NCBI RefSeq assembly: GCF_026241135.1
Contig: NZ_JAPFGA010000005.1
Span: 62,001-126,000, forward strand
Reading direction: 5' to 3'
From: Galbibacter kalidii
Lineage (GTDB): Bacteria; Bacteroidota; Bacteroidia; Flavobacteriales; Flavobacteriaceae
DNA length: 64,000 bases
The notes below the pieces were generated by a model. That model worked only from the letters and a program-made list of their open reading frames with translations, did no database searches and was not told the origin of the DNA. This document shows, piece after piece, positions 1 through 64,000 of the stretch. Made by a program: the position numbers and the translations under genes. How positions within the stretch are numbered: position 1 is the first letter of the stretch; each line of letters starts with the position of its first letter.

Positions 1-170
1 GAGCCTTCAGCTATATTTAATGCAATTGAGTCTGCCGCCCTCCTTATTTGAGAGCTAAGGTTGTACATTTCCTTTTGCGGAAAAAGTTCAGCTATATCAT
101 TAATGGTTTCACCATAATCCATGGCTTTCTGCCAAATGATGATCTTTTCAAACTTAAATTTTGGTTCCAT
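1..170 (-). CDS. Four-helix-bundle protein (S23/IVP family), C-terminus outside window
   Basis: The minus strand reads from an ATG at 170 to the window edge without a stop. It gives about 56 residues beginning MEPKFKFEKIIIWQKAMDYG and ending in the family-typical stretch IRRAADSIALNIAEG. This is the N-terminal half of the TIGR02436-type four-helix bundle, related to proteins encoded in 23S rRNA intervening sequences and to the Avd accessory protein of diversity-generating retroelements. The biochemical role of stand-alone members is unknown. It lies directly downstream of trpD, where another trp gene would be expected, and short tandem repeats separate the two. A second member lies at 40497-40853. 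Only the N-terminal half is visible, so completeness cannot be judged. Confidence 0.85.
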   Translation of the reverse strand, partial: MEPKFKFEKIIIWQKAMDYGETINDIAELFPQKEMYNLSSQIRRAADSIALNIAEG

Positions 171-206
171 AATTTTAATATACCATGTTTAATTTTTAAT
201 CATTTA

Positions 207-237
207 ACTCCCGACTCCCGACTCCCGACTCCCGACT
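207..237. repeat. Tandem 7-base repeat (ACTCCCG)n between trpD and the four-helix-bundle gene
   Basis: Four full copies of ACTCCCG plus a partial fifth copy lie between the end of trpD and the four-helix-bundle gene. Related words (CCGACTTC, TCGGAAGT) recur at about 1248-1278 and 1356-1382 on either side of the trpD-trpG junction, so this is a local repeat family rather than chance. Confidence 0.85.
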
Positions 238-241
238 TTCA

Positions 242-1234
242 TCACGCACTCAACCCCTGTAATTTCTGGAATGCACCCAAGCCTTTCCCGGAAAGCAGGG
301 ATTCTTTTGCGGTTTCAAAACCTTCCTTCGGACTTAAATCTTTTACGGTGGCGATGGCCATTCCGGCATTAGCACAGACCACATTGATTTGGGCTTCGGT
401 TCCTTTTCCGCTTAGGATATCCATGAATATCTTTGCAGAGGCTTCAACAGTTTCTCCTCCGGAAATATCATTCTGTTTGTGTTCTTTCACGCCAAAATCT
501 TCTGCAGTTAACATTTGTTCGGTGTGATTCCGAATGGCTTTGGCCGGTCCGGTAAGGGAAATTTCGTCATAACCATCCAAAGCATGAAGGATGGTGTATT
601 TTTTATCCGTTTTTTGATACAAATAACTGTATAAGCGTGCCAATTCCAAATTAAAAACACCCACCATTTGATTTTTCGGAAAAGCCGGGTTCACCATGGG
701 GCCGAGCATATTGAAAAAGGTTTTAACTCCTAATTCTTTTCTAATTGGGGCTACATTTTTCATAGCCGGATGGAAGAGGGCAGCATGTAAAAAACAGATA
801 CCTGCTTCGTCGACAGACCTTTTCAGGAAATCATTATCGTTGGAGAATCTAATGCCGAGAGATTCCATCACGTTGCTGGAACCACATTTGGAGGAAACGC
901 CATAATTCCCATGCTTGGTGACATGTACTCCGGCACCGGCCGTAACAAAAGACGCCAAAGTGGAAATGTTGAAGGTGTCTTTGCCATCACCCCCTGTTCC
1001 GCAGAGGTCGATGGTGTTGTAGCCATCCAGGTTTACAGGGAGACACAGTTCTAATAAAGCATTGCGGAAGCCTTCCAGTTCATCGATAGTGATATTCCGC
1101 ATCATATAAACGGTTAAAAATGCGGCAATCTGGCTGTGATTGTACGATCCGTTTGAAATATTAACCAGTACATTCTTGGCCTCTTCTCTCGAAATGGTTT
1201 CGTGATTGATGAGTCTGTTGAGTATTTGTTTCAT
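242..1234 (-). CDS. trpD: Anthranilate phosphoribosyltransferase
   Basis: TrpD transfers the phosphoribosyl group of PRPP to anthranilate, the second committed step of tryptophan synthesis in the cytoplasm. The 330-residue length is normal. The helical N-terminal domain is followed by the PRPP-binding motif GTGGDGKDTFNIST (about residues 79-92), then the KHGN and KCGSS motifs that contact PRPP and anthranilate. It is the third gene of a minus-strand trpE-trpG-trpD unit and should be controlled by the attenuator upstream of trpE. The intergenic DNA on both sides carries short CCGACTTC-type repeats. Confidence 0.97.
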   Translation of the reverse strand: MKQILNRLINHETISREEAKNVLVNISNGSYNHSQIAAFLTVYMMRNITIDELEGFRNALLELCLPVNLDGYNTIDLCGTGGDGKDTFNISTLASFVTAGAGVHVTKHGNYGVSSKCGSSNVMESLGIRFSNDNDFLKRSVDEAGICFLHAALFHPAMKNVAPIRKELGVKTFFNMLGPMVNPAFPKNQMVGVFNLELARLYSYLYQKTDKKYTILHALDGYDEISLTGPAKAIRNHTEQMLTAEDFGVKEHKQNDISGGETVEASAKIFMDILSGKGTEAQINVVCANAGMAIATVKDLSPKEGFETAKESLLSGKGLGAFQKLQGLSA

Positions 1235-1359
1235 GTCAATTTTATTGTCCGAGGTCGGAAGTCCGAAGTCGGAAGTTATTTGGTGTTTCTTCTACAAGCG
1301 TATTTTAATTTTATTATACCCTAATCTAATCTTCGTTTTTATTTGGTTTGCTTCGGACT

Positions 1360-1995
1360 TCAGGCTCCCGACTTCTGACTCCTTAACCAATTCTCTAAAA
1401 TCTTTTTTCCATCGGGTGTTAAAACAGATTCGGGGTGATATTGTACACCTGTTACATCATATTCTATATGCCGTAGTGACATCACTTGTCCGTTTTTATC
1501 ATAAGAAGTTGCCTTCAAAACATCGGGTAATTTGGGATCGACTACCCAACTGTGATATCTTCCCACTTCAATTTCTTTTGGAAGCCCCTTGTAGATGGGA
1601 TCGTCTTCTACAATTTTGATTTTAGTGGCTACCCCGTGATATACTTCTTCGATATTAATAAGTTCTCCCCCGAAAACTTCTCCGATGGCTTGTTGTCCCA
1701 AACACACCCCAAAAATACTTTTTGTCGGAGCGTATTTTTCAATAATGGGTTTTAAAAGACCGGCTTCGTCCGGGATTCCCGGTCCGGGGGAAAGCACAAT
1801 TTTTTCAAAAGGTTCTACTTCTTCCAGGCTTAAACGATCATTTCTTTTTACGGTAACTTCATACCCCAGATCCTCTAAATAGTGAACGAGGTTGTAGGTA
1901 AAACTGTCGTAGTTATCTATGACTAGAATCCTCCTCCCCAACCCTCCTCCAAAGGAGGAGGGAGATGATGAACCGATTGTTTTTTCTGTATTCAT
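1360..1995 (-). CDS. trpG: Anthranilate synthase component II (glutamine amidotransferase)
   Basis: TrpG supplies ammonia from glutamine to TrpE for anthranilate synthesis. The class I amidotransferase fold is clear: IDNYDSFTYN at the start of the domain, oxyanion motif SPGPG, nucleophile Cys98 in GVCLGQQ, and catalytic His/Glu in YHPES. Length is 211 residues, slightly long, because a Ser/Gly-rich segment (about residues 9-22) separates the start from the conserved ILVIDNYDSF. That segment is encoded by a copy of a dispersed palindromic repeat at about 1931-1964. The last residues (SQKSGA) are also encoded by intergenic-type repeat DNA. Starting at residue 1 keeps the repeat inside the protein. 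No ATG lies between the repeat and the domain, so the upstream ATG is the best start. Confidence 0.96.
   Translation of the reverse strand: MNTEKTIGSSSPSSFGGGLGRRILVIDNYDSFTYNLVHYLEDLGYEVTVKRNDRLSLEEVEPFEKIVLSPGPGIPDEAGLLKPIIEKYAPTKSIFGVCLGQQAIGEVFGGELINIEEVYHGVATKIKIVEDDPIYKGLPKEIEVGRYHSWVVDPKLPDVLKATSYDKNGQVMSLRHIEYDVTGVQYHPESVLTPDGKKILENWLRSQKSGA
1931..1964. repeat. Dispersed palindromic repeat, in frame inside trpG
   Basis: The minus strand reads CCCTCCTCCTTTGGAGGAGG followed by GTTGGGGAGGAGG. It is a GC-rich, partly palindromic element of the same type as those at 2034-2068, 3462-3500 and 3589-3624. Here it lies within the trpG reading frame and adds about 14 residues without breaking it. 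Confidence 0.8.
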
Positions 1996-2033
1996 TATAT
2001 GTTAAAATTTTAATTTTTCAAGTTTGGTACAGT

Positions 2034-2068
2034 TCCCCTCCCTCATGGGGAGGGGTTAGGGGTGGGGA
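2034..2068. repeat. Dispersed palindromic repeat between trpE and trpG
   Basis: The element reads TCCCCTCCCTCATGGGGAGG then GGTTAGGGGTGGGG. It fills the gap immediately after the trpE stop codon and closely matches the copy at 3589-3624. The CCCCTCCC/GGGGAGGGG arms can form a hairpin. Confidence 0.85.
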
Positions 2069-3532
2069 TTATATATTTTCAGCCATGTGCATGGCTTTTA
2101 TCAATGCACCTAATTTGTTGTATGTTTCCTGTAACTCATCTTCCGGTTTTGACTCCGAAACAATTCCGGCGCCGGCTTGATAATACAACTCGTGGTTTTT
2201 ACTTAAAAATGTGCGTATCATAATGGCGTGGTTAAAATTCCCATCAAAATCCATAAATCCAATGGCTCCGCCATAATAATCGCGGCTGGTAGCTTCATAT
2301 TTATCGATCAGCTGCATGGCCATGTGCTTTGGTGCGCCGCTTAGTGTTCCTGCTGGAAATGTATCGGCTACCACCTGCATGGTTGGTATTTCTTTCTTTT
2401 TTTGTCCGGTAACTTTGGAAACCAGATGGATAACATGAGAGAAAAATTGTACTTCACGATAAGTTTCCACTTCTACGGTATTGCCGTTTCTACTCAAATC
2501 GTTTCGCGCGAGATCAACCAACATTACATGTTCGCTGTTTTCTTTTTCGTCTTCAGAGAGTTGTTTGGCCAATTCGGCATCTTTTTCGTCGTTTCCGGTA
2601 CGTTTGAATGTCCCTGCGATAGGATGAATTTCAGCTTTGTTGTCTTTTACCACCAGTTGGGCTTCCGGCGAACTTCCAAAAATTTTAAAGTTTCCGTAGT
2701 CGAAATAGAAAAGGTAGGGTGACGGATTGATAGATCGAAGCGCTCGGTAAACATTGAATTCGTCACCTTTGAATTTTTGTGAAAAGCGTCTGCTCAACAC
2801 CAATTGGAAAACATCACCGCGATGAGCGTGTTTTTTTGCCAAATCGACCAAGGTTTTATAATCCTCGTCTTTCAATTTGGAAACAGGATCTCCTTCTCTT
2901 TGAAAATTATATGAAGCAAAGTTTTTGGCTTGTATGAGTTGATAAATAGCATCAATATTGTTGTTGTCATCATGTGAGTGACAAAAAATATAGGCTTCGT
3001 TTTTGAAGTGGTTGATGGCGATGATATTTTGATAGATGGCATAATAGATATCCGGAATGTTCAAGGATTCTTTATCATTGGTAATTTCGATATCTTCAAA
3101 ATACTGCACCGCATTGTAGGCCATATATCCGAAAAGACCATTGTTGATGAATTTAAAATCGTTTTTATCGGCCTTAAAATCCCCGGCAAAAGCTTCAATA
3201 ACAGCCGGAATATTCATTTTTTTGGTTATTTCTTCTTCGGAATTGCTTCCGTCGGGATATGTTTTTGAAACTATATTGTTTTCAACCTTAATGGAAGCAA
3301 TGGGGTTAAAACAGATGTATGAAAAACTGTTGTCGTTGGCGTGATAATCACTACTTTCCAAAAGGATACTGTTCGGAAAGCGATCCCGGATCTTAAGGTA
3401 AACACTAACAGGGGTTATGGTGTCTGCCAGTATTTGTTTGTAATGGGTTTTTAACTGATAGCCCTCACCCCCTGGGGCCCTCTCTTTCGGAGAGGTGGAG
3501 TTTGTCTGCCTGTTGTTTTTATCTTTTTCCAT
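2069..3532 (-). CDS. trpE: Anthranilate synthase component I
   Basis: TrpE converts chorismate and ammonia to anthranilate, the first committed step to tryptophan. The 487-residue protein has the N-terminal domain with the LLES motif (residues 57-60) that in this family binds tryptophan for feedback inhibition, then a chorismate-binding domain with PIAGTFKRTG, VDLARND and GTLSGAPKHMAM motifs. Residues about 12-25 (TSPKERAPGGEG) are encoded by a palindromic repeat at 3462-3500 inserted between the start and the conserved LKTHYKQILADT. It is first in the trp operon, downstream of a leader peptide and terminator, so attenuation plus feedback inhibition are both likely. Confidence 0.97.
   Translation of the reverse strand: MEKDKNNRQTNSTSPKERAPGGEGYQLKTHYKQILADTITPVSVYLKIRDRFPNSILLESSDYHANDNSFSYICFNPIASIKVENNIVSKTYPDGSNSEEEITKKMNIPAVIEAFAGDFKADKNDFKFINNGLFGYMAYNAVQYFEDIEITNDKESLNIPDIYYAIYQNIIAINHFKNEAYIFCHSHDDNNNIDAIYQLIQAKNFASYNFQREGDPVSKLKDEDYKTLVDLAKKHAHRGDVFQLVLSRRFSQKFKGDEFNVYRALRSINPSPYLFYFDYGNFKIFGSSPEAQLVVKDNKAEIHPIAGTFKRTGNDEKDAELAKQLSEDEKENSEHVMLVDLARNDLSRNGNTVEVETYREVQFFSHVIHLVSKVTGQKKKEIPTMQVVADTFPAGTLSGAPKHMAMQLIDKYEATSRDYYGGAIGFMDFDGNFNHAIMIRTFLSKNHELYYQAGAGIVSESKPEDELQETYNKLGALIKAMHMAENI
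3462..3500. repeat. Dispersed palindromic repeat, in frame inside trpE
   Basis: The minus strand contains CCACCTCTCCGAAAGAGAGG followed by GCCCCAGGGGGTGAGGG. The CTCTCCGAAAGAGAG core is palindromic. It keeps the trpE frame open and codes for the N-terminal TSPKERAPGGEG segment, which has no counterpart in the conserved domain that follows. Confidence 0.8.
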
Positions 3533-3588
3533 GGTTGTTTTTTAATTTTTTTATGATGCGTTAGGTTTTTATATGTCCTCTGTCTGTT

Positions 3589-3624
3589 TCCCCCTTCCCT
3601 TTGGGGAGGAGTTAGGGGTGGGGA
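3589..3624. repeat. Dispersed palindromic repeat in the trp leader region
   Basis: The element TCCCCCTTCCCTTTGGGGAG then GAGTTAGGGGTGGGG is nearly the same as the copy at 2034-2068. It lies between the attenuator terminator and the trpE start, so it is part of the trp mRNA leader. Confidence 0.85.
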
Positions 3625-3625
3625 C

Positions 3626-3656
3626 AAAAAAAAAGCTTGTCGTGATGACAAGCCTT
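3626..3656 (-). terminator. trp attenuator terminator
   Basis: On the minus strand a hairpin with a 7-base stem (GCTTGTC/GACAAGC, 5-base loop) is followed directly by nine T residues, the form of an intrinsic terminator. It lies between the trp leader peptide and trpE. The loop and right arm (TCACGAC, 3646-3640) are complementary to GTCGTGA (3703-3697), which overlaps the leader stop codon, giving a 7-base antiterminator that excludes the terminator. Confidence 0.85.
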
Positions 3657-3694
3657 TTATATTTTTATTAAAAAATACTTATAGCAATGTTCCC

Positions 3695-3751
3695 TCACGA
3701 CTTCTGACGTAAGTTAAACCACCACCAAGTATTTCTTCTTATTGTTCTCAT
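3695..3751 (-). CDS. trpL: trp operon leader peptide with three consecutive Trp codons
   Basis: An 18-codon frame reads MRTIRRNTWWWFNLRQKS then TGA. The three adjacent TGG codons are at 3727-3719. It starts only a few bases after the predicted transcription start and ends where the proposed antiterminator segment begins. AAATACTT just before the Trp codons can pair with AAGTATTT downstream of the stop codon, giving a further alternative fold. In the well-known attenuation scheme, ribosomes stalled at Trp codons favour the antiterminator. Here this is inferred from architecture only. Confidence 0.88.
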   Translation of the reverse strand: MRTIRRNTWWWFNLRQKS

Positions 3752-3759
3752 TGATGAAC

Positions 3760-3790
3760 CAAATATAGGAATGAAATTTAATTTATCCAA
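3760..3790 (-). promoter_or_regulatory. trp operon promoter (Bacteroidetes type)
   Basis: On the minus strand TATATTTG at 3767-3760 fits the -7 consensus TAnnTTTG, and a TTG at 3790-3788 lies 20 bases upstream in the -33 position. The predicted start of transcription is within about 2-6 bases of the trpL ATG. Confidence 0.75.
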
Positions 3791-3795
3791 GAAAG

Positions 3796-4185
3796 TTAAT
3801 TTATTTTAAGAGTTAACTTATGAAATTTGGATTTAGTATTTGCTTTGACAACAGTATGTAGCTTTTTTTTTATATAGTTGTTTGTACTTATATACTTTAA
3901 TTTAATATGTCCCGAATCATTTGGAAAGATGCTATTTTTTGAATATTCAAAATCGATACAGCTACAATCTGGTATAACACTTTCAATAATGAGTGGGACA
4001 TCCCCTATATTTTTAAAATTATATTCAGCTTTTATAGTGTCGTTTTTTGAAATTGTTTCTACTGTTATAATTTTTGTATTAAAAGCTATATTTGTAGTAG
4101 GAGTATTCTCTTTTGCTTCTTTTGTATGTTTGGCACATCCAAAGAATAATAAAATGTTTATAGTAATTATTATCTTAGATAGCAT
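3796..4185 (-). CDS. DUF1573-type lipoprotein
   Basis: A 129-residue protein with a lipoprotein signal (ILLFFGC, Cys17). A single beta-sandwich domain carries the family pattern F.N.G...L.I..V...C.C, visible as FKNIGDVPLIIESVIPDCSC. DUF1573 domains resemble ASH/MSP-type immunoglobulin folds. Their role is unknown, and export to the periplasm or cell surface is inferred from the signal. It overlaps the 3' end of the upstream propeller gene by 16 bases, so the two are probably translationally linked. The gene is more AT-rich than the trp genes beside it. Confidence 0.8.
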   Translation of the reverse strand: MLSKIIITINILLFFGCAKHTKEAKENTPTTNIAFNTKIITVETISKNDTIKAEYNFKNIGDVPLIIESVIPDCSCIDFEYSKNSIFPNDSGHIKLKYISTNNYIKKKLHTVVKANTKSKFHKLTLKIN

Positions 4186-5363
4186 GGGGCTTTAAATTTG
4201 AGTACATATATTATTTCCTTTTCATCATTAATGTAGGGGTTGGAATAAAAATATCCATCTTTGTAATACATTACTTTGAATTTTTTAGGAACATCAATAT
4301 TGAGGATTAAGGACATGTTTTTATATACTTGTAACCCGTCAATAGATTCATCATTTTTGGTATAGCTCCGAAATAATATAATATCATTTTTATTTTCGAA
4401 AATTTTTATACTTGAATAAAGACCTTTTAAATGTCGATTTTTGTTATTTAATTGCCTAAATAATTGAGGATTATATGAACTTATTTCTGAATAAGTATTA
4501 TCCATATTTGTACCTGAATTTCCAAATGTATGTAGAATTTTAAAATCTCTATTATATTTATAAATTAAAGAATCAATTTCAAATGAAACATAAAAGTTGT
4601 TTTGTGAATCAATGTCAAAATATGTCGAAGAATAATGAGGTAAAAAATGATAATTACTTAATTCGGGAGTTCTTCTCCCTAAAATACGATTAACAGATAC
4701 ATTATAAACATTTGAAAAATCAATTTCGGCAATAATTCTACTTTCTTTATAATATTTTTCATGAATTAAACCGTTAAAATCTTTGTGTTCTGAGTATATT
4801 GGCACATAATTTTTATATTTATATCCTTTTGTTTCTGTATTGTTGAAGTCAAAAGAATATATAGCCTTCTCATTAGGATTTAAATCTCTATAGTTTTTAG
4901 CATGACCATATGGTATATCACTATTCCAATTAAAAAAACCTTCCGTTATCTTTTCCCAACTTTTATTGAAAATATGAACATCATTTTTGGTTCCGTAAAA
5001 AACTTTCATACCATTCGGAAAGAAATAATACCTTTTAATTTGATTAAGGTTTATTTCATCTGTATTATTTCCAATTCCTAAATACCTATTTAAATATTTA
5101 CCATCGTAATTGAACGAAAATACATAACCAAATCTAAAATCTATAAAATAAATTTCATTTTTATTGTAAGCAATATCTCCTTCATAAGAAGAATTAATTT
5201 TTTCAAAGCGTAAAGTATCCATTTTAACCTTATGGAAGGAGAGTAATTGTGTGTTTGAATAATTTTTTGATAAAAAAAAGGATTCTTTTTTTGAATTATC
5301 ATCCAATTTTTTGCAAGAAAAAAGCAAAAATATAATTAACCAAACAGGGAAATACAATTTCAT
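4170..5363 (-). CDS. Beta-propeller-like lipoprotein (DUF4221/6-bladed propeller type)
   Basis: A 397-residue protein with lipobox LLFSC at Cys17. The rest has the repeating pattern of a six-bladed beta-propeller (blades starting with phrases such as GDIAYNKNEIYFIDFRFGYVF and YFDIDSQNNFYVSF). It resembles Bacteroidetes DUF4221 or BF3164-like lipoproteins by general look, without a decisive motif. No catalytic residues can be named. It is flanked by a small Cys-rich secreted peptide gene upstream and a DUF1573 lipoprotein gene overlapping downstream, the arrangement of a three-gene surface cassette. AT-rich coding suggests a different origin from the neighbours. Confidence 0.65.
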   Translation of the reverse strand: MKLYFPVWLIIFLLFSCKKLDDNSKKESFFLSKNYSNTQLLSFHKVKMDTLRFEKINSSYEGDIAYNKNEIYFIDFRFGYVFSFNYDGKYLNRYLGIGNNTDEINLNQIKRYYFFPNGMKVFYGTKNDVHIFNKSWEKITEGFFNWNSDIPYGHAKNYRDLNPNEKAIYSFDFNNTETKGYKYKNYVPIYSEHKDFNGLIHEKYYKESRIIAEIDFSNVYNVSVNRILGRRTPELSNYHFLPHYSSTYFDIDSQNNFYVSFEIDSLIYKYNRDFKILHTFGNSGTNMDNTYSEISSYNPQLFRQLNNKNRHLKGLYSSIKIFENKNDIILFRSYTKNDESIDGLQVYKNMSLILNIDVPKKFKVMYYKDGYFYSNPYINDEKEIIYVLKFKAPCYLR

Positions 5364-5407
5364 TTTCTAAATCATGAAGAGATTTTTACTTCTGACAATA
5401 ATAAAAT

Positions 5408-5650
5408 TCAATTTGTGCAATCTCCAGTTCCAGCACTACAATGATAACCTTTTCCAGGATCTCTTACTGAACCGCACTGATTTCCACTTCCATTTGATTC
5501 GCAATAGCCGCCTAGATTACAATAACATGACGTGTCTCTTAAGTTTTCTATAAAAAAATCCTTTTTCTCTGGATTGTAATTAAGCTTATAAAAGCTGCTA
5601 TTTATTATGAGAATTGATAATAAAAAACAGATTCCAATAAAATTTTTCAT
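5408..5650 (-). CDS. Small Cys-rich secreted peptide
   Basis: I do not recognise a named family. The preferred start (5650) gives about 80 residues: a hydrophobic signal peptide (MKNFIGICFLLSILIINSSF) and a mature part whose last 40 residues contain six Cys and many Gly/Ser (pattern CYC, GYC, NQC, YHC, GDC). An upstream in-frame ATG at 5665 would add five residues. Six cysteines in a short exported domain suggest three disulfides. The gene precedes a propeller lipoprotein and a DUF1573 lipoprotein on the same strand. In Bacteroidetes similar cassettes carry NVEALA-type peptides, but the defining motif is not present here. Confidence 0.7.
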   Translation of the reverse strand: MKNFIGICFLLSILIINSSFYKLNYNPEKKDFFIENLRDTSCYCNLGGYCESNGSGNQCGSVRDPGKGYHCSAGTGDCTN

Positions 5651-5702
5651 GAAATACATATACATATGTTGATTATGTTCTTAACAAAGGAAGGAAAAAA
5701 AA

Positions 5703-6275
5703 TTAAAAAAACAAATATACTTCTATATCAAACTCATCATAAATTAAATTATCTCCTAAGTTTTCAAAGAAGTTTCCGGATTTATACGAAATGTCATACT
5801 TAGTTCGATCAACTTTTACTGTAGCAGTAGCTTTATTTCCGTAAACAGAAAGATCAAAAGTTACCGGATTTGTTTTACCTTTTATAGTAAGGTCTCCTGT
5901 TACTTCATAGGCGTTTTTACCGGCTGCTTCCACTTTTGTGATTTCCAAAGTAGCGGTAGGGTAGTTTTCGACACCAAAGAAATCATCAGACTTCAAGTGA
6001 CCGTCTAATTTGGTTTTGTAGTCTCCTTCAAGATCTGTAGATCCAAGTGTAGTCATATCTACCGTAAAGTTTCCACCTACAAGTTTGTCACTGTCAAATT
6101 GAAGTTCGCCACTCTTTAACGCAACAGTACCTTCGTGGGAACCGGTTACTTTATAACCTTTCCAAGTGACTTTACTTTTTTCAGTGTCTACTTTTTTAGT
6201 TTCAATGTCGGTAAATGCAGCTGTTCCAAATACAACGGCTAAAACCATAACAGATTTAAAAATTCTCTTTTTCAT
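5703..6275 (-). CDS. YceI family periplasmic lipid-binding-like protein
   Basis: A YceI-fold lipocalin-like protein of about 190 residues with a signal peptide (MKKRIFKSVMVLAVVFGTAAFT). The domain shows the family landmarks VDTEKSKVTWKGYKVTGSH, the strand GNFTVDMTTL, HLKSDDFFGVENYPTA and GDLTIKGKTNPVTFD. YceI proteins bind isoprenoid-type or other amphiphilic molecules in the periplasm, and the ligand here is unknown. The ATG at 6275 is chosen because the signal peptide begins there; a longer frame to 6317 adds a non-signal leader. It follows the nitroreductase gene and the marR gene on the same strand, a common flavobacterial grouping. Confidence 0.92.
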   Translation of the reverse strand: MKKRIFKSVMVLAVVFGTAAFTDIETKKVDTEKSKVTWKGYKVTGSHEGTVALKSGELQFDSDKLVGGNFTVDMTTLGSTDLEGDYKTKLDGHLKSDDFFGVENYPTATLEITKVEAAGKNAYEVTGDLTIKGKTNPVTFDLSVYGNKATATVKVDRTKYDISYKSGNFFENLGDNLIYDEFDIEVYLFF

Positions 6276-6412
6276 GTGTATATTATTTATTTGTTTTACA
6301 AAGGTCACATGGAACACCCAATATTTTGCTTGTTTGTATTAAAAGAAGCTTTTTTGTGGGTGTTTCATGTTTGTTTAATTTATTTATTGCGATTTATAAT
6401 TTAAGATTCTAT

Positions 6413-7045
6413 TTATAAAGTGATGAATAATTCATCTTTTGGTTTTCTTACTTTTTTATAATGTTGGGTTTCATCTTCTTCAGATCTATAACCAATTGTA
6501 GCAATTACCGAAGGGGTTAGGTTCTTTTCGTTCAATCCTAAAATTTCGGCTAATTGAGCTGCATCAAAACCTTCCATCGGACAAGTGTCTATTTTAAGAT
6601 CAGCTGCCGCTGATAGCAAATTCCCAAGAGCAATATAAGTTTGCTTGGCTGTCCATGCATTCCTTGAGTCTTCGGGAAGAGGGTTGATGGAATTCTTCAT
6701 CAAATCTGAATAGCCTTGTAGTGCTTCGAGCTCCAGTCCGCGAGTTTCGCTTACGTTTTTGATGTAATGATCGATATCTACTTCACCAAAATTGTTGATG
6801 TTGGCAAATATTACGATATGTGATGCATCAGTAATTTGAGGTTGATTCCAAGCAGCCGGTTTTAGTTTTTCTTTGATTTCCGGATCTGAAATCACTAATA
6901 CTTTATAAGGTTGCAATCCATAAGAAGAAGCAGAAAGTTGGATGGCTTCTTTTAGTGTTTCAATGTCCTGATCTGATACTTTTTTAGTAGCGTCAAATTT
7001 TTTAGTGGCATATCGCCAGTTCAAGTTTTCGTTGTATGTGCTCAT
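6413..7045 (-). CDS. NAD(P)H-dependent nitroreductase family oxidoreductase
   Basis: A 210-residue FMN-dependent nitroreductase of the NfsB/YdgI kind. The N-terminal RYATKKFD and SSYGLQPYKVLVI segments form the FMN-binding part. The C-terminal CPMEGFD and PSVIATIGYRSEED segments are typical of the family. Such enzymes reduce quinones, nitroaromatics or related electrophiles in the cytoplasm. A perfect palindrome TTGTATATACAA 21 bases upstream of the start codon matches sites upstream of the adjacent marR gene, so MarR control is likely. Confidence 0.92.
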   Translation of the reverse strand: MSTYNENLNWRYATKKFDATKKVSDQDIETLKEAIQLSASSYGLQPYKVLVISDPEIKEKLKPAAWNQPQITDASHIVIFANINNFGEVDIDHYIKNVSETRGLELEALQGYSDLMKNSINPLPEDSRNAWTAKQTYIALGNLLSAAADLKIDTCPMEGFDAAQLAEILGLNEKNLTPSVIATIGYRSEEDETQHYKKVRKPKDELFITL

Positions 7046-7065
7046 AACTGTTGTTTTAACTTTAA

Positions 7066-7077
7066 TTGTATATACAA
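7066..7077. promoter_or_regulatory. Candidate MarR operator upstream of the nitroreductase
   Basis: TTGTATATACAA is a perfect 12-base inverted repeat between marR and the nitroreductase gene. It differs at one base from TTGTATTTACAA (7620-7631) and TTGTATGTACAA (7635-7646) upstream of marR. Confidence 0.65.
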
Positions 7078-7095
7078 ATGTTTATTTAAATTTTT

Positions 7096-7545
7096 TTAAT
7101 TTCTAAGTTTTTCCAAAAGCATATTGAATTCTTCAAGATCTTTTGGTGAAAGGTCTTTAATAATCTCTTTTTCTGCCTTATGAACAGCCTCACTCATCTT
7201 AGCGAGGGCTTTGAGACCTTCATTGGTAATGTAAATTTCTATCTTACGCCTGTTTTGTTCACAGGTGCAACGGTTTACGTAATCTTTTGCGATAAGTTTG
7301 TCAACCAAACGAGTGGTATTACTCATTTTATGGATCATTCGTTCCTGAATGGTACTTAAATTAGCAGGCTTCCCTTTTTGTCCTCTTAATATCCGTAACA
7401 CATTAAATTGTGGTGAAGTAACATCAAAAGGTTTGAGTACATCCGATATTCTGTCACCTATCACGCTGGCAGTGTACATAAGGTTAACAACCGTTTTTGA
7501 ATGATCGGTCATTGCATTTGTCTTTATGATGTTTTCTATTTTCAC
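7096..7545 (-). CDS. MarR family transcriptional regulator
   Basis: A 149-residue winged-helix regulator. The recognition region is SPQFNVLRILRGQ through MIHKMSNTTRLVDKLIAKDYVNR, and the wing holds CTCEQNRRKIEIYIT. Two Cys in a CxC pair sit at the wing, a place where oxidation or electrophile attack could affect DNA binding; that is inference. MarR proteins bind inverted repeats as dimers and usually repress their own operon. Three TTGTATnTACAA sites around this gene fit that idea. It is first in a marR-nitroreductase-yceI series. Confidence 0.93.
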   Translation of the reverse strand: MKIENIIKTNAMTDHSKTVVNLMYTASVIGDRISDVLKPFDVTSPQFNVLRILRGQKGKPANLSTIQERMIHKMSNTTRLVDKLIAKDYVNRCTCEQNRRKIEIYITNEGLKALAKMSEAVHKAEKEIIKDLSPKDLEEFNMLLEKLRN

Positions 7546-7619
7546 GCGTTTGAATTTTAATAATTTTAAACATCACCTTTTGTGAAAAAATGTCTAAAAC
7601 TTATTAATGTTCATTTCAA

Positions 7620-7646
7620 TTGTATTTACAATAATTGTATGTACAA
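7620..7646. promoter_or_regulatory. Two candidate MarR operators upstream of marR
   Basis: TTGTATTTACAA (7620-7631) and TTGTATGTACAA (7635-7646) lie 15 bases apart centre to centre and match the operator-like palindrome before the nitroreductase. The second overlaps the predicted -7 box of the marR promoter. Confidence 0.65.
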
Positions 7647-7674
7647 ATGTATTGTAAAAAATGAAACCACCAAA
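7644..7674 (-). promoter_or_regulatory. marR promoter
   Basis: On the minus strand TTTG (7674-7671) and TACATTTG (7651-7644) are 19 bases apart, matching the Bacteroidetes -33/-7 consensus. The -7 box overlaps a candidate MarR site, which suits self-repression. Confidence 0.75.
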
Positions 7675-7751
7675 TTTTTTAACGTATAAAAAAATGTTAA
7701 ATTTCATCTTGCTTTGTTTCCTATTCATACATTTAAAGGCGCTAACTAAAC

Positions 7752-8312
7752 ATGTTGAAAATGAAATGGATAATTGTCGTTACATCCTTATGTTTTGTCG
7801 TGGGGTGTAAAAGCGAGAAGACAGAAGACAAAAGCTTTGTTTTAAGTGAGTTTTCAGAAGTACAGCCCATGAATATTATTGAGGCAGAAAATTTCTCGAT
7901 ACCTGTATACGACTTTGATGGCTTTGAGAAGTTGATGAATAACAACAAAGACAAAACCTATGTTGTTAACTTTTGGGCTACTTGGTGTAAACCTTGTGTG
8001 AACGAATTGCCTTATTTTGAACAGCTTTATACAGAATATAAAAAAGAGGGTGTAGAAGTGATTTTGGTCAGTTTGGATTTCCCTAAAAAAGTAAATGAGA
8101 TACTTATTCCTTTCTTGGAAGAAAAAAAACTCAACAGTAATGTGGTGTTGCTGGACGACCCAAAACAGAATCATTGGATACCAAAAGTAGATAAAGATTG
8201 GTCGGGTGCCATACCGGCAACTGTAATAATTAATGAAAATAAACGTTCTTTTTATGAAAAATCTTTTACCTTTATAGAACTAGAGGATGAAGTGAAAGAT
8301 TTTATTAAATAA
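7752..8312 (+). CDS. TlpA-like disulfide reductase lipoprotein
   Basis: A 186-residue thioredoxin-fold protein with a probable lipoprotein signal (FVVGC near residue 19). The redox motif WCKPC is in NFWATWCKPCVNELPYFEQL. The later segments EVILVSLDF and SGAIPATVIINENKR, with the cis-Pro after GAI, complete the fold. Proteins of this type reduce disulfides outside the cytoplasm. An in-frame ATG at 7761 is an alternative start. The next gene, 18 bases downstream, is another thioredoxin-fold protein, so they are probably co-transcribed. Confidence 0.9.
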   Translation: MLKMKWIIVVTSLCFVVGCKSEKTEDKSFVLSEFSEVQPMNIIEAENFSIPVYDFDGFEKLMNNNKDKTYVVNFWATWCKPCVNELPYFEQLYTEYKKEGVEVILVSLDFPKKVNEILIPFLEEKKLNSNVVLLDDPKQNHWIPKVDKDWSGAIPATVIINENKRSFYEKSFTFIELEDEVKDFIK

Positions 8313-8330
8313 CCAGCAAACCAATACATT

Positions 8331-8945
8331 ATGAGGACAATAAACACATTGATAATCGTTGTTGTCGCATTGTTTTTATCAGCATTCTCACCGCCGGATA
8401 AATTTAACGACGGTTATGAGGTTGGTGATAAAGCGACCGATTTTGAATTGAAGAATGTAGATGGCAACACGGTGTCTCTATCAGACTATAAAGATGCTAA
8501 AGGATTTTTGGTGATCTTTACCTGCAATAGTTGCCCATATGCGAGGGCTTATGAAGACAGGATCATTGCATTAGATAAAAAATATAAGGAGAAAGGCGTT
8601 CCCGTAATTGCCATCAATCCGAATAATCCGGAGGTGCAACCTAAGGATAGTTTTGAAGAGATGAAGGTAAGGGCTGCGAATAAAGGCTTTACATTTCCCT
8701 ACCTTTTGGACGAAGGGCAAGAGATATTTCCCGTTTATGGAGCACAAAGAACACCGCATTGTTTTCTGCTTGAAAAAACAGATGAAGGCAATATCGTGAA
8801 ATATATAGGTGCCGTTGATGATAATTATCAGGATGCGGATGATGTTGAAGTCACCTACGTGGAGGATGCCATCAATGCTATGCTTGACAATAAAGAAATA
8901 GAGATCAAGAACACCAAAGCAATTGGTTGTTCAATTAAAGTATAA
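8331..8945 (+). CDS. Secreted thioredoxin-like protein (AhpC/TSA-redoxin type)
   Basis: A 204-residue protein with an N-terminal signal peptide (LIIVVVALFLSAFS). The redoxin domain begins at GDKATDFELKNVDGNTVSLSDYK and carries CNSCPYARAYEDR, a CxxC motif in the thioredoxin position, then VIAINPN and AQRTPHCFLLEK. It is probably a periplasmic thiol oxidoreductase working with the TlpA-like protein encoded just upstream; the substrate is unknown. An intrinsic terminator follows. Confidence 0.9.
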   Translation: MRTINTLIIVVVALFLSAFSPPDKFNDGYEVGDKATDFELKNVDGNTVSLSDYKDAKGFLVIFTCNSCPYARAYEDRIIALDKKYKEKGVPVIAINPNNPEVQPKDSFEEMKVRAANKGFTFPYLLDEGQEIFPVYGAQRTPHCFLLEKTDEGNIVKYIGAVDDNYQDADDVEVTYVEDAINAMLDNKEIEIKNTKAIGCSIKV

Positions 8946-8970
8946 TCCACAGGATTTGTTTAATTTTGTA

Positions 8971-9001
8971 ATCCGAAGTTTAATAGCTTCGGATTTTTTT
9001 A
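8971..9001 (+). terminator. Intrinsic terminator after the thioredoxin-fold gene pair
   Basis: ATCCGAAG (8971-8978) pairs with CTTCGGAT (8987-8994) and is followed by a run of T residues. Confidence 0.8.
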
Positions 9002-9034
9002 ATCGTAATTGTTGGAAAACTATTAATCAAAATT

Positions 9035-9349
9035 ATGGAAGATTTAACTCAGGAAGAGTGGGTAGAACAGTTAAAAAATGACGACAATGCTGTGATATTG
9101 GACGTTCGTACCGAAGAAGAAGTAGATGAAGGCTATATACCAAATGCTATCAATATAGATATTTATAAAGGACAAGGGTTTTTGGATGAGGTTGAAGAAT
9201 TGGACAAATCCAAAAACTATTATGTGTATTGTCGTTCCGGGAACAGGAGTGGACAAGCCTGCATGTTGATGGAACAATTGGGCTTTGAAAATGCCTACAA
9301 CCTGCTTGGTGGTTTTAAGGAATGGGAAGGTGATGTGATTGAAGAATAA
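9035..9349 (+). CDS. Rhodanese-like domain protein
   Basis: A single rhodanese domain of 104 residues without a signal peptide. The landmarks are VILDVRTEEEVDEGYIPNA, the active-site loop CRSGNRSG with the persulfide-carrying Cys, and the final LLGGFKEWEG. Such proteins carry or transfer sulfane sulfur in the cytoplasm. It follows the thioredoxin-like genes on the same strand but has a terminator in front of it, so it is probably transcribed separately. Confidence 0.93.
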   Translation: MEDLTQEEWVEQLKNDDNAVILDVRTEEEVDEGYIPNAINIDIYKGQGFLDEVEELDKSKNYYVYCRSGNRSGQACMLMEQLGFENAYNLLGGFKEWEGDVIEE

Positions 9350-9370
9350 ACTTTTTCTTCTGATACTAAA

Positions 9371-9480
9371 AATTTCCCGCAAGCCTGCCTATCAGTAGAC
9401 AGACTTGTATCGGGGTTCCTATTCACCTCTTCCGCCTTAGGCGGATCAGAACTGCCATTTTTGGCAGTTCCGGGCGAGAT
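9371..9480. repeat. Dispersed repeat containing TTCCGCC...GGCGGATC hairpin
   Basis: This part of the 283-base gap before the DUF2851 gene closely matches 46690-46780. Shared parts include CACCTCTTCCGCC or TACCTCTTCCGCC, GGCGGATCA, AACTGCCAT and GGCAGTTCCGGG. The TTCCGCCnnAGGCGGATC core also appears inside a tRNA-Tyr remnant at 17141-17158. The rest of the gap (9481-9632) is AT-rich with short TAAGTGAG/AAGTGAG words, and I see no gene in it. Confidence 0.8.
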
Positions 9481-9632
9481 TAAATAAAAAATCAGTATCT
9501 TTTTTCGAAATTTTACTCACTAAGTGAGGTTTTACCCCGATAATTATGTCGAAATGTTTTTTTAGGTTTCTACCTAGTGTCTCGCTTGTCGAGGTATGGT
9601 TTGCATACGAAGTGAGTTTTTAAGTTATTATT

Positions 9633-10901
9633 TTGAAAGAAGATTTTTTGCATTATATCTGGAAGTTTAAAAAGCTTCCAACATCACAGTTGTCTACAGA
9701 AGAAGGAGAAAACATAACTCTTATTTCCATAGGGACTCATAACAGGAATGCCGGCCCCGATTTTTTGAATGCACAACTTCGCATCGGTGAACAACATTGG
9801 GCGGGGAATGTGGAAATACATTTAAAATCGTCTGATTGGTATTTGCACAACCACGAAAAGGACCCGGCCTATAACAATGTTATCCTTCATGTGGTATGGG
9901 AACATGATGTTGAGGTTTTCAATCAGAGTAATGTAGCGATACCCACCTTGGTGCTGAAAGATAGGGTTAAAGAAGAAACCCTAACGACCTATCAACAGTT
10001 TTTACATCAAAAAACGGGTTTTATCAACTGTGAAAAATCAATAAATACCATAGATGAATTCCTTCGGAAGCGTTGGTTGGAACGTCTGTTCTTTGAACGC
10101 CTCGCTTCAAAATCAGCATTTATAGATCAGGAATTGGAAGATGCAACACAGGATTGGGAAGCCGTGTTGTTTAAAATGTTGATGAAGAACTTCGGACTCA
10201 AGGTCAACGCTGATGCGTTTCATGATATAGCCTGTCATTTGCCTTTTTCCGTAGTGCGGAAAAACAAGGATAATCTTTTTGCCCTGGAAGCTTTGCTTTT
10301 TGGGGTTTCCGGTTTGTTGGAAGGGGAGTCGGTCGATACTTATTTCACCACATTAAAAAAAGAATACACCTATTTGAAGAAGAAGTATCAACTCACCAAT
10401 TCGTCGGTTGCTGTTCAGTTTTTCAAGCTGCGTCCGTCTAATTTTCCCACCATTCGTTTGTCACAAATAGCAGCTTTGTATCATAAAGAGAGTAGTCTTT
10501 TTCAGCAGCTGATGCAGGCAAAATCACCCGCAGCACTTTATGAGTTGTTTCAGGTATCGGCCTCGACCTATTGGGATACACATTATACTTTTGACAAGGA
10601 AAGTAAAACCCAAAGGAAAAAGAAACTCACCCGGAATTTCATTGATCTTCTGATTGTAAATACCGTGGTGCCGTTAAAATTTTGTTACGCAAAATCTAAA
10701 GGGGAAGACGCAAACGAAGCACTTTTAAAGCTGATTGAAGGGGTGAAGAAAGAGGAAAACACCATCATTTCCAGTTTTGAAAACACAGGCTTGCTACCCA
10801 GCTCGGCACTGGAAAGCCAAGGACTGTTGCAGCTCTATAACAACTATTGTACAAAAAATAAATGCCTGCAATGTGAAATAGGTGTAAAATTAATGGGATG
10901 A
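9633..10901 (+). CDS. DUF2851 family protein
   Basis: A 422-residue protein of the Bacteroidetes DUF2851 family, function unknown. Typical segments are MKEDFLHYIWKFKKLPTSQL at the start, THNRNAGPDFLNAQLRIG, WAGNVEIHLKSSDWYLHNH and VILHVVWEHD. The C-terminus has several Cys (NNYCTKNKCLQCEIG) that could bind a metal. The start is a TTG at 9633; no ATG fits and the family usually begins MKEDFLHY, so TTG is well supported. The PspC gene follows 35 bases downstream. Confidence 0.92.
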   Translation: MKEDFLHYIWKFKKLPTSQLSTEEGENITLISIGTHNRNAGPDFLNAQLRIGEQHWAGNVEIHLKSSDWYLHNHEKDPAYNNVILHVVWEHDVEVFNQSNVAIPTLVLKDRVKEETLTTYQQFLHQKTGFINCEKSINTIDEFLRKRWLERLFFERLASKSAFIDQELEDATQDWEAVLFKMLMKNFGLKVNADAFHDIACHLPFSVVRKNKDNLFALEALLFGVSGLLEGESVDTYFTTLKKEYTYLKKKYQLTNSSVAVQFFKLRPSNFPTIRLSQIAALYHKESSLFQQLMQAKSPAALYELFQVSASTYWDTHYTFDKESKTQRKKKLTRNFIDLLIVNTVVPLKFCYAKSKGEDANEALLKLIEGVKKEENTIISSFENTGLLPSSALESQGLLQLYNNYCTKNKCLQCEIGVKLMG

Positions 10902-10936
10902 GTGTGGTATATTTGTAAAAGACTTAAAAAACAACA

Positions 10937-11164
10937 TTGAATTTCTTCCAAAACATACGATCCTATTTTGAAAAACACGGATATGCAGTTTCTTCCCGTT
11001 TGGCAGACCGGCTTGGGATGAAAGCCAAAAATGTGCGCTTGTTTTTTATATATGTCTCCTTTGCTACTTTGGGCGTGTGGTTTGCAGTTTATCTTACTTT
11101 AGCCTTCGTACTGAAACTCAAAGATATGGTGTACACAAAACGAACTTCAGTTTTTGATCTATAG
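10937..11164 (+). CDS. PspC domain membrane protein
   Basis: A 75-residue PspC-domain protein with a TTG start. Residues about 1-30 are cytoplasmic (SSRLADRLGMKAKNVRLFF), followed by a hydrophobic stretch FFIYVSFATLGVWFAVYLTLAFVL that could span the membrane. PspC domains act in envelope-stress signalling in proteobacteria; in Bacteroidetes the role is less clear. It probably forms a two-gene unit with the DUF2851 gene. Confidence 0.88.
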   Translation: MNFFQNIRSYFEKHGYAVSSRLADRLGMKAKNVRLFFIYVSFATLGVWFAVYLTLAFVLKLKDMVYTKRTSVFDL

Positions 11165-11327
11165 AAAGCGCCTTTTTTGTTAAAAAAACGTGAAATAAAA
11201 ACGTAGGTGTTAGGTTTTTATATACTTGAAAATCATATTTAATAGGTAAAATTTGAATAAGAATCTTTTTTTTATGATATTGCCCGTCAGTTTAAAATAA
11301 TAAAAATTTAACCTAAACTTCATTTTT

Positions 11328-12980
11328 ATGAGAAAAGTGTTTCTCTCGATTTTCACAATTTTACTTTCTTCTCCAATTGCATTATTTGCGCAAGAGCAAC
11401 AAAGTACTTCAGCACAAATAGATGAAACGTTTAAGCAATACACACAATGGTTTGTTGATGCTATTTTTTACGAAATTCCCTTTACAGACGATTTTCAGGT
11501 TCCATGGGTGTTAATTGTGTTAATAGGTGGGGCGACTTACTTTACCATATATTTTAAACTGGTGAATATTACCCATTTCAAGACAGCAATAAGGGTAACA
11601 AGAGGTAGGTATGAAGATATTGAAGAACATGGAGTAGATACTTTATATGGAGATCCTACCTCTAATGAAGGTGGAGATATCCCGGAAACCCTTAGGGATG
11701 AAGATAAAGCAGAAGGTGAAGTCTCCCACTTCCAGGCTTTAACAGCAGCATTATCTGCAACAGTTGGTTTGGGTAATATAGCCGGTGTGGCTGTGGCTTT
11801 ATCTATTGGAGGTCCCGGGGCTACATTTTGGATGATTATAGCCGGATTATTAGGAATGTCATCCAAATTTGTTGAATGTACGCTTGGTGTAAAGTATAGG
11901 GATGTAGGAGAGGACGGTACCATATACGGAGGTCCGATGTATTATTTGACTAAGGGGCTCAAAGAAAAAGGAGCTGCAGGTTTTGGTAAAATATTGGCAG
12001 TGTTATTCTCTATATTTGTTATTGGAGGTTCCTTTGGTGGTGGAAATATGTTTCAGGCCAACCAGGCAGCGGCTCAGTTTGTGAAGTTGGCAGGTATAGA
12101 AAATGCAAATGGCGGACTTTACTTTGGGATAGTCATGGCTATATTGGTAGGGGTTGTCATTATTGGAGGAATTAAAAGAATTGCTTCGGTTACAGAAAAA
12201 ATAGTTCCCTTTATGGCTGTGATCTATGTATTGGCAGGAATAGTGATTTTAGGTATAAACTTTAATGCAATAGATGATGCTTTTGCTTTGATTTACGAAG
12301 GTGCCTTTTCCGGATTAGGGATTGCAGGTGGTCTGGTTGGAGTTATGATTCAAGGGATCCGCCGGGGAGCATTTTCTAATGAAGCCGGGGTGGGTTCAGC
12401 AGCAATAGCACACGCGGCTGTACGCACAAAATACCCTGCAAGTGAAGGTGTCGTAGCTATGGTAGGGCCGTTTGTAGATACAGTTGTTATTTGTACTATG
12501 ACTGCCTTGGTTATTATTATAACAAATTTTGGAGCTGGTTATATGGAGTATGGAGTTGAAGTTACCGAAGGAGTAGAGCTTACAACACAGGCCTTTGATA
12601 CAGCAATACCGCATTTTTCTGTCGTGCTTACCATAGCGGTAATCATGTTTGCTTTTTCTACTATGATTTCATGGTCTTATTACGGGATGCAAGGATGGAA
12701 ATTCCTTTTTGGTAGAGGTAGGATTACCGACCTAATCTATAAAATACTTTTCTTATTGGCAGTTGTTGTTGGAGCATCAATCAGTTTAGGCGCTGTAATA
12801 GATTTCTCCGATGCTATGATCTTTGCTATGGTAGTGCCTAACATTATAGGTGTTCTATTATTAACACCTGTGGTTCGTAAAGAACTGAAAAGATACATGA
12901 CTGCCATCAATAAAAAAGAGAGGGCCATTAAAAACGGTGCCGAAGACAGGACGAAAAGCTATAAGGATCTTGAGGGCTAA
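11328..12980 (+). CDS. Sodium:alanine/glycine symporter family protein (AGCS)
   Basis: A 550-residue inner-membrane transporter of the AGCS (AlsT/AgcS) family, which couples uptake of small amino acids to sodium. The family signature ALSATVGLGNIAGVA (about residue 145) and the segment GIRRGAFSNEAGVGSAAIAH are present. It has an N-terminal hydrophobic signal-like stretch and a hydrophilic insert (residues about 95-135) before the core, both common in flavobacterial members. A strong hairpin terminator follows at 13023-13072, inside the 5' end of the next gene. Confidence 0.93.
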   Translation: MRKVFLSIFTILLSSPIALFAQEQQSTSAQIDETFKQYTQWFVDAIFYEIPFTDDFQVPWVLIVLIGGATYFTIYFKLVNITHFKTAIRVTRGRYEDIEEHGVDTLYGDPTSNEGGDIPETLRDEDKAEGEVSHFQALTAALSATVGLGNIAGVAVALSIGGPGATFWMIIAGLLGMSSKFVECTLGVKYRDVGEDGTIYGGPMYYLTKGLKEKGAAGFGKILAVLFSIFVIGGSFGGGNMFQANQAAAQFVKLAGIENANGGLYFGIVMAILVGVVIIGGIKRIASVTEKIVPFMAVIYVLAGIVILGINFNAIDDAFALIYEGAFSGLGIAGGLVGVMIQGIRRGAFSNEAGVGSAAIAHAAVRTKYPASEGVVAMVGPFVDTVVICTMTALVIIITNFGAGYMEYGVEVTEGVELTTQAFDTAIPHFSVVLTIAVIMFAFSTMISWSYYGMQGWKFLFGRGRITDLIYKILFLLAVVVGASISLGAVIDFSDAMIFAMVVPNIIGVLLLTPVVRKELKRYMTAINKKERAIKNGAEDRTKSYKDLEG

Positions 12981-13011
12981 AAAAGACAATGGTTTAACAT
13001 AATTGTTCCTT

Positions 13012-13857
13012 GTGAAGAGCATAAAATCCCATTTCGTTTTTAATAAACAAGAGCGAAATGGGATTTTCTTTTTACTGTTCCTTATTGTAGTTTTTCAATC
13101 TGCTTGTTTTTTTATTGATTTTTCTGATGTACCTGAAGAGAAACTCTTGGCGCTTCAAAAGCAGGAGGACATCTATAAGAAGAATATTGAAACGAAGCAT
13201 AGTGATACGCTAAAAATCTATCCATTCAATCCCAATTACCTGAATGATTTCAAAGGGTATGTTTTAGGAATGAATATAAAAGAGATAGACAAGCTTTTAA
13301 CCTACAGGGCTGAAAATAAATATGTGAATTCCACCGGCGAATTTCAGGAAATAACCGGAGTTTCTGATTCTTTGCTACAGATCATTTCCCCTTATTTTAA
13401 ATTCCCAAAACGAAAGAAATTCGTTCACAATTACACTCCAAAGAATGAAGTTGTTGAGAAAAGGGATTTGAACACGGCCACGCTTGAAGATTTGAAAGTC
13501 GTTTACGGAATAGGTGATAAGCTTTCAGAACGGATAGTGAAATACAGGACTCTGCTCGGCGGATTTTCTGTTGATGGCCAGTTGAACGAGGTTTATGGCC
13601 TGTCGGAAGAAACAATCGCTATGGTTTTAAAGCAGTTTGGAATTAAAGAACCTCCAAAGATCGAAAAGCTGAATGTGAATAAAGCCTCGTTGAAACAACT
13701 GAGCCGTTTGCCTTATATTGATTACGCTATTGCTGAAAAAATTGTATCTTATAGAACCGACCGCTTAAAAATTGATTCAATTGAACAGTTAGCAAAAATT
13801 CAGGGTTTTCCTGATGAAAAATTAAATAGAATTCAATTATATTTGACGACCGATTAA
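13012..13857 (+). CDS. Helix-hairpin-helix (ComEA-like) membrane protein
   Basis: A protein of about 281 residues with one N-terminal membrane segment (NGIFFLLFLIVVFQSACFF) and three or more helix-hairpin-helix motifs: LGMNIKEIDKLLTYRAENKY, LNTATLEDLKVVYGIGDKLS and LNVNKASLKQLSRLPYIDYA. HhH pairs bind DNA non-specifically, as in ComEA, so a role near the membrane in DNA handling is possible but unproven. The GTG at 13012 is preferred since it yields (M)KSIKSHFVFNKQERNGIFF; an in-frame TTG at 13003 adds three residues. The first 20 codons overlap a strong terminator-like hairpin. Confidence 0.85.
   Translation: MKSIKSHFVFNKQERNGIFFLLFLIVVFQSACFFIDFSDVPEEKLLALQKQEDIYKKNIETKHSDTLKIYPFNPNYLNDFKGYVLGMNIKEIDKLLTYRAENKYVNSTGEFQEITGVSDSLLQIISPYFKFPKRKKFVHNYTPKNEVVEKRDLNTATLEDLKVVYGIGDKLSERIVKYRTLLGGFSVDGQLNEVYGLSEETIAMVLKQFGIKEPPKIEKLNVNKASLKQLSRLPYIDYAIAEKIVSYRTDRLKIDSIEQLAKIQGFPDEKLNRIQLYLTTD
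13023..13072 (+). terminator. Terminator-like hairpin inside the start of the HhH gene
   Basis: AAAATCCCATTTCG (13023-13036) and CGAAATGGGATTTT (13054-13067) form a perfect 14-base stem with a 17-base loop, followed by CTTTTT. It could terminate the transporter transcript or attenuate the HhH gene. It lies within codons about 4-20 of the HhH gene. Confidence 0.75.
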
Positions 13858-13892
13858 AATTGTGAAAAATGGAACTGGATATAGCGGCACAA

Positions 13893-15032
13893 ATGAATTT
13901 TGACTATACTGAAACACAGCAGCTTATTGCTGATTCGGCAAGGGATTTTGCCAATCAATATATAAAACCTCATGTCATGGAATGGGATGAAACCCAGACT
14001 TTCCCGATCGAGGTTTTTAAAAAAGCAGGCGAGTTTGGCTTTATGGGGATTCTTGTCCCTGAAGAATATGGTGGTGCTGGACTGGGGTATCACGAATATA
14101 TTGCCATTCTGGAGGAGATTTCAAAAGTAGATCCGGCGATAGGGCTGTCGGTTGCAGCCCACAATTCGTTATGTACAAACCACATCCTTGAGTTTGCTAA
14201 TGATGAACAAAAATCGCGCTGGCTGCCGAAATTGGCGACTGCTGAGTGGATCGGTGCATGGGGTTTGACCGAACACAACACAGGATCTGATGCCGGTGGG
14301 ATGGACACCACTGCTGTAAAAGATGGTGATGAATGGGTGATCAATGGCGCCAAAAATTTTATTACCCACGGTATTAGTGGCGATATAGCTGTGGTCGTTG
14401 TAAGAACCGGAGAAAAAGGTGATTCCCATGGAATAACAGCTTTTGTTGTTGAAAAAGGCACTCCCGGTTTTTCAAGCGGAAAAAAAGAAAACAAACTCGG
14501 TATGCGTGCCAGCGAAACAGCAGAACTGATCTTTCAAGATTGCCGTATTCCCGATGCCAATAGGCTCGGAGAGGTAGGCGATGGTTTTATTCAAGCCATG
14601 AAAGTATTGGATGGTGGAAGAATTTCCATCGGCGCACTCTCTTTGGGGACAGCCAAAGGGGCCTATGAAGCTGCTTTAAAATATAGTAAAGAACGGGTTC
14701 AATTTGGGAAACCTATCTCAGAGTTCCAAGGAATTTCTTTTAAGTTGGCAGACATGGCTACCGAAATAGAAGCTTCTGAATTGTTACTGCACAAAGCTGC
14801 TTTTGAAAAGAATGCGGGGAGAAAGATGACCAAGATTGGTGCCATGGCAAAAATGTATGCCTCGGAAGTATGTGTTAAAGTGGCCAATGAAGCTGTACAA
14901 ATTCATGGCGGTTATGGCTACACCAAAGATTTTCCCGTGGAAAAATTCTATCGTGATGCCAAACTTTGTACCATAGGTGAGGGAACTACCGAGATTCAGA
15001 AATTGGTGATCTCGCGGAATATTTTGAAATAA
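13893..15032 (+). CDS. Acyl-CoA dehydrogenase
   Basis: A short-chain-type acyl-CoA dehydrogenase that uses FAD to form the trans-2-enoyl-CoA in beta-oxidation or branched-chain amino-acid breakdown. Domain order is N-terminal helical, middle beta (GLTEHNTGSDAGG, FVVEKGTPGFSSGKKE) and C-terminal helical (RVQFGKPISEFQ, QIHGGYGYTKDFPVEKFYRD). The acid in IGEGTTEIQ is in the place of the usual catalytic Glu. The start at 13893 gives MNFDYTETQ, typical of the family; an in-frame ATG at 13869 adds eight residues and cannot be excluded. Confidence 0.95.
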   Translation: MNFDYTETQQLIADSARDFANQYIKPHVMEWDETQTFPIEVFKKAGEFGFMGILVPEEYGGAGLGYHEYIAILEEISKVDPAIGLSVAAHNSLCTNHILEFANDEQKSRWLPKLATAEWIGAWGLTEHNTGSDAGGMDTTAVKDGDEWVINGAKNFITHGISGDIAVVVVRTGEKGDSHGITAFVVEKGTPGFSSGKKENKLGMRASETAELIFQDCRIPDANRLGEVGDGFIQAMKVLDGGRISIGALSLGTAKGAYEAALKYSKERVQFGKPISEFQGISFKLADMATEIEASELLLHKAAFEKNAGRKMTKIGAMAKMYASEVCVKVANEAVQIHGGYGYTKDFPVEKFYRDAKLCTIGEGTTEIQKLVISRNILK

Positions 15033-15112
15033 CAATATGTAGTTTGTTGATATACAGAAGTTGAGGGTGTGTAAAATTTTTATTTTTTTGTTTTTCAATT
15101 TAAATTAATTTT

Positions 15113-15141
15113 TATCTTTGCCGCCGTAAAAGAAAGGAGGT
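15113..15141 (+). promoter_or_regulatory. rpsU -7 box and strong Shine-Dalgarno sequence
   Basis: TATCTTTG (15113-15120) fits the Bacteroidetes -7 box. AAAGGAGGT (15133-15141) is an extended Shine-Dalgarno match 9 bases before the rpsU ATG. Most genes in this window lack any such sequence. In Flavobacterium johnsoniae, ribosomes with bS21 hide the anti-Shine-Dalgarno, and rpsU mRNA with a strong SD is used for self-regulation; this site fits that mechanism. Confidence 0.85.
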
Positions 15142-15150
15142 GGTCAACTT

Positions 15151-15345
15151 ATGTTAATTATACCAATAAAAGAAGGAGAAAATATAGACAGAGCGCTTAA
15201 GCGTTACAAGCGTAAATTTGATAAAACCGGAAGGATGCGTCAACTACGTGCCCGTAAGCAGTATGTAAAACCTTCTGTAGAAAGAAGAGCACAAATACAA
15301 AAAGCTGCTTATATCCAAAATTTAAGAGACCAAGAGGAAATCTAG
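15151..15345 (+). CDS. rpsU: 30S ribosomal protein bS21
   Basis: A 64-residue basic protein with the bS21 pattern: EGENIDRALKRYKRKFDKTG near the start, then the basic RQLRARKQYVKPSVERR. It binds the 30S platform near the 3' end of 16S rRNA. The start follows an exceptional Shine-Dalgarno sequence. A clear terminator lies downstream, so it is transcribed alone. Confidence 0.97.
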   Translation: MLIIPIKEGENIDRALKRYKRKFDKTGRMRQLRARKQYVKPSVERRAQIQKAAYIQNLRDQEEI

Positions 15346-15373
15346 TATTCCCTCATCAAGCTTATACAATTTG

Positions 15374-15403
15374 AATCCCACTTGAATAAGGTGGGATTTT
15401 TTT
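15374..15403 (+). terminator. rpsU terminator
   Basis: AATCCCAC (15374-15381) pairs with GTGGGATT (15391-15398), followed by a T run to 15403. Confidence 0.85.
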
Positions 15404-15432
15404 GTTGCATTCACTATAGAAATTGTTTTTAG

Positions 15433-15440
15433 TATCTTTG
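15433..15440 (+). promoter_or_regulatory. xerC -7 box
   Basis: TATCTTTG fits TAnnTTTG and lies 16 bases before the xerC ATG at 15456, which would give a very short or leaderless 5' end. No clear -33 box was found at the usual spacing. Confidence 0.5.
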
Positions 15441-15455
15441 ATAGAAACCCGAAAT

Positions 15456-16349
15456 ATGGCTTTTAAAGAATTTCTCGAATACCTTCAGCTTGAAAAAAAT
15501 TATTCCAAGCATACGGTTACAGCCTATAAAAATGATCTGGGATCGTTTTTAGGGTTCTGTGAAGAGGAATTTGACGAAAAATCAATCGATAATGTCAATT
15601 ATTCACAAATCCGTTCTTGGATTGTGATGTTGGTCAACAATAATATTTCCAACAGAAGTGTCAACAGGAAAATAGCTTCGCTAAAAGCATACTATAAATT
15701 TTTGCTGAAGACCAAGCAAATTAAGATTAATCCGCTTTCCAAACACAAAGCTTTAAAAACTCCAAAAAAAATAGAAGCCCCTTTTTCACAAGAAGAAATG
15801 AAAAAAGTCTTGGAAGAAATGGAGTTCGGGGACGATTATGAAGGTCAGCGGGACAAATTGATCATAGAGATGTTCTATGCTACCGGAATGCGCCGCAGTG
15901 AACTTGTAAATTTGAAAGTTGGCGATGTAGATTTTTCCAATAAGACCATAAAAGTGCTGGGAAAAAGAAATAAGGAACGTTTTGTACCGTTGTTACCATA
16001 TATAGAGTCCATTGCAAAAGAATATATGGAAAGCAGGAAAGCGATAAGCACGCCCAACTCTAAAGATTACTTGTTTTTGCGTAAGGGGGGTGATAAAATT
16101 TATGAAACACTTGTTTATCGCATAATAAATAATTATTTTAGTGAGGTATCAACTAAATTAAAGAAAAGCCCACATATACTAAGGCACACTTTTGCAACAC
16201 ACTTGCTTAATCAAGGAGCTGATTTGAATTCAGTAAAAGAGTTGTTGGGGCATTCGAGTTTATCATCGACACAGGTGTACACACACAATAGTATGGCTGA
16301 GTTAAAAAAGCAGTATGGTATAGCACACCCAAGGAATCAAAAATCCTAA
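15456..16349 (+). CDS. xerC: Tyrosine recombinase (XerC type)
   Basis: A tyrosine recombinase of about 297 residues with an N-terminal SAM-like core-binding domain (LEYLQLEKNYSKHTVTAYKNDL) and a C-terminal catalytic domain. The catalytic Arg is in ATGMRRSELVNL, the HxxR box is HILRHTFATHLL, and the nucleophile Tyr is in SSTQVYTH. Size and lack of element context suggest the chromosomal dimer-resolution enzyme rather than a phage integrase. The ATG at 15456 gives MAFKEFLEYL; an upstream TTG at 15423 would start inside the promoter. Confidence 0.93.
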   Translation: MAFKEFLEYLQLEKNYSKHTVTAYKNDLGSFLGFCEEEFDEKSIDNVNYSQIRSWIVMLVNNNISNRSVNRKIASLKAYYKFLLKTKQIKINPLSKHKALKTPKKIEAPFSQEEMKKVLEEMEFGDDYEGQRDKLIIEMFYATGMRRSELVNLKVGDVDFSNKTIKVLGKRNKERFVPLLPYIESIAKEYMESRKAISTPNSKDYLFLRKGGDKIYETLVYRIINNYFSEVSTKLKKSPHILRHTFATHLLNQGADLNSVKELLGHSSLSSTQVYTHNSMAELKKQYGIAHPRNQKS

Positions 16350-16385
16350 CCGCTATTATTGTTTAACCCTTAAAATTTAGACGAA

Positions 16386-16688
16386 ATGGAAGTAAACACT
16401 CAATCTGTCAACTTTAATGTGGATAAGAAGTTACTGGACTTTATCCAAAAAAGATTAGATAAGCTAGATCATTATTATGATAGGGTTGTTTATTCTGATG
16501 TGTATTTAAAGGTTCAGAACACCAGCGAAAAAGAGAATAAAATTGCCGAAGTGAAAGTGCATGTGCCCGGAGATGAATTTATGGTGAAAAAACAGTGCAA
16601 ATCCTTTGAAGAGGCAATTGATTGTGCAGCCAATTCATTAGAGCGAGTACTTAAAAAAAGGAAGCATAAATTGAGGAGTCATATTTAG
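16386..16688 (+). CDS. hpf: Ribosome hibernation-promoting factor (short form)
   Basis: A 100-residue protein of the HPF/YfiA (RaiA) family. It has the beta-alpha-beta pattern VNFNVDKKLLDFIQKRLDKL, VYSDVYLKV and a basic C-terminal helix ending LERVLKKRKHKLRSH. Short members bind the 30S decoding region in slow growth. It follows xerC by 36 bases and is followed by a terminator-like hairpin that is also the start of the tRNA transcript. Confidence 0.93.
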   Translation: MEVNTQSVNFNVDKKLLDFIQKRLDKLDHYYDRVVYSDVYLKVQNTSEKENKIAEVKVHVPGDEFMVKKQCKSFEEAIDCAANSLERVLKKRKHKLRSHI

Positions 16689-16710
16689 ATAAAAATTTTA
16701 CATATTTTAT

Positions 16711-16740
16711 TTTGTAAAAAGAATAATTTATATACATTTG
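16711..16740 (+). promoter_or_regulatory. Promoter of the tRNA-tuf cluster
   Basis: TTTG (16711-16714) and TACATTTG (16733-16740) are 18 bases apart, close to the Bacteroidetes consensus. The predicted transcript begins near 16746, just inside the hpf terminator hairpin. Confidence 0.65.
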
Positions 16741-16741
16741 C

Positions 16742-16769
16742 AGTCCGTTAGAAATAGCGGACTTTTTTA
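16742..16769 (+). terminator. hpf terminator
   Basis: AGTCCGTTA (16742-16750) and TAGCGGACT (16755-16763) form a 9-base stem with one G-T pair, closed by a GAAA tetraloop and followed by a T run. Confidence 0.75.
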
Positions 16770-16777
16770 CTGTAAAT

Positions 16778-16851
16778 GCCGATGTAGCTCAGCTGGCTAG
16801 AGCAGCTGATTTGTAATCAGCAGGTCGTGGGTTCGAGTCCCTCCATCGGCT
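16778..16851 (+). tRNA. tRNA-Thr(TGT)
   Basis: The cloverleaf is complete: acceptor GCCGATG/CATCGGC, D arm, anticodon loop TTTGTAA with TGT, T loop TTCGAGT, discriminator T. CCA is not encoded. It is the first tRNA of the tuf cluster. Confidence 0.97.
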
Positions 16852-16921
16852 CAGAAATATTGAAATTAGCTCAAGGGAAATATGAGAGGTGGAGATGTTT
16901 GGTTCTTTGTTTCATAGTAGG

Positions 16922-16972
16922 GGTGAGAAGCCTGTCCTGAGCGAAGTCGAAGGGAGTCCCTCCATCGGCTCA
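16922..16972 (+). repeat. Linker repeat plus copy of the tRNA-Thr 3' end
   Basis: A linker (GGTGAGAAG...GAGCGAAGTCGAAGG) is followed at 16954-16972 by GAGTCCCTCCATCGGCTCA, an exact 19-base copy of the tRNA-Thr 3' end at 16835-16853. A matching linker-plus-tail follows tRNA-Gly at 17513-17566. It is not a second tRNA since it lacks the 5' half. Confidence 0.85.
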
Positions 16973-17090
16973 AAAAAAGATAGAAAAGTAGTGGTTTTTT
17001 GAAAAATAAAATTTAATTTTGCACTCAAATTTTCACTAAGGCATAAAAAAGCATTAAATTTTTAATGCCGGTTCATAAAAATATTGGATA

Positions 17091-17173
17091 GGGGAGATAC
17101 TCAAGCGGCAACGAGGACAGACTGTAAATCTGTTGGTTTTTTCCGCCTCAGGCGGATCGAATCTTGTTTGTGG
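17091..17173 (+). pseudogene. Degenerate tRNA-Tyr copy
   Basis: The 5' two thirds match the real tRNA-Tyr at 17269-17351, including the D arm and the GTA anticodon loop. It lacks one base in the D loop. The variable/T-arm region is replaced by TTCCGCCTCAGGCGGATC, the core of a dispersed repeat. The 3' end cannot pair with the 5' acceptor strand, so a working tRNA is unlikely. Confidence 0.8.
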
Positions 17174-17268
17174 GATGTGTGTTGTTCAGGGTTGATTCCG
17201 GGAAAGTTCTTAAAATATTGAAAAAAATAACTATCAATTATTAATGGTGCATTTTTAATTGAAATAAC

Positions 17269-17351
17269 GGGGGGATACTCAAGCGGCCAACGAGGACAGA
17301 CTGTAAATCTGTTGGTTTTTACCTTCGCAGGTTCGAATCCTGCTCCCCCCA
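17269..17351 (+). tRNA. tRNA-Tyr(GTA)
   Basis: Class II tRNA with a long variable arm. Acceptor GGGGGGA/TCCCCCC, anticodon GTA in loop CTGTAAA, T arm GCAGG-TTCGAAT-CCTGC, discriminator A. Confidence 0.97.
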
Positions 17352-17413
17352 CAATCTGAAAATCACAAATTCCAAAATTAGAATTTGGAGTTTGAAAATT
17401 GGAATTTGATAAT

Positions 17414-17486
17414 GCGGGAGTAGCTCAGTTGGTAGAGCGTCAGCCTTCCAAGCTGAATGTCGCGAGTTCGAACCTCGTCTCCCGCT
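17414..17486 (+). tRNA. tRNA-Gly(TCC)
   Basis: Acceptor GCGGGAG/CTCCCGC, anticodon loop CTTCCAA with TCC, T loop TTCGAAC, discriminator T. The upstream gap holds TTGGAATTTG words like those beside the four-helix-bundle gene at 40497. Confidence 0.97.
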
Positions 17487-17512
17487 CTAAAGATAAGCTC
17501 AATGCCTTTCGA

Positions 17513-17566
17513 GGTGAGAAGTTTATCCCGAGCATAGTCGAGGGAAACCTCGTCTCCCGCTCTAAA
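17513..17566 (+). repeat. Linker repeat plus copy of the tRNA-Gly 3' end
   Basis: GGTGAGAAG...GAGCATAGTCGAGGG is followed by a 21-base exact copy (17546-17566) of the tRNA-Gly 3' end plus following bases (17471-17491). The linker is homologous to that after tRNA-Thr. A decayed third copy of linker plus tail seems to lie at about 17611-17664, and the rest of the gap up to 17737 shows nothing else. Confidence 0.85.
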
Positions 17567-17737
17567 TTGAGAAAATAGCTTAAATTGTAAGATTTGAGTT
17601 TAAGAAAAGTAGAGATGAGAAATTTATCTTAAAGAAAAAAGGTATGTTCTCTTCTCTCGTTCTAGTACTTTGAGTTTATGGTTCTTGTTTGAGGTTTTGA
17701 AGATGGTTTGTAAACTTGGAGCTTTGAACATGAATAA

Positions 17738-17809
17738 GCCGGTGTAGCTCAGGGGTAGAGCGCTTCCTTGGTAAGGAAGAGGTCACGAGTTCAACTCTCG
17801 TCATTGGCT
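17738..17809 (+). tRNA. tRNA-Thr(GGT)
   Basis: Acceptor GCCGGTG pairs with CATTGGC through two G-T pairs. Anticodon loop TTGGTAA with GGT, T loop TTCAACT, discriminator T. It lies 56 bases before tuf. Confidence 0.95.
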
Positions 17810-17865
17810 CTAGTTGCGTTTAAATTTGAACACTAATATATAACTAAGATTAAAATTATTAAATC

Positions 17866-19053
17866 ATGGCAAAGGAAACTTTCGATCGTTCCAAACCACA
17901 CTTAAATATAGGTACTATTGGACACGTTGATCACGGTAAAACTACTTTAACTGCTGCTATTACTAAAGTATTGGCTGATGCTGGCTTTTCTGATGCACGT
18001 TCATTCGATTCTATCGATAACGCTCCAGAAGAAAAAGAAAGAGGTATCACCATTAATACTTCACATGTAGAGTATCAAACTGCTAATCGTCACTATGCGC
18101 ACGTTGACTGTCCTGGTCACGCGGATTACGTAAAGAACATGGTTACAGGTGCTGCTCAAATGGACGGTGCTATTTTGGTAGTTGCTGCTACAGATGGTCC
18201 TATGCCACAAACGCGCGAGCACATCCTTTTAGGACGTCAGGTAGGTGTTCCAAGGATTGTTACTTTCTTGAACAAAGTTGACATGGTTGACGATGAAGAG
18301 CTTTTAGAGCTTGTAGACATGGAAGTAAGAGAATTGTTGAGCTTCTACGAATATGATGGAGATAATGCTCCTGTAATTCCTGGTTCTGCTCTTGGTGCAT
18401 TGAACGGTGAGCAAAAATGGGTTGACTCAGTAATGAAGTTGATGGAAGCTGTTGATGAGTGGATCGAATTACCAGAAAGAGATGTTGATAAAGATTTCTT
18501 GATGCCTATCGAAGACGTGTTTACAATTACAGGTCGTGGTACAGTAGCTACTGGACGTATCGAGTCTGGTGTTGCTAAAACTGGTGACGCTGTAGACATC
18601 ATCGGTATGGGAGCTGAAAAACTTGGTTCTACCATTACTGGTGTTGAAATGTTCCGTAAGATATTGGATAGAGGTGAAGCAGGAGATAACGTAGGTATTC
18701 TTCTAAGAGGTATCGAGAAAACTGATATCAAAAGAGGTATGGTTATCTGTAAACCTGGTTCTGTAACTCCTCACGCTAAATTTAAAGCAGAGGTTTACGT
18801 TCTTAAAAAAGAAGAAGGTGGACGTCACACTCCATTCCACAACAACTACCGTCCTCAGTTCTACGTACGTACAACTGACGTAACAGGTACTATTTCATTA
18901 CCTGATGGAGTTGAAATGGTTATGCCTGGTGACAACTTGACAATTACTGTTGATTTGCTACAGCCAATTGCCTTGAACAAAGGTCTTCGTTTTGCTATCC
19001 GTGAAGGTGGTAGAACTGTAGGAGCTGGTCAGGTTACTGAAATTTTAGACTAA
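17866..19053 (+). CDS. tuf: Elongation factor Tu
   Basis: EF-Tu delivers aminoacyl-tRNA to the ribosome. The 395-residue protein has G1 GHVDHGKT, switch [16 protein letters not shown]3 [13 protein letters not shown]4 NKVDMVD, and domains II and III ending [14 protein letters not shown]. It sits between the Thr/Tyr/Gly/Thr tRNAs and tRNA-Trp, as in other Bacteroidetes. Codon use is strongly biased, as expected for a highly expressed gene. Confidence 0.99.
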
Positions 19054-19122
19054 TTTCAACAAGCATACAAGGGAAAGGGTGTCCTGCTTTTAAAGTAGTA
19101 GGACGCCTTTGAACTTGAATAA

Positions 19123-19193
19123 ACGGGTGTAGTTCAATGGCAGAATAGCGGTCTCCAAAACCGTTGATGGGAGTTCGAATCTCTCCACCCGTG
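19123..19193 (+). tRNA. tRNA-Trp(CCA)
   Basis: Acceptor ACGGGTG/CACCCGT, anticodon loop CTCCAAA with CCA, T loop TTCGAAT, discriminator G. It lies between tuf and secE. Confidence 0.97.
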
Positions 19194-19213
19194 CAAATAG
19201 AAATAGAGATAAA

Positions 19214-19399
19214 ATGGTAAATTATATAAAAGAATCATTTGAAGAGTTAAGAGCAAATGTTACTTGGCCATCGTGGGCCGAAGGGCAAAATCTGATGGTT
19301 GTAGTTGCTATTTTCTCTATACTTTTTTCATTGGCAATTTGGGGTGTTGATACAGTTTTTGCAAGACTGATCAAACTATATTTTGGCGTAATTAATTAA
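19214..19399 (+). CDS. secE: Preprotein translocase subunit SecE
   Basis: A 61-residue single-span SecE, part of the SecYEG channel. The amphipathic part ESFEELRANVTWPSWAEGQN is followed by the membrane span MVVVAIFSILFSLAIWGVDT. Position between tRNA-Trp and nusG is typical. Confidence 0.96.
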   Translation: MVNYIKESFEELRANVTWPSWAEGQNLMVVVAIFSILFSLAIWGVDTVFARLIKLYFGVIN

Positions 19400-19418
19400 T
19401 AATAAGACGGGTATTGCA

Positions 19419-19970
19419 ATGGCAGAAGCGTTAGCAAAACAATGGTATGTGGTAAGAGCTGTAAGTGGTCAGGAAAACAAAGTGAAAGGCTACATAGAGC
19501 AAGATATCGCTCGTCTTGGTTATTCTGATTATGTAGATGAGGTTTTGGTACCAACAGAAAAAGTAGTTCAGATACGTAACGGAAAAAAGATAAATAAAGA
19601 ACGTGTGTATTTCCCAGGATATGTGATGGTGAAAGCTAATTTGGGAGGGGAAATCGTTCACGTGATTAGATCAATAACCGGAGTGATTGGTTTTCTCGGT
19701 GAGGTAAAAGGAGGTGATCCTATACCATTGAGAAAAGCTGAAGTGAACAGAATGTTAGGTAAAGTAGACGAATTGTCGGTAACAACAGACAATGTGGCTA
19801 TACCTTATGTTCTTGGTGAAACGGTAAAAGTTATAGATGGACCTTTCAACGGATTTAATGGAACTGTTGAAAAGATAAACGAAGAGAAGCGTAAGCTAGA
19901 GGTGATGGTGAAGATATTCGGAAGAAAGACACCATTAGAATTGAGCTATATGCAAGTAGAAAAGGTATAA
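19419..19970 (+). CDS. nusG: Transcription termination/antitermination factor NusG
   Basis: A 183-residue protein with the NGN domain (KQWYVVRAVSGQENKVKGYI) and a C-terminal KOW domain (GETVKVIDGPFNGFNGTVEK). It binds RNA polymerase to affect elongation and couples it to ribosomes or Rho. It lies 19 bases after secE and ahead of the ribosomal protein genes. Confidence 0.98.
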   Translation: MAEALAKQWYVVRAVSGQENKVKGYIEQDIARLGYSDYVDEVLVPTEKVVQIRNGKKINKERVYFPGYVMVKANLGGEIVHVIRSITGVIGFLGEVKGGDPIPLRKAEVNRMLGKVDELSVTTDNVAIPYVLGETVKVIDGPFNGFNGTVEKINEEKRKLEVMVKIFGRKTPLELSYMQVEKV

Positions 19971-20051
19971 TTGTTACACATTTATATACAGATTCGTCTT
20001 TGCTTCCAGTAGATAGAGGCGTTTCGAAATTCTAAAATTTGAACATAAACA

Positions 20052-20489
20052 ATGGCAAAAGAAGTAGGTAAAGTAGTTAAACTACAAGTTAGGGGAGGTG
20101 CTGCGAATCCGTCGCCACCAGTTGGACCCGCTCTAGGTGCTGCCGGCGTTAACATTATGGAGTTCTGTAAGCAGTTTAATGCTCGTACACAGGACAAACC
20201 AGGTAAAGTATTACCAGTTGTTATCACCGTTTACAAAGACAAGTCATTTGACTTTGTAGTTAAGACACCGCCAGCGGCAGTTCAGCTATTGGAAGCGGCT
20301 AAGGTTAAAAAGGGTTCCGGAGAGCCAAACCGTGTAAAAGTGGCGAGCGTTACTTGGGATCAAGTAAAAAGCATCGCAGAAGACAAAATGGTGGATCTTA
20401 ATGCGTTTACTGTAGAATCAGCTATGAGCATGGTTGCGGGAACAGCAAGATCTATGGGTCTAACGGTTAAAGGTGCTAAACCTTTTTAA
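20052..20489 (+). CDS. rplK: 50S ribosomal protein uL11
   Basis: A 145-residue L11 with the N-terminal Pro-rich [20 protein letters not shown] and the C-terminal rRNA-binding domain with [18 protein letters not shown]. It forms the stalk base and GTPase centre. It overlaps nothing and precedes rplA by 19 bases. Confidence 0.99.
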
Positions 20490-20508
20490 ATCTTAAAAGA
20501 ATCTGGAA

Positions 20509-21201
20509 ATGGCACGATTGACAAAGAAACAAAAAGAAGCAGTAGCTAAAATTGACAGAAGTAAACTTTACTCTGTAGCAGAAGCTTCTGAATTAGTAAA
20601 AGAGATCACTAACGTTAAGTTTGATGCATCTATAGAATTGGCTGTACGTCTTGGAGTAGATCCTCGTAAAGCAAATCAAATGGTGAGAGGGGTGGTTACA
20701 TTGCCTCACGGAACCGGTAAAGATGTAAAGGTATTGGCCTTGGTAACTCCTGATAAGGAAGCTGAAGCTAAAGAAGCCGGAGCAGACTATGTAGGGTTAG
20801 ATGAATACTTGCAAAAGATCAAAGACGGTTGGACAGATGTTGATGTGATTATCACTATGCCAAGCGTAATGGGTAAATTAGGACCTTTAGGACGAGTTCT
20901 TGGTCCAAGAGGATTGATGCCCAACCCGAAGACGGGAACAGTTACTATGGATATAGCTAAAGCAGTAGGTGAGGTAAAAGCCGGTAAAATCGACTTTAAA
21001 GTTGATAAAACAGGAATCGTTCACACTGCTATAGGAAAAGCATCTTTCTCTGCAGAGAAAATTGCTGGTAACGTAAATGAATTGTTAGAAACATTAATGA
21101 AACTTAAGCCAACTGCGGCTAAGGGAACATATATCAAAAGTATCTTTATTTCAAGTACGATGAGTCCGAGTGTTCCTGTAGATCCTAAGGCAGTAGTTTA
21201 A
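20509..21201 (+). CDS. rplA: 50S ribosomal protein uL1
   Basis: A 230-residue L1 protein with [19 protein letters not shown] near the start and the signature [20 protein letters not shown]. It forms the L1 stalk and in many bacteria represses its own operon by binding mRNA. Confidence 0.99.
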
Positions 21202-21227
21202 TTGGTAGTTATAAATTTTTTTTAATC

Positions 21228-21749
21228 ATGACTAGAGAAGAAAAGTTAACGGTAATAGAAGATTTAACTGCGCAGTTAGGAGATAGCACAAATATCTATT
21301 TAGCAGATACTTCAGGATTGGATGCTCAAACAACCTCTAATTTACGTAGGGCTTGTTTTAAAGCAAACATCAAACTCGCAGTTGTAAAAAACACATTGCT
21401 TTCCAAAGCAATGGAAGCTTCTGATAAAGATTTTGGCGAATTACCTACAGTACTTAAAGGAAACACTTCTTTAATGTTGGCTGAAACAGGAAATGCGCCT
21501 GCAAAACTTATCAAGGATTTCCGTAAGAAATCTGAGCGACCTGTTTTAAAAGGTGCTTTTATAGAAGAAGCGATCTATATTGGAGATAATCAATTAGAGA
21601 CTCTTGTAAGCATCAAATCTAAAGAGGAAGTTATTGGAGATATCATCACATTACTACAATCACCTGCTAAGAATGTTATTAGCGGACTTAAATCTGGTGG
21701 TAGTAAATTGTCTGGTATCCTTAAAACTTTATCAGAAAAAGAATCATAA
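21228..21749 (+). CDS. rplJ: 50S ribosomal protein uL10
   Basis: A 173-residue L10 with the N-terminal rRNA-binding domain (TREEKLTVIEDLTAQL, RRACFKANIKLAVVKNTLL) and a C-terminal helix that anchors L7/L12 dimers. The gap before it is only 26 bases, too short for a long L10 leader. Confidence 0.98.
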   Translation: MTREEKLTVIEDLTAQLGDSTNIYLADTSGLDAQTTSNLRRACFKANIKLAVVKNTLLSKAMEASDKDFGELPTVLKGNTSLMLAETGNAPAKLIKDFRKKSERPVLKGAFIEEAIYIGDNQLETLVSIKSKEEVIGDIITLLQSPAKNVISGLKSGGSKLSGILKTLSEKES

Positions 21750-21805
21750 AGTAGTACGCACTTAAAACAATTATATTTTAAAATTTTTATTAAAACGATA
21801 GAAAA

Positions 21806-22183
21806 ATGGCAGATTTAAAAGATTTTGCAGAACAATTGGTTAATTTGACAGTAAAAGAAGTAAACGAATTAGCTGATATCTTAAAAGAAGAATATGGTAT
21901 CGAGCCTGCTGCTGCAGCTGTAGCTGTTGCAGGTGGAGCTGCTGCCGGAGGTGGTGAAGAAGCTGAGGAGCAAACAGAATTTGATGTGATCCTTAAAGCT
22001 GCTGGAAGCTCTAAATTGGCAGTTGTTAAATTGGTTAAAGAACTAACCGGTTTAGGACTTAAAGATGCTAAAGAAATGGTAGATAGCGCTCCAAAAGCTA
22101 TCAAAGAAGGCGTTGATAAAGACGAGGCCGAAGGTCTTAAGAAGTCTTTAGAAGAAGCTGGTGCTGAGGTAGAGTTAAAGTAA
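21806..22183 (+). CDS. rplL: 50S ribosomal protein bL12
   Basis: A 125-residue L7/L12 with an N-terminal dimer domain, an Ala/Gly/Glu hinge (residues about 34-56) and the C-terminal factor-binding domain with [20 protein letters not shown]. It is the last ribosomal gene before rpoB. Confidence 0.99.
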
Positions 22184-22215
22184 TTTTCCTCGACAGCTCC
22201 AAGCTGTAAAAACAC

Positions 22216-22263
22216 GGTTTAGGTCCTTCCCGAAAATATGCGGGTTGAGACCTAAACCCTTTT
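22216..22263 (+). terminator. Hairpin (partial terminator) between rplL and rpoB
   Basis: GGTTTAGGTC (22216-22225) and GACCTAAACC (22249-22258) pair over 10 bases, with an inner CCCG/CGGG stem, then a short CTTTT. The T run is weak, so it may reduce, not stop, transcription into rpoB, as known for this place in Escherichia coli. Confidence 0.6.
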
Positions 22264-22320
22264 GCGTATATGAATGTGTACGCTTTTCAATTTTCATTTT
22301 AATCAAAATATTGTCCATTG

Positions 22321-25300
22321 ATGTTCACAAATCAGACTGAAAGAATTAATTTCGCCTCTGCTAAGAATACACCGGATTACCCGGATTTCTTGGACATTCA
22401 GATCAAGTCATTCCAGGATTTCTTTCAACTGGAAACAAAATCTGAGGAAAGAGGTAACGAAGGTCTTTATAACACCTTCATGGAGAACTTCCCCATTACT
22501 GATACGCGCAATCAATTTGTACTTGAGTTTTTAGACTACTTTATAGATCCTCCCCGCTATTCTATCCAAGAGTGTATAGAAAGAGGTTTGACCTATAGTG
22601 TGCCGTTAAAGGCTAGGTTGAAACTGTATTGTACAGATCCAGAGCACGAAGATTTTGAAACTATTGTACAGGATGTATATCTGGGGGTGATTCCTTATAT
22701 GACACCTAGTGGTACTTTTGTCATTAACGGTGCCGAAAGGGTAGTTGTGTCACAATTACACAGGTCTCCGGGTGTATTCTTTGGTCAATCGTTCCACGCT
22801 AACGGAACAAAATTGTATTCTGCCCGTGTGATTCCTTTTAAAGGTTCATGGATAGAATTTGCTACCGATATCAACAGCGTGATGTACGCTTATATCGATA
22901 GAAAGAAAAAATTACCTGTTACAACACTTTTCCGCGCTATTGGTTTTGAACGCGATAAGGATATCCTGGAAATATTCGACCTTGCTGAAGAAGTAAAAGT
23001 TTCCAAAACAGGATTGAAAAAAGTGCTGGGCAGAAAATTGGCAGCCCGTGTTTTAAAAACATGGCACGAAGATTTCGTTGATGAAGATACAGGAGAAGTA
23101 GTTTCTATTGAGCGTAACGAAATCATTTTAGACAGGGATACTGTTCTTGAAAAAGATCACATTGAAGAGATCCTTGAAACCGATGTGAAGACGATCTTGT
23201 TGCACAAAGAAGATAGTCAAACCGGGGATTATGCCATTATCTACAATACATTACAAAAAGACCCTACAAACTCTGAAAAAGAGGCTGTAGAACACATATA
23301 CCGTCAATTGCGTAATGCCGAACCGCCAGATGAAGAAACGGCAAGAGGTATTATCGACAAATTGTTCTTCTCAGATCAACGTTATAACTTAGGTGAAGTT
23401 GGACGTTACAGAATGAACAAAAAGTTAGGCTTGAATATCGATATGGATAAACAAGTACTAACCAAAGAAGATATTATCACTATTATAAAATATCTGATTG
23501 AATTAATTAACTCTAAGGCAGAGATCGATGATATCGACCACTTGTCCAACCGTCGTGTTAGAACAGTAGGAGAGCAGTTGTCATCTCAGTTTGGTGTTGG
23601 TTTGGCTCGTATGGCAAGAACCATTCGTGAACGTATGAACGTTCGTGATAACGAAGTGTTTACGCCAATCGATTTGATCAACGCAAAAACATTGTCATCG
23701 GTAATTAACTCATTCTTCGGTACCAACCAGTTGTCTCAATTCATGGATCAAACCAATCCATTGGCAGAGATTACACACAAACGTCGTTTATCGGCTTTAG
23801 GGCCAGGAGGACTTTCTCGTGAAAGAGCAGGGTTTGAGGTTCGTGACGTTCACTATACGCACTACGGACGTCTTTGTCCGATTGAAACACCTGAAGGACC
23901 AAACATTGGTTTGATCTCTTCTTTGAGTGTGTTTGCAAAAGTGAACAATATGGGATTCATCGAGACTCCATATAGAAAAGTTGATAGTGGAAAAGTAGAT
24001 CTTTCAGAAATACTTTACCTAAGTGCTGAAGAGGAAGAAGAAAGAAAAATTGCACAGGCAAATATCCCTTTGAAAAAAGATGGGACCATCGACACTGAAA
24101 AGGTAATTGCCCGTGAAGAAGGTGACTTCCCGGTAGTAGATCCGGCAGAGGTTCACTATACCGATGTGGCACCAAACCAGATCGCTTCAATCTCGGCTTC
24201 ATTAATTCCGTTCTTGGAACATGATGATGCGAACCGTGCATTGATGGGATCAAACATGATGCGTCAGGCAGTGCCGTTGTTAAGACCGCAATCGCCTATC
24301 GTAGGTACAGGACTTGAACGTCGTGTGGCTTCAGACTCCAGAGTATTGGTAAATGCTGAAGGGAAAGGGGTTGTAGATTATGTAGATGCCAAGAAGATCG
24401 TTATCAAATACGAAAGAACAGATAATGAAAGATTGGTAAGTTTTGAAGACGATTTCAAAACATACGATCTTGTTAAATTCAGAAAAACCAACCAAGGTAC
24501 TTCCATCAACTTGAAGCCTATCGTTAGAAAAGGTGATAAAGTAAGTAAAGGACAAGTACTTTGTGAAGGATATGCAACGCAGCAAGGAGAATTGGCCTTG
24601 GGTAGAAACTTACAGGTGGCGTTTATGCCATGGAAAGGGTACAACTTTGAGGATGCGATTGTAATTTCTGAAAAAGTAGTAAGGGAAGATATCTTTACTT
24701 CCATTCATATCGATGAGTATTCTCTTGAAGTGAGAGATACCAAGTTGGGAGCTGAAGAATTGACCAATGACATACCAAACGTTTCTGAAGAGGCAACAAA
24801 AGACCTTGACGAAAACGGTATGATTCGTATCGGTGCCGAAGTGAAACCGGGCGATATCCTGATTGGTAAGATTACTCCAAAAGGAGAATCAGATCCAACT
24901 CCGGAAGAGAAATTACTTCGTGCGATCTTTGGTGATAAAGCTGGAGATGTTAAAGATGCTTCATTGAAGGCCTCACCATCATTAAACGGTGTGGTTATCA
25001 ACAAGAAATTGTTCTCTAGGGCGATTAAAGATAAACGCAAGAGAGCTAAAGATAAAGAAGACATCGCTAAGTTGGAATTGGAATTTGAAACAAAATTCAG
25101 CGAACTTAAAGATGAATTGGTAGACAAGTTGTTCTCTATCGTAAACGGGAAAACATCACAAGGGGTATTTAACGACCTAGGTGAAGAAGTATTCCCTAAA
25201 GGTAAGAAGTACACACAGAAAATGTTGAATGCTGTTGACGATTTTGCTCACTTGGTAAGTGGAACTTGGACAACAGACAAAAACACGAATGCCTTGATCA

Positions 25301-26130
25301 ATGATCTTCTTCACAATTATAAGATCAAACTGAACGACCTTCAAGGAGCGTTGCGTAGAGATAAGTTTACGATTTCCGTGGGAGATGAACTTCCGGCAGG
25401 TATTATGAAACTTGCTAAAGTTTACATCGCTAAGAAACGTAAATTGAAAGTAGGAGATAAGATGGCAGGTCGTCACGGTAACAAAGGTATCGTTGCACGA
25501 ATTGTTCGTCAAGAAGATATGCCTTTCTTGGAAAACGGAACGCCTGTAGATATCGTATTGAACCCACTAGGGGTGCCATCACGTATGAACATCGGTCAGA
25601 TTTATGAAACGGTGTTAGGATGGGCTGGTAAAAACCTCGGTAAGAAGTTTGCTACGCCAATCTTTGATGGTGCGTCATTAGATCAGATCAACGAACTGAC
25701 AGATGAAGCAGGTATTCCAAGATTCGGACATACACACCTGTACGACGGTGGAACAGGAGAGCGTTTTGACCAGGCAGCAACAGTAGGTGTTATCTACATG
25801 CTTAAACTAGGTCACATGGTTGACGATAAGATGCACGCCCGTTCTATTGGTCCATACTCATTGATTACACAACAGCCATTAGGAGGTAAAGCTCAATTTG
25901 GTGGTCAGCGTTTTGGTGAGATGGAAGTGTGGGCACTTGAAGCATACGGTGCATCAAGTACGCTTAGAGAGATTTTGACTGTGAAATCTGATGATGTTAT
26001 TGGTAGAGCTAAAACTTACGAAACAATCGTTAAGGGAGAGATGATGCCGGAACCGGGATTACCAGAATCGTTCAATGTATTGATGCATGAATTGAAAGGT
26101 CTCGGATTAGATATCAGATTAGAAGAATAA
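22321..26130 (+). CDS. rpoB: DNA-directed RNA polymerase beta subunit
   Basis: A 1269-residue beta subunit. Key segments include the rifampicin-region motif [31 protein letters not shown] (split: [23 protein letters not shown]), [13 protein letters not shown], and the C-terminal [20 protein letters not shown]. The ATG at 22321 is chosen; a TTG just in front (22318) adds one residue. It is followed by rpoC 89 bases later. The rifampicin-region residues look like the sensitive type. Confidence 0.99.
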
Positions 26131-26219
26131 ATATTTTAACCTCGGCATCTGTTCAACAACAGGTGCCAAGGTTGAAAATGTAATACTAAATTACACTTAA
26201 TTCATTATCACCATATATT

Positions 26220-29200
26220 ATGGCTAGAAGTAAAGATAAGAATACAATACAGAGATTTAATAAAATCTCAATCGGTTTGGCATCTCCGGAGTCTATTTTG
26301 GCAGAATCCAGAGGAGAAGTGCTTAAACCGGAAACCATTAACTACCGTACACACAAACCGGAGCGTGACGGTCTTTTCTGTGAGCGTATTTTTGGTCCAG
26401 TAAAGGATTATGAATGTGCCTGTGGAAAATATAAAAGAATACGATATAAGGGAATTGTTTGTGACCGATGTGGAGTAGAAGTTACCGAGAAAAAGGTACG
26501 TAGGGACAGAGTTGGACATATCAACCTTGTAGTGCCGGTTGCACATATTTGGTATTTCCGTTCATTGCCAAATAAAATAGGATACCTTCTTGGATTACCG
26601 TCTAAGAAGTTGGATATGATTATCTATTACGAGCGTTACGTAGTGATCCAACCGGGAACTGCAAAAAATGCTGATGGGGATCCTGTTGAAAAAATGGATT
26701 TCCTAACGGAGGAAGAGTACTTGAATGTTTTAGAATCCCTTCCTGCCGAGAATCAATATTTAGAAGATACAGACCCTAATAAGTTCATCGCGAAAATGGG
26801 GGCTGAATGCCTTATCGAATTGCTTTCGAGAATCAATCTTGACGAGCTTTCATATGAATTGAGACACAAAGCGAATAATGAAACTTCTAAACAACGTAAA
26901 ACAGAAGCGCTAAAACGCTTACAGGTTGTAGAGGCTTTGCGTGAGTCGCAAAAGAACAGAGAGAACAATCCGGAGTGGATGATCATGAAAGTGATTCCTG
27001 TAATTCCGCCGGAATTGCGTCCGTTGGTGCCGTTGGATGGAGGGCGATTTGCAACTTCCGACCTTAACGACCTTTACAGAAGGGTGATCATCAGAAACAA
27101 TCGTTTGAAGCGATTGATGGAGATCAAAGCCCCGGAAGTAATCTTGCGTAACGAGAAGCGTATGCTTCAGGAATCTGTCGATTCATTGTTCGACAACACA
27201 CGTAAGTCTTCTGCTGTTAAAACAGAATCAAACAGACCGCTAAAATCACTTTCAGATTCATTAAAAGGAAAACAAGGACGTTTCCGTCAAAACCTTTTGG
27301 GTAAACGTGTGGATTATTCAGCACGTTCGGTAATCGTTGTTGGTCCTGAAATGAAACTGTATGAGTGTGGTCTTCCTAAAAATATGGCTGCCGAGCTGTA
27401 CAAACCTTTTGTGATCAGAAAACTGATTGAAAGAGGTATTGTAAAAACAGTAAAATCAGCTAAGAAGATTATAGATAAGAGAGAGCCGGTAGTATGGGAT
27501 ATTTTAGAGAACGTACTAAAAGGACACCCGGTACTACTTAACCGTGCTCCTACGCTTCACCGTTTGGGAATTCAGGCATTCCAACCTAAATTGATCGAAG
27601 GTAAAGCGATCCAGTTACACCCATTGGTGTGTACGGCATTCAACGCCGACTTCGATGGTGACCAGATGGCAGTTCACTTGCCACTTGGACCTGAAGCTAT
27701 TTTGGAGGCGCAAATGTTGATGCTGGCTTCTCACAATATATTGAACCCTGCAAACGGTTCGCCGATTACCGTACCTTCTCAGGATATGGTTCTTGGATTG
27801 TATTATATGACCAAGGCGAGAAAATCAACTAAAGATCACCCAATTAAAGGTGAAGGATTGACATTCTATTCTGCAGAGGAAGTGAATATTGCTTTCAACG
27901 AGAAAAAAGTTGACTTGAATGCTACGGTAAAAGTTCGCGCAAAAGACTTTAATGAAGAGGGAGAGCTTGTTTCTCAGATCATAGAAACCACAGTAGGTAG
28001 AATTTTATTCAACCAAGTGGTGCCGGAACAAGCAGGTTATGTTAATGAAATATTGACCAAAAAGTCATTAAGGGATATTATTGGTAAGATCCTTAAAGCG
28101 ACAGACGTTCCAACAACAGCGGAATTCCTCGACAAGATCAAGAGTATGGGATATAATTTCGCATTCAAAGGTGGATTGTCTTTCAGTTTAGGTGATATTA
28201 TCATTCCTGAAGAGAAACACCCGATGATTGCGGATGCCAACGAACAGGTGGACGGCATTATGGCAAATTATAACATGGGGCTTATTACCAATAATGAGCG
28301 TTATAATCAGGTGATTGATGTTTGGACTTCTACCAACGCGATGTTGACCGAATTGGCGATGAAGCGAATTCGTGAAGACAACCAAGGGTTCAACTCTGTG
28401 TTTATGATGTTGGATTCCGGAGCAAGGGGATCTAAAGAGCAGATCCGTCAGTTGACCGGTATGCGTGGATTGATGGCGAAACCGAAAAAATCAACTGCTG
28501 GTGGTGGAGAGATTATTGAAAACCCGATTCTTTCAAACTTTAAAGAAGGGCTTTCAATTCTTGAATACTTTATCTCTACTCACGGTGCGCGTAAAGGACT
28601 TGCGGATACGGCATTGAAAACGGCTGATGCGGGTTACTTGACACGTCGTTTGGTGGATGTTTCTCAAGATGTGATCGTGAATACGGAAGACTGTGGAACA
28701 CTTCGCGGTGTTGAAGTAGAACCGTTGAAGAAAAACGATGAGGTTGTAGAATCGCTTGGAGAAAGAATTCTAGGGCGTGTTTCCCTACAAGATGTTTACG
28801 ATCCGCTTACCGAAGAATTGTTGGTAAGTGCAGGAGAAGAAGTAACAGAAGAAATCGTTAAGAAAGTTGAAGCCTCTCCTGTGGATAAGATTGAAGTACG
28901 CTCGCCATTGACTTGTGAAGCAAAACGAGGTATTTGTGCGAGGTGTTACGGACGTAACTTGGCTACCGGAAAAATGGTACAGCGAGGAGAATCCGTTGGG
29001 GTTGTGGCCGCTCAATCTATTGGTGAGCCGGGAACACAGCTTACACTACGTACCTTCCACGTGGGTGGTATTGCAGGAAACATTTCCGAAGAGAATAAAA
29101 TTATTGCCAAGTTCGATAGCAAGATCGAAATCGAAGACCTTAAAACCGTAAAAGGAATCAATGCTGAAGGAAAAGAGGTTGATATTGTGATCTCAAGAAC

Positions 29201-30521
29201 TGCAGAGGTGAAATTTATCGATGGAAAAACCGGAATTACACTGGCTGTAAACAATGTGCCTTACGGTTCTCAGATCTTTGTAAAACAAGGACAGAAACTG
29301 AGTAAAGGCGACACGGTTTGTCAGTGGGATCCGTATAACGCAGTGATTATTTCTGAATTCTCAGGAAAAATCGCTTACGAAAATATCGAGCAAGGGGTTA
29401 CTTATCAAGTGGAAATCGATGAACAAACCGGATTCCAGGAGAAAGTGATTTCTGAATCGAGAAACAAAAAGTTGATCCCGACCTTGTTGATCAAAGACAG
29501 TAAAGGAACAACCTTACGTTCATACAACTTGCCGGTTGGCGCCCACATTATGGTGGATAACGGTGAGAAGATCAAAGAAGGTAAAGTACTTGTGAAGATT
29601 CCTAGAAAATCATCCAAAGCAGGTGATATTACCGGTGGTCTTCCAAGGGTAACCGAGCTTTTCGAAGCACGTAACCCTTCAAATCCTGCCGTTGTTTCTG
29701 AAATTGACGGGGTGGTTTCTTTTGGTAAGATCAAGAGAGGTAACCGCGAGATCATAGTAGAATCCAAATTGGGAGATATCAAGAAATACTTGGTGAAATT
29801 GTCCAACCAGATTTTGGTTCAGGAAAATGACTATGTTCGCGCCGGAATGCCATTGTCTGACGGATCGATTACTCCGGAAGATATTTTGAGAATCAAAGGC
29901 CCATCTGCAGTACAACAATACTTGGTGAACGAAGTTCAGGAAGTATACCGTCTGCAAGGGGTGAAGATTAACGATAAGCACTTTGAGGTGGTAGTACGCC
30001 AGATGATGCGTAAGGTGAAGATCCAGGATTCAGGAGATACTACATTCTTAGAGCAACAATTAATTCATAAAGATGATTTCATTGAAGAAAATGACAGAAT
30101 CTTTGGAATGAAAGTGATCGAAGATGCAGGTGAATCAGAAACCTTGAAAGCAGGTCAGATTATTACGCCTCGCGAACTAAGAGATGAAAATTCGATCTTG
30201 AGAAGAACTGATAAGCAGCTTGTAGAAGCAAGGGACGCTGTTCCTGCTGTTGCTACACCGGTATTACAAGGTATTACCAGAGCTTCGCTTCAAACAAAAT
30301 CGTTTATCTCTGCCGCGTCGTTCCAGGAAACTACAAAAGTACTGAACGAAGCTGCAGTAAGCGGTAAGGTTGATCATCTTGAAGGATTGAAAGAAAATGT
30401 GATTGTTGGACACAGAATCCCGGCAGGTACCGGAATGAGAGACTACGATAATATTATCGTAGGATCAAAAGAAGAGTACAACGAGATTATGGCTGGAAAA
30501 CAAGAGCATGTGAATCTTTAA
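26220..30521 (+). CDS. rpoC: DNA-directed RNA polymerase beta' subunit
   Basis: A 1433-residue beta' subunit with the N-terminal zinc site ([21 protein letters not shown]), the catalytic [12 protein letters not shown] motif binding the active-site Mg, the second zinc site ([16 protein letters not shown]), and bridge/trigger helices ([18 protein letters not shown]). A strong terminator follows, closing the rplKAJL-rpoBC string. Confidence 0.99.
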
Positions 30522-30559
30522 GATTAGGTTCATAAGTATTATAAAGTTTGTTTAAATTG

Positions 30560-30593
30560 AGAACCCCGGGCGAAGGCTCGGGGTTTTCTTTTT
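30560..30593 (+). terminator. rpoBC terminator
   Basis: AACCCCG (30562-30568) pairs with CGGGGTT (30579-30585), and the stem can extend inward around a GAAG loop. A T-rich tail follows. Confidence 0.9.
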
Positions 30594-30680
30594 AAAACGA
30601 TTATTTTTGAATATTGCCGTGGAATAATTTAAACAACTTGGATTGGATATAATATAAGACTAAAACTCTTGATTATCTAG

Positions 30681-30759
30681 CTGTCACCTCGAGCGCAGTC
30701 GAGAGGTTATCGGATTTTGTATTTTAAAAATGAGGTCTCGACTGTGCTCGACCTGACAG
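30681..30759. repeat. Inverted-repeat element (CTGTCA...TCGAGCGCAGTCGAGA)
   Basis: The arms CTGTCACCTCGAGCGCAGTC and GACTGTGCTCGACCTGACAG face each other across about 30 bases in the rpoC-oxidoreductase gap. The same pair, in a related form, is nested in the palindrome at 33925-34062. The rest of this 283-base gap shows nothing else besides the rpoBC terminator. Confidence 0.8.
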
Positions 30760-30804
30760 TAGTTGTGTTGATAAATTGATTGTCAGATAACAATATTCGA
30801 ACGC

Positions 30805-33147
30805 ATGTTAAACACCCATAAGATGAGTACAAATGCCAAAACTTCAGAAAAGACATTTAAACGAAACGTTTCTCTTACCGGAAAAATCAAATTTACCGGG
30901 ATCAAACTCAAAGATCCTATACGTACGGCTGCAGGTTTGTTAGGGATTAAAGAGACGTTACGGCATACTTTTAAAGAAATGGGTATTGTACGCTCAACCC
31001 GGGCGTTGCTGGACATGAATCAACCGGATGGCTTTCGTTGTCCAAGTTGTGCTTGGCCGGTGCCTAAAGAAACTTCTAAGATTGCTGAGTATTGTGAAAA
31101 TGGTGCCAAGGCATTGGCAGATGAAGCCACAATTCAACATATAGGAGCCTCATTTTTTGCTACTCATTCTGTAGAGGAGTTATCTCAATTGTCAGACTAT
31201 GAACTCAATAAATTAGGTAGAATTACCGAACCATTGGTTTTGCGTCCCGGCAAACTGCATTATGAGCCTATTGCATGGCAAGAGGCTTACGAACTTATCG
31301 CAGAAGAACTACACAAATTAAAAGATCCTAATGAAGCGTGTTTTTATACCTCGGGCCGATCGAGTAATGAAGCGGCTTTTTTATATGGCATCTTTGCGCG
31401 GGCCTTCGGTACTAACAATATGCCGGATTGCTCAAATTTGTGTCATGAATCCTCCGGAGTTGCTCTCAAAAATACGCTTGGTATCGGGAAAGGCTCGGCA
31501 ACTGTAGAGGATTTACATAAAGCAGAGGTGGTGCTAACAGTCGGACATAATCCGGGAACCAACCATCCCAGAATGTTATCTGCTTTTTCAGAATGTAAAA
31601 AAAATGGCGGAAAAATCATCAGTATCAATCCATTGGAAGAATCCGGATTGGTCAAGTTCAAAAACCCGCAAAAAGTATCTGATATGTTGGGAAGCGGTAC
31701 TGCTATTGCCGATATTCATCTTCCTGTAAAAATAAACGGAGATATGGCTTTGATGAAGCTCATCCTGAAAAAATTAGCAGCACTTGACAAAGAAAGGGCA
31801 GGGAATGTGTTTGATCATGAATTTTTAAAAAGATATGCTGATGGCTATACTGAATTGATGAATGACTTAGCCAATTATGACGAAGCCGATTTGCTGGCAC
31901 GAACGGGTATTTTAGAAGAGGAAATTGATAAAGTTGTTGAATTGCTGGCTTCAAAATCTAAAATTGTAGTATGCTGGGCTATGGGATTAACCCAACATAA
32001 GAATGCTGTGGAAACCATTCAGGAATTTGTTAATCTTTTATTGCTTAAAGGAGCCATAGGAAAACCATTCACGGGGACTTTTCCGGTGCGCGGACACAGC
32101 AATGTTCAAGGAGATCGAAGTGTGGGTATAATGCATTTTGTAAATGAAGAATTCAACAGAAGGATTAAAAAACACATGGGTTTTGATCCTCCTGTAGAAC
32201 ATGGTCATAATGCAATAAATACCATCAAATCCATGTATGAAGGCAAATCAAAGGTTTTTCTCTGTTTAGGAGGTAATTTTTTAATGGCAGCACCGGATAC
32301 CGAGTATACGGCCGAGGGCATACAAAATTGTGCACTTACAGTACAAGTCAGTACCAAATTGAATCGGAGTCATTTGGTTACAGGAAAAACAGCCCTATTG
32401 TTGCCAACTTACGGACGGTCTGAAAAGGACATAAAAATGGGAAAGACTCAATTCCTAACAATGGAGAGCAGTACAGGTAAAATAAGACAAAGCCGTGGGT
32501 TACTCAAGCCGGCATCCGGGAATATAAAGAGTGAACCTGAAATTATTGCTTCAATGGCACATGCTTACTTTAAAGGAGGTCACCCTGTGGATTGGGAAGC
32601 TATGGCCAATGACTATGACCTTATTCGTAAATATATTGACAAAACAGTCAAAGGTTTTGAAAACACAGGGGAACGCTCTAAGGGGTTTGGCTATTACCTC
32701 CCAAATAATTCCCGGGAAAGTGATTTTAGTATGATGCCAAACGCAAAAGCCAAATTGACTGTAAACCGTTTATCGGAAACCAATTTGAAAGAAGGGGAGT
32801 TGTTGCTAACGACCTTTCGTTCACATGATCAGTTTAACACAACTATCTACGGATTAGACGACCGTTATCGTGGAGTTTATAATGAGCGTCGTGTTGTTTT
32901 TATGAATGAAGAAGATATGCTGGAAAGGAATCTGAAAAAAATGGATGTGGTTAATCTTCACAGCGAATATGGTGGAAAAAAAAGAACGGCTGAACAGTTT
33001 TTGGTAGTTCCGTACAATATCCCTAAGTCAAATATCGGGGCCTATTTTCCTGAAACAAACTTATTAGTGCCGTGCGATCAATATGATCCGCATAGCGAAC
33101 AACCCATGAGCAAATCGATTCGAATCACTGTTGAAAAAATCCACTAA
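30805..33147 (+). CDS. FdhF/YdeP family molybdopterin oxidoreductase
   Basis: A 780-residue molybdopterin enzyme related to formate dehydrogenase alpha subunits and the acid-resistance protein YdeP. The N-terminus has CPSCAWPVP (about residue 77), only a pair of close Cys, so a full Fe-S cluster is uncertain. The middle contains GIGKGSATVEDLHKAEVVLTVGHNPGTNHPRML and FPVRGHSNVQGDRSVGI, and the C-terminal molybdopterin-dinucleotide domain has LLTTFRSHDQFNTTIYG. The physiological substrate is unknown. An ATG at 30823 is an alternative start. It lies alone between repeats. Confidence 0.88.
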   Translation: MLNTHKMSTNAKTSEKTFKRNVSLTGKIKFTGIKLKDPIRTAAGLLGIKETLRHTFKEMGIVRSTRALLDMNQPDGFRCPSCAWPVPKETSKIAEYCENGAKALADEATIQHIGASFFATHSVEELSQLSDYELNKLGRITEPLVLRPGKLHYEPIAWQEAYELIAEELHKLKDPNEACFYTSGRSSNEAAFLYGIFARAFGTNNMPDCSNLCHESSGVALKNTLGIGKGSATVEDLHKAEVVLTVGHNPGTNHPRMLSAFSECKKNGGKIISINPLEESGLVKFKNPQKVSDMLGSGTAIADIHLPVKINGDMALMKLILKKLAALDKERAGNVFDHEFLKRYADGYTELMNDLANYDEADLLARTGILEEEIDKVVELLASKSKIVVCWAMGLTQHKNAVETIQEFVNLLLLKGAIGKPFTGTFPVRGHSNVQGDRSVGIMHFVNEEFNRRIKKHMGFDPPVEHGHNAINTIKSMYEGKSKVFLCLGGNFLMAAPDTEYTAEGIQNCALTVQVSTKLNRSHLVTGKTALLLPTYGRSEKDIKMGKTQFLTMESSTGKIRQSRGLLKPASGNIKSEPEIIASMAHAYFKGGHPVDWEAMANDYDLIRKYIDKTVKGFENTGERSKGFGYYLPNNSRESDFSMMPNAKAKLTVNRLSETNLKEGELLLTTFRSHDQFNTTIYGLDDRYRGVYNERRVVFMNEEDMLERNLKKMDVVNLHSEYGGKKRTAEQFLVVPYNIPKSNIGAYFPETNLLVPCDQYDPHSEQPMSKSIRITVEKIH

Positions 33148-33603
33148 GATGGTTTTGGTTCATTTTTATAAAACAACGTCATTCTGAAAGAAAATTGTAT
33201 CGAGCCCCTTTGCTAAAATGCTTCTTGATACCCCCGACGCTTCGGGGTTTCTTCGCAGAGCTGTAAAAAAACACCAAAACCATTGATAAAATCTTAAAAT
33301 AAAGAGAAAACAGAATTAATACAGCATGAAACAAGCTAAAACATGGTGAAAACAGCCGAAATTCAATACGAAGAAATCAAAAAGTGATAGCAAGTAGTCG
33401 AAGAGTCACGTAAAACAACCGAAGAACGATAGGAAACAGTCGAAAATCAACAAGTAGGAACGGAAAAGGAACCGGTAGCAATGCTATTTGAACGCTAAAT
33501 AACCCATTAGCAGTATATAATTTCACGATTTTACAACTTTACTTTCCAGAATATATAAACTTTAGTACATTACAAACGCAATGAACTCAATAAAACAGAT
33601 ATT
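33148..33603. other. 456-base gap: terminator and Lys-rich coding-like remnant
   Basis: A hairpin CCCCGA/TCGGGG at 33232-33247 followed by TTTCTT probably ends the oxidoreductase transcript. From about 33326 to 33480 the plus strand is very A-rich and, read in one frame from an ATG, repeats words such as KQPK and KQSK with four stops. It looks like decayed low-complexity coding DNA or a structural tract; no intact gene is visible. The last 100 bases hold the promoter region of the DUF3467 gene. Confidence 0.4.
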
Positions 33604-33918
33604 ATGAGCGATCAAAAAGAACAAAAGAAAAATCAGATCAATATAGAATTAGATGATGCTACGGCTGAGGGGATCTATGCCAATTTAGCAATCATTAATC
33701 ATTCGGTTTCAGAATTTGTAGTGGATTTTGTGAGTATTATGCCGGGAAGACCCAAAGCAAAAGTAAAAAGCAGAATCATATTGACACCCCAACACGCCAA
33801 GCGCTTTTTAAAAGCATTGAACGATAATGTAACACGTTTTGAAAGTGCCCATGGAGAGATCAAAGACTATGAACAACCTCCAATCCCGTTAAACTTTGGA
33901 CCTACGGGAGAGGCTTAA
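33604..33918 (+). CDS. DUF3467 domain protein
   Basis: A 104-residue cytoplasmic protein of the DUF3467 family: INIELDDATAEGIYANLAII, SVSEFVVDFVSIMPGRPKAKVKSRIILTP and HAKRFLKALNDNV. The function is unknown. It stands alone, followed by a nested palindrome that can act as a terminator. Confidence 0.9.
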   Translation: MSDQKEQKKNQINIELDDATAEGIYANLAIINHSVSEFVVDFVSIMPGRPKAKVKSRIILTPQHAKRFLKALNDNVTRFESAHGEIKDYEQPPIPLNFGPTGEA

Positions 33919-33924
33919 AATATT

Positions 33925-34062
33925 AAAGAGGGTGTCTAAAAAGTAATATGAATTGGATATTGTCAGGTTGAGCGCAGTCGAAACCTATTGACTTTCAATA
34001 GTTATTTAGTTCTCTACTGCGCTCGAACTGACATAAAAACAATCTTTTTAGACACCCTCTTT
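33925..34062. terminator. Nested palindrome / bidirectional terminator
   Basis: A perfect 19-base inverted repeat (AAAGAGGGTGTCTAAAAAG at 33925-33943 and its complement at 34044-34062) encloses a second inverted repeat (GTCAGGTTGAGCGCAGTCGA and TGCGCTCGAACTGAC). It lies between two convergent genes, with a T-rich tail on the plus strand and an A-rich lead for the minus strand, so it can end both transcripts. The inner part belongs to the same family as 30681-30759. Confidence 0.8.
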
Positions 34063-34090
34063 TTTGCTTTATAATTTCTTCTTAACTCCC

Positions 34091-34810
34091 CTAATTCATC
34101 AGAATCGCATTCAAAACAGTACCCGGATTTTGACGAGCATCTCTTTCCACGTCTTCTACGATATTGAACATGCCATCCACTAATTGATTGGTAATGGCAC
34201 TTTGTAACATGTCAGTAGTACTTGAAGCGGCATCGTTAGTTCCCATAACTGCACCAAGGATGCTATTCAGCATATTGTTACCACCCAAAGCATTCGAAAG
34301 TAAACTGTTAACACCCAATCTTTCTGTTTGTTGATTCACCACAGGAGTAATCGCACTCACAAGTTGGTCATGCGTCTTGTTCTTTAAATATTGTGTAGCT
34401 GCACCTTGACCTCCGGAAACTATGCTGATAGCCTCTTGAGGAGTCATCTCGTTGATAGCTTTTTTTACCACAGGGCGAGCAGTGGTTATAGTTGAATTGG
34501 CAATCTCACTGATGAGTACCTTTTCCTTTTCAACGATATGATTTAATCCCATGGATTGTAATTTCTGATTGATGTCTTTCAACTTTTGAGGCATGGCAGC
34601 TTCTATCAAAGCATTGGTCAGGAATGAATCTGAATCCCCAAAAACGGTGAAAGCAGATTGTGTTCCGTTGTTTAAAACCGATTGAACGGTGTTGAGCATC
34701 ATATTGCTGTTTTGCGTTGAACCACCGGCAGTTCCCATGGTTGTACAACTGCTAAAACTTAATGGACAAAGAAGTCCGATAACGAACAGAATGATTATTC
34801 TTTTATGCAT
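34091..34810 (-). CDS. DUF4197 family protein
   Basis: A 239-residue exported protein. The N-terminus has a lipobox-like LSFSSC. The body is mostly helical, with the family motifs IEAAMPQKLKDINQKLQSMG and MTPQEAISIVSGGQGAATQYLK, and the C-terminal half has SAITPVVNQQTERLGV and QLVDGMFNIVEDVER. The function is unknown. It is convergent with the DUF3467 gene. Confidence 0.9.
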   Translation of the reverse strand: MHKRIIILFVIGLLCPLSFSSCTTMGTAGGSTQNSNMMLNTVQSVLNNGTQSAFTVFGDSDSFLTNALIEAAMPQKLKDINQKLQSMGLNHIVEKEKVLISEIANSTITTARPVVKKAINEMTPQEAISIVSGGQGAATQYLKNKTHDQLVSAITPVVNQQTERLGVNSLLSNALGGNNMLNSILGAVMGTNDAASSTTDMLQSAITNQLVDGMFNIVEDVERDARQNPGTVLNAILMN

Positions 34811-34915
34811 AGTTTGTGTTTTTGTATAATTAAAATTAGTGATTTTTTATTTAAAGCTCCGATAGGAGTACAATATTAATAGCCCAAATAGGGGCGACAT
34901 ATTTGACCAATTGGG

Positions 34916-35413
34916 TTAAGCCCTTTTTTCCAATTCGATAATCTCCAAATTTTTGATTTGATCACCGTCAATTTCAAAACGTAGCATGGTTCTTACCTTG
35001 TGAAAGCCGTATTTTCCGACAGCCCCCGGATTCATGTGAAGGAAGTTTAGTTTTTTATCCCACATCACCTTTAGAATATGCGAATGGCCACAGATAAAAA
35101 GTTTTGGTGGATTTTTTCTAAGTTCTTCTCGCACCCTTCTGTCATATCTGTTGGGGTAACCACCAATATGGGTAATCCAGACATCTACCTTTTCACACAT
35201 AAACCGATTGTTTTCAGGAAATTCCAAGCGTATTTCATCGTTGTCGATATTTCCGTAAACAGCTTTCAGGGGTTTGAGCTGCTGGATGGTATCGGTCACT
35301 TTGGGGTCTCCAACATCTCCCGCATGCCACACCTCGTCAGCTTGTTTGATGTACTTTATGATTTGTTGGTCTATATGACTATGAGTGTCAGAGAGCAAAA
35401 GGATTTTCCGCAT
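34916..35413 (-). CDS. YfcE-type metallophosphoesterase
   Basis: A 165-residue calcineurin-like phosphodiesterase. The metal ligands are in ILLSDTHSHID, HAGDVGD, GNIDN, WITHIGGYP and CGHSHILK. Relatives are manganese-dependent phosphodiesterases; the natural substrate here is not known. The start at 35413 gives MRKILLLSDTH; the longer frame to 35500 adds residues before the conserved beginning. The truA gene diverges from it. Confidence 0.93.
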   Translation of the reverse strand: MRKILLLSDTHSHIDQQIIKYIKQADEVWHAGDVGDPKVTDTIQQLKPLKAVYGNIDNDEIRLEFPENNRFMCEKVDVWITHIGGYPNRYDRRVREELRKNPPKLFICGHSHILKVMWDKKLNFLHMNPGAVGKYGFHKVRTMLRFEIDGDQIKNLEIIELEKRA

Positions 35414-35532
35414 AAAACTTAAAAATAAATTAAAATTAAAGAGTCTCGACAGCGAGGTTTGGTTAATTCGATATCTTTGTGTCTTGTTACAAAAGTACAT
35501 CAGTTTTTACAGAGAAAAAATAGCATTTTGAT

Positions 35533-36276
35533 TTGAGATATTTTTTAGAGCTTTCATATCAAGGAAAGAACTATCACGGCTGGCAAATACAACCCAACGC
35601 CATTTCGGTGCAAGAAGTTATAGAAGAAGCTATATCGACCCTTTTACGGGAAAAAACACCGATTGTGGGGGCCGGGCGAACCGATACCGGGGTGCACGCC
35701 AAACAGATGTTTGCACATTTTGATGTGGAAACAACAATCAAGACTCAAAGCCTGATCTATAAGTTGAATAGCCTTTTACCGACTGATATCGCGATCAAAA
35801 ATATTTTTTTAACAACTGATGATGCTCACGCCCGTTTTGATGCGGTAAAAAGAAGCTATGAGTATTGGGTGGTGCAGGAGAAAAATCCTTTTATGCAGGA
35901 TTATGCTCACTATGTAAGAGCGGAATTGGAATTGGATAAAATGAATGGAGCGGCCGAAGCCTTATTGCAATACAGCGACTTTCAGTGTTTTTCAAAATCA
36001 AATACTGATGTGAAAACCTATATTTGTAAGCTCGAAAAAGCGATTTGGGTTCAGGAAGAAAACCGTTTGGCTTTTCATATTTCTGCGGATAGATTTCTTC
36101 GGAATATGGTACGCGCCATCGTGGGGACTTTATTGGACGTAGGTATGGGAAAATCATCGCTTGAAGATGTTAAAAATATCTTAGAAAGTAAAAATAGGAG
36201 TAATGCAGGAGCTTCAGTTCCGGCACATGGTTTATATTTGACAGAGGTTTTATATCCTGAAACAATATTTAAATAA
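35533..36276 (+). CDS. truA: tRNA pseudouridine(38-40) synthase TruA
   Basis: A 247-residue enzyme that makes pseudouridine in the anticodon arm. The catalytic Asp is in GAGRTDTGVHAKQM, and the N-terminal YFLELSYQGKNYHGWQIQP and C-terminal FLRNMVRAIVGTLLDVG are typical. It starts with TTG at 35533, as no upstream ATG fits and MRYFLELSY is the usual beginning. It is followed after 3 bases by an ABC exporter. Confidence 0.96.
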   Translation: MRYFLELSYQGKNYHGWQIQPNAISVQEVIEEAISTLLREKTPIVGAGRTDTGVHAKQMFAHFDVETTIKTQSLIYKLNSLLPTDIAIKNIFLTTDDAHARFDAVKRSYEYWVVQEKNPFMQDYAHYVRAELELDKMNGAAEALLQYSDFQCFSKSNTDVKTYICKLEKAIWVQEENRLAFHISADRFLRNMVRAIVGTLLDVGMGKSSLEDVKNILESKNRSNAGASVPAHGLYLTEVLYPETIFK

Positions 36277-36279
36277 TTA

Positions 36280-38049
36280 ATGAGTAAAGATAAAACAGGG
36301 AATACATTCGATCTGGGTTTGTTCAACAGGCTCATGCGCTATACAAGACCATATAGGTTGACCTTTGTGGGAGTTGCTTTTGCGGCGATTCTCCTGTCGG
36401 TGTTTGCTTCGGTGAGGCCTATCCTTTTGAAATATACGGTAGACGATTATATCTTGACTAAGGATAGCCATGGACTCTTGATGTTTGTGGTGTATATGAC
36501 CATCGTATTGTTTTTAGAAGTCACAAGTCAGCTATCTTTTATCTATTATGCCAATTGGCTCGGACAATCGGTGATAGAAGATATCCGGGTGAAGCTGTTC
36601 AAGCATATGCTTAACTTCAGAATGAAGTATTTTGATAATTCTTCCGTAGGGATATTGGTAACCAGGGCAGTGAGCGATATAGAACGGATTGCTGCTATTT
36701 TCAGCGATGGTTTGTTCATGATCGTGAGCGATTTATTGAAAATGATCGTTGTGGCCGGAGTCATGATCTATTTCGATTGGCAGTTGTCCTTGATCATTTT
36801 TGCCGTTTTACCGTTGATGCTCTATGCGACACGTTTGTTTCAAAAAGCGATGAAAAAAGCTTTTATAGAAGTGCGCAGACAAGTATCCAACCTGAATTCC
36901 TTTGTTCAGGAACGTTTAACGGGCATGAAGATCGTTCAGTTGTTTGTTCGCGAGAAGGAAGAATACGAACAGTTTAAAATCATCAACGACAAGCATAAAA
37001 AAGCATGGATCAACACCGTTTGGTATAACTCCATTTTTATTGCTGTAGTAGAATTGATGTCGTCTATAACCACCGGTCTTATTGTTTGGTTTGGTGGTTT
37101 ACGTGCTGTGTCAGACGGGGCGAGTGATTTGGGTAATATCTTTATGTTTATCATGCTTTCGCAGATGATCTTCAGACCGCTTCGTCAAATAGCCGATAAG
37201 TTCAATACCCTGCAAATGGGAATGGTCGCTGCCAATAGGGTGTTTGATATCATAGATACTGAAAGTAGGATAGAAGATAATGGAACCCGTATTGCTGAAA
37301 ATCTTAAGGGAGAGATTGCTTTTAAGGATGTTCGTTTTGGATATTTGGAGGATGAAGAAGTATTACACGGCATTTCTTTTGGAGTAAAACAAGGCGAAAC
37401 CATTGCGATAGTAGGAGCTACCGGAGCGGGAAAATCAACAATCATCAATCTTTTGAACCGTTTTTACAATATACAATCGGGTGAAATTTTGGTAGATAAT
37501 GTGAATATCAATGAATTCACTTTGCAGTCGTTGCGTTTGCAAATCGCTGTGGTGCTACAGGACGTATTCCTTTTTGCAGATACCATATTGAACAATATCA
37601 CGCTTAACGATCCGAGTATAAAAGAAGAAGATGTGATACAGGCGGCCAAGGATATCGGGATACACAAATTTATCAAGAGTCTGCCGGGAGGATATCACTA
37701 CAATGTGAAAGAACGTGGGACGATGTTATCAAGCGGGCAACGACAATTGATTGCTTTTTTGCGCGCTTATGTCAGTAACCCGAGCATATTGGTGCTGGAT
37801 GAAGCTACATCATCAGTTGACTCACATTCAGAAATACTCATTCAAAAAGCAACGGATAGAATCACCAAAGGAAGAACTTCCATTGTGATCGCACACCGAT
37901 TGGCAACCATTAAAAAAGCCGATAAGATATTGGTGATGGATGCAGGTAGGATTGTAGAAGCGGGTACACATAACGAACTCCTTAAAAAGCAGGACGGCTA
38001 TTATAAAAATCTATATGAAGTCCAATTCTTGGCTGAAGAGGCTGTATGA
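36280..38049 (+). CDS. ABC transporter, fused permease and ATPase (MsbA-like exporter)
   Basis: A 589-residue half-transporter. Residues about 20-310 form six membrane spans of the exporter type. The nucleotide-binding domain has Walker A GATGAGKSTI, Q-loop VVLQDVFLF, signature LSSGQRQ, Walker B ILVLDEATSS and the switch His in VIAHRLATI. The substrate is unknown; lipid or drug export is typical of the family. It follows truA after three bases. Confidence 0.95.
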   Translation: MSKDKTGNTFDLGLFNRLMRYTRPYRLTFVGVAFAAILLSVFASVRPILLKYTVDDYILTKDSHGLLMFVVYMTIVLFLEVTSQLSFIYYANWLGQSVIEDIRVKLFKHMLNFRMKYFDNSSVGILVTRAVSDIERIAAIFSDGLFMIVSDLLKMIVVAGVMIYFDWQLSLIIFAVLPLMLYATRLFQKAMKKAFIEVRRQVSNLNSFVQERLTGMKIVQLFVREKEEYEQFKIINDKHKKAWINTVWYNSIFIAVVELMSSITTGLIVWFGGLRAVSDGASDLGNIFMFIMLSQMIFRPLRQIADKFNTLQMGMVAANRVFDIIDTESRIEDNGTRIAENLKGEIAFKDVRFGYLEDEEVLHGISFGVKQGETIAIVGATGAGKSTIINLLNRFYNIQSGEILVDNVNINEFTLQSLRLQIAVVLQDVFLFADTILNNITLNDPSIKEEDVIQAAKDIGIHKFIKSLPGGYHYNVKERGTMLSSGQRQLIAFLRAYVSNPSILVLDEATSSVDSHSEILIQKATDRITKGRTSIVIAHRLATIKKADKILVMDAGRIVEAGTHNELLKKQDGYYKNLYEVQFLAEEAV

Positions 38050-38072
38050 AATGGGTAGGCCTACAGGTCTCT

Positions 38073-38858
38073 TTAAATAAGATCTTTAAGCATAGTATTT
38101 TTAAGGTCTTCTTTGTCTTTAAACAAAACAAACTCACCATTTTTCAGATAAGATAATTGTCCGTTTTCTTCACTAACGACTAGTGCTACGGCATCTGTTC
38201 TTTCAGTGATACCTACGGCGGCACGGTGTCTCAACCCAAAACGCAAGGGGATGTTCCGTTCATTGGAAACCGGTAAAATAGCCCGTGTGGCTACAATGCG
38301 ATTACCTTCTATAATCGCGGCACCATCGTGGAGCGTACTGTTCTTGTAAAAAATACTTTCAAGAATGGGTTGGTTCACCTCAATGTTCATTGAATCACCG
38401 GTATGTTTTACAAAATCCAGGGAGTTGTTTCGTTCGATAACGATAAGCACACCTGTATATGAAAGACTCATTTTTTCGCAGGCAGACAGGATGGCATCGA
38501 CATCAGTTTCGGTGGTGACACTATCTTGTTTTAGAAATTTTAAATGTCTCATAAGTCCTTTTTTGCTCGCGAAATTGGTAGAGCCTACCATGAGTAAAAA
38601 CTTTCGTATTTCCTGTTGGAAAACAACAATGAGCGCAAAAAAACCAACTCCGATGAACTTACCGAAAATATTGCTCAATATCTGCATATTCATGGCTTCC
38701 GTCAAGAGGTAAATAAAGTAAATAACAACAATTCCTATAAAAATATTGATGGCAACGGTTCCTTTTACCAGTTTGTAGAGGTAGTAAAACAGAAATGCTA
38801 CCAAAATGATATCAATGATATCTGCAATTTTGAATTCGACAAAATCAAATAGTTCCAA
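38073..38858 (-). CDS. cdaA: Diadenylate cyclase CdaA
   Basis: A 261-residue membrane-bound c-di-AMP synthase. Two or three N-terminal membrane spans (residues about 10-85) are followed by the DAC domain with the DGA motif in TLHDGAAIIEGN and the RHR motif in GLRHRAAVGITERTDA. It makes the nucleotide messenger c-di-AMP from two ATP. It is next to folP on the same strand, a common flavobacterial order. Confidence 0.95.
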   Translation of the reverse strand: MELFDFVEFKIADIIDIILVAFLFYYLYKLVKGTVAINIFIGIVVIYFIYLLTEAMNMQILSNIFGKFIGVGFFALIVVFQQEIRKFLLMVGSTNFASKKGLMRHLKFLKQDSVTTETDVDAILSACEKMSLSYTGVLIVIERNNSLDFVKHTGDSMNIEVNQPILESIFYKNSTLHDGAAIIEGNRIVATRAILPVSNERNIPLRFGLRHRAAVGITERTDAVALVVSEENGQLSYLKNGEFVLFKDKEDLKNTMLKDLI

Positions 38859-38900
38859 AGCGTATTGGTTTTATGTAAAAATAAAAATATAAAATTTAGT

Positions 38901-39746
38901 TTAGAGCTCCTTGACTTTTTTTGTTGTCATTTCATAGATTTTCACACATTCCACAGCTTCTTTTACATCGTGCACCCTTAAAATACGAGCGCCTTTGCCA
39001 AGGGCTATGGTGTTGAGACTGGTAGTGCCATTTAAAGCCTGTTCGGCATTGGTTTCAAACAATTTATAGATCATGGATTTTCTGCTGACACCAATCAAAA
39101 TAGGGAGTTCCAAAATGTGCAGGAGTTCGAGTTTGCCCATGAGTTCGTAATTCTGTTCCAGAGTTTTTGCAAAACCAAAACCGGGGTCTACGATAATATC
39201 ATTGATTTTATGAGCCTTGGCGGCTGCGACCCTTTCAGAAAAATAATAGAGCAGGTCTTTTATAAAATCGTCGTAGGTGGTTTTTTGCTGCATGGATTTT
39301 GGGTTGCCTTTCATATGCATTAAGATATAAGGCACTTGCAGTTCCCCAACAACAGAAAGCATATTTTCATCCAACATTCCGCCGGAAATATCATTGACCA
39401 TACAAGCACCGGCCTCAATATTGGCTTTGGCTACATCGGTACGGAAAGTGTCTATCGAGACCAAGGCTCCGGGAAAGTTTTTGAGAATGAGTTCGGTTAC
39501 CGGAACACTTCGTTTTAATTCTTCATCAACGGAAACTTCTTCAGCTCCGGGACGTGAACTATAGGCTCCGAGGTCAATAAAATCGGCTCCTTCCTCAAGC
39601 ATGGTCTCTACATGACGGAGAACTTCCGAATCCTGGGTGTATTTCCCGCCATCAAAAAAAGAATCGGGCGTGGTGTTGAGGATTCCCATGATTTTGGGAA
39701 CGCTTAAGTCTATAAGTTGTCCGTTACAATTGATGGTTGAGGTCAC
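38901..39746 (-). CDS. folP: Dihydropteroate synthase
   Basis: A 281-residue TIM-barrel enzyme of folate synthesis. The signature is MGILNTTPDSFFDGGKY, then DLGAYSSRPGAEEV, VNDISGG, LMHMKGNPKSM, DPGFGFAKT and GVSRKSM. It condenses p-aminobenzoate with the pterin pyrophosphate and is the sulfonamide target. It lies upstream of cdaA on the minus strand. Confidence 0.97.
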   Translation of the reverse strand: MTSTINCNGQLIDLSVPKIMGILNTTPDSFFDGGKYTQDSEVLRHVETMLEEGADFIDLGAYSSRPGAEEVSVDEELKRSVPVTELILKNFPGALVSIDTFRTDVAKANIEAGACMVNDISGGMLDENMLSVVGELQVPYILMHMKGNPKSMQQKTTYDDFIKDLLYYFSERVAAAKAHKINDIIVDPGFGFAKTLEQNYELMGKLELLHILELPILIGVSRKSMIYKLFETNAEQALNGTTSLNTIALGKGARILRVHDVKEAVECVKIYEMTTKKVKEL

Positions 39747-39908
39747 AAGTTAAAATTATCTGTTAATGATCATCAAAAATAGTTAAAAATGTGACAAGAA
39801 ATGCCTATTTTAAACAGTAGAAGAAGAACAAAACGACGGATGCTTCACGATAAAAACTTTGAAGGTTGAATTTTTTAAGCGAAATTTACACAAAATAGTA
39901 TCAAACAC

Positions 39909-40448
39909 ATGCAGAACACATCAGAACAATACGACAAGGTGATCGCCGTTTGTCGTGAATTGTTTGAAAAAAAGATGAAAGACTACGGAAGCGCTTGGCG
40001 TATTTTAAGGTTACCTTCATTAACAGACCAGATATTTATCAAGGCGCAGCGCATTCGCTCCATTCAGGACAACGAGGTGAGAAAAGTAGATGAGGGAGAG
40101 AAATCTGAATTTATCGGAATCATCAACTATGCTATCATGGCACTTATTCAGATTGATAAAGGGATAGGAAAATACCCTGACATGGATCCTGAAAAGGCTG
40201 TGCAACTGTATGATGAAAAAATAACTGAAACCAAAGCGTTGATGGAAAACAAAAATCACGATTATGGTGAAGCCTGGCGCGATATGCGAGTGAGTTCACT
40301 AACCGATTTGATCCTTCAAAAGATACTTCGTGTAAAACAAATAGAAGACAACAAAGGGAAAACACTGGTCAGTGAAGGTATTGATGCTAATTATCAGGAT
40401 ATGATCAATTATGCAGTATTTGCTCTAATTTTGTTAAAACAAAATTAG
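39909..40448 (+). CDS. DUF1599 domain protein
   Basis: A 179-residue protein with two copies of one unit: KKMKDYGSAWRILRLPSLTDQIFIK (first) and NKNHDYGEAWRDMRVSSLTDLILQK (second). The function is not known; the family was noted as nucleotide-modification-like in outline but I cannot confirm it. In relatives it sits ahead of BT_3928 and tpiA, and here a four-helix-bundle gene separates them. Confidence 0.92.
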   Translation: MQNTSEQYDKVIAVCRELFEKKMKDYGSAWRILRLPSLTDQIFIKAQRIRSIQDNEVRKVDEGEKSEFIGIINYAIMALIQIDKGIGKYPDMDPEKAVQLYDEKITETKALMENKNHDYGEAWRDMRVSSLTDLILQKILRVKQIEDNKGKTLVSEGIDANYQDMINYAVFALILLKQN

Positions 40449-40470
40449 AGTAATTTCCAATATACAATAC

Positions 40471-40481
40471 CCAAATTCCAA
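40471..40481. repeat. Left inverted repeat of the four-helix-bundle unit
   Basis: CCAAATTCCAA is the exact complement of TTGGAATTTGG at 40858-40868. The two lie on either side of the four-helix-bundle gene. Confidence 0.7.
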
Positions 40482-40496
40482 AAAGCCAAATTAATC

Positions 40497-40853
40497 ATGA
40501 AAAACGAAAAACCCTACGATCTTGAAGAAAGAACATTTGAGTTTGCAAGGGATTGCAGGTTATTTGTTTCCAAATTGAAAAAAACAATTTCAAATATTGA
40601 GGACTCGAAACAATTGATTAGAGCTTCCGGTTCAGTTGGGGCAAATTATATCGAAGCAAATGAAAATTTAGGTGAAAAAGATTTTTTATTTAGATTGAAA
40701 ATAGCAAGAAAAGAAGCCAAGGAGAGCAGATATTGGTTACGTTTGTTAAAAACGATGAATCAAGAACATGTTACAACTATAGATTCTTTGATTACTGAAG
40801 CCAATGAATTAAGGAAAATCTTATCAACCATCATCAACAAACATCAAGACTGA
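40497..40853 (+). CDS. Four-helix-bundle protein (S23/IVP family)
   Basis: A complete 118-residue member of the TIGR02436 family: EERTFEFARDCRLFVSKL, IEDSKQLIRASGSVGANYIEANE and the basic helix RLKIARKEAKESRYWLRLL. The role is unknown; a related protein (Avd) works with diversity-generating retroelements, but no reverse transcriptase is in this window. The gene sits between DUF1599 and BT_3928 genes, which normally lie together, so it looks inserted. It has 11-base inverted repeats on both sides and a run of TTGGAATTTGG-like words after it. Confidence 0.93.
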   Translation: MKNEKPYDLEERTFEFARDCRLFVSKLKKTISNIEDSKQLIRASGSVGANYIEANENLGEKDFLFRLKIARKEAKESRYWLRLLKTMNQEHVTTIDSLITEANELRKILSTIINKHQD

Positions 40854-40857
40854 ATTA

Positions 40858-40965
40858 TTGGAATTTGGTACTTGGAATTTTTCAACATATAGTTTGGAAT
40901 TTGTCATTTGGAATTTGGTATTTGTAACTTGGTACTTGGAGTTTGGTGCTTGGAATTTGTAACAT
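40858..40965. repeat. Tandem TTGGAATTTGG-like repeats after the four-helix-bundle gene
   Basis: About eight imperfect copies of a word like TTGGAATTTGGTACTTGG follow the stop codon and reach the BT_3928 start. The first copy (40858-40868) is the right inverted repeat to 40471-40481. Similar words lie before tRNA-Gly (17370-17413). Confidence 0.8.
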
Positions 40966-40980
40966 GAAATTTAAATTTTT

Positions 40981-42069
40981 ATGAAACACATAGTAAACAT
41001 AAGCAGAATCCTAGTAGGGGTCTTGTTCATTATAAGCGGACTTATAAAATTGAACGATCCGGTTGGTTTTTCCTTCAAATTGGAAGAATATTTTAGTCCG
41101 GGGGTGTTGAATCTCGATTTCTTGACCCCTTTTGCACTGGCTATTGCCATTGCTTTGGTCATTTTTGAAACTGTATTGGGGGTGATGCTCTTACTGGGTT
41201 ACAAACCTAAGTTTACGGTGTGGAGCCTGTTGTTGATGATCGTGTTTTTCACGTTTTTAACGTTCTATTCGGCTTATTTCAATAAAGTAACCGATTGTGG
41301 CTGTTTTGGAGATGCTATCAAATTAACACCTTGGGAGTCCTTCTCAAAAGATGTTGTCCTCTTACTGTTGATTCTGATATTATTCTTCGGAAGGAAATAT
41401 ATTTCCACGTTTAAGATTGCTAGGATCGGAAGCTATCTGGCTTTGGCCTTGTGTGTGATTTATGTTTATTATGTGTATAACCATTTACCGGTAGTTGATT
41501 TCCGTCCGTATAAAATAGGAGCTAATATTTTTGACGGAATGCAAGTACCCGAAGGCGCTCCGGAAGCGGTATATGAATACGCATGGAAATTTGATGTAGA
41601 TGGAGAAGAAAAAATAGTGACTACCAATGGTGATTATCCTACTGTTGACGGAGAGTTTGTAGATGTTGAAACTACGCTGATCCAAGAAGGCTATGTGCCA
41701 CCTATCCACGATTTTATGATGGAAAAAAACGGAACGGATTTTACCGCAGAGATTATGACTTGGGAAAATGTCGTTGTAGTGGTTTCCAGAGATATAATCA
41801 AGGCGAATAGGGAAGGTTTACAGGATATAAAAGAAGTGGCAGACGAAGCAAAAAATAGAGGTTATAAAGTGATCGGTCTGTCTGCTTCCAGCCCAGAAGA
41901 AATCGCTCCGATAAAAGAAAAGTACGGCTTGGATTTTGATTTCTATTTCTGTGATCTGACCACGGTAAAGACGATTGTACGGTCCAATCCGGCCTTGTTA
42001 GAGCTGAACAAAGGTACGATTATCCAAAAATTGCATAACAATGATGCAGATGAATTCAAGTTCAAATAA
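40981..42069 (+). CDS. BT_3928 family protein (DoxX/MauE-like membrane domain plus thioredoxin-like domain)
   Basis: A 362-residue membrane protein. Residues about 1-165 hold four to five spans with the DoxX/MauE look (ILVGVLFIISGLIKLNDPVGF) and Cys in TDCGCFGDAI. The C-terminal part (about 235-362) has a thioredoxin-like strand order (NVVVVVSRDI, GYKVIGLSASSPEEIAPIK) but no CxxC motif. The function is unknown; a redox or quinone-related role is a guess from the domains. In relatives tpiA follows as here. Confidence 0.9.
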   Translation: MKHIVNISRILVGVLFIISGLIKLNDPVGFSFKLEEYFSPGVLNLDFLTPFALAIAIALVIFETVLGVMLLLGYKPKFTVWSLLLMIVFFTFLTFYSAYFNKVTDCGCFGDAIKLTPWESFSKDVVLLLLILILFFGRKYISTFKIARIGSYLALALCVIYVYYVYNHLPVVDFRPYKIGANIFDGMQVPEGAPEAVYEYAWKFDVDGEEKIVTTNGDYPTVDGEFVDVETTLIQEGYVPPIHDFMMEKNGTDFTAEIMTWENVVVVVSRDIIKANREGLQDIKEVADEAKNRGYKVIGLSASSPEEIAPIKEKYGLDFDFYFCDLTTVKTIVRSNPALLELNKGTIIQKLHNNDADEFKFK

Positions 42070-42177
42070 ATAACGATTTGTTACGATATTGTAAAAAGAC
42101 CCTAGTGTAAAACGGAAACTATAGACGAATTCCTATTTTTGCAATACAACAACTGAATAAAAAACTAAAACAAAACG

Positions 42178-42927
42178 ATGAGAAAAAAGATTGTTGCGGG
42201 AAACTGGAAAATGAATAACGATTTGGCGCAAACCAAAGCGCTTATCAACGATTTAAAGAATAGCCTGCCAAACACGGATGCTGAGGTAAAAATAGCACCT
42301 ACTTTCACTAACTTGCATGCGGCTGTAGAAACTGTAGGTGATGCGGCTATCGAAGTTGTAGCCCAAAACATGCACCAAGAAGCAAGTGGAGCATATACCG
42401 GTGAGATTTCTGCTGATATGCTTAAAAGTATAGGAGTGAAGACAGTAATCCTCGGACACTCAGAACGTCGCGCCTATTTTGGGGAAGATGATGCATTGTT
42501 GGCTAAAAAAGTAGATGCAGCGCTTCAAAATGATATGGATGTGATCTTCTGCTTTGGTGAAGAGTTGGCCGACAGGAAAGCAGACAATCATTTTAGTTTG
42601 GTGGAAAGCCAGTTGAAAAATGCTTTGTTCCATTTGGGGGTTGAAGATTGGAAACACATTGTTTTAGCATATGAACCGGTTTGGGCCATAGGGACAGGAG
42701 AAACCGCAAGTCCGGAGCAAGCTCAGGAAATGCATGAGTTTATCAGAAAAACCCTTGCCGATAAATATGATGCTACTTTAGCAGATAGTATTTCCATTCT
42801 TTACGGTGGAAGTGTAAAACCAAACAATGCCGAAGAGATCTTCTCAAAACCGGATGTTGACGGCGGACTTATTGGAGGGGCTTCATTAAAAGCTGAAGAT
42901 TTTGTAGGAATCATTAAAGCGATATAA
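42178..42927 (+). CDS. tpiA: Triosephosphate isomerase
   Basis: A 249-residue glycolytic enzyme. Lys in KIVAGNWKMN, the catalytic His in GHSERRAYF, the catalytic Glu in LAYEPVWAIGTG (with loop 6), and YGGSVKPNN near the C-terminus are all present. It interconverts dihydroxyacetone phosphate and glyceraldehyde 3-phosphate. Confidence 0.98.
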   Translation: MRKKIVAGNWKMNNDLAQTKALINDLKNSLPNTDAEVKIAPTFTNLHAAVETVGDAAIEVVAQNMHQEASGAYTGEISADMLKSIGVKTVILGHSERRAYFGEDDALLAKKVDAALQNDMDVIFCFGEELADRKADNHFSLVESQLKNALFHLGVEDWKHIVLAYEPVWAIGTGETASPEQAQEMHEFIRKTLADKYDATLADSISILYGGSVKPNNAEEIFSKPDVDGGLIGGASLKAEDFVGIIKAI

Positions 42928-42950
42928 TTCCCAACAATTTATGATATAGT

Positions 42951-43014
42951 AGACCTGACAGGTTTTCCCGACGATAAATGTTGGGACATGTGAAACCTGT
43001 CAGGTCTTATTTTT
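42951..43014. terminator. Bidirectional terminator between tpiA and the GAF gene
   Basis: AGACCTGACAGGTTT (42951-42965) is perfectly complementary to AAACCTGTCAGGTCT (42993-43007), with a T run after it for tpiA. The genes are convergent. Confidence 0.85.
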
Positions 43015-45363
43015 TTAACTCACTTTCACTTTAAGAATTTCATCATAATCATAAAATTCGTCACCTTGGTAATCGTGACAAATTCCCACTCTAATAGCTT
43101 TTAAGCCACTAATTCCTTGCTGTCTCGCTAATTCTACAACTTCTACATCTTCCGTCAAGATCTTTTTTTCTTGTAAAAAGTGAATGTACTCCAAATATTC
43201 CCGCTCCTCGTAATAGTGGGAATAGACGATGGTCAAAAAATAAGGTTTGGTGATACGTTCGTTTGTACTTTCTATTAGGGCTTTGTCTATTCTAGTTTTT
43301 AGAATTTCATATCGCGCATTGTATGCTCCATCTACATCAAAATGTTTTTCGTCCATCCTGAATCGAATGGCCATAGGGATGTTATAAACCAAAATCAGGG
43401 ATGACACATCAAAATCGATTAACATTTTGTTTCGTGAAGCGGCGTGTTTGCGTTCCATTTCACAAATGACTTGTAATTGCCAAAATCTCAGGCTGTACAG
43501 ATATTTCAGCTCAAAACTATTTGGTTCTGTAATCGATTCACCGATATACATATTGTGCTCAACCCCATCGGTTTTGTGCATTTCAAAGAAATGAGGATAT
43601 GTCGATTGTGCTGATTTTTGTCTTTCATCCAAAACACTAACAAATGTGTCGTTGATCTCTGCCACCGTTTTGTCATAGTTTTTTCGGTGACTGTAGATGA
43701 TATTGTTTTCTAGGGTGTTGAAATAAGCATCGATCAGTTGGGTTGCTTCTTTGTTTGTGTCTTCTGCAATTGCTTGATCAAGGATAGGACGGATAACCGT
43801 TTTAATAAAGATCAATACCGTTTGTTCACTATCTGATTTTAATTCAGTAGAAATGTTTTCAATGTATGTTTCTGTTTTTTGTATACTGTCTTTATGGCGG
43901 TCGAAATCTAAAACTTCTAGGATATCCATTATTTTTGATAACTGAATGATCAGATCCTTTTGGATGGCCCTATTTCTTGTAGTTGATGAGTTTTTTATGT
44001 CTATTTGCCCGTAAAGTGGGTAGACTTCATCAAAAACAATTTCGCCAAAAACGGCTTTTTTCTGCAAAATGGTTTGCTTCAAATAGTTTTTCGCCTCTTG
44101 TTCAAATCTCCAATAAACACTTTGATGTATGGAAGTACATTCTTTTTGGATAATGGCTTCTATTCGGTTTTTTTGTTCCACCCGATAACGGTTCACGCTC
44201 GTTCTGATGTAGGGCATGATATCCATCAGTTTATTTGCGTTTACTGTGTTTAACGCATATGGCTCTTTTGAAACCAACTCTAAAACCCCGATAAGTTCAT
44301 TGTTGCTGATTACCGGGGTGAGGATTACGCTCCTAAAGCCTTGAGATCTCAATTCTGTTAAACATACTTTACTTGAAGAGGTTTCCGTGAGCTCGTCAAT
44401 ATCAGGAACAGCATAAAAATAATGCCCTTCCATGATATTTTCCTTTGATTCATTACAAACGAGGTTGACCGAAACCTTTTCCGTTTTATCATTTAGGATA
44501 TAACTTGAAAAATCACTTCCTATGATGTGTTCGACCGCATTATCTTTTTTGTTATACAGCGTCATTCCCACCTTTAAATCAGGTAAGTTGAATAAGGTTT
44601 GAAATATGTTTTCAAACTTTTTTAAGGAGGGTTTTTCATTCGGTTTTTGCGACAATAAATTGGTTTTCAGGTCAGAAATCGAATTCTCTATAGTAGAATC
44701 GTACATATTGGCTATTATAAAGCCTTCTGAAACCCAACTTCCGGGCGGGAACATTTCTTTCCATAAAGAAACATCATTATACCCTTTCAACAAGCGTTTA
44801 ATATCATTTTCAGTGATATCTTTTGCCTTTTCGGTAGGGTAAAGGTTCATAAAGTCCCCGTTATAAAGGATTCGATAGTGTTTTATGGTTTTATTTTGAT
44901 CAATAGCCCTAAAATAGAGCGGCGTTTCATATTTAAGGTCATATCCGTAATACCGGGATAAAATAATACTACATGCCAAGATATATATTTGGTCTTCCGA
45001 CATGGTTGTCATATCGATTTCAAACTTGCAGCCGGAGGTTTTCAAAATGTTGTCAAAACGTTTTGAAGATGAAAAAATGATAGATTGAAGGGGTAAAGTA
45101 ACTACTTTGATCTCATTATTGGTAAGCATGGGCGGAAACAGATCTTCTAAAATAAACTGTACCTCTTGCTTATGTTTGGACACTTCTTCCGGTTGCAAAT
45201 TGCCATTACTGAATTCAGGGTGTTTTTTTGCCAGCGAAAGGATTTTTTCAGACTTAGCTTTCAACAAAGGGTTTGCCGAGTCTTTTAGTTTTGCATACTC
45301 GTCAAACAGCTTTTTGAAGCTAACCTTGTACTTAAAGGGAATATTATCTGAAATTTGGTTCAT
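43015..45363 (-). CDS. Large GAF domain protein
   Basis: A 782-residue soluble protein. A GAF domain is visible around residues 250-370, with YNKKDNAVEHIIGSDFSSYIL through GFRSVILTPVISNNELIGVLELVSKEP. The N-terminal 230 and C-terminal 400 residues are helical and have no recognised output domain. GAF domains sense small ligands such as cyclic nucleotides; the ligand is unknown here. The next gene upstream on the same strand (105 bases away) codes for an HD-PycTM membrane protein, so a signalling link is possible. Confidence 0.75.
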   Translation of the reverse strand: MNQISDNIPFKYKVSFKKLFDEYAKLKDSANPLLKAKSEKILSLAKKHPEFSNGNLQPEEVSKHKQEVQFILEDLFPPMLTNNEIKVVTLPLQSIIFSSSKRFDNILKTSGCKFEIDMTTMSEDQIYILACSIILSRYYGYDLKYETPLYFRAIDQNKTIKHYRILYNGDFMNLYPTEKAKDITENDIKRLLKGYNDVSLWKEMFPPGSWVSEGFIIANMYDSTIENSISDLKTNLLSQKPNEKPSLKKFENIFQTLFNLPDLKVGMTLYNKKDNAVEHIIGSDFSSYILNDKTEKVSVNLVCNESKENIMEGHYFYAVPDIDELTETSSSKVCLTELRSQGFRSVILTPVISNNELIGVLELVSKEPYALNTVNANKLMDIMPYIRTSVNRYRVEQKNRIEAIIQKECTSIHQSVYWRFEQEAKNYLKQTILQKKAVFGEIVFDEVYPLYGQIDIKNSSTTRNRAIQKDLIIQLSKIMDILEVLDFDRHKDSIQKTETYIENISTELKSDSEQTVLIFIKTVIRPILDQAIAEDTNKEATQLIDAYFNTLENNIIYSHRKNYDKTVAEINDTFVSVLDERQKSAQSTYPHFFEMHKTDGVEHNMYIGESITEPNSFELKYLYSLRFWQLQVICEMERKHAASRNKMLIDFDVSSLILVYNIPMAIRFRMDEKHFDVDGAYNARYEILKTRIDKALIESTNERITKPYFLTIVYSHYYEEREYLEYIHFLQEKKILTEDVEVVELARQQGISGLKAIRVGICHDYQGDEFYDYDEILKVKVS

Positions 45364-45468
45364 TCTAATGGTTTGTTTGTGTAAAATTAAGCTTAGTAGT
45401 TGTTGTTTTAATTGAACTGTTTTAAGATTTCTTTAGTAAGTCGATTTTTACTGCCAATCCTTATAGTT

Positions 45469-46662
45469 TTATGCATAAAAATGAAAAGCAATCGCGAATG
45501 CTATCACACTAATGATAATCCCTGTCATAAAAATGGTATATGTGATCCTTAAAATTTTATATTTTCTATGGAGTACTAACCCTAAAAAATATAAATCTTT
45601 TGTCAATGATCCATATAAATAATCGCGGTCTTTCATCATTTCGTTCATTGCCCATTCAAAATCGTTCAATTTCATTTTATGAAAGTTTCCAAAAAAGATT
45701 AGGTTCACCTTTTTATTGGCTACATCTTGTTTTGTAAATTCACCTTGGGTAACGTTTGGTCGGGTAGCTGCAATCGATAAAACAATAGACACAACCGTAA
45801 AAATCACAAAAACTACGGTGGGGTAAATAAGGTATGAGTTTGAAGGATTGTCGAGTTTTGGAATTAAATTAGCCAGAACTAAAGAGACGATAATCGCGTT
45901 TACCGATAGCAATATGTTTGCTTTGGTATCTGCAATGTTACTCAGTGTGATGTGGTTGCGCAAAGCTACACGAAACATGGTTTCGATTCCTCTTTCCGGT
46001 AATTTGACTTTCTTTTTTTTAAAAGCAAATTCCTCTTTTTTACGTTCTAGCTTATCTTTTTGCTGAAGGAGTTTATTTTCCTTTTTTATCAATTGGGCCA
46101 AGTTTCTACTCTTGACCTTTCCCCAGTGGGTTAAAGCATAACGTGTGTAGAATCGGTGTTGGTTTGCTAAAAAATTGATGTTTTCTGAAAGCCATTCAGA
46201 ATCGTCGATCTCTTTGTTTTGTGTCAGTTCGATCTCTTTTCTGAGGAGTTCAGTAAACTCGCTATAGTTTTCGCTGCCTACATGAGCACAATCGGCATCA
46301 CAAATAATCTGCTCCAATTCATTTTGGGGCTCATACCCCATTTTGGTGGATAAAATTAATTTGCGCACCACTTCAATGGTGGTATCAGGAACATTTTTTT
46401 CTTTCAAAAAATTAACCGCCAATTTCGCGCTCTCTTTTTCATGGTCGGTCTTCACTTTTGAATATCCCATGTCATGAAACCAAGCTGCCAACAACAATTC
46501 CTGAGCTTGTTCGTCGCCAATCTGCATAGCCTCAATAAGTTCCTGCGCCTTTTCTACCACGTGTATAATGTGCGACAGGTTATGGTACACGAACGACTTA
46601 TCGAGATTTTCATTCAAATATTGAACAACATATTTTTCAGCTTCTTCTACGAGGGTATTCAT
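45469..46662 (-). CDS. HD domain protein fused to a Pycsar-effector-like (PycTM/DUF5706) membrane domain
   Basis: A 397-residue fusion. The N-terminal HD hydrolase domain has His27/His31 in YHNLSHIIH, the HD pair at 63-64 in AAWFHDMGY and Asp122/124 in ICDADCAHV. After a Lys-rich coil (about 190-220) comes the PycTM domain, with FRVALRNHITLSNIADTKAN and two membrane spans (about 243-268 and 278-302); another span is at the C-terminus. PycTM proteins are effectors of cyclic-pyrimidine (Pycsar) anti-phage systems, while an HD domain often breaks down nucleotides. No pyrimidine cyclase is in the window. Confidence 0.85.
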   Translation of the reverse strand: MNTLVEEAEKYVVQYLNENLDKSFVYHNLSHIIHVVEKAQELIEAMQIGDEQAQELLLAAWFHDMGYSKVKTDHEKESAKLAVNFLKEKNVPDTTIEVVRKLILSTKMGYEPQNELEQIICDADCAHVGSENYSEFTELLRKEIELTQNKEIDDSEWLSENINFLANQHRFYTRYALTHWGKVKSRNLAQLIKKENKLLQQKDKLERKKEEFAFKKKKVKLPERGIETMFRVALRNHITLSNIADTKANILLSVNAIIVSLVLANLIPKLDNPSNSYLIYPTVVFVIFTVVSIVLSIAATRPNVTQGEFTKQDVANKKVNLIFFGNFHKMKLNDFEWAMNEMMKDRDYLYGSLTKDLYFLGLVLHRKYKILRITYTIFMTGIIISVIAFAIAFHFYA

Positions 46663-46689
46663 ATAGATGTTACTTATTTAGAATCTTAA

Positions 46690-46780
46690 TATTTCCCGTA
46701 TGCATGCACCGGGATTACCTATCTACCTCTTCCGCCCAGGGCGGATCAAAACTGCCATCTTCGGCAGTTCCGGGTGAGGA
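46690..46780. repeat. Dispersed repeat containing TTCCGCC...GGCGGATC hairpin
   Basis: It matches the element at 9371-9480 in order and sequence (ATTTCCCG, CTACCTCTTCCGCC, GGCGGATCA, AACTGCCAT, GGCAGTTCCGGG). It lies between divergent genes. Confidence 0.8.
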
Positions 46781-46861
46781 AAATAAAATTACCAATATTA
46801 TTTTCAACATTATAAAAATAATGTTTTAATTTTAGTTGAAATAGAAATCAATAAGGCGAAT

Positions 46862-49800
46862 ATGTATAAATATTTTCCCATTACACTTATCATCTTTTTT
46901 TTCAGTTCATGTGCTACTTATCAACCTCAGTATAGTGAAAACACAGGGAGTCAGCTTTTTCCTGAAAGCAAGGAAATAGTCCATTCATTCTATCTGATAG
47001 GAGATGGAGGGAATTCGCCTATTGGAACTTCAACCAAAGCTTTGCAAACGTTAAACGAAGATTTGAACAAGGCTTCGGAAAACAGTACACTTCTTTTTCT
47101 GGGGGACAATATCTATCCAAAAGGTCTGCCAAAAAAAGATAATAAAGGGAGGGCTTTTGCCGAACATCAGCTTAATGAGCAAACGGCTGTCGCCAATGAC
47201 TATAAGGGGCAAAGTATTTTTATTCCCGGGAACCACGACTGGTATAGCGGACTAAAGGGTTTGAAAAGGCAAGAGAAATATGTTGAAGACAAATTGGGTA
47301 AAGATGCCTTTTTACCTGAAGATGGCTGTCCGCTGGAGCGTGTTAAAATAACGGATGATATTGTCCTGATAATTGTTGATTCAGAATGGTATCTCACCGA
47401 CTGGGATAAACATCCAACCATTAATGATGATTGTGAGATAAAAACCAGAGATAAATTCTTGGAAGAACTGGAAGGGGAGATAAAAAAGGCCCGTGGTAAG
47501 ACCACTGTTATTGCTTTGCATCATCCCATGTACAGTAATGGTCCACATGCGGGGCAATACTCTTTTATGAGTTATATGAAGCCACTTCCGGTGTTAGGCT
47601 CTTTAAAAAATCTGATTCGTAAAACAGGAGGGGTTGTGAATGTCGATATGCAAAACGCCCGGTATCGGGAACTGACAAATCATTTGACTACCTTGGCTCA
47701 ACAAAATGATAAAACCATCTTGGTTTCCGGTCACGAACACAATTTGCAATATCTTTTAGAGAACAATCTTCCACAGATAATAAGCGGTTCTGGTTCAAAA
47801 CTAACTGCGACCAGAAATCAAAATAACGGAAAATTCTCATACGGAGCTCCAGGATACGCCAGACTGGATGTGTTTACCGATGGTTCTTCTTTTGTTCGTT
47901 TCTATACGGCCAAGGATCATAAGGTAGTATTTCAAACTGAAATATTCCAACAAGAGGAACCGCGTTCGCAAAGCTATCCTGATGAATTCCCGGAACAGCA
48001 AATGGCAGGGGTTTATACTAAAGAAGAGACGACAAAAGGAGGTTTGCACAAATTGTTATGGGGAGAACGCTACAGAAACTATTACAGTACAAAAATTAAA
48101 GCTCCAACAGTAGACCTCGATTCCTTGCTCGGTGGGTTGACACCCGTTAGAAAAGGAGGGGGGCATCAATCAAAAACCCTTAGGTTGGAAGATGACGAAG
48201 GACGTGAATACATGATGCGTGCCCTCAGAAAACAAGCGATTCAATATCTGCAGACGGGTGTTTTTAAAGACCAGTATATTGAAGATGAATTTAAGGATAC
48301 CTATACAGAAGACCTTGTCCTGGATGTGTTTACCGGAGCTTATCCCTATGCGCCTTTTGCTTTGACGCCTTTGTCGGAAGCTATCGGTGTATATCACACC
48401 AAGCCTGAATTGTATTATGTGCCGAAACAAAACGCCCTTGGTGGCTTTAATGATGATTTTGGTAACGAACTCTATATGATTGAAGAGCGCCCCGCCGACG
48501 GACATGGAGATAAATCTAATTTTGGTTTTTCCGATGAGATAGTGAGTACAGACGATATGTTTGAAGATGTGCTGAAAGACGAAGACAATATCGTGGATGA
48601 AAAAGCCTATATCAGGGCAAGGCTTTTTGATATGCTCATCGGGGATTGGGACAGGCACGAAGATCAATGGAGGTGGGCTGTCTTTGAAGAAGATGGTCAA
48701 ACAATATACCGTCCTGTTCCCAGAGATCGGGATCAGGCTTTTTCTGTGATGTCTGATGGTTTGTTGATGGGGATTGGAAATCTTTTATTTCCTTCAACAC
48801 GTTTGTTGGAAGCTTATGATAAAGATTTAAAAAGACCTGAATGGTTCAATACCGAACCTTATCCGCTTGATTTGTTTATCATCGATCAAGCTGGGAAAGA
48901 TATTTGGGATGATGAGGTGAAGCACATCCAAACCCATATTACAGATAGTGTTATTGAAAAGGCTTTTAGCAATATTCCTGAGGAATTAAAAGATGAGACC
49001 ATCGATGAGATCAAACAAAAATTAAAAGGAAGACGGGATCGTTTGCCATCTATTTCTGATGCCTATTTTGCTCATATTAACAAGTTTTCAATTGTAAAGG
49101 GAACGAATAAAGACGATTGGTTCGACATAGAACGCTTGCCAAACGGAAAAACAGAAATCACTGCCTTCAGAATAAAAAAAGGGGAGAAGAGCGATGTTTT
49201 CTTCCACAGGATTTTCTCCAAAAAAGAAACCAAAGAGATATGGGTGTATGCCCTGGATGACGATGATGTCTTTCATGTTTTCGGTCAGGGGAGTGATCCG
49301 ATCAAAATACGTCTCGTTGGCGGACAAAATAACGATACCTATAATATCATAAACGGAAAGCGCCTTAGGTTTTATGATTATAAATCCAAAAAAAATGATG
49401 TGGTAAGCGGGAAGCAACACGGGAGACTAACAGACAATTATAAAATCAATGTATATAACCATAAAAAGGTAAAAAAGAAAGTCAATCAAATACTGCCGGC
49501 TATTGGTTATAACCCGGATGACGGGGTGAAACTCGGAGTTCAAAACATACACACGCGACATGGTTTTAAACAGAATCCGTTTACTGCCAGACACGCTATT
49601 TCCGCAGCTTATTATTTTGCTACAAGTGGATATGACCTTATGTATAAAGGAGAGTTTGCTAATATAGTTGGGGCTGCCAACCTAGCCGTTGATCTTCGGT
49701 TTACCAGTCCGAATTATGCAGTGAATTTCTTTGGATTTGGAAATGAATCTGTAAATCCAAACGATGTAGACGACGACTTGTTTGATATGGATTACAACCG

Positions 49801-50527
49801 TGTGAGGCTGAAAACTTTTCTGGCGGCTCCTTCTTTGGTGTGGAGAGGGGATTATGGCAGTAGGTTTCAAGTTGGAGCCTCGTATGAAACTAATCAGGTG
49901 GAACGAACAACCGGACGTTTTATAGCTACTTTTCCGGAGGAAGAAGGCTTTTTTAGCGCTCAGGACTTCTACGGAATTAATATGTCTTATCAATATAAAA
50001 ATCAGGATGATAAATCGTTTCCAACACTGGGGATGTTATTCAAGTTGGAAACCGGCTATAAAAACAGTATCAAAACATCCGATGGTTATGGTTATATCAT
50101 TCCCGAATTAGGGTTTGATTACAGATTGGTGCCGGAGGGACAGTTGGTGCTGGCTTCCAAACTTGCAGGTCAAGTTAATCTCGGTGATGATTTTGAATTT
50201 TATCAAGCGGCTCAACTTGGAGCCAATAGTGGACTCCGTGGTTATAGAAGAGAGCGCTTTACAGGGGATAAGTCGTTTGTGCAGTCAACAGACCTGAGAT
50301 GGAGTTTCAGTCGTTTAAAAACCGGACTCTTTCCGATTAATATAGGTCTTTATGGCGGATTTGACTATGGTCGGGTTTGGATGGATGATGATGTTTCTAA
50401 AAAATGGCATAATGCTGTAGGAGGCGGTGTTTTTATGTATAGCTTGCAAATGTTTTCCGGCAACCTATCCGTTTTCAACAGTACCGAAGGATTTCGGTTT
50501 GCTTTCAGGCTCGGGTTTGATTTTTGA
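46862..50527 (+). CDS. Metallophosphoesterase / kinase-like / Omp85-type barrel fusion lipoprotein
   Basis: A 1221-residue protein in three parts. A lipobox (FFFSSC) leads to a calcineurin-like phosphoesterase (about 40-340) with LIGDGG, FLGDNIYPKG, GNHDWY, HHPMYSNG and SGHEHN. The middle (about 400-860) begins KTLRLEDDEGREYMMRALRK and has LIGDWDRHEDQW at about 592-603, then YRPVPRDRDQAF, resembling the catalytic and metal loops of FAM20C- or HipA-like kinases. The C-terminal part (about 880-1221) is an Omp85/BamA-like beta-barrel with GLRGYRRERF and a final Phe. It should be in the outer membrane; substrates are unknown. Confidence 0.8.
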   Translation: MYKYFPITLIIFFFSSCATYQPQYSENTGSQLFPESKEIVHSFYLIGDGGNSPIGTSTKALQTLNEDLNKASENSTLLFLGDNIYPKGLPKKDNKGRAFAEHQLNEQTAVANDYKGQSIFIPGNHDWYSGLKGLKRQEKYVEDKLGKDAFLPEDGCPLERVKITDDIVLIIVDSEWYLTDWDKHPTINDDCEIKTRDKFLEELEGEIKKARGKTTVIALHHPMYSNGPHAGQYSFMSYMKPLPVLGSLKNLIRKTGGVVNVDMQNARYRELTNHLTTLAQQNDKTILVSGHEHNLQYLLENNLPQIISGSGSKLTATRNQNNGKFSYGAPGYARLDVFTDGSSFVRFYTAKDHKVVFQTEIFQQEEPRSQSYPDEFPEQQMAGVYTKEETTKGGLHKLLWGERYRNYYSTKIKAPTVDLDSLLGGLTPVRKGGGHQSKTLRLEDDEGREYMMRALRKQAIQYLQTGVFKDQYIEDEFKDTYTEDLVLDVFTGAYPYAPFALTPLSEAIGVYHTKPELYYVPKQNALGGFNDDFGNELYMIEERPADGHGDKSNFGFSDEIVSTDDMFEDVLKDEDNIVDEKAYIRARLFDMLIGDWDRHEDQWRWAVFEEDGQTIYRPVPRDRDQAFSVMSDGLLMGIGNLLFPSTRLLEAYDKDLKRPEWFNTEPYPLDLFIIDQAGKDIWDDEVKHIQTHITDSVIEKAFSNIPEELKDETIDEIKQKLKGRRDRLPSISDAYFAHINKFSIVKGTNKDDWFDIERLPNGKTEITAFRIKKGEKSDVFFHRIFSKKETKEIWVYALDDDDVFHVFGQGSDPIKIRLVGGQNNDTYNIINGKRLRFYDYKSKKNDVVSGKQHGRLTDNYKINVYNHKKVKKKVNQILPAIGYNPDDGVKLGVQNIHTRHGFKQNPFTARHAISAAYYFATSGYDLMYKGEFANIVGAANLAVDLRFTSPNYAVNFFGFGNESVNPNDVDDDLFDMDYNRVRLKTFLAAPSLVWRGDYGSRFQVGASYETNQVERTTGRFIATFPEEEGFFSAQDFYGINMSYQYKNQDDKSFPTLGMLFKLETGYKNSIKTSDGYGYIIPELGFDYRLVPEGQLVLASKLAGQVNLGDDFEFYQAAQLGANSGLRGYRRERFTGDKSFVQSTDLRWSFSRLKTGLFPINIGLYGGFDYGRVWMDDDVSKKWHNAVGGGVFMYSLQMFSGNLSVFNSTEGFRFAFRLGFDF

Positions 50528-51049
50528 TACCCTTGATTACTTTACAACCGTAGCCTCAAGCTCACGAGGTATTAGGCTGAAAACTAATAGCGTCCAAAAC
50601 GTTTTTATTGAATTTTTTAAACATACTGAATCTGCTGAGGTTTAGATGAAATTTCAACGTTTGTGGTTTGGTTCGGGCCTACGATAAAAATATTGAAAAT
50701 CAAGGAAGCAGCGGTGGGTTAAAGATAAAAATCTGTCTGAGTTCCGCCCGAAGGCGGAATGAGTTATTTTTATCTGTGGCTGGGGATTCCGTAGTATTTT
50801 CTTATGTTTTTATCGTTAGCCTAGATTTTTTTGGTTCGTTTTTTCATCAATGGAAAAAATGAACAGATAAAAATTTATTTAGGACAGAATTGGCTGAAAA
50901 CCTAAATAACATTTCGTCGCAAGCCTATCTACCGATAGGTAGGAGTCGGAACTCCCGATAGTTAATCGGGATTGGGATATCAAATCTCACTTAATAAGCA
51001 AAAAGCTCTGTTGTTGAAGAGGTGAGAGGTGACCTTGTTCTTAAAAGGG
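50528..51049. repeat. Long imperfect palindrome in a gap of 522 bases
   Basis: From about 50677 to 50822 the two halves can pair imperfectly over some 70 bases, with matching parts CGATAAAAA, AGATAAAAAT and TTCCGCC. The centre is a CCGCCCGAAGGCGG hairpin. At 50921-50968 a further set of short inverted words (CTATCTACCGATAGGTAG, ACTCCCGATAGTTAATCGGG) occurs. No gene is visible. Confidence 0.6.
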
Positions 51050-53218
51050 TTAAAAATCAAACCTGTAATTCATCTTAAAAGCCACGCCCCAATTAGTCCG
51101 GGAAATAGCATCGCTATAATTATCGGTAACCACCAAATAAATATACGAAAGTGGTTTATATTCCCATTGCAATCTGCTATTGATATTGAAATTGTCTACT
51201 TGGGTACTGTACTGAACATAGGTGGTCCAGTTTAGGCGGTTATTGAAAAACACTTCTCCCGTAAAACGTGCCAAATGAAAGGTTTTATTTCCTAATTCAT
51301 TTAAATCCAGTGAATTGATTTCGTATGAAGCTTCCAGATTGGCAAAAGGTAATAACCGATAGGTCAGGCTGGCAAATGCCGCTGAATTTTTTCCACTATA
51401 ATATTCCCCGTGGTGGACGTATCCTCTATAAACAAACTTTTTGTTGGTTACCGAATTGTACCCTAGTCTACCCCTGAAGAATTGATATGTGTCAGGCATT
51501 AAAACATTGCCATTTCTTAAGGGATCAAAGGCGTACTTCAGGTTTATATAATCGTGATAAGCACTGAAATAAACAGCGGACAGGTCCTTAAAAAAAACGG
51601 CAGTATTGTAAAAGGTAGAAGACTGTGTCACCGTTCCGTCGTCATCCCAATAGGTGTCGTTTAAAAAATTAACATAGCGATAGGAATTAACAGTCTTCGA
51701 ATTTTCAGGATATTTGGTCAGCACAGCTCCGGTTGAAAATTGGGTATATCCCTCACGTACCACCACATCGTTTAAAGCATCGTAATTATTTAACCGGGGG
51801 ATAAAGCCCGCATCTGCTAGATAGTTTTTGCCAACATTCTTTACCGAAGCATTCCAAGAAGCCCCTCGCTTGTTGTACCAAATTTCGGCATTGTAGAAGC
51901 CGTTGTCTTTTGAAACACCATCGTTAAAACTCTTTGCGTAATTTACCAAGCCGGTCCACTTGTTGTTGCTCGATTTGTAGTTGAGATTAACGCCTGTTAC
52001 CCGGTTGTACTCATCTATAAAATTAAATTTATCGGTTTCCTGCCTGTTGATTAAAAAACCGGTAGCCGTAAAGTTTTTGGAGAGTTGGTGTTCTGCAACC
52101 AAAGCACTATAATTTTGAGATGCGACGGCTCCCTCTTCTTCCGTTTGTACATTTAAGACTCCTAATCGTGTTTTTGGCGAAATATTCCCGGATAACTTCA
52201 AGCCGAATTGAATATCGGTACCGGCACCTATCTGTCTCGAATAAAAGGGGTTGACTTCATCGGTGCCTAAATTTGAGAACAGGTCTGAATTTTCTAAAAA
52301 GAAATTGCGCCGTTCGGGGAAGAAGACGGCAAAACGCGTTAAATTGGTCACCTGCTGATCCACATCTATTTGGGAAAAATCCGGGTTTACGGTGGCGTCC
52401 AGTTTTAATGAGGAGTTCAGGTTGTACTGCACATCCAAACTTGGTTTTACCGTGGTTGTTTCGGTATCATTTACCACATCATTTTGATGGTTTACAGTAA
52501 CCGATGGCGTTACCGCAAAGCGGGAAGCGGAGATATCGGGTAAATTTTCCACCTCAAATGCTTCGGTAAACCGAAGGTCGAAAAGCCTATAATTTCGTTT
52601 TACATTTTTAAAAATGGTCCACGAATTGTTCTTGATATCCCGCACATAAAACTGTATCCCGAAAACAGGATTGTTTTTATTGTAATTCAATGCTTTTAGC
52701 GGGATTTCCATTTCATATTTCTTTAAATTTCCTGCTGTGGAAGTGTTGGTTTTCCAAACAACATTCCAACTGGTATTTATGCCATAGCTGTCGCCGTCGC
52801 CCACACGCTCTATCAGTCCATCCACCTGTGCATTGCCCGCATTAACTGCAAAATAGTAGGCATTTTGTCGCTGGTTTTGTGTATCCAGAATAAGCACAAA
52901 CGCATCACTGAAACCTATTGAGTTATCCCTTTTTAAGGAACTTATCTGCGTTTTTAAAGTACTGTCCTTATAAATTGCGCTGATATACAAATACTCCCCA
53001 TTGTGAAACAATTTTACCGACGTTTGATTTTCGGCCAGGCCTTCATCGGTAGGGAGGTGATTGTAAAACCCGGTATATTCCGGTAATTGTTGCCAGACAG
53101 ATTCGTTGAGATTCCCGTCTATTGTAATAGGACTGTCAGAAAATGGGATTGTAGCGGTGTTTTGTGCATACCCGAAAAACATAATACAGCCCGAGAAAAA
53201 TGTCAAAAAAAGCCTCAT
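51050..53218 (-). CDS. DUF5916 outer-membrane protein with N-terminal CBM9-like domain
   Basis: A 722-residue exported protein with a signal peptide (FFSGCIMFFGYAQ). A carbohydrate-binding family 9-like domain follows (about 20-210; ITIDGNLNESVWQQLP, NAYYFAVNAGNAQVDGLI, EMEIPLKALNY). The rest is a DUF5916 domain with many beta-strands (FAVFFPERRNFFLENSDLF, FYSRQIGAGTDI) ending in an aromatic residue, like a barrel in the outer membrane. The ligand is unknown. It lies directly after an NTF2-like gene on the same strand. Confidence 0.88.
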   Translation of the reverse strand: MRLFLTFFSGCIMFFGYAQNTATIPFSDSPITIDGNLNESVWQQLPEYTGFYNHLPTDEGLAENQTSVKLFHNGEYLYISAIYKDSTLKTQISSLKRDNSIGFSDAFVLILDTQNQRQNAYYFAVNAGNAQVDGLIERVGDGDSYGINTSWNVVWKTNTSTAGNLKKYEMEIPLKALNYNKNNPVFGIQFYVRDIKNNSWTIFKNVKRNYRLFDLRFTEAFEVENLPDISASRFAVTPSVTVNHQNDVVNDTETTTVKPSLDVQYNLNSSLKLDATVNPDFSQIDVDQQVTNLTRFAVFFPERRNFFLENSDLFSNLGTDEVNPFYSRQIGAGTDIQFGLKLSGNISPKTRLGVLNVQTEEEGAVASQNYSALVAEHQLSKNFTATGFLINRQETDKFNFIDEYNRVTGVNLNYKSSNNKWTGLVNYAKSFNDGVSKDNGFYNAEIWYNKRGASWNASVKNVGKNYLADAGFIPRLNNYDALNDVVVREGYTQFSTGAVLTKYPENSKTVNSYRYVNFLNDTYWDDDGTVTQSSTFYNTAVFFKDLSAVYFSAYHDYINLKYAFDPLRNGNVLMPDTYQFFRGRLGYNSVTNKKFVYRGYVHHGEYYSGKNSAAFASLTYRLLPFANLEASYEINSLDLNELGNKTFHLARFTGEVFFNNRLNWTTYVQYSTQVDNFNINSRLQWEYKPLSYIYLVVTDNYSDAISRTNWGVAFKMNYRFDF

Positions 53219-53219
53219 T

Positions 53220-53822
53220 TTAGTTCGCTTGTTTTACAAGGGTTTGTGTAGCTGTCTTACTGATAATCTTCCAATCGTCCCCGATTTTCTTTAACAAAAA
53301 GAGGTCGATAAACCGCATTTTTCTTTCAGGGATTAAAATTTCGGCTATTGCCGTGGCAATATCACCCGTAATATCTATGTCCAAAATTTTTCCTCTTCTA
53401 CCATTGAATGTACCGGGAGTTCCCTTAAAAAAAGTTAGGTATTCTTTGGGGGTAAGCACTTTAAACTCCTTTTTAATAGTCAGGTATAAAGTCGCATTTT
53501 TGGCAAATGCGCTTTCCAGCATATCCAGCTTGTTGTACGAGCTGCCTTCTATATAACCTTGAAGTGTTTTTTCAATTAAATCCTTATCTGTATACGTATA
53601 GGTGGAAGTTTTGGGTGCATTTAAGCTTTCATAATAAAGCTTGCTGTCGCTCACAAAGCTTTTGTCATAGTTAATGACTTTCCGTTCATTCCTGTTGCCG
53701 TATATTCGTATCAGCAATTCTTGTTTTACGGCTTCAATACTGTCATTTTTATGGGTTTGGGAAATTCCTGTAGCAGGAAAACATAAGAGTGTGGCAAATA
53801 CTCCAAAAAATAAATGTTTCAT
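53220..53822 (-). CDS. NTF2-like (lumazine-binding type) secreted protein
   Basis: A 200-residue exported protein with a signal peptide (MKHLFFGVFATLLCFPATG). The C-terminal 130 residues have an NTF2-like fold: LIEKTLQGYIEGSSYNKLDMLESAFAKNATLYLT, IATAIAEILIPERKM and FIDLFLLKKIGDDWKIISK. The function is not known. The start at 53822 is set by the signal peptide. The palindrome at 53899-53914 lies 46 bases upstream of its candidate -7 box. The DUF5916 gene follows after one base, so they form one unit. Confidence 0.85.
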   Translation of the reverse strand: MKHLFFGVFATLLCFPATGISQTHKNDSIEAVKQELLIRIYGNRNERKVINYDKSFVSDSKLYYESLNAPKTSTYTYTDKDLIEKTLQGYIEGSSYNKLDMLESAFAKNATLYLTIKKEFKVLTPKEYLTFFKGTPGTFNGRRGKILDIDITGDIATAIAEILIPERKMRFIDLFLLKKIGDDWKIISKTATQTLVKQAN

Positions 53823-53845
53823 TTTGTTGATGTTTAAATTCCTAG

Positions 53846-53853
53846 CAAACATC
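53846..53853 (-). promoter_or_regulatory. Candidate -7 box of the NTF2/DUF5916 unit
   Basis: On the minus strand GATGTTTG matches TAnnTTTG except at the first base. It is exactly 46 bases from the palindrome at 53899-53914, the same distance as in two other units of this locus. Confidence 0.5.
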
Positions 53854-53898
53854 TTTAAACAAAATGAAAATGGTGTGTTAGGTTATAATGGAAGTGTA

Positions 53899-53914
53899 CA
53901 GATTTATAAATCTG
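53899..53914. promoter_or_regulatory. Palindromic operator candidate, copy 1
   Basis: CAGATTTATAAATCTG is a perfect 16-base palindrome, about 84 bases from the NTF2 start at 53822. Identical copies are at 55089-55104 and 58755-58770. Confidence 0.75.
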
Positions 53915-53993
53915 AATAAAAAAACGAGGAAATTGCTTTTTAAAAGCCACTTAAATTTTGCCGAATCAATACCTTTGTATTCAAAATACCTTT

Positions 53994-55052
53994 ATGGATC
54001 CGGAACATCAATTGTTGTTTTTCTTTAGTGCTATCGGTGCTTTTAATGGTCTCTTTTTGAGCATCTATTTTGCTTTTTTTGTAAAGCATAGAAATAAAGC
54101 AAATTACTTTCTTTCAGCATTGATGCTTGTTATTAGTGTGAGGATTATAAAATCTGTTTTTTTGTTTTTCTACCCTTCCATTTCAGAACTGTTTATACAT
54201 ATTGGATTAGTAGCTTGTGCACTTATAGGGCCATTTCTGTATCTATATGTAAAAAACACCACTTCCCGTAAAAACTACCGCAGCCGGCATTGGCTCTATC
54301 ATATTGTGCCCACGGTATTGGCTATGATAATAATTGAATATCTCTATCCATACAAACAGTACAGGTCATATTGGCTATTATCTGCTACATTCTCTATTGG
54401 CAAGTTTTTATACGCACAGTGGATCATTTATATCCTCCTTTCGGGAATCGTTATAAAAGATGCTTTTGCCTCCCTCATTAAAAAAGGGAAGAAACTAACC
54501 GATGAAGAGATCTGGCTCATTAGCCTGGTAGTCGGAGTAGCGATCATCTGGATTGCGTACAACACAACGGGATATATTTCCTATCTTGCAGGGGCTTTAT
54601 CCTTTTCTTTTATCTTTTACCTGATGCTGCTTCTCTGGTTTTTTAAACGGAAAAAGGCCACTCCTTTCTTTTTTGCCGTCCAGACCAAATATGCCAATAA
54701 GAGAATTGAAGCTGATGAAGTCACCGGAATTCTCTCCAGATTACATACACTCTTTGAACAAAATGGGCTTTACAAAAAACCGGATTTAAAACTGGCAGAT
54801 ATCGCTGATGAGTTGGACATACCTTCTCATCAGTTGTCGCAATGTTTAAATGATAATCTGGGCAAGGGCTTTTCAACTTATATCAATGAGTATCGGGTAA
54901 AAGAAGCAGAAAAAATGTTGGTCTCCAACCATCACCTAACCGTAGAGGGCATAGGATACGAATGCGGATTTTCTTCAAAATCCACATTTTATTCGGCTTT
55001 TAAAAACATAAAAGGCACTACTCCTGCCAAATTTAAGAAAGAAAACACTTAG
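53994..55052 (+). CDS. Membrane-anchored AraC family regulator, paralogue 1
   Basis: A 352-residue regulator with about seven N-terminal membrane spans (residues 8-220) and a C-terminal AraC-type helix-turn-helix domain (about 245-350; LADIADELDIPSHQLSQCLN, INEYRVKEAEKML, IGYECGFSSKSTFYSAFK). The signal is probably sensed in or near the membrane. The start at 53994 gives MDPEHQLLFFF and fits a -7 box TACCTTTG at 53970-53977. A second paralogue (57672-58718) has an almost identical DNA-binding part. Confidence 0.88.
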   Translation: MDPEHQLLFFFSAIGAFNGLFLSIYFAFFVKHRNKANYFLSALMLVISVRIIKSVFLFFYPSISELFIHIGLVACALIGPFLYLYVKNTTSRKNYRSRHWLYHIVPTVLAMIIIEYLYPYKQYRSYWLLSATFSIGKFLYAQWIIYILLSGIVIKDAFASLIKKGKKLTDEEIWLISLVVGVAIIWIAYNTTGYISYLAGALSFSFIFYLMLLLWFFKRKKATPFFFAVQTKYANKRIEADEVTGILSRLHTLFEQNGLYKKPDLKLADIADELDIPSHQLSQCLNDNLGKGFSTYINEYRVKEAEKMLVSNHHLTVEGIGYECGFSSKSTFYSAFKNIKGTTPAKFKKENT

Positions 55053-55088
55053 TGTTGTATCAGGTTAAGATACCTTGTCGTTTTTCTT

Positions 55089-55104
55089 CAGATTTATAAA
55101 TCTG
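55089..55104. promoter_or_regulatory. Palindromic operator candidate, copy 2
   Basis: The same 16-base palindrome CAGATTTATAAATCTG, 46 bases upstream of TAATGTTG (55150-55157), a -7-like box for the TonB-type gene starting at 55186. Confidence 0.75.
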
Positions 55105-55185
55105 TATTTCTTTTCCGCTATTTTTTGTCGCTTTTAATGAATGTAATAGTAATGTTGTTGCTCCAAAAAAAGCAAAGAATATACT

Positions 55186-57573
55186 ATGAAAAACAGACAA
55201 AAAAATATTTTGTTATTCCTCCTATTACCATTATTTAGTTTCTCTCAGGTAAATATAACGGGAAGTGTAAAAGACGAATACAGTCCCATTGCCTATGCCA
55301 ATATTGTGCTTCAAGATACGGAAGGGCACCCAATAACCGGAGCAATTACCGATGAAAACGGAGACTTTAAAATTCAGGCAACTGAAGGTGAATATAGGTT
55401 AATTATCAGCTATTTAGGCTATGAAAATAACGAAAGGGATATTCTTCTGGAAAAGGATATCGCTGTTGGTACAATTGTATTGAAAGAGGACACTGGCCAA
55501 CTGGAGGAGGTAATCATTACCGCCAAAAAACCGTTGATTGTGCAAAAGGCAGACCGCTTGGTGTACAATGTGGAAAACAGTGTTTCGGCCATTGGGGGCG
55601 ATGCAATGCATGTTTTGGGTACAGCCCCGGGACTTATGGTCATCAATAACACCATAACGATGCTGGGCAAGGGCACGCCCCGAGTGATGATAGATGGACG
55701 AATGCTTGAATTAACGGGAGATGAATTAGTGGGTTTTCTGGGTTCCTTATCTGCCGACGATATCAAGAACGTTGAAATTATCGCTACTCCACCGGCAAAA
55801 TACGAGGCCGAAGGCAGTGGCGGACTTGTTAATATTAACCTGAGAAAAGCCGCTCTGAACTCTTGGAAAAACACAATCACCACAGCCTATGATCAAAACA
55901 CATATAGTATTTTTTCGATTCGGAACAACTTTTTCTACAACAAAGATAAACTTCAGTTTTCCGCCGGTGTCGGAGGGAAAGTAGGGGATGTGAGACGAAT
56001 AGAACAGATAGATACAGAGTATCCCAATGGTCCCTGGGAGTTGGATATCGTCTCAAAAAACAGTAGGAACAACCTGTCCGGGCGTTTTAGTATAGATTAT
56101 GACCTAACAGACAACATTACCATAGGAGGCCAATATATGGGGGTTTACAACTATGGCGAGATACAATTAGATGCAAAAACAGATATTTTCAATACAGAAC
56201 ATCAACTGGAATCCATTCTCATTAACCCGATTGTTATTGATAGGGATAAGAAAAGTCATTCTGCAAATGCACACCTTATCGCTACCTTGGATACCATTGG
56301 CAGAAAATTATCTTTCGATGTTGACTATTTTACCTTTGATTCTGATATGGAAACCGACCTTTTTGCAGAGTCTTTTACGCCCGAAATGGAATTTATAGAG
56401 GTAGATATGGCTGCGAAAAACACGACAGACGTTACAATTAACAATGTTAGCTTCAAGACAGATATGGAACACCCCTTGGATTTTATAAACCTGTCGTATG
56501 GGGGCAAACTCAGTTTTATAAACACGCAGGCAGATGCTAAGTTTTTTAATACCATTACAGGGAATCCCATACTGGATCCGGATCAATCCAACGAGTTTGA
56601 ATATCAGGAAAACAATCAGGCTGTTTACGTTAACGGTTCCAAGAGCTTTAACGATAAATGGAGCCTGCAACTGGGGCTGCGGTATGAAGCAACACAAACG
56701 GAAGGCTATTCAAAAACGACAGGTGAAACCAATAAAAAAGAGTATGCAAAGCTGTTTTCCTCGTTTTATTTGATGTACAAAAAGAGCGATGACCATAGCT
56801 TTTCTTTTAATTATGGCAAACGGGTAAACCGCCCCCCATTTTGGATGTTGAACCCCTACCGTATCTATACAAGCAGTAATACCTATGCTGAAGGCAATCC
56901 GTTTTTGCAACCTTCGTTTTCCGATAATTTTGAATTTACTTATATGTATAACAGTAAATTGAGAACCAATGTGTTCTTAAACATATTAAACGACGGCTAT
57001 GGAACTATTTTTACTTCAGACCCTGAAGAAAATATACAAACAATAACGAGGGAAAATTATTACAAACAATATCAATATGGAATATCAGAAAGTTACACGG
57101 CCGATATAACCAGCTGGTGGCAAAGCCGAAATGCAATCAATCTTACAAACCGTGAAACAAAAATTTATGACGTTATAGATGCCACTCCCTTAAACGGTAT
57201 GCAAATTTATTTTTCATCAAACAATACCATTTCACTATTCACATCTACCAAGCTACAGTTAGACTATTGGTACAGCTCTCCCTTTAAAACGGGGCTGTTT
57301 GAAATCGGCAAGCCACAATCCAGCTTTAACGTAGGGATAAAACAAAGTATATTGGGGGACAACCTTCAATTGGTGCTTCTTTTTAATGATGTTTTCAATA
57401 GGTCGCAATTACGGGAATATAACTCTGCGGTAAATGGAATAAAACAGTCGTACTACGAAGATAACAGCAACCGTTTTTTCCGTTTTTCATTGACCTATAC
57501 CTTTGGAAATGATGACACCAGTGTTAAACAAAGAGATTTTGGAAATACAGAAGAGCAGCAGAGAGCCAATTAA
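55186..57573 (+). CDS. TonB-dependent receptor-like outer-membrane barrel protein
   Basis: A 795-residue exported protein. A signal peptide (LLFLLLPLFSFS) is followed by a carboxypeptidase-regulatory-like domain (about 25-100; VNITGSVKDEYSPIAYANIVL), a plug-like region (EEVIITAKKPLIVQKADRLV, RVMIDGRMLELTGDELVGFL) and a large barrel ending QRDFGNTEEQQRAN. It is the OMP_b-brl family type and lacks a SusD partner here. The cargo is unknown. It lies between two AraC paralogues and has the shared palindrome upstream. Confidence 0.9.
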   Translation: MKNRQKNILLFLLLPLFSFSQVNITGSVKDEYSPIAYANIVLQDTEGHPITGAITDENGDFKIQATEGEYRLIISYLGYENNERDILLEKDIAVGTIVLKEDTGQLEEVIITAKKPLIVQKADRLVYNVENSVSAIGGDAMHVLGTAPGLMVINNTITMLGKGTPRVMIDGRMLELTGDELVGFLGSLSADDIKNVEIIATPPAKYEAEGSGGLVNINLRKAALNSWKNTITTAYDQNTYSIFSIRNNFFYNKDKLQFSAGVGGKVGDVRRIEQIDTEYPNGPWELDIVSKNSRNNLSGRFSIDYDLTDNITIGGQYMGVYNYGEIQLDAKTDIFNTEHQLESILINPIVIDRDKKSHSANAHLIATLDTIGRKLSFDVDYFTFDSDMETDLFAESFTPEMEFIEVDMAAKNTTDVTINNVSFKTDMEHPLDFINLSYGGKLSFINTQADAKFFNTITGNPILDPDQSNEFEYQENNQAVYVNGSKSFNDKWSLQLGLRYEATQTEGYSKTTGETNKKEYAKLFSSFYLMYKKSDDHSFSFNYGKRVNRPPFWMLNPYRIYTSSNTYAEGNPFLQPSFSDNFEFTYMYNSKLRTNVFLNILNDGYGTIFTSDPEENIQTITRENYYKQYQYGISESYTADITSWWQSRNAINLTNRETKIYDVIDATPLNGMQIYFSSNNTISLFTSTKLQLDYWYSSPFKTGLFEIGKPQSSFNVGIKQSILGDNLQLVLLFNDVFNRSQLREYNSAVNGIKQSYYEDNSNRFFRFSLTYTFGNDDTSVKQRDFGNTEEQQRAN

Positions 57574-57647
57574 AATCATGTATGCTTTTTAAACGTATTG
57601 TGGAATGTGGATAGGGAATGAAGTATAGAATTGAATTCCTGTTTTAG

Positions 57648-57655
57648 TATATTTG
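57648..57655 (+). promoter_or_regulatory. -7 box of AraC paralogue 2
   Basis: TATATTTG fits TAnnTTTG and lies 17 bases before the ATG at 57672. Confidence 0.5.
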
Positions 57656-57671
57656 AGTTCTAAATATTCTT

Positions 57672-58718
57672 ATGGAACCGGAACATCAACTCTTATTTTT
57701 CTTTAGTGCCATTGGTGCTTTTAACGGGCTTGTTTTGAGCATCTATTTTGCCTTTTTTGTAAAGCACAGGAACAAGGCCAATTATTTTCTTTCGGCATTG
57801 ATGCTGGTGCTTAGTATAAGGATCATAAAGTCTGTTTTTTTCTTTTTTTATCCTTCCCTTTCCGAGCTGTTTATACATATAGGCTTAGTTGCCTGTGCAC
57901 TCATTGGGCCATTTTTGTATCTGTACGTAAAAAATACCACGTCCCGTAAAAACTTTCGCAACCGGTATTGGCTCTATCATATTGTGCCCACGGTATTGGT
58001 CATGATACTAATTGAATACCTCTATCCGTATAGGCAGTACAGGGCATTCTGGCCATTTTTTATCAGTAAGGTTTTATATATGCAGTGGCTGGTTTATATT
58101 ATTCTTTCGGGAATCGTTATAAAAAATGCTTTTGCCTCCCTCATTAAAAAAGGGAAGAAAGTGACCGATGAAGAAATCTGGCTCATCAGCTTGGTGGTCG
58201 GAGTGGCCATCATCTGGATTGCTTACAAAACATCAGGATATACCTCATATATTGTAGGTGCCTTATCGTTTTCTTTTATATTTTACCTGATACTGCTTCT
58301 CTGGTTCTTTAAAAGAAGGAAAACTACGCCTTTTTTCTTTGCTGAACAAACCAAATATGCCAATAAGAAAATTAAAGCAAATGAAGCCACCGGAATTCTC
58401 TCCAGATTACATACACTCTTTGAACAAAATGGGCTTTACAAAAAACCGGATTTAAAACTGGCAGATATCGCTGACGAGTTGGACATACCTTCTCATCAGT
58501 TGTCGCAATGTTTAAATGATAATCTGGGCAAGGGCTTTTCAACTTTTATCAATGAGTATCGGGTAAAAGAAGCAGAAAAAATGCTGTTATCTAACCATCA
58601 CCTTACCGTAGAGGCCATTGGCCATGAATGCGGTTTCAAATCGAACACCACATTTTATTTGGCCTTTAAAAACCTTACAGGCACTACGCCTGCAAAATTT
58701 AAGAAAGAAAACACTTAG
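57672..58718 (+). CDS. Membrane-anchored AraC family regulator, paralogue 2
   Basis: A 348-residue paralogue of the 53994 gene, with the same membrane domain order (start MEPEHQLLFFFSAIGAFNGL) and AraC-type helix-turn-helix domain. Over 195 bases (58389-58583 against 54723-54917) I find only two differences, while the membrane part has many. The DNA after the stop, up to the palindrome, is also nearly the same. This suggests gene conversion or strong selection on DNA binding. It is followed by a second NTF2-like gene. Confidence 0.88.
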   Translation: MEPEHQLLFFFSAIGAFNGLVLSIYFAFFVKHRNKANYFLSALMLVLSIRIIKSVFFFFYPSLSELFIHIGLVACALIGPFLYLYVKNTTSRKNFRNRYWLYHIVPTVLVMILIEYLYPYRQYRAFWPFFISKVLYMQWLVYIILSGIVIKNAFASLIKKGKKVTDEEIWLISLVVGVAIIWIAYKTSGYTSYIVGALSFSFIFYLILLLWFFKRRKTTPFFFAEQTKYANKKIKANEATGILSRLHTLFEQNGLYKKPDLKLADIADELDIPSHQLSQCLNDNLGKGFSTFINEYRVKEAEKMLLSNHHLTVEAIGHECGFKSNTTFYLAFKNLTGTTPAKFKKENT

Positions 58719-58754
58719 TGTTGTATCAGGTTAAGATACTTTGTTGTTTTTCTT

Positions 58755-58770
58755 CAGATTTATAAATCTG
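58755..58770. promoter_or_regulatory. Palindromic operator candidate, copy 3
   Basis: CAGATTTATAAATCTG again, 46 bases upstream of TAATGTTG (58816-58823), with a TTG 19 bases before that box, ahead of the NTF2-like gene at 58848. Confidence 0.75.
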
Positions 58771-58847
58771 TATTTCTTCTTCATTATTTTTTATTGCTTT
58801 TTACTAGCATCCTTGTAATGTTGCACATAGTTTTAAATACATAGAAA

Positions 58848-59276
58848 ATGAAATACATTACCACCTTAATTATCGCCTTTACTTTTTTCAGTACCCTAAA
58901 CTTGGGGGCACAAACTGAAAAAGAACTTATTACCAAGACACTAATGGACTATATTGAAGGGACAGCAAATGGAGAGCCGGAAAGACTAAAAAATGCTTTT
59001 CATAAAGATTTGAACCTTTATCACGTAACAAATGACAGTATAGTTGTTTGGTCAGGCCAGAAATATATTAGTAACGTTAAGTTAGGTGAAAAAAGTAACC
59101 GGATAGGTAAAATTATTTCTATTGATTATAAGAACAATGCTGCAAGTGCGAAAATAGAAGTGGATATGCCGGATAAAAAAAGAGTTTATACCGATTATTT
59201 ACTCCTGCTAAAAACCGGGGGAAATTGGCAAATAATTCATAAGTCATTTACGTATGTTAAGTATCCCGGCAATTAA
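58848..59276 (+). CDS. NTF2-like (lumazine-binding type) secreted protein, second copy
   Basis: A 142-residue exported protein with a signal peptide (MKYITTLIIAFTFFSTLNLG). The NTF2-like domain has LITKTLMDYIEGTANGEPERLKNAFHKDLNLYHV, GKIISIDYKNNAASAKIEV and YTDYLLLLKTGGNWQIIHK. It is related to the protein encoded at 53220-53822 but shorter. A candidate palindromic operator lies upstream. The ligand is unknown. Confidence 0.85.
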   Translation: MKYITTLIIAFTFFSTLNLGAQTEKELITKTLMDYIEGTANGEPERLKNAFHKDLNLYHVTNDSIVVWSGQKYISNVKLGEKSNRIGKIISIDYKNNAASAKIEVDMPDKKRVYTDYLLLLKTGGNWQIIHKSFTYVKYPGN

Positions 59277-59496
59277 AACCTGACGACTGACGAATTAGCA
59301 ATCTGCCTGAAATGCTCGTAAAAAGGGCATATACCGATTTTCCTATCCGCAGGCTCAGCATCAGCACCAACAATCCAAAAAAGAAGTTTTGAGCTCGTTT
59401 TTGTTTGCTGAAAAATAAAAGGTACAAACTGACCAAGAACCCGTTAAAAACCCCAAGGGCACCAAAGAAGAACAAAACTGGGTTTTCGAAAGTCAT
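59257..59496 (-). pseudogene. Truncated copy of the membrane domain of an AraC regulator
   Basis: The first 54 codons (MTFENPVLFFFGALGVFNGF and following spans) match the N-terminal membrane domain of the two AraC paralogues nearby. After that the sequence changes to unrelated residues and stops, overlapping the end of the NTF2-like gene by 20 bases. The helix-turn-helix part is missing. It is probably the remnant of a third paralogue on the opposite strand. Confidence 0.75.
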
Positions 59497-59728
59497 TTTA
59501 ATTAAAGTTTAGGAAATATAGTAAACCGCCTTTCAAAATTAAATATATAAACAAAAAGTCAAAATTCTTGGCATTATATACTACATTCGTTTTCAACTTT
59601 TCCAAAAACAAAAGGTGGGACTATCTGTTGGTGATTCTTGGCGCTTTCTTGTGAAAATATAAAGTCTCTCGGCTATCGCCGAATATTTTGTTCAAAACTT
59701 GAAAATCAACAAAAGAAAACTCACTGCA
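59497..59728. other. Gap without genes before the tRNA-Arg region
   Basis: This stretch is AT-rich, with a small TCGGCTATCGCCGA hairpin at about 59678. I see no gene in it. Confidence 0.6.
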
Positions 59729-59764
59729 CTAAAAAAACAAAAACAAGCTATGTTTTTTAGCTTG
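59729..59764 (-). terminator. tRNA-Arg terminator
   Basis: On the minus strand CAAGCTA (59764-59758) pairs with TAGCTTG (59750-59744) across an AAAAACA loop, followed by a T-rich tail. Confidence 0.7.
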
Positions 59765-59795
59765 CTTCGTTTTCAACTTTTTGTTGATTTATTCG

Positions 59796-59869
59796 TGACC
59801 TCGCCAGGATTCAAACCTGGAACCTTCTGAGCCGTAATCAGATGCGCTATTCAGTTGCGCCACGAGGCC
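59796..59869 (-). tRNA. tRNA-Arg(ACG)
   Basis: Acceptor GGCCTCG pairs with CGAGGTC (one G-T pair). Anticodon loop TTACGGC with ACG, T loop TTTGAAT, discriminator A. ACG needs inosine modification to read CGC/CGA. Confidence 0.95.
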
Positions 59870-59970
59870 GATTTTTCAACCCTTTGTGGGCTTGCCCGAT
59901 GGAGCACACCATGTATGTGTGCGAAGGCGGGTGCAAATATAATATATTTTATTAAAAATAAATCAATCTC

Positions 59971-59999
59971 CTTTATAAAATTTATAAAGCGTATTTTTG
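59971..59999 (+). promoter_or_regulatory. Crp/Fnr gene promoter with inverted repeat
   Basis: CTTTATAAAATTTATAAAG (59971-59989) is a perfect 9-1-9 inverted repeat next to TATTTTTG (59992-59999), which fits the -7 box. The ATG at 60004 follows within five bases, so the mRNA may be leaderless. The repeat could be a self-regulation site. Confidence 0.55.
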
Positions 60000-60003
60000 A
60001 TTC

Positions 60004-60636
60004 ATGCTGGATACCATCAAAGAGAAATTGAACTACCTTCTAGATGATACGATTATTGAAGAATTGTTAAGAATCGGAAGAGTGAAGTCTTTTTATAAAG
60101 ACGATATCATTATGGATATTGGTCAAAAATTAGGTTTCATTCCTTTACTTTTAGAAGGCAGCATTAAGGTGCTTCGTGAAGATGGTAATGGACATGAGAT
60201 ACTACTTTATTTTCTAGAAGAGGGAGATACTTGTGCTATGTCGCTCACCAGTTGTCTCAATCATTCAAAAAGTAAAATAAGAGCCATAGCAGCAGATGAT
60301 GTCAAACTCTTTATGATTCCGTCTGAAAAAATGGAAGAATGGTTCCATACTAATAAAAGCTGGAGAAGTTTTATCTTGGAAAGCTACCAAGTTCGTTTTG
60401 ATGAAATGATAGAAACCATAGACGCCTTGGCGTTCCTGAAAATGGATGAGCGCTTGGAAAAATATCTTACAGATAAGGTTAAGTTAAACGGTAATTGGAC
60501 GCTAAACATTACTCACCAAGAGATTGCAGACGATTTGAATACCTCAAGAGTGGTGGTTTCAAGATTACTTAAAAAACTAGAAAACAACCAGCTGATCAAA
60601 CTTCACAGAAATAAAATTGAAGTACTCAACTCTTGA
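60004..60636 (+). CDS. Crp/Fnr family transcriptional regulator
   Basis: A 210-residue regulator with an N-terminal cNMP-binding-like barrel (about 25-115) and a C-terminal winged helix (about 150-205; LNITHQEIADDLNTSRVVVSRLLKKL). Cys77 and Cys84 lie in GDTCAMSLTSCLNHSKSK, within the sensor domain. The gene is just upstream of sulfur-handling genes on the same strand, so a role as a sulfide or persulfide sensor is a reasonable guess. Confidence 0.92.
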   Translation: MLDTIKEKLNYLLDDTIIEELLRIGRVKSFYKDDIIMDIGQKLGFIPLLLEGSIKVLREDGNGHEILLYFLEEGDTCAMSLTSCLNHSKSKIRAIAADDVKLFMIPSEKMEEWFHTNKSWRSFILESYQVRFDEMIETIDALAFLKMDERLEKYLTDKVKLNGNWTLNITHQEIADDLNTSRVVVSRLLKKLENNQLIKLHRNKIEVLNS

Positions 60637-60681
60637 GTAACATTCATTACATAACATTTCATACAGCTCCATTACCTTTGC
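60637..60681 (+). promoter_or_regulatory. Candidate Crp/Fnr site and -7 box before the YeeE genes
   Basis: GTAACATTCATTAC (60637-60650) has GTAA/TTAC half-sites and lies 24 bases before TACCTTTG (60674-60681). This puts its centre near -43, the position used by class II activators. A similar site is at 62502-62515. Confidence 0.5.
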
Positions 60682-60705
60682 ACTCTTGATATAAAACAAA
60701 TAATT

Positions 60706-61266
60706 ATGGAGTTTATCTTAGATCCGTGGCCTTGGTATGTGTCAGGCCCTTTGATTGCTATGGTCATGTTTTTGCTTATTTACTTCGGAAAAACTTTTGG
60801 CATGTCTTCCAATCTTCGGACTTTCTGTGCGATAGGCGGCGCAGGAAAGAAGAGTGATTTTTTCAATTTTAAGTGGCAAGAGCAAAAATGGAATCTTATG
60901 GTTGTCCTTGGTGCTGTTATTGGCGGTTTTATTGCGCATTTCTTCTTGTCTAATCCTACTAATATTGATCTCAATTCCAATACTGTTCAGATATTACAAT
61001 CTTTTGGCTTTGAAAACACCGGGAAAACATTGCTTCCACAGGAAATATACGGTTGGGATGCTGTTTTAAGTCTGAAAGGCTTGCTTATTTTGATCGTAGG
61101 CGGATTTTTGGTCGGTTTCGGAACACGATATGCCGGCGGATGTACTTCCGGACATGCCATTAGCGGACTTAGCAACTTGCAAATTCCGTCGCTTATTGCT
61201 GTTGTCGGTTTCTTTATCGGAGGCTTGATCATGACACACTTTATAATCCCCTTAATTTTTAAATAA
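60706..61266 (+). CDS. YeeE/YedE (TsuA-type) thiosulfate/sulfur transport protein, part 1
   Basis: A 186-residue membrane protein of the YeeE/YedE family with four or five spans. The conserved Cys is in GFGTRYAGGCTSGHAISGL. Full-length relatives import thiosulfate, moving sulfur along Cys residues; here the protein is a half-size form. The next gene overlaps its last base and codes for the partner half. Confidence 0.93.
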   Translation: MEFILDPWPWYVSGPLIAMVMFLLIYFGKTFGMSSNLRTFCAIGGAGKKSDFFNFKWQEQKWNLMVVLGAVIGGFIAHFFLSNPTNIDLNSNTVQILQSFGFENTGKTLLPQEIYGWDAVLSLKGLLILIVGGFLVGFGTRYAGGCTSGHAISGLSNLQIPSLIAVVGFFIGGLIMTHFIIPLIFK

Positions 61267-61679
61267 TGAAGTATCTAAAATTTATACTGACAGGTGTTTT
61301 CTTCGGAATTGTTCTCGTAAAATCGGAAGCGGTTTCGTGGTACAGGATTTTCGAAATGTTCCGTTTTGAATCTTTTCATATGTATGGAATTATCGGAACT
61401 GCCGTGATCACCGGAATCATTCTCGTTCAGCTTATCAAAAAAACAAACTTGAAAAGTATCGAAGGGACTCCAATTGCTATTCCTGATAAAAATAAAAGTA
61501 TCACCCGTTACCTGCTTGGCGGGTCGATCTTCGGACTCGGATGGGCATTAGCAGGAGCATGTCCGGGACCTATGTATATTTTGGTGGGAACAGGTGTTTT
61601 TTCAATGTTGATTGTCATTGCTGCGGCTGTTGCAGGAACTTTTGTTTACGGATTGTTGAAGAATAAACTTCCGCATTGA
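61266..61679 (+). CDS. YeeE/YedE-like (DUF6691) membrane protein, part 2
   Basis: A 137-residue membrane protein, four spans, with the conserved Cys in GLGWALAGACPGPMYILVGTG. It starts on the last base of the first YeeE gene and overlaps the next gene by four bases, so all three are translated together. The pair probably forms one transporter. Confidence 0.92.
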   Translation: MKYLKFILTGVFFGIVLVKSEAVSWYRIFEMFRFESFHMYGIIGTAVITGIILVQLIKKTNLKSIEGTPIAIPDKNKSITRYLLGGSIFGLGWALAGACPGPMYILVGTGVFSMLIVIAAAVAGTFVYGLLKNKLPH

Positions 61680-62479
61680 TGACATTTGAAACAACCATCG
61701 GATATGCAGGGGCACTTTTTATCGGACTTGTTCTAGGGCTTTTAGGCGGTGGGGGTTCTATTTTAACGGTTCCTTTGTTAGTCTATTTACTGGCATATAA
61801 CCCCGTTGTGGCTACCGCATATTCTCTTTTTGTAGTCGGGTCGTCTTCGCTAGTGGGGGCTTTTCAGAAATATAAAAAAGGTGTTGTCGATATTAAAATC
61901 GGATTGGCATTTTCCTTTCCTTCCTTTTTGGCAGTCTATCTTTCCAGACGTTTTCTTGTTCCGTGGATACCCGAGGAATTGTTCAGACTTGGAACCTTTA
62001 CTTTTACCAAGGAAATCCTCATCATGACCTTTTTTGCTGTGATTATGTTTGTGGCAGCAGTATCCATGATCAAAAATCAAAAAAAGAAAAAGAAGGATCC
62101 AGATTACAAACAAGCCTACGTAAAAACTTTTGTTCAGGGGCTTGCGATTGGGACCATTACCGGACTTATAGGTGCGGGAGGTGGATTTCTCTATGTCCCG
62201 GCTTTGGTTTTATGGGCAAATCTTTCCATGAAGAAAGCTGTTGGAACCTCTTTAATTATTGTATGTATCAATTCCCTGATTGGGTTTATAGGTGATATAC
62301 AAACATTGGATATTGAATGGGGATTTTTACTGACTTTTTCTGCGATAACCATCCTTGGGATACTGATTGGCGGACAATTATCACAGTATATTCCTAATAA
62401 AGCTTTGAAAAAAGGTTTTGGGTATTTGATATTGCTGATGAGTTTTTATATTCTGATGAAGGAACTATATCACTTTTAG
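61676..62479 (+). CDS. TauE/SafE family sulfite/sulfonate exporter
   Basis: A 267-residue inner-membrane protein with about eight spans in two repeats; each has a family motif (LVLGLLGGGGSILTVPLLVYL and ITGLIGAGGGFLYVPALVLW). TauE/SafE proteins export sulfite, sulfoacetate or related anions. With the YeeE pair and persulfide dioxygenase nearby, sulfite export after sulfide oxidation is a plausible role. Confidence 0.92.
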   Translation: MMTFETTIGYAGALFIGLVLGLLGGGGSILTVPLLVYLLAYNPVVATAYSLFVVGSSSLVGAFQKYKKGVVDIKIGLAFSFPSFLAVYLSRRFLVPWIPEELFRLGTFTFTKEILIMTFFAVIMFVAAVSMIKNQKKKKKDPDYKQAYVKTFVQGLAIGTITGLIGAGGGFLYVPALVLWANLSMKKAVGTSLIIVCINSLIGFIGDIQTLDIEWGFLLTFSAITILGILIGGQLSQYIPNKALKKGFGYLILLMSFYILMKELYHF

Positions 62480-62501
62480 AAGTTGATATACAAAACCGAA
62501 T

Positions 62502-62545
62502 GTGACTTTTATTACATTCAAAAAATAAGTAGTTTATTATCTTTG
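62502..62545 (+). promoter_or_regulatory. Candidate Crp/Fnr site and -7 box before the persulfide dioxygenase gene
   Basis: GTGACTTTTATTAC (62502-62515) resembles GTAACATTCATTAC at 60637 and lies 23 bases before TATCTTTG (62538-62545). The distance is nearly the same as before the YeeE genes. Confidence 0.45.
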
Positions 62546-62584
62546 TCTCGTTTCCGCAGAAGGAACGATTAAAAACCTTATAAA

Positions 62585-63994
62585 GTGAAAATCGAACAAA
62601 TATATACAGGGTGTTTGGCACAAGGCGCTTATTATGTTGAATCTGAAGGTGAAGCGGCCATTATCGATCCGTTAAGGGAAACCGATCCCTATGTAGAACG
62701 TGCCAAAAAAGAAGGTTCGAAGATCAAATATGTTTTTGAAACGCATTTTCACGCCGATTTCGTCTCCGGGCATATTGATCTGGCTAAAAAAACAGGGGCA
62801 ACCATTGTTTATGGTCCCAATGCGAATACCAATTACAGTATCTATCAGGCCAAAGACGGCGAAACTTTTTCCATAGGGAAAATCACTATTCAGGCTTTGC
62901 ACACACCGGGGCATACCTTAGAGTCCACTACCTATCTTCTTATTGATGAAAATGGTAAAAATCATGCGATTTTTACCGGAGACACCTTGTTTTTAGGGGA
63001 TGTGGGGCGTCCCGATCTGGCCATCAAACAAGATATTACTGAAAAAGACCTCGCAGGAATGCTTTATGATTCCCTTAGGAAAAAAATAATGCCTTTGGAA
63101 GACGATATTATGGTCTATCCGGCGCACGGAGCCGGTTCTGCCTGCGGAAAAAATTTGAGCAAAGAAACCATGGATACCTTAGGCAATCAAAAGAAAACCA
63201 ACTACGCACTTCGCTCTGATATGAGTAAAGAGGAGTTTATAAAAGAAGTGCTGGAAGGGATTATGCCTCCGCCTCAATATTTTTCCAAAAATGCGATGAT
63301 GAACAAAGAAGGCTATGAGGCTTTTGATAACGTATTGCAAAAAGGGAATGTGGCTTTAACTCCTGATGAATTTGAAGCTATAGCCAATCACAAAGGAGCT
63401 TTGGTGCTTGATGTGCGTACTCAAGATGAATATGTAAGGGCACACATTCCGAATTCAATTTTTATAGGGTTGGACGGCTCGTTTGCGCCATGGGTAGGAG
63501 CTTTGATAAAAGATATTCATCAACCTATTTTGTTAATCGTTCCTGAAGGGAAATCAACCGAAGCTGTTACACGCTTGTCCAGGGTGGGGTATGACAATAC
63601 TATAGGATATTTAGAAGGGGGTGTTGAAAATTGGAAAAAATCCGGAAAAGAAATAGACACGATTATTTCTATTAATGTAGATGCCTTTGAAAATCAGTAT
63701 GATAAAGATGCTGCTATTTTGGATGTCCGAAAACCGGATGAATTTGCGTCAGAACATTTGGAAACCGCTACCAATTTTCCATTGGATTTTATCAATGAAA
63801 ATATGGATCAAGTGGAAAAAGACAAGAAATATTTTGTGCACTGTGCCGGGGGATACCGTTCGGTAATCGCGGCTTCCATACTAAAAGCCCGTGGTTTTGA
63901 AAACTTAGTGGATATCAAAGGTGGATATGGAGCGTTAAAACAAACCCAAATCCCAAAAACCGATTATATTTGTCCGAGTAGGGCCGAGCGTTAA
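62585..63994 (+). CDS. Persulfide dioxygenase-rhodanese fusion (MBL fold)
   Basis: A 469-residue cytoplasmic protein with a GTG start. The metallo-beta-lactamase domain (about 1-240) has THFHADFVSGH, HTPGHTLES and FTGDTLFLGDVGRPDL, matching ETHE1-like iron persulfide dioxygenases. Two rhodanese domains follow. The first (about 255-355) has no Cys in its active loop (VPEGKSTEA); the second (about 370-465) has Cys in VHCAGGYRSV. It would turn glutathione-type persulfide into sulfite and thiosulfate. It closes the sulfur cluster. Confidence 0.93.
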   Translation: MKIEQIYTGCLAQGAYYVESEGEAAIIDPLRETDPYVERAKKEGSKIKYVFETHFHADFVSGHIDLAKKTGATIVYGPNANTNYSIYQAKDGETFSIGKITIQALHTPGHTLESTTYLLIDENGKNHAIFTGDTLFLGDVGRPDLAIKQDITEKDLAGMLYDSLRKKIMPLEDDIMVYPAHGAGSACGKNLSKETMDTLGNQKKTNYALRSDMSKEEFIKEVLEGIMPPPQYFSKNAMMNKEGYEAFDNVLQKGNVALTPDEFEAIANHKGALVLDVRTQDEYVRAHIPNSIFIGLDGSFAPWVGALIKDIHQPILLIVPEGKSTEAVTRLSRVGYDNTIGYLEGGVENWKKSGKEIDTIISINVDAFENQYDKDAAILDVRKPDEFASEHLETATNFPLDFINENMDQVEKDKKYFVHCAGGYRSVIAASILKARGFENLVDIKGGYGALKQTQIPKTDYICPSRAER

Positions 63995-64000
63995 AAAAAC

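Follow-up and report, generated by a model that had tools for sequence, protein, structure and literature searches.

The locus lies in a window of 64,000 nucleotides from Galbibacter kalidii (the whole stretch of DNA that was analysed) and combines two genes for AraC-type regulators with genes for NTF2-like, DUF5916 and TonB-type proteins and three copies of a 16-base palindrome, CAGATTTATAAATCTG. The features are:

51050..53218, minus strand: DUF5916 protein with an N-terminal CBM9-like domain (PF19313, E 4.2e-20; PF06452, E 3e-5)
53220..53822, minus strand: NTF2a, Lumazine_bd_2 (NTF2-like), with a signal-peptide-like start (PF12893, E 8.7e-17)
53846..53853, minus strand: -7-like box GATGTTTG of the NTF2a-DUF5916 unit, 45 bp after the palindrome
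53883-53916: whole 34-bp site, copy 1, with second box CATTATAA
53899..53914, minus strand: palindrome copy 1 (exact match), core of the predicted operator of the NTF2a-DUF5916 unit
53994..55052, plus strand: AraC1, N-terminal hydrophobic domain and C-terminal AraC/HTH_18 DNA-binding domain (PF12833, E 7.1e-18)
55087-55120: whole site, copy 2, with degenerate box 2
55089..55104, plus strand: palindrome copy 2 (exact match), predicted operator of the TonB-type gene
55150..55157, plus strand: -7-like box TAATGTTG of the TonB-type gene, 45 bp after the palindrome
55186..57573, plus strand: TonB-type outer-membrane protein, CarbopepD_reg_2 and OMP_b-brl_3 (PF14905, E 1.2e-96)
57672..58718, plus strand: AraC2, tandem paralogue of AraC1 (86% amino-acid identity)
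58753-58786: whole site, copy 3 (covariance-model E 0.001)
58755..58770, plus strand: palindrome copy 3 (exact match), predicted operator of NTF2b
58816..58823, plus strand: -7-like box TAATGTTG of NTF2b, 45 bp after the palindrome
58848..59276, plus strand: NTF2b, Lumazine_bd_2 (NTF2-like), with a signal-peptide-like start (PF12893, E 5.2e-23)

The start of NTF2a was set at MKHLFFG by likeness to the L007 and L008 proteins; the first ATG of the open reading frame is at 53852. The DUF5916 gene follows NTF2a directly, and the two probably form one operon. AraC1 (352 aa) and AraC2 (348 aa) belong to the AraC/XylS family by their HTH_18/HTH_AraC domains (PF12833, E 7.1e-18 and 2.3e-17). N-terminal to the DNA-binding domain, the hydropathy profile of AraC1 has about seven segments within residues 5-219, as in a one-component regulator with a predicted membrane location. 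The AlphaFold model of AraC1 has helices at residues 3-222 at low confidence (membrane part low; mean pLDDT 63.7) and helices in the DNA-binding domain with block pLDDT of 77-92. A Pfam search of both regulators at E <= 0.001 reported only HTH_18 and HTH_AraC; a kinase or receiver domain, as expected of HTCS regulators, was therefore not found.

Exact matching placed the palindrome at 53899-53914, 55089-55104 and 58755-58770, just as originally predicted, and in a scan of the 4.66-Mb genome these were its only exact places, all at one locus. A reversed control pattern had no exact place genome-wide, against three for CAGATTTATAAATCTG; with up to two mismatches the palindrome occurred at seven places and the control at three. 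The stretches 53974-55135 and 57652-58801 are a duplication, 85.5% identical, which includes the AraC gene, the palindrome and 31 bp past the palindrome. Copies 2 and 3 are therefore of common descent, having been duplicated in tandem together with AraC, and taken by itself the window carries less weight as evidence than it seems to. Their place inside the duplication would suit a reading of all three copies as a mere by-product without function. However, copy 1 lies outside the duplication, and the conservation of the element across genera at fixed spacing contradicts this reading, to which we give almost no credence.

The original prediction took the bare 16-base palindrome as the element. 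The palindrome is real, but the site combines an inverted with a direct repeat: the palindrome forms the upstream part of a 34-bp site consisting of a 20-bp inverted repeat (approximately TYCNRRWTTATAAWTCYGRA) and a second TTATAA box 21 bp downstream, which repeats one half of the inverted repeat and had been missed. In 38 sites (all of the 49 loci except L054, L081, L008a, L068, L064, L088, L079, L009, L083, L077 and L048; the same set was used for the divergence tests below), a lag of 21 was the single direct-repeat peak, with an identity of 0.60; all other lags between 12 and 35 gave 0.15-0.39. The site thus has two similar half-sites in the same orientation, spaced by about 21 bp, on the upstream side of the promoter core, as AraC-type direct-repeat sites do. 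In the window, the second box is clear for copy 1 (NTF2a) and weak, degenerate or absent for copies 2 and 3.

A degenerate palindrome, used as the sole query in 397 genomes of the family, matched in 38 of them, close to the number for the reversed control pattern; eight of the places were at AraC loci (four in this genome and one each in G101, G153, G311 and G400). Because this query was too weak, the full 34-bp model was used. Between 45 bases before the AraC gene end and 120 after it, 40 of 49 AraC homologues have a site scoring at least 15 (leave-one-out). Seven have no convincing site in this stretch (L009, L048, L064, L077, L079, L081 and L083; at most 9.7), and the site overlaps the AraC end in L054 and L068. 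In a narrower stretch L008a scored only 0.9. For each of the 38 homologues scoring at least 16.2 in that narrower stretch, none of 200 shuffles (first-order Markov sequences, not exact shuffles) scored as high, and the best score on both strands of window positions 1-50000 was 7.1. The third intact AraC homologue of the genome, on contig C38 (39% identity), has a site variant 9 bases after its stop codon and 77 before the ATG of its target.

A covariance-model search gave matches in 31 of 38 AraC-bearing genomes (most of them training sites) and in none of 12 genomes that lack a strong match to AraC; each of the 41 matches, which fall at 39 distinct places, has such an AraC gene within about 3 kb. 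The best site of this genome is copy 1 (E 3.4e-4), itself among the 40 training sites, and the weakest of its four sites at AraC loci is copy 2 (E 0.07). Four weaker matches in this genome (E 0.31-8.1), with neither a flanking AraC gene nor a 5/6 -7 box at 44-46 bp, were set aside as chance. In all five AraC genomes outside the training set, the AraC gene or gene pair is followed by a site that has a -7-like box at 45-46 bp; four of these genomes share a genus with a training genome and one, G574, belongs to another family. A new match in G596 lies before an unrelated open reading frame and lacks a -7 box at 45 bp. The non-training genome G643 has a further site in trans, before a Lumazine-PfpI gene on a contig other than that of the membrane AraC pair, so the proposed 'self-contained' nature of the module mostly holds, with this one exception. 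The comparison of related genomes that the original prediction had called for came out in its favour: in several genera the site accompanies the membrane AraC subfamily and keeps a constant distance to the -7 box.

In Bacteroidota, the sigma-A promoter is TAnnTTTG at -12 to -5, according to the available text of PMC9723704, and each of the three -7-like boxes of the window has five of these six letters. They stand on the proper strand at the fixed spacing that had been predicted, but with 45 rather than exactly 46 bases between palindrome and box. From the palindrome to the ATG there are 76 bases for NTF2a (from the Met at 53822), 81 for the TonB-type gene and 77 for NTF2b; the earlier figure of about 84-90 fits when measured from the palindrome centre. 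Among 42 loci (the 49 less L054, L081, L008a, L068, L064, L088 and L079, a set used also for the distances and hairpins), 34 have a box with at least 5/6 letters starting 44-46 bp after the palindrome, and in 27 of 42 aligned sites it starts at exactly 45 bp. The -7 box was not used for finding the sites.

The palindrome lies 2-38 nt after the AraC stop codon (42 loci measured), where the AraC genes could also be expected to have a transcription terminator or a hairpin at their 3' end, and the arms of the inverted repeat co-vary on three of five measures (two were not above shuffles); the T-rich stretches after copies 2 and 3 in the window point the same way. However, 37 of 42 hairpins are weaker than -5 kcal/mol, and at least five T among the 8 nt that follow the repeat are present at only 7 of 42 loci, unlike the stable stem and T run of an intrinsic terminator. 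The distance to the next ATG (entered by hand) is tight, 65-92 at 35 of 42 loci, and uncorrelated with the distance to the AraC stop (r 0.07), and the -7 box has its fixed place after the palindrome. Copy 1, L008:7471-7486 and L088:6756 precede target genes without an adjoining AraC 3' end, and the trans site of G643 is on a different contig from the AraC pair. We consider a terminator very improbable.

The usual next gene in relatives encodes an NTF2-like and/or DJ-1/PfpI protein (Pfam scan of the 49 loci except L008a, L081 and L088). The 'outer-membrane response module' of the original prediction therefore describes part of these loci and not the usual target. Presence of the site follows the regulator: it was found at 15 of 16 target-gene homologues with a flanking membrane AraC gene (mostly training sites) and at none of 10 homologues without AraC in the flank, including two at 69% identity. 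To our knowledge a 20-bp inverted repeat is atypical of AraC-type sites, which would be explained if the site were the operator of another regulator and this one controlled the same genes by coincidence. This is contradicted by the linkage of the site to the AraC gene and not to the target alone. Scores at eleven further AraC-type loci of the genome do not exceed 14.3 (the value of L145), and the 21-bp direct-repeat period matches that of the AraC-type HTCS regulators in the available text of PMC3878776.

A further argument against another regulator comes from the co-variation of site and protein. Site distance correlates with the distance between DNA-binding domains (r = 0.64), and the partial correlation given the membrane domain is 0.50, a value reached in none of 1000 permutations, against 0.006 for site and membrane domain given the DNA-binding domain. 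A correlation with the DNA-binding domain is also present for control DNA adjoining the site (r 0.31, partial 0.19); shared ancestry therefore accounts for part of the co-variation. Taken with the linkage, these values make another regulator rather improbable. What is read directly from the genomes is the element with its spacing, its linkage to the AraC subfamily and its co-variation with that subfamily. A residue-by-base mutual information analysis of AraC and site was dropped, as it was dominated by ancestry and artefacts.

The AraC proteins might also bind the site and repress, with the inverted repeat holding a closed complex; repressors commonly use inverted repeats. However, the site lies upstream of the -7 region, not over it, at constant spacing, no -33 element is conserved at the promoters, and the -7 boxes frequently deviate by one letter. 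These are signs of activator dependence, and repression appears unlikely.

AraC/XylS-family activators bind direct-repeat sites upstream of the promoter core, as AraC does at araI1-I2. The regulators described here resemble them in the C-terminal HTH_18 domain and in the pair of direct half-sites, spaced by 21 bp, that immediately precedes the promoter core, but differ in having a multi-helix membrane N-terminus where those activators have a soluble ligand-binding domain, an upstream half extended into a 20-bp inverted repeat, and a Bacteroidota -7 promoter. In the available portions of PMC3878776 and PMC11253607, Bacteroides HTCS join a membrane-bound sensor and an AraC-type DNA-binding domain in one chain, and their direct-repeat motifs have a unit plus spacer of 20-21 bp (16+5, 12+9, 14+6). 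AraC1 and AraC2 share this one-chain arrangement and a direct repeat of similar period, whereas Pfam found no kinase or receiver domain in them, they are short (352 and 348 aa), and their targets are mostly NTF2/PfpI proteins. Saccharophagus degradans has membrane-bound one-component AraC-type regulators beside their presumed targets (PMC2386152, available part). These are alike in being one-component AraC-type proteins with membrane segments that adjoin presumed targets; they differ in the targets, which are polysaccharide enzymes, and in the number of membrane segments, two in one table row there against about seven here. The available part of that paper gave no DNA site for them.

We conclude that the 34-bp site is, with high probability, the operator of the adjoining membrane-anchored AraC regulators, through which they would activate the neighbouring genes. 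The idea that membrane AraC proteins drive these genes via the element, already part of the original prediction, is strongly supported by the comparison (subfamily linkage, 0/10 without AraC, co-variation). A membrane AraC regulator very probably binds the conserved site to control adjoining genes, and most likely a regulator of about seven helices activates adjacent NTF2-like, PfpI-like or outer-membrane genes. We infer binding by AraC, activation rather than repression, and membrane sensing. In the mechanism that we propose, the N-terminal domain of about seven helices would act as the sensor of a signal in or across the inner membrane. A pair of tethered DNA-binding domains would then occupy the direct repeat, whose halves lie at about -73/-63 and -52/-42 relative to the transcription start, and the bound regulators would activate a promoter without a conserved -33 element. 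In the window, this would switch on NTF2a-DUF5916, the TonB-type gene and NTF2b.

The literature searches made for this analysis gave no description of a group of membrane-tethered regulators with this DNA site. As a tentative suggestion, which we hold to be possible rather than probable, they may form a distinct class of one-chain membrane receptor/transcription factors, probably of Flavobacteriales, in which a seven-helix sensor is joined to an AraC domain reading a compound operator. Such proteins would act almost only on adjoining genes, because they are tied to the membrane, and would form a portable envelope-sensing cassette with the secreted NTF2-like or PfpI-like proteins and the outer-membrane receptors that they drive. 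If our reading is right, the DNA site of these regulators would be known to the base, together with predictions of the promoter geometry and the target genes, so that reporters could be used to test binding, activation and signal. They would offer a clean system for studying how a transcription factor that is bound to the membrane gets to its DNA, and for asking why its sites stay near the regulator's own gene.

The 16-mer CAGATTTATAAATCTG had been reported at three places in the window; exact matching confirmed all three and located it at no further place in the 4.66-Mb genome. The locus and its surroundings are as follows:

Window 53899-53914: palindrome copy 1, of the NTF2a-DUF5916 unit
Window 55089-55104: palindrome copy 2, of the TonB-type gene
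Window 58755-58770: palindrome copy 3, of NTF2b
Minus strand: DUF5916 and NTF2a (NTF2-like)
Plus strand: AraC1 (membrane AraC regulator), TonB-type gene, AraC2 (membrane AraC regulator), NTF2b (NTF2-like)
Window 59290-59496 (-): membrane AraC remnant (N-terminal 69 positions matched, E 4.1e-25), an 83-codon open frame convergent with NTF2b
Window 59795-59869 (-): tRNA-Arg (acg), just past the AraC locus
Window 60004-62479: Crp-like regulator, then three open reading frames resembling membrane proteins; adjoins the AraC locus and is apparently separate from it

AraC1 and AraC2 share 86% protein identity. Positions 53974-55135 match 57652-58801 at 85.5% of the DNA, a stretch spanning the palindrome and 31 bp beyond, and copies 2 and 3, both lying inside it, therefore derive from one ancestral copy. 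The reported fixed spacing is indeed constant, with a TAnnTTTG-like box (the -7 box) after all three copies, but it amounts to 45 bases and not 46.

A third intact AraC homologue, 39% identical and on another contig of the same genome, carries CAAATTTATAAATCCG 9 bases past its stop and 77 bases upstream of a Lumazine_bd_2-PfpI fusion gene. Scanning a genome collection gave two named relatives. In Sinomicrobium weinanense (80% AraC identity), the Lumazine-PfpI and AraC genes diverge with CGGATTTATAAATTCG between them, and behind a second AraC gene stands another near-copy of the palindrome; an Allomuricauda MAG showed no clear copy. When six AraC sequences were searched against 397 family genomes, 37 of these contained 46 homologues between them (E <= 1e-75); adding the two genes from Sinomicrobium and the one from Allomuricauda brought the loci examined to 49. 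The original prediction had proposed looking for the palindrome near membrane AraC genes of related genomes, and the site that contains it is present at most of these loci: the leave-one-out site score is at least 15 at the AraC gene end in 40 of the 49, including L054 and L068, where the site overlaps the AraC stop. At two loci (L008a and L088) the site lies elsewhere, ahead of an NTF2-like or Lumazine-PfpI gene, and at seven the best leave-one-out score is at most 9.7.

Alignment of 39 seed sites on the palindrome delimited a conserved stretch of 34 bp. It comprises a 20-bp inverted repeat followed by a second box (+22 to +32), and its T at -1 and its A at +18 hardly vary. Across 38 sites, identity between the first half-site and the DNA 21 bp downstream is 0.60, versus 0.15-0.39 at the remaining lags from 12 to 35; the box 2 variant is not predicted by the box 1 variant of the same promoter (0.598 versus a permuted mean of 0.593). 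In the inverted-repeat arms 81% of cells pair, against at most 54% when the arms are slid, and three of five covariation measures lie above all 500 shuffles, while the other two, which count pairs and types, fail to exceed the shuffles. The site 3' of AraC has a central GTATAC or TTATAC, not TTATAA, at L055, L057, L059, L061, L063 and L067, which suggests a subgroup with altered DNA preference.

The next ATG follows the element by 65-92 bases in 35 of 42 loci measured; the distance from AraC stop to element (2-38 bases; 42 loci) varies independently of it (r 0.07). A -7 box with at least five of six letters begins 45 bases past the element in 27 of 42 loci, and at 44-46 in 34. If this box is taken at -12 to -5 (PMC9723704), the half-sites would fall around -73/-63 and -52/-42. 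Among 38 sites there is no conserved -33 element.

Pfam domains of the next genes (46 of 49 scanned) were Lumazine_bd_2 (NTF2-like) in 30, DJ-1_PfpI in 23, beta-lactamase-like in 5, OMP_b-brl_3 in 2 and singles of other domains, some genes carrying two of these. By these counts, the window's NTF2 genes are thus usual targets and the TonB-type gene a rarer one. Many next genes have a signal-peptide-like start, judged by inspection of the sequence and not by a predictor. DUF5916 lies directly behind NTF2a and is probably on the same transcript.

Four comparative lines, namely genomes, targets, co-variation and new genomes, point to the membrane AraC as the putative binder. A covariance model of the 34-bp site matched (E <= 0.1) in 31 of 38 AraC-bearing genomes versus none of 12 lacking a strong AraC match. 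As read from coordinates, every one of the 41 matches (39 distinct places) falls at an AraC locus. Most of these sites had served to train the model, so their presence holds by construction; the lack of matches at other places does not, although the search, covering more than 40 genomes, applied stricter filters at the cost of weak matches. Among 26 Lumazine-PfpI target homologues, the site occurs in 15 of the 16 with a membrane AraC within the 1.5-kb flank (score at least 15.7; 8.2 in the sixteenth), most of the 15 being training sites as well. None of the ten homologues lacking a flanking AraC has it (best upstream score 0.4), including two at 69% identity, whose genomes hold, respectively, only a distant AraC relative elsewhere (E 2e-31) and none at E <= 1e-30. 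Site divergence follows that of the DNA-binding domain (r 0.64; partial 0.50 given the membrane domain) and not that of the membrane domain (partial 0.006); for control DNA against the DNA-binding domain the partial value is 0.19. Eleven further AraC-type loci in the genome that holds the window reach a site score of 14.3 at most. Site, geometry and putative partner can be read from sequence comparison.

When 395 genomes of the order were scanned, 13 had a match at E <= 0.02, eight of them new. In three of the eight the match is located after a membrane AraC, one of these belonging to another family; another three have no such AraC at E <= 1e-30, and their match is at the chance-expected level. 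In all five new AraC genomes the AraC gene or pair is followed by a site whose -7-like box stands at 45-46 bp, four of the five sharing a genus with a training genome. In genome G643, another of the eight, the operator stands ahead of a Lumazine-PfpI gene (L132, contig C33) and is followed at 46 bp by a perfect TAGCTTTG; the tandem membrane AraC pair (L175/L179) is on contig C8, followed by its own site and an open frame starting like an outer-membrane protein. The proposal of a regulon driven by the two membrane AraC proteins is supported as to the regulator by the four lines; the module would be mostly self-contained, the G643 site lying in trans. Genome G596 (L127, contig C1), the last of the eight, has a strong site (score 29.3) about 160 bp ahead of a large minus-strand ORF (446 codons or more) of a kind outside the usual targets, and no -7 box at 45 bp; this site may be a chance match or may mark an atypical target in trans.

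The AraC N-terminus is predicted to comprise about seven hydrophobic helices, in a region where the structure model is of low confidence. We infer that this region would sense a signal at the inner membrane, that sensing would let paired AraC domains occupy the direct repeat, and that the pair would activate a promoter that lacks a conserved -33 element. The upstream inverted repeat may let the pair face either direction, which at 53899 could also reach the AraC1 promoter. The box of this promoter, TACCTTTG (window 53970-53977, +), matches the full -7 consensus and lies 55 bp from copy 1 on its other side, about one helical turn beyond the usual 45. AraC1 autoregulation from the shared divergent site is possible and would be local at best, because the other AraC genes have no copy within two mismatches in the 300 bp upstream.

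The 21-bp lag compares with the direct repeats of 20-21-bp period described for AraC-type HTCS regulators of Bacteroides in PMC3878776, and membrane-bound AraC-type factors are known in Saccharophagus (PMC2386152). The portions consulted of PMC11253607, PMC12125979 and PMC1183210 held no closer case. We found no description of the seven-helix AraC group, its site or the NTF2/PfpI link in the open-licence literature searched, which leaves most subscription journals outside.
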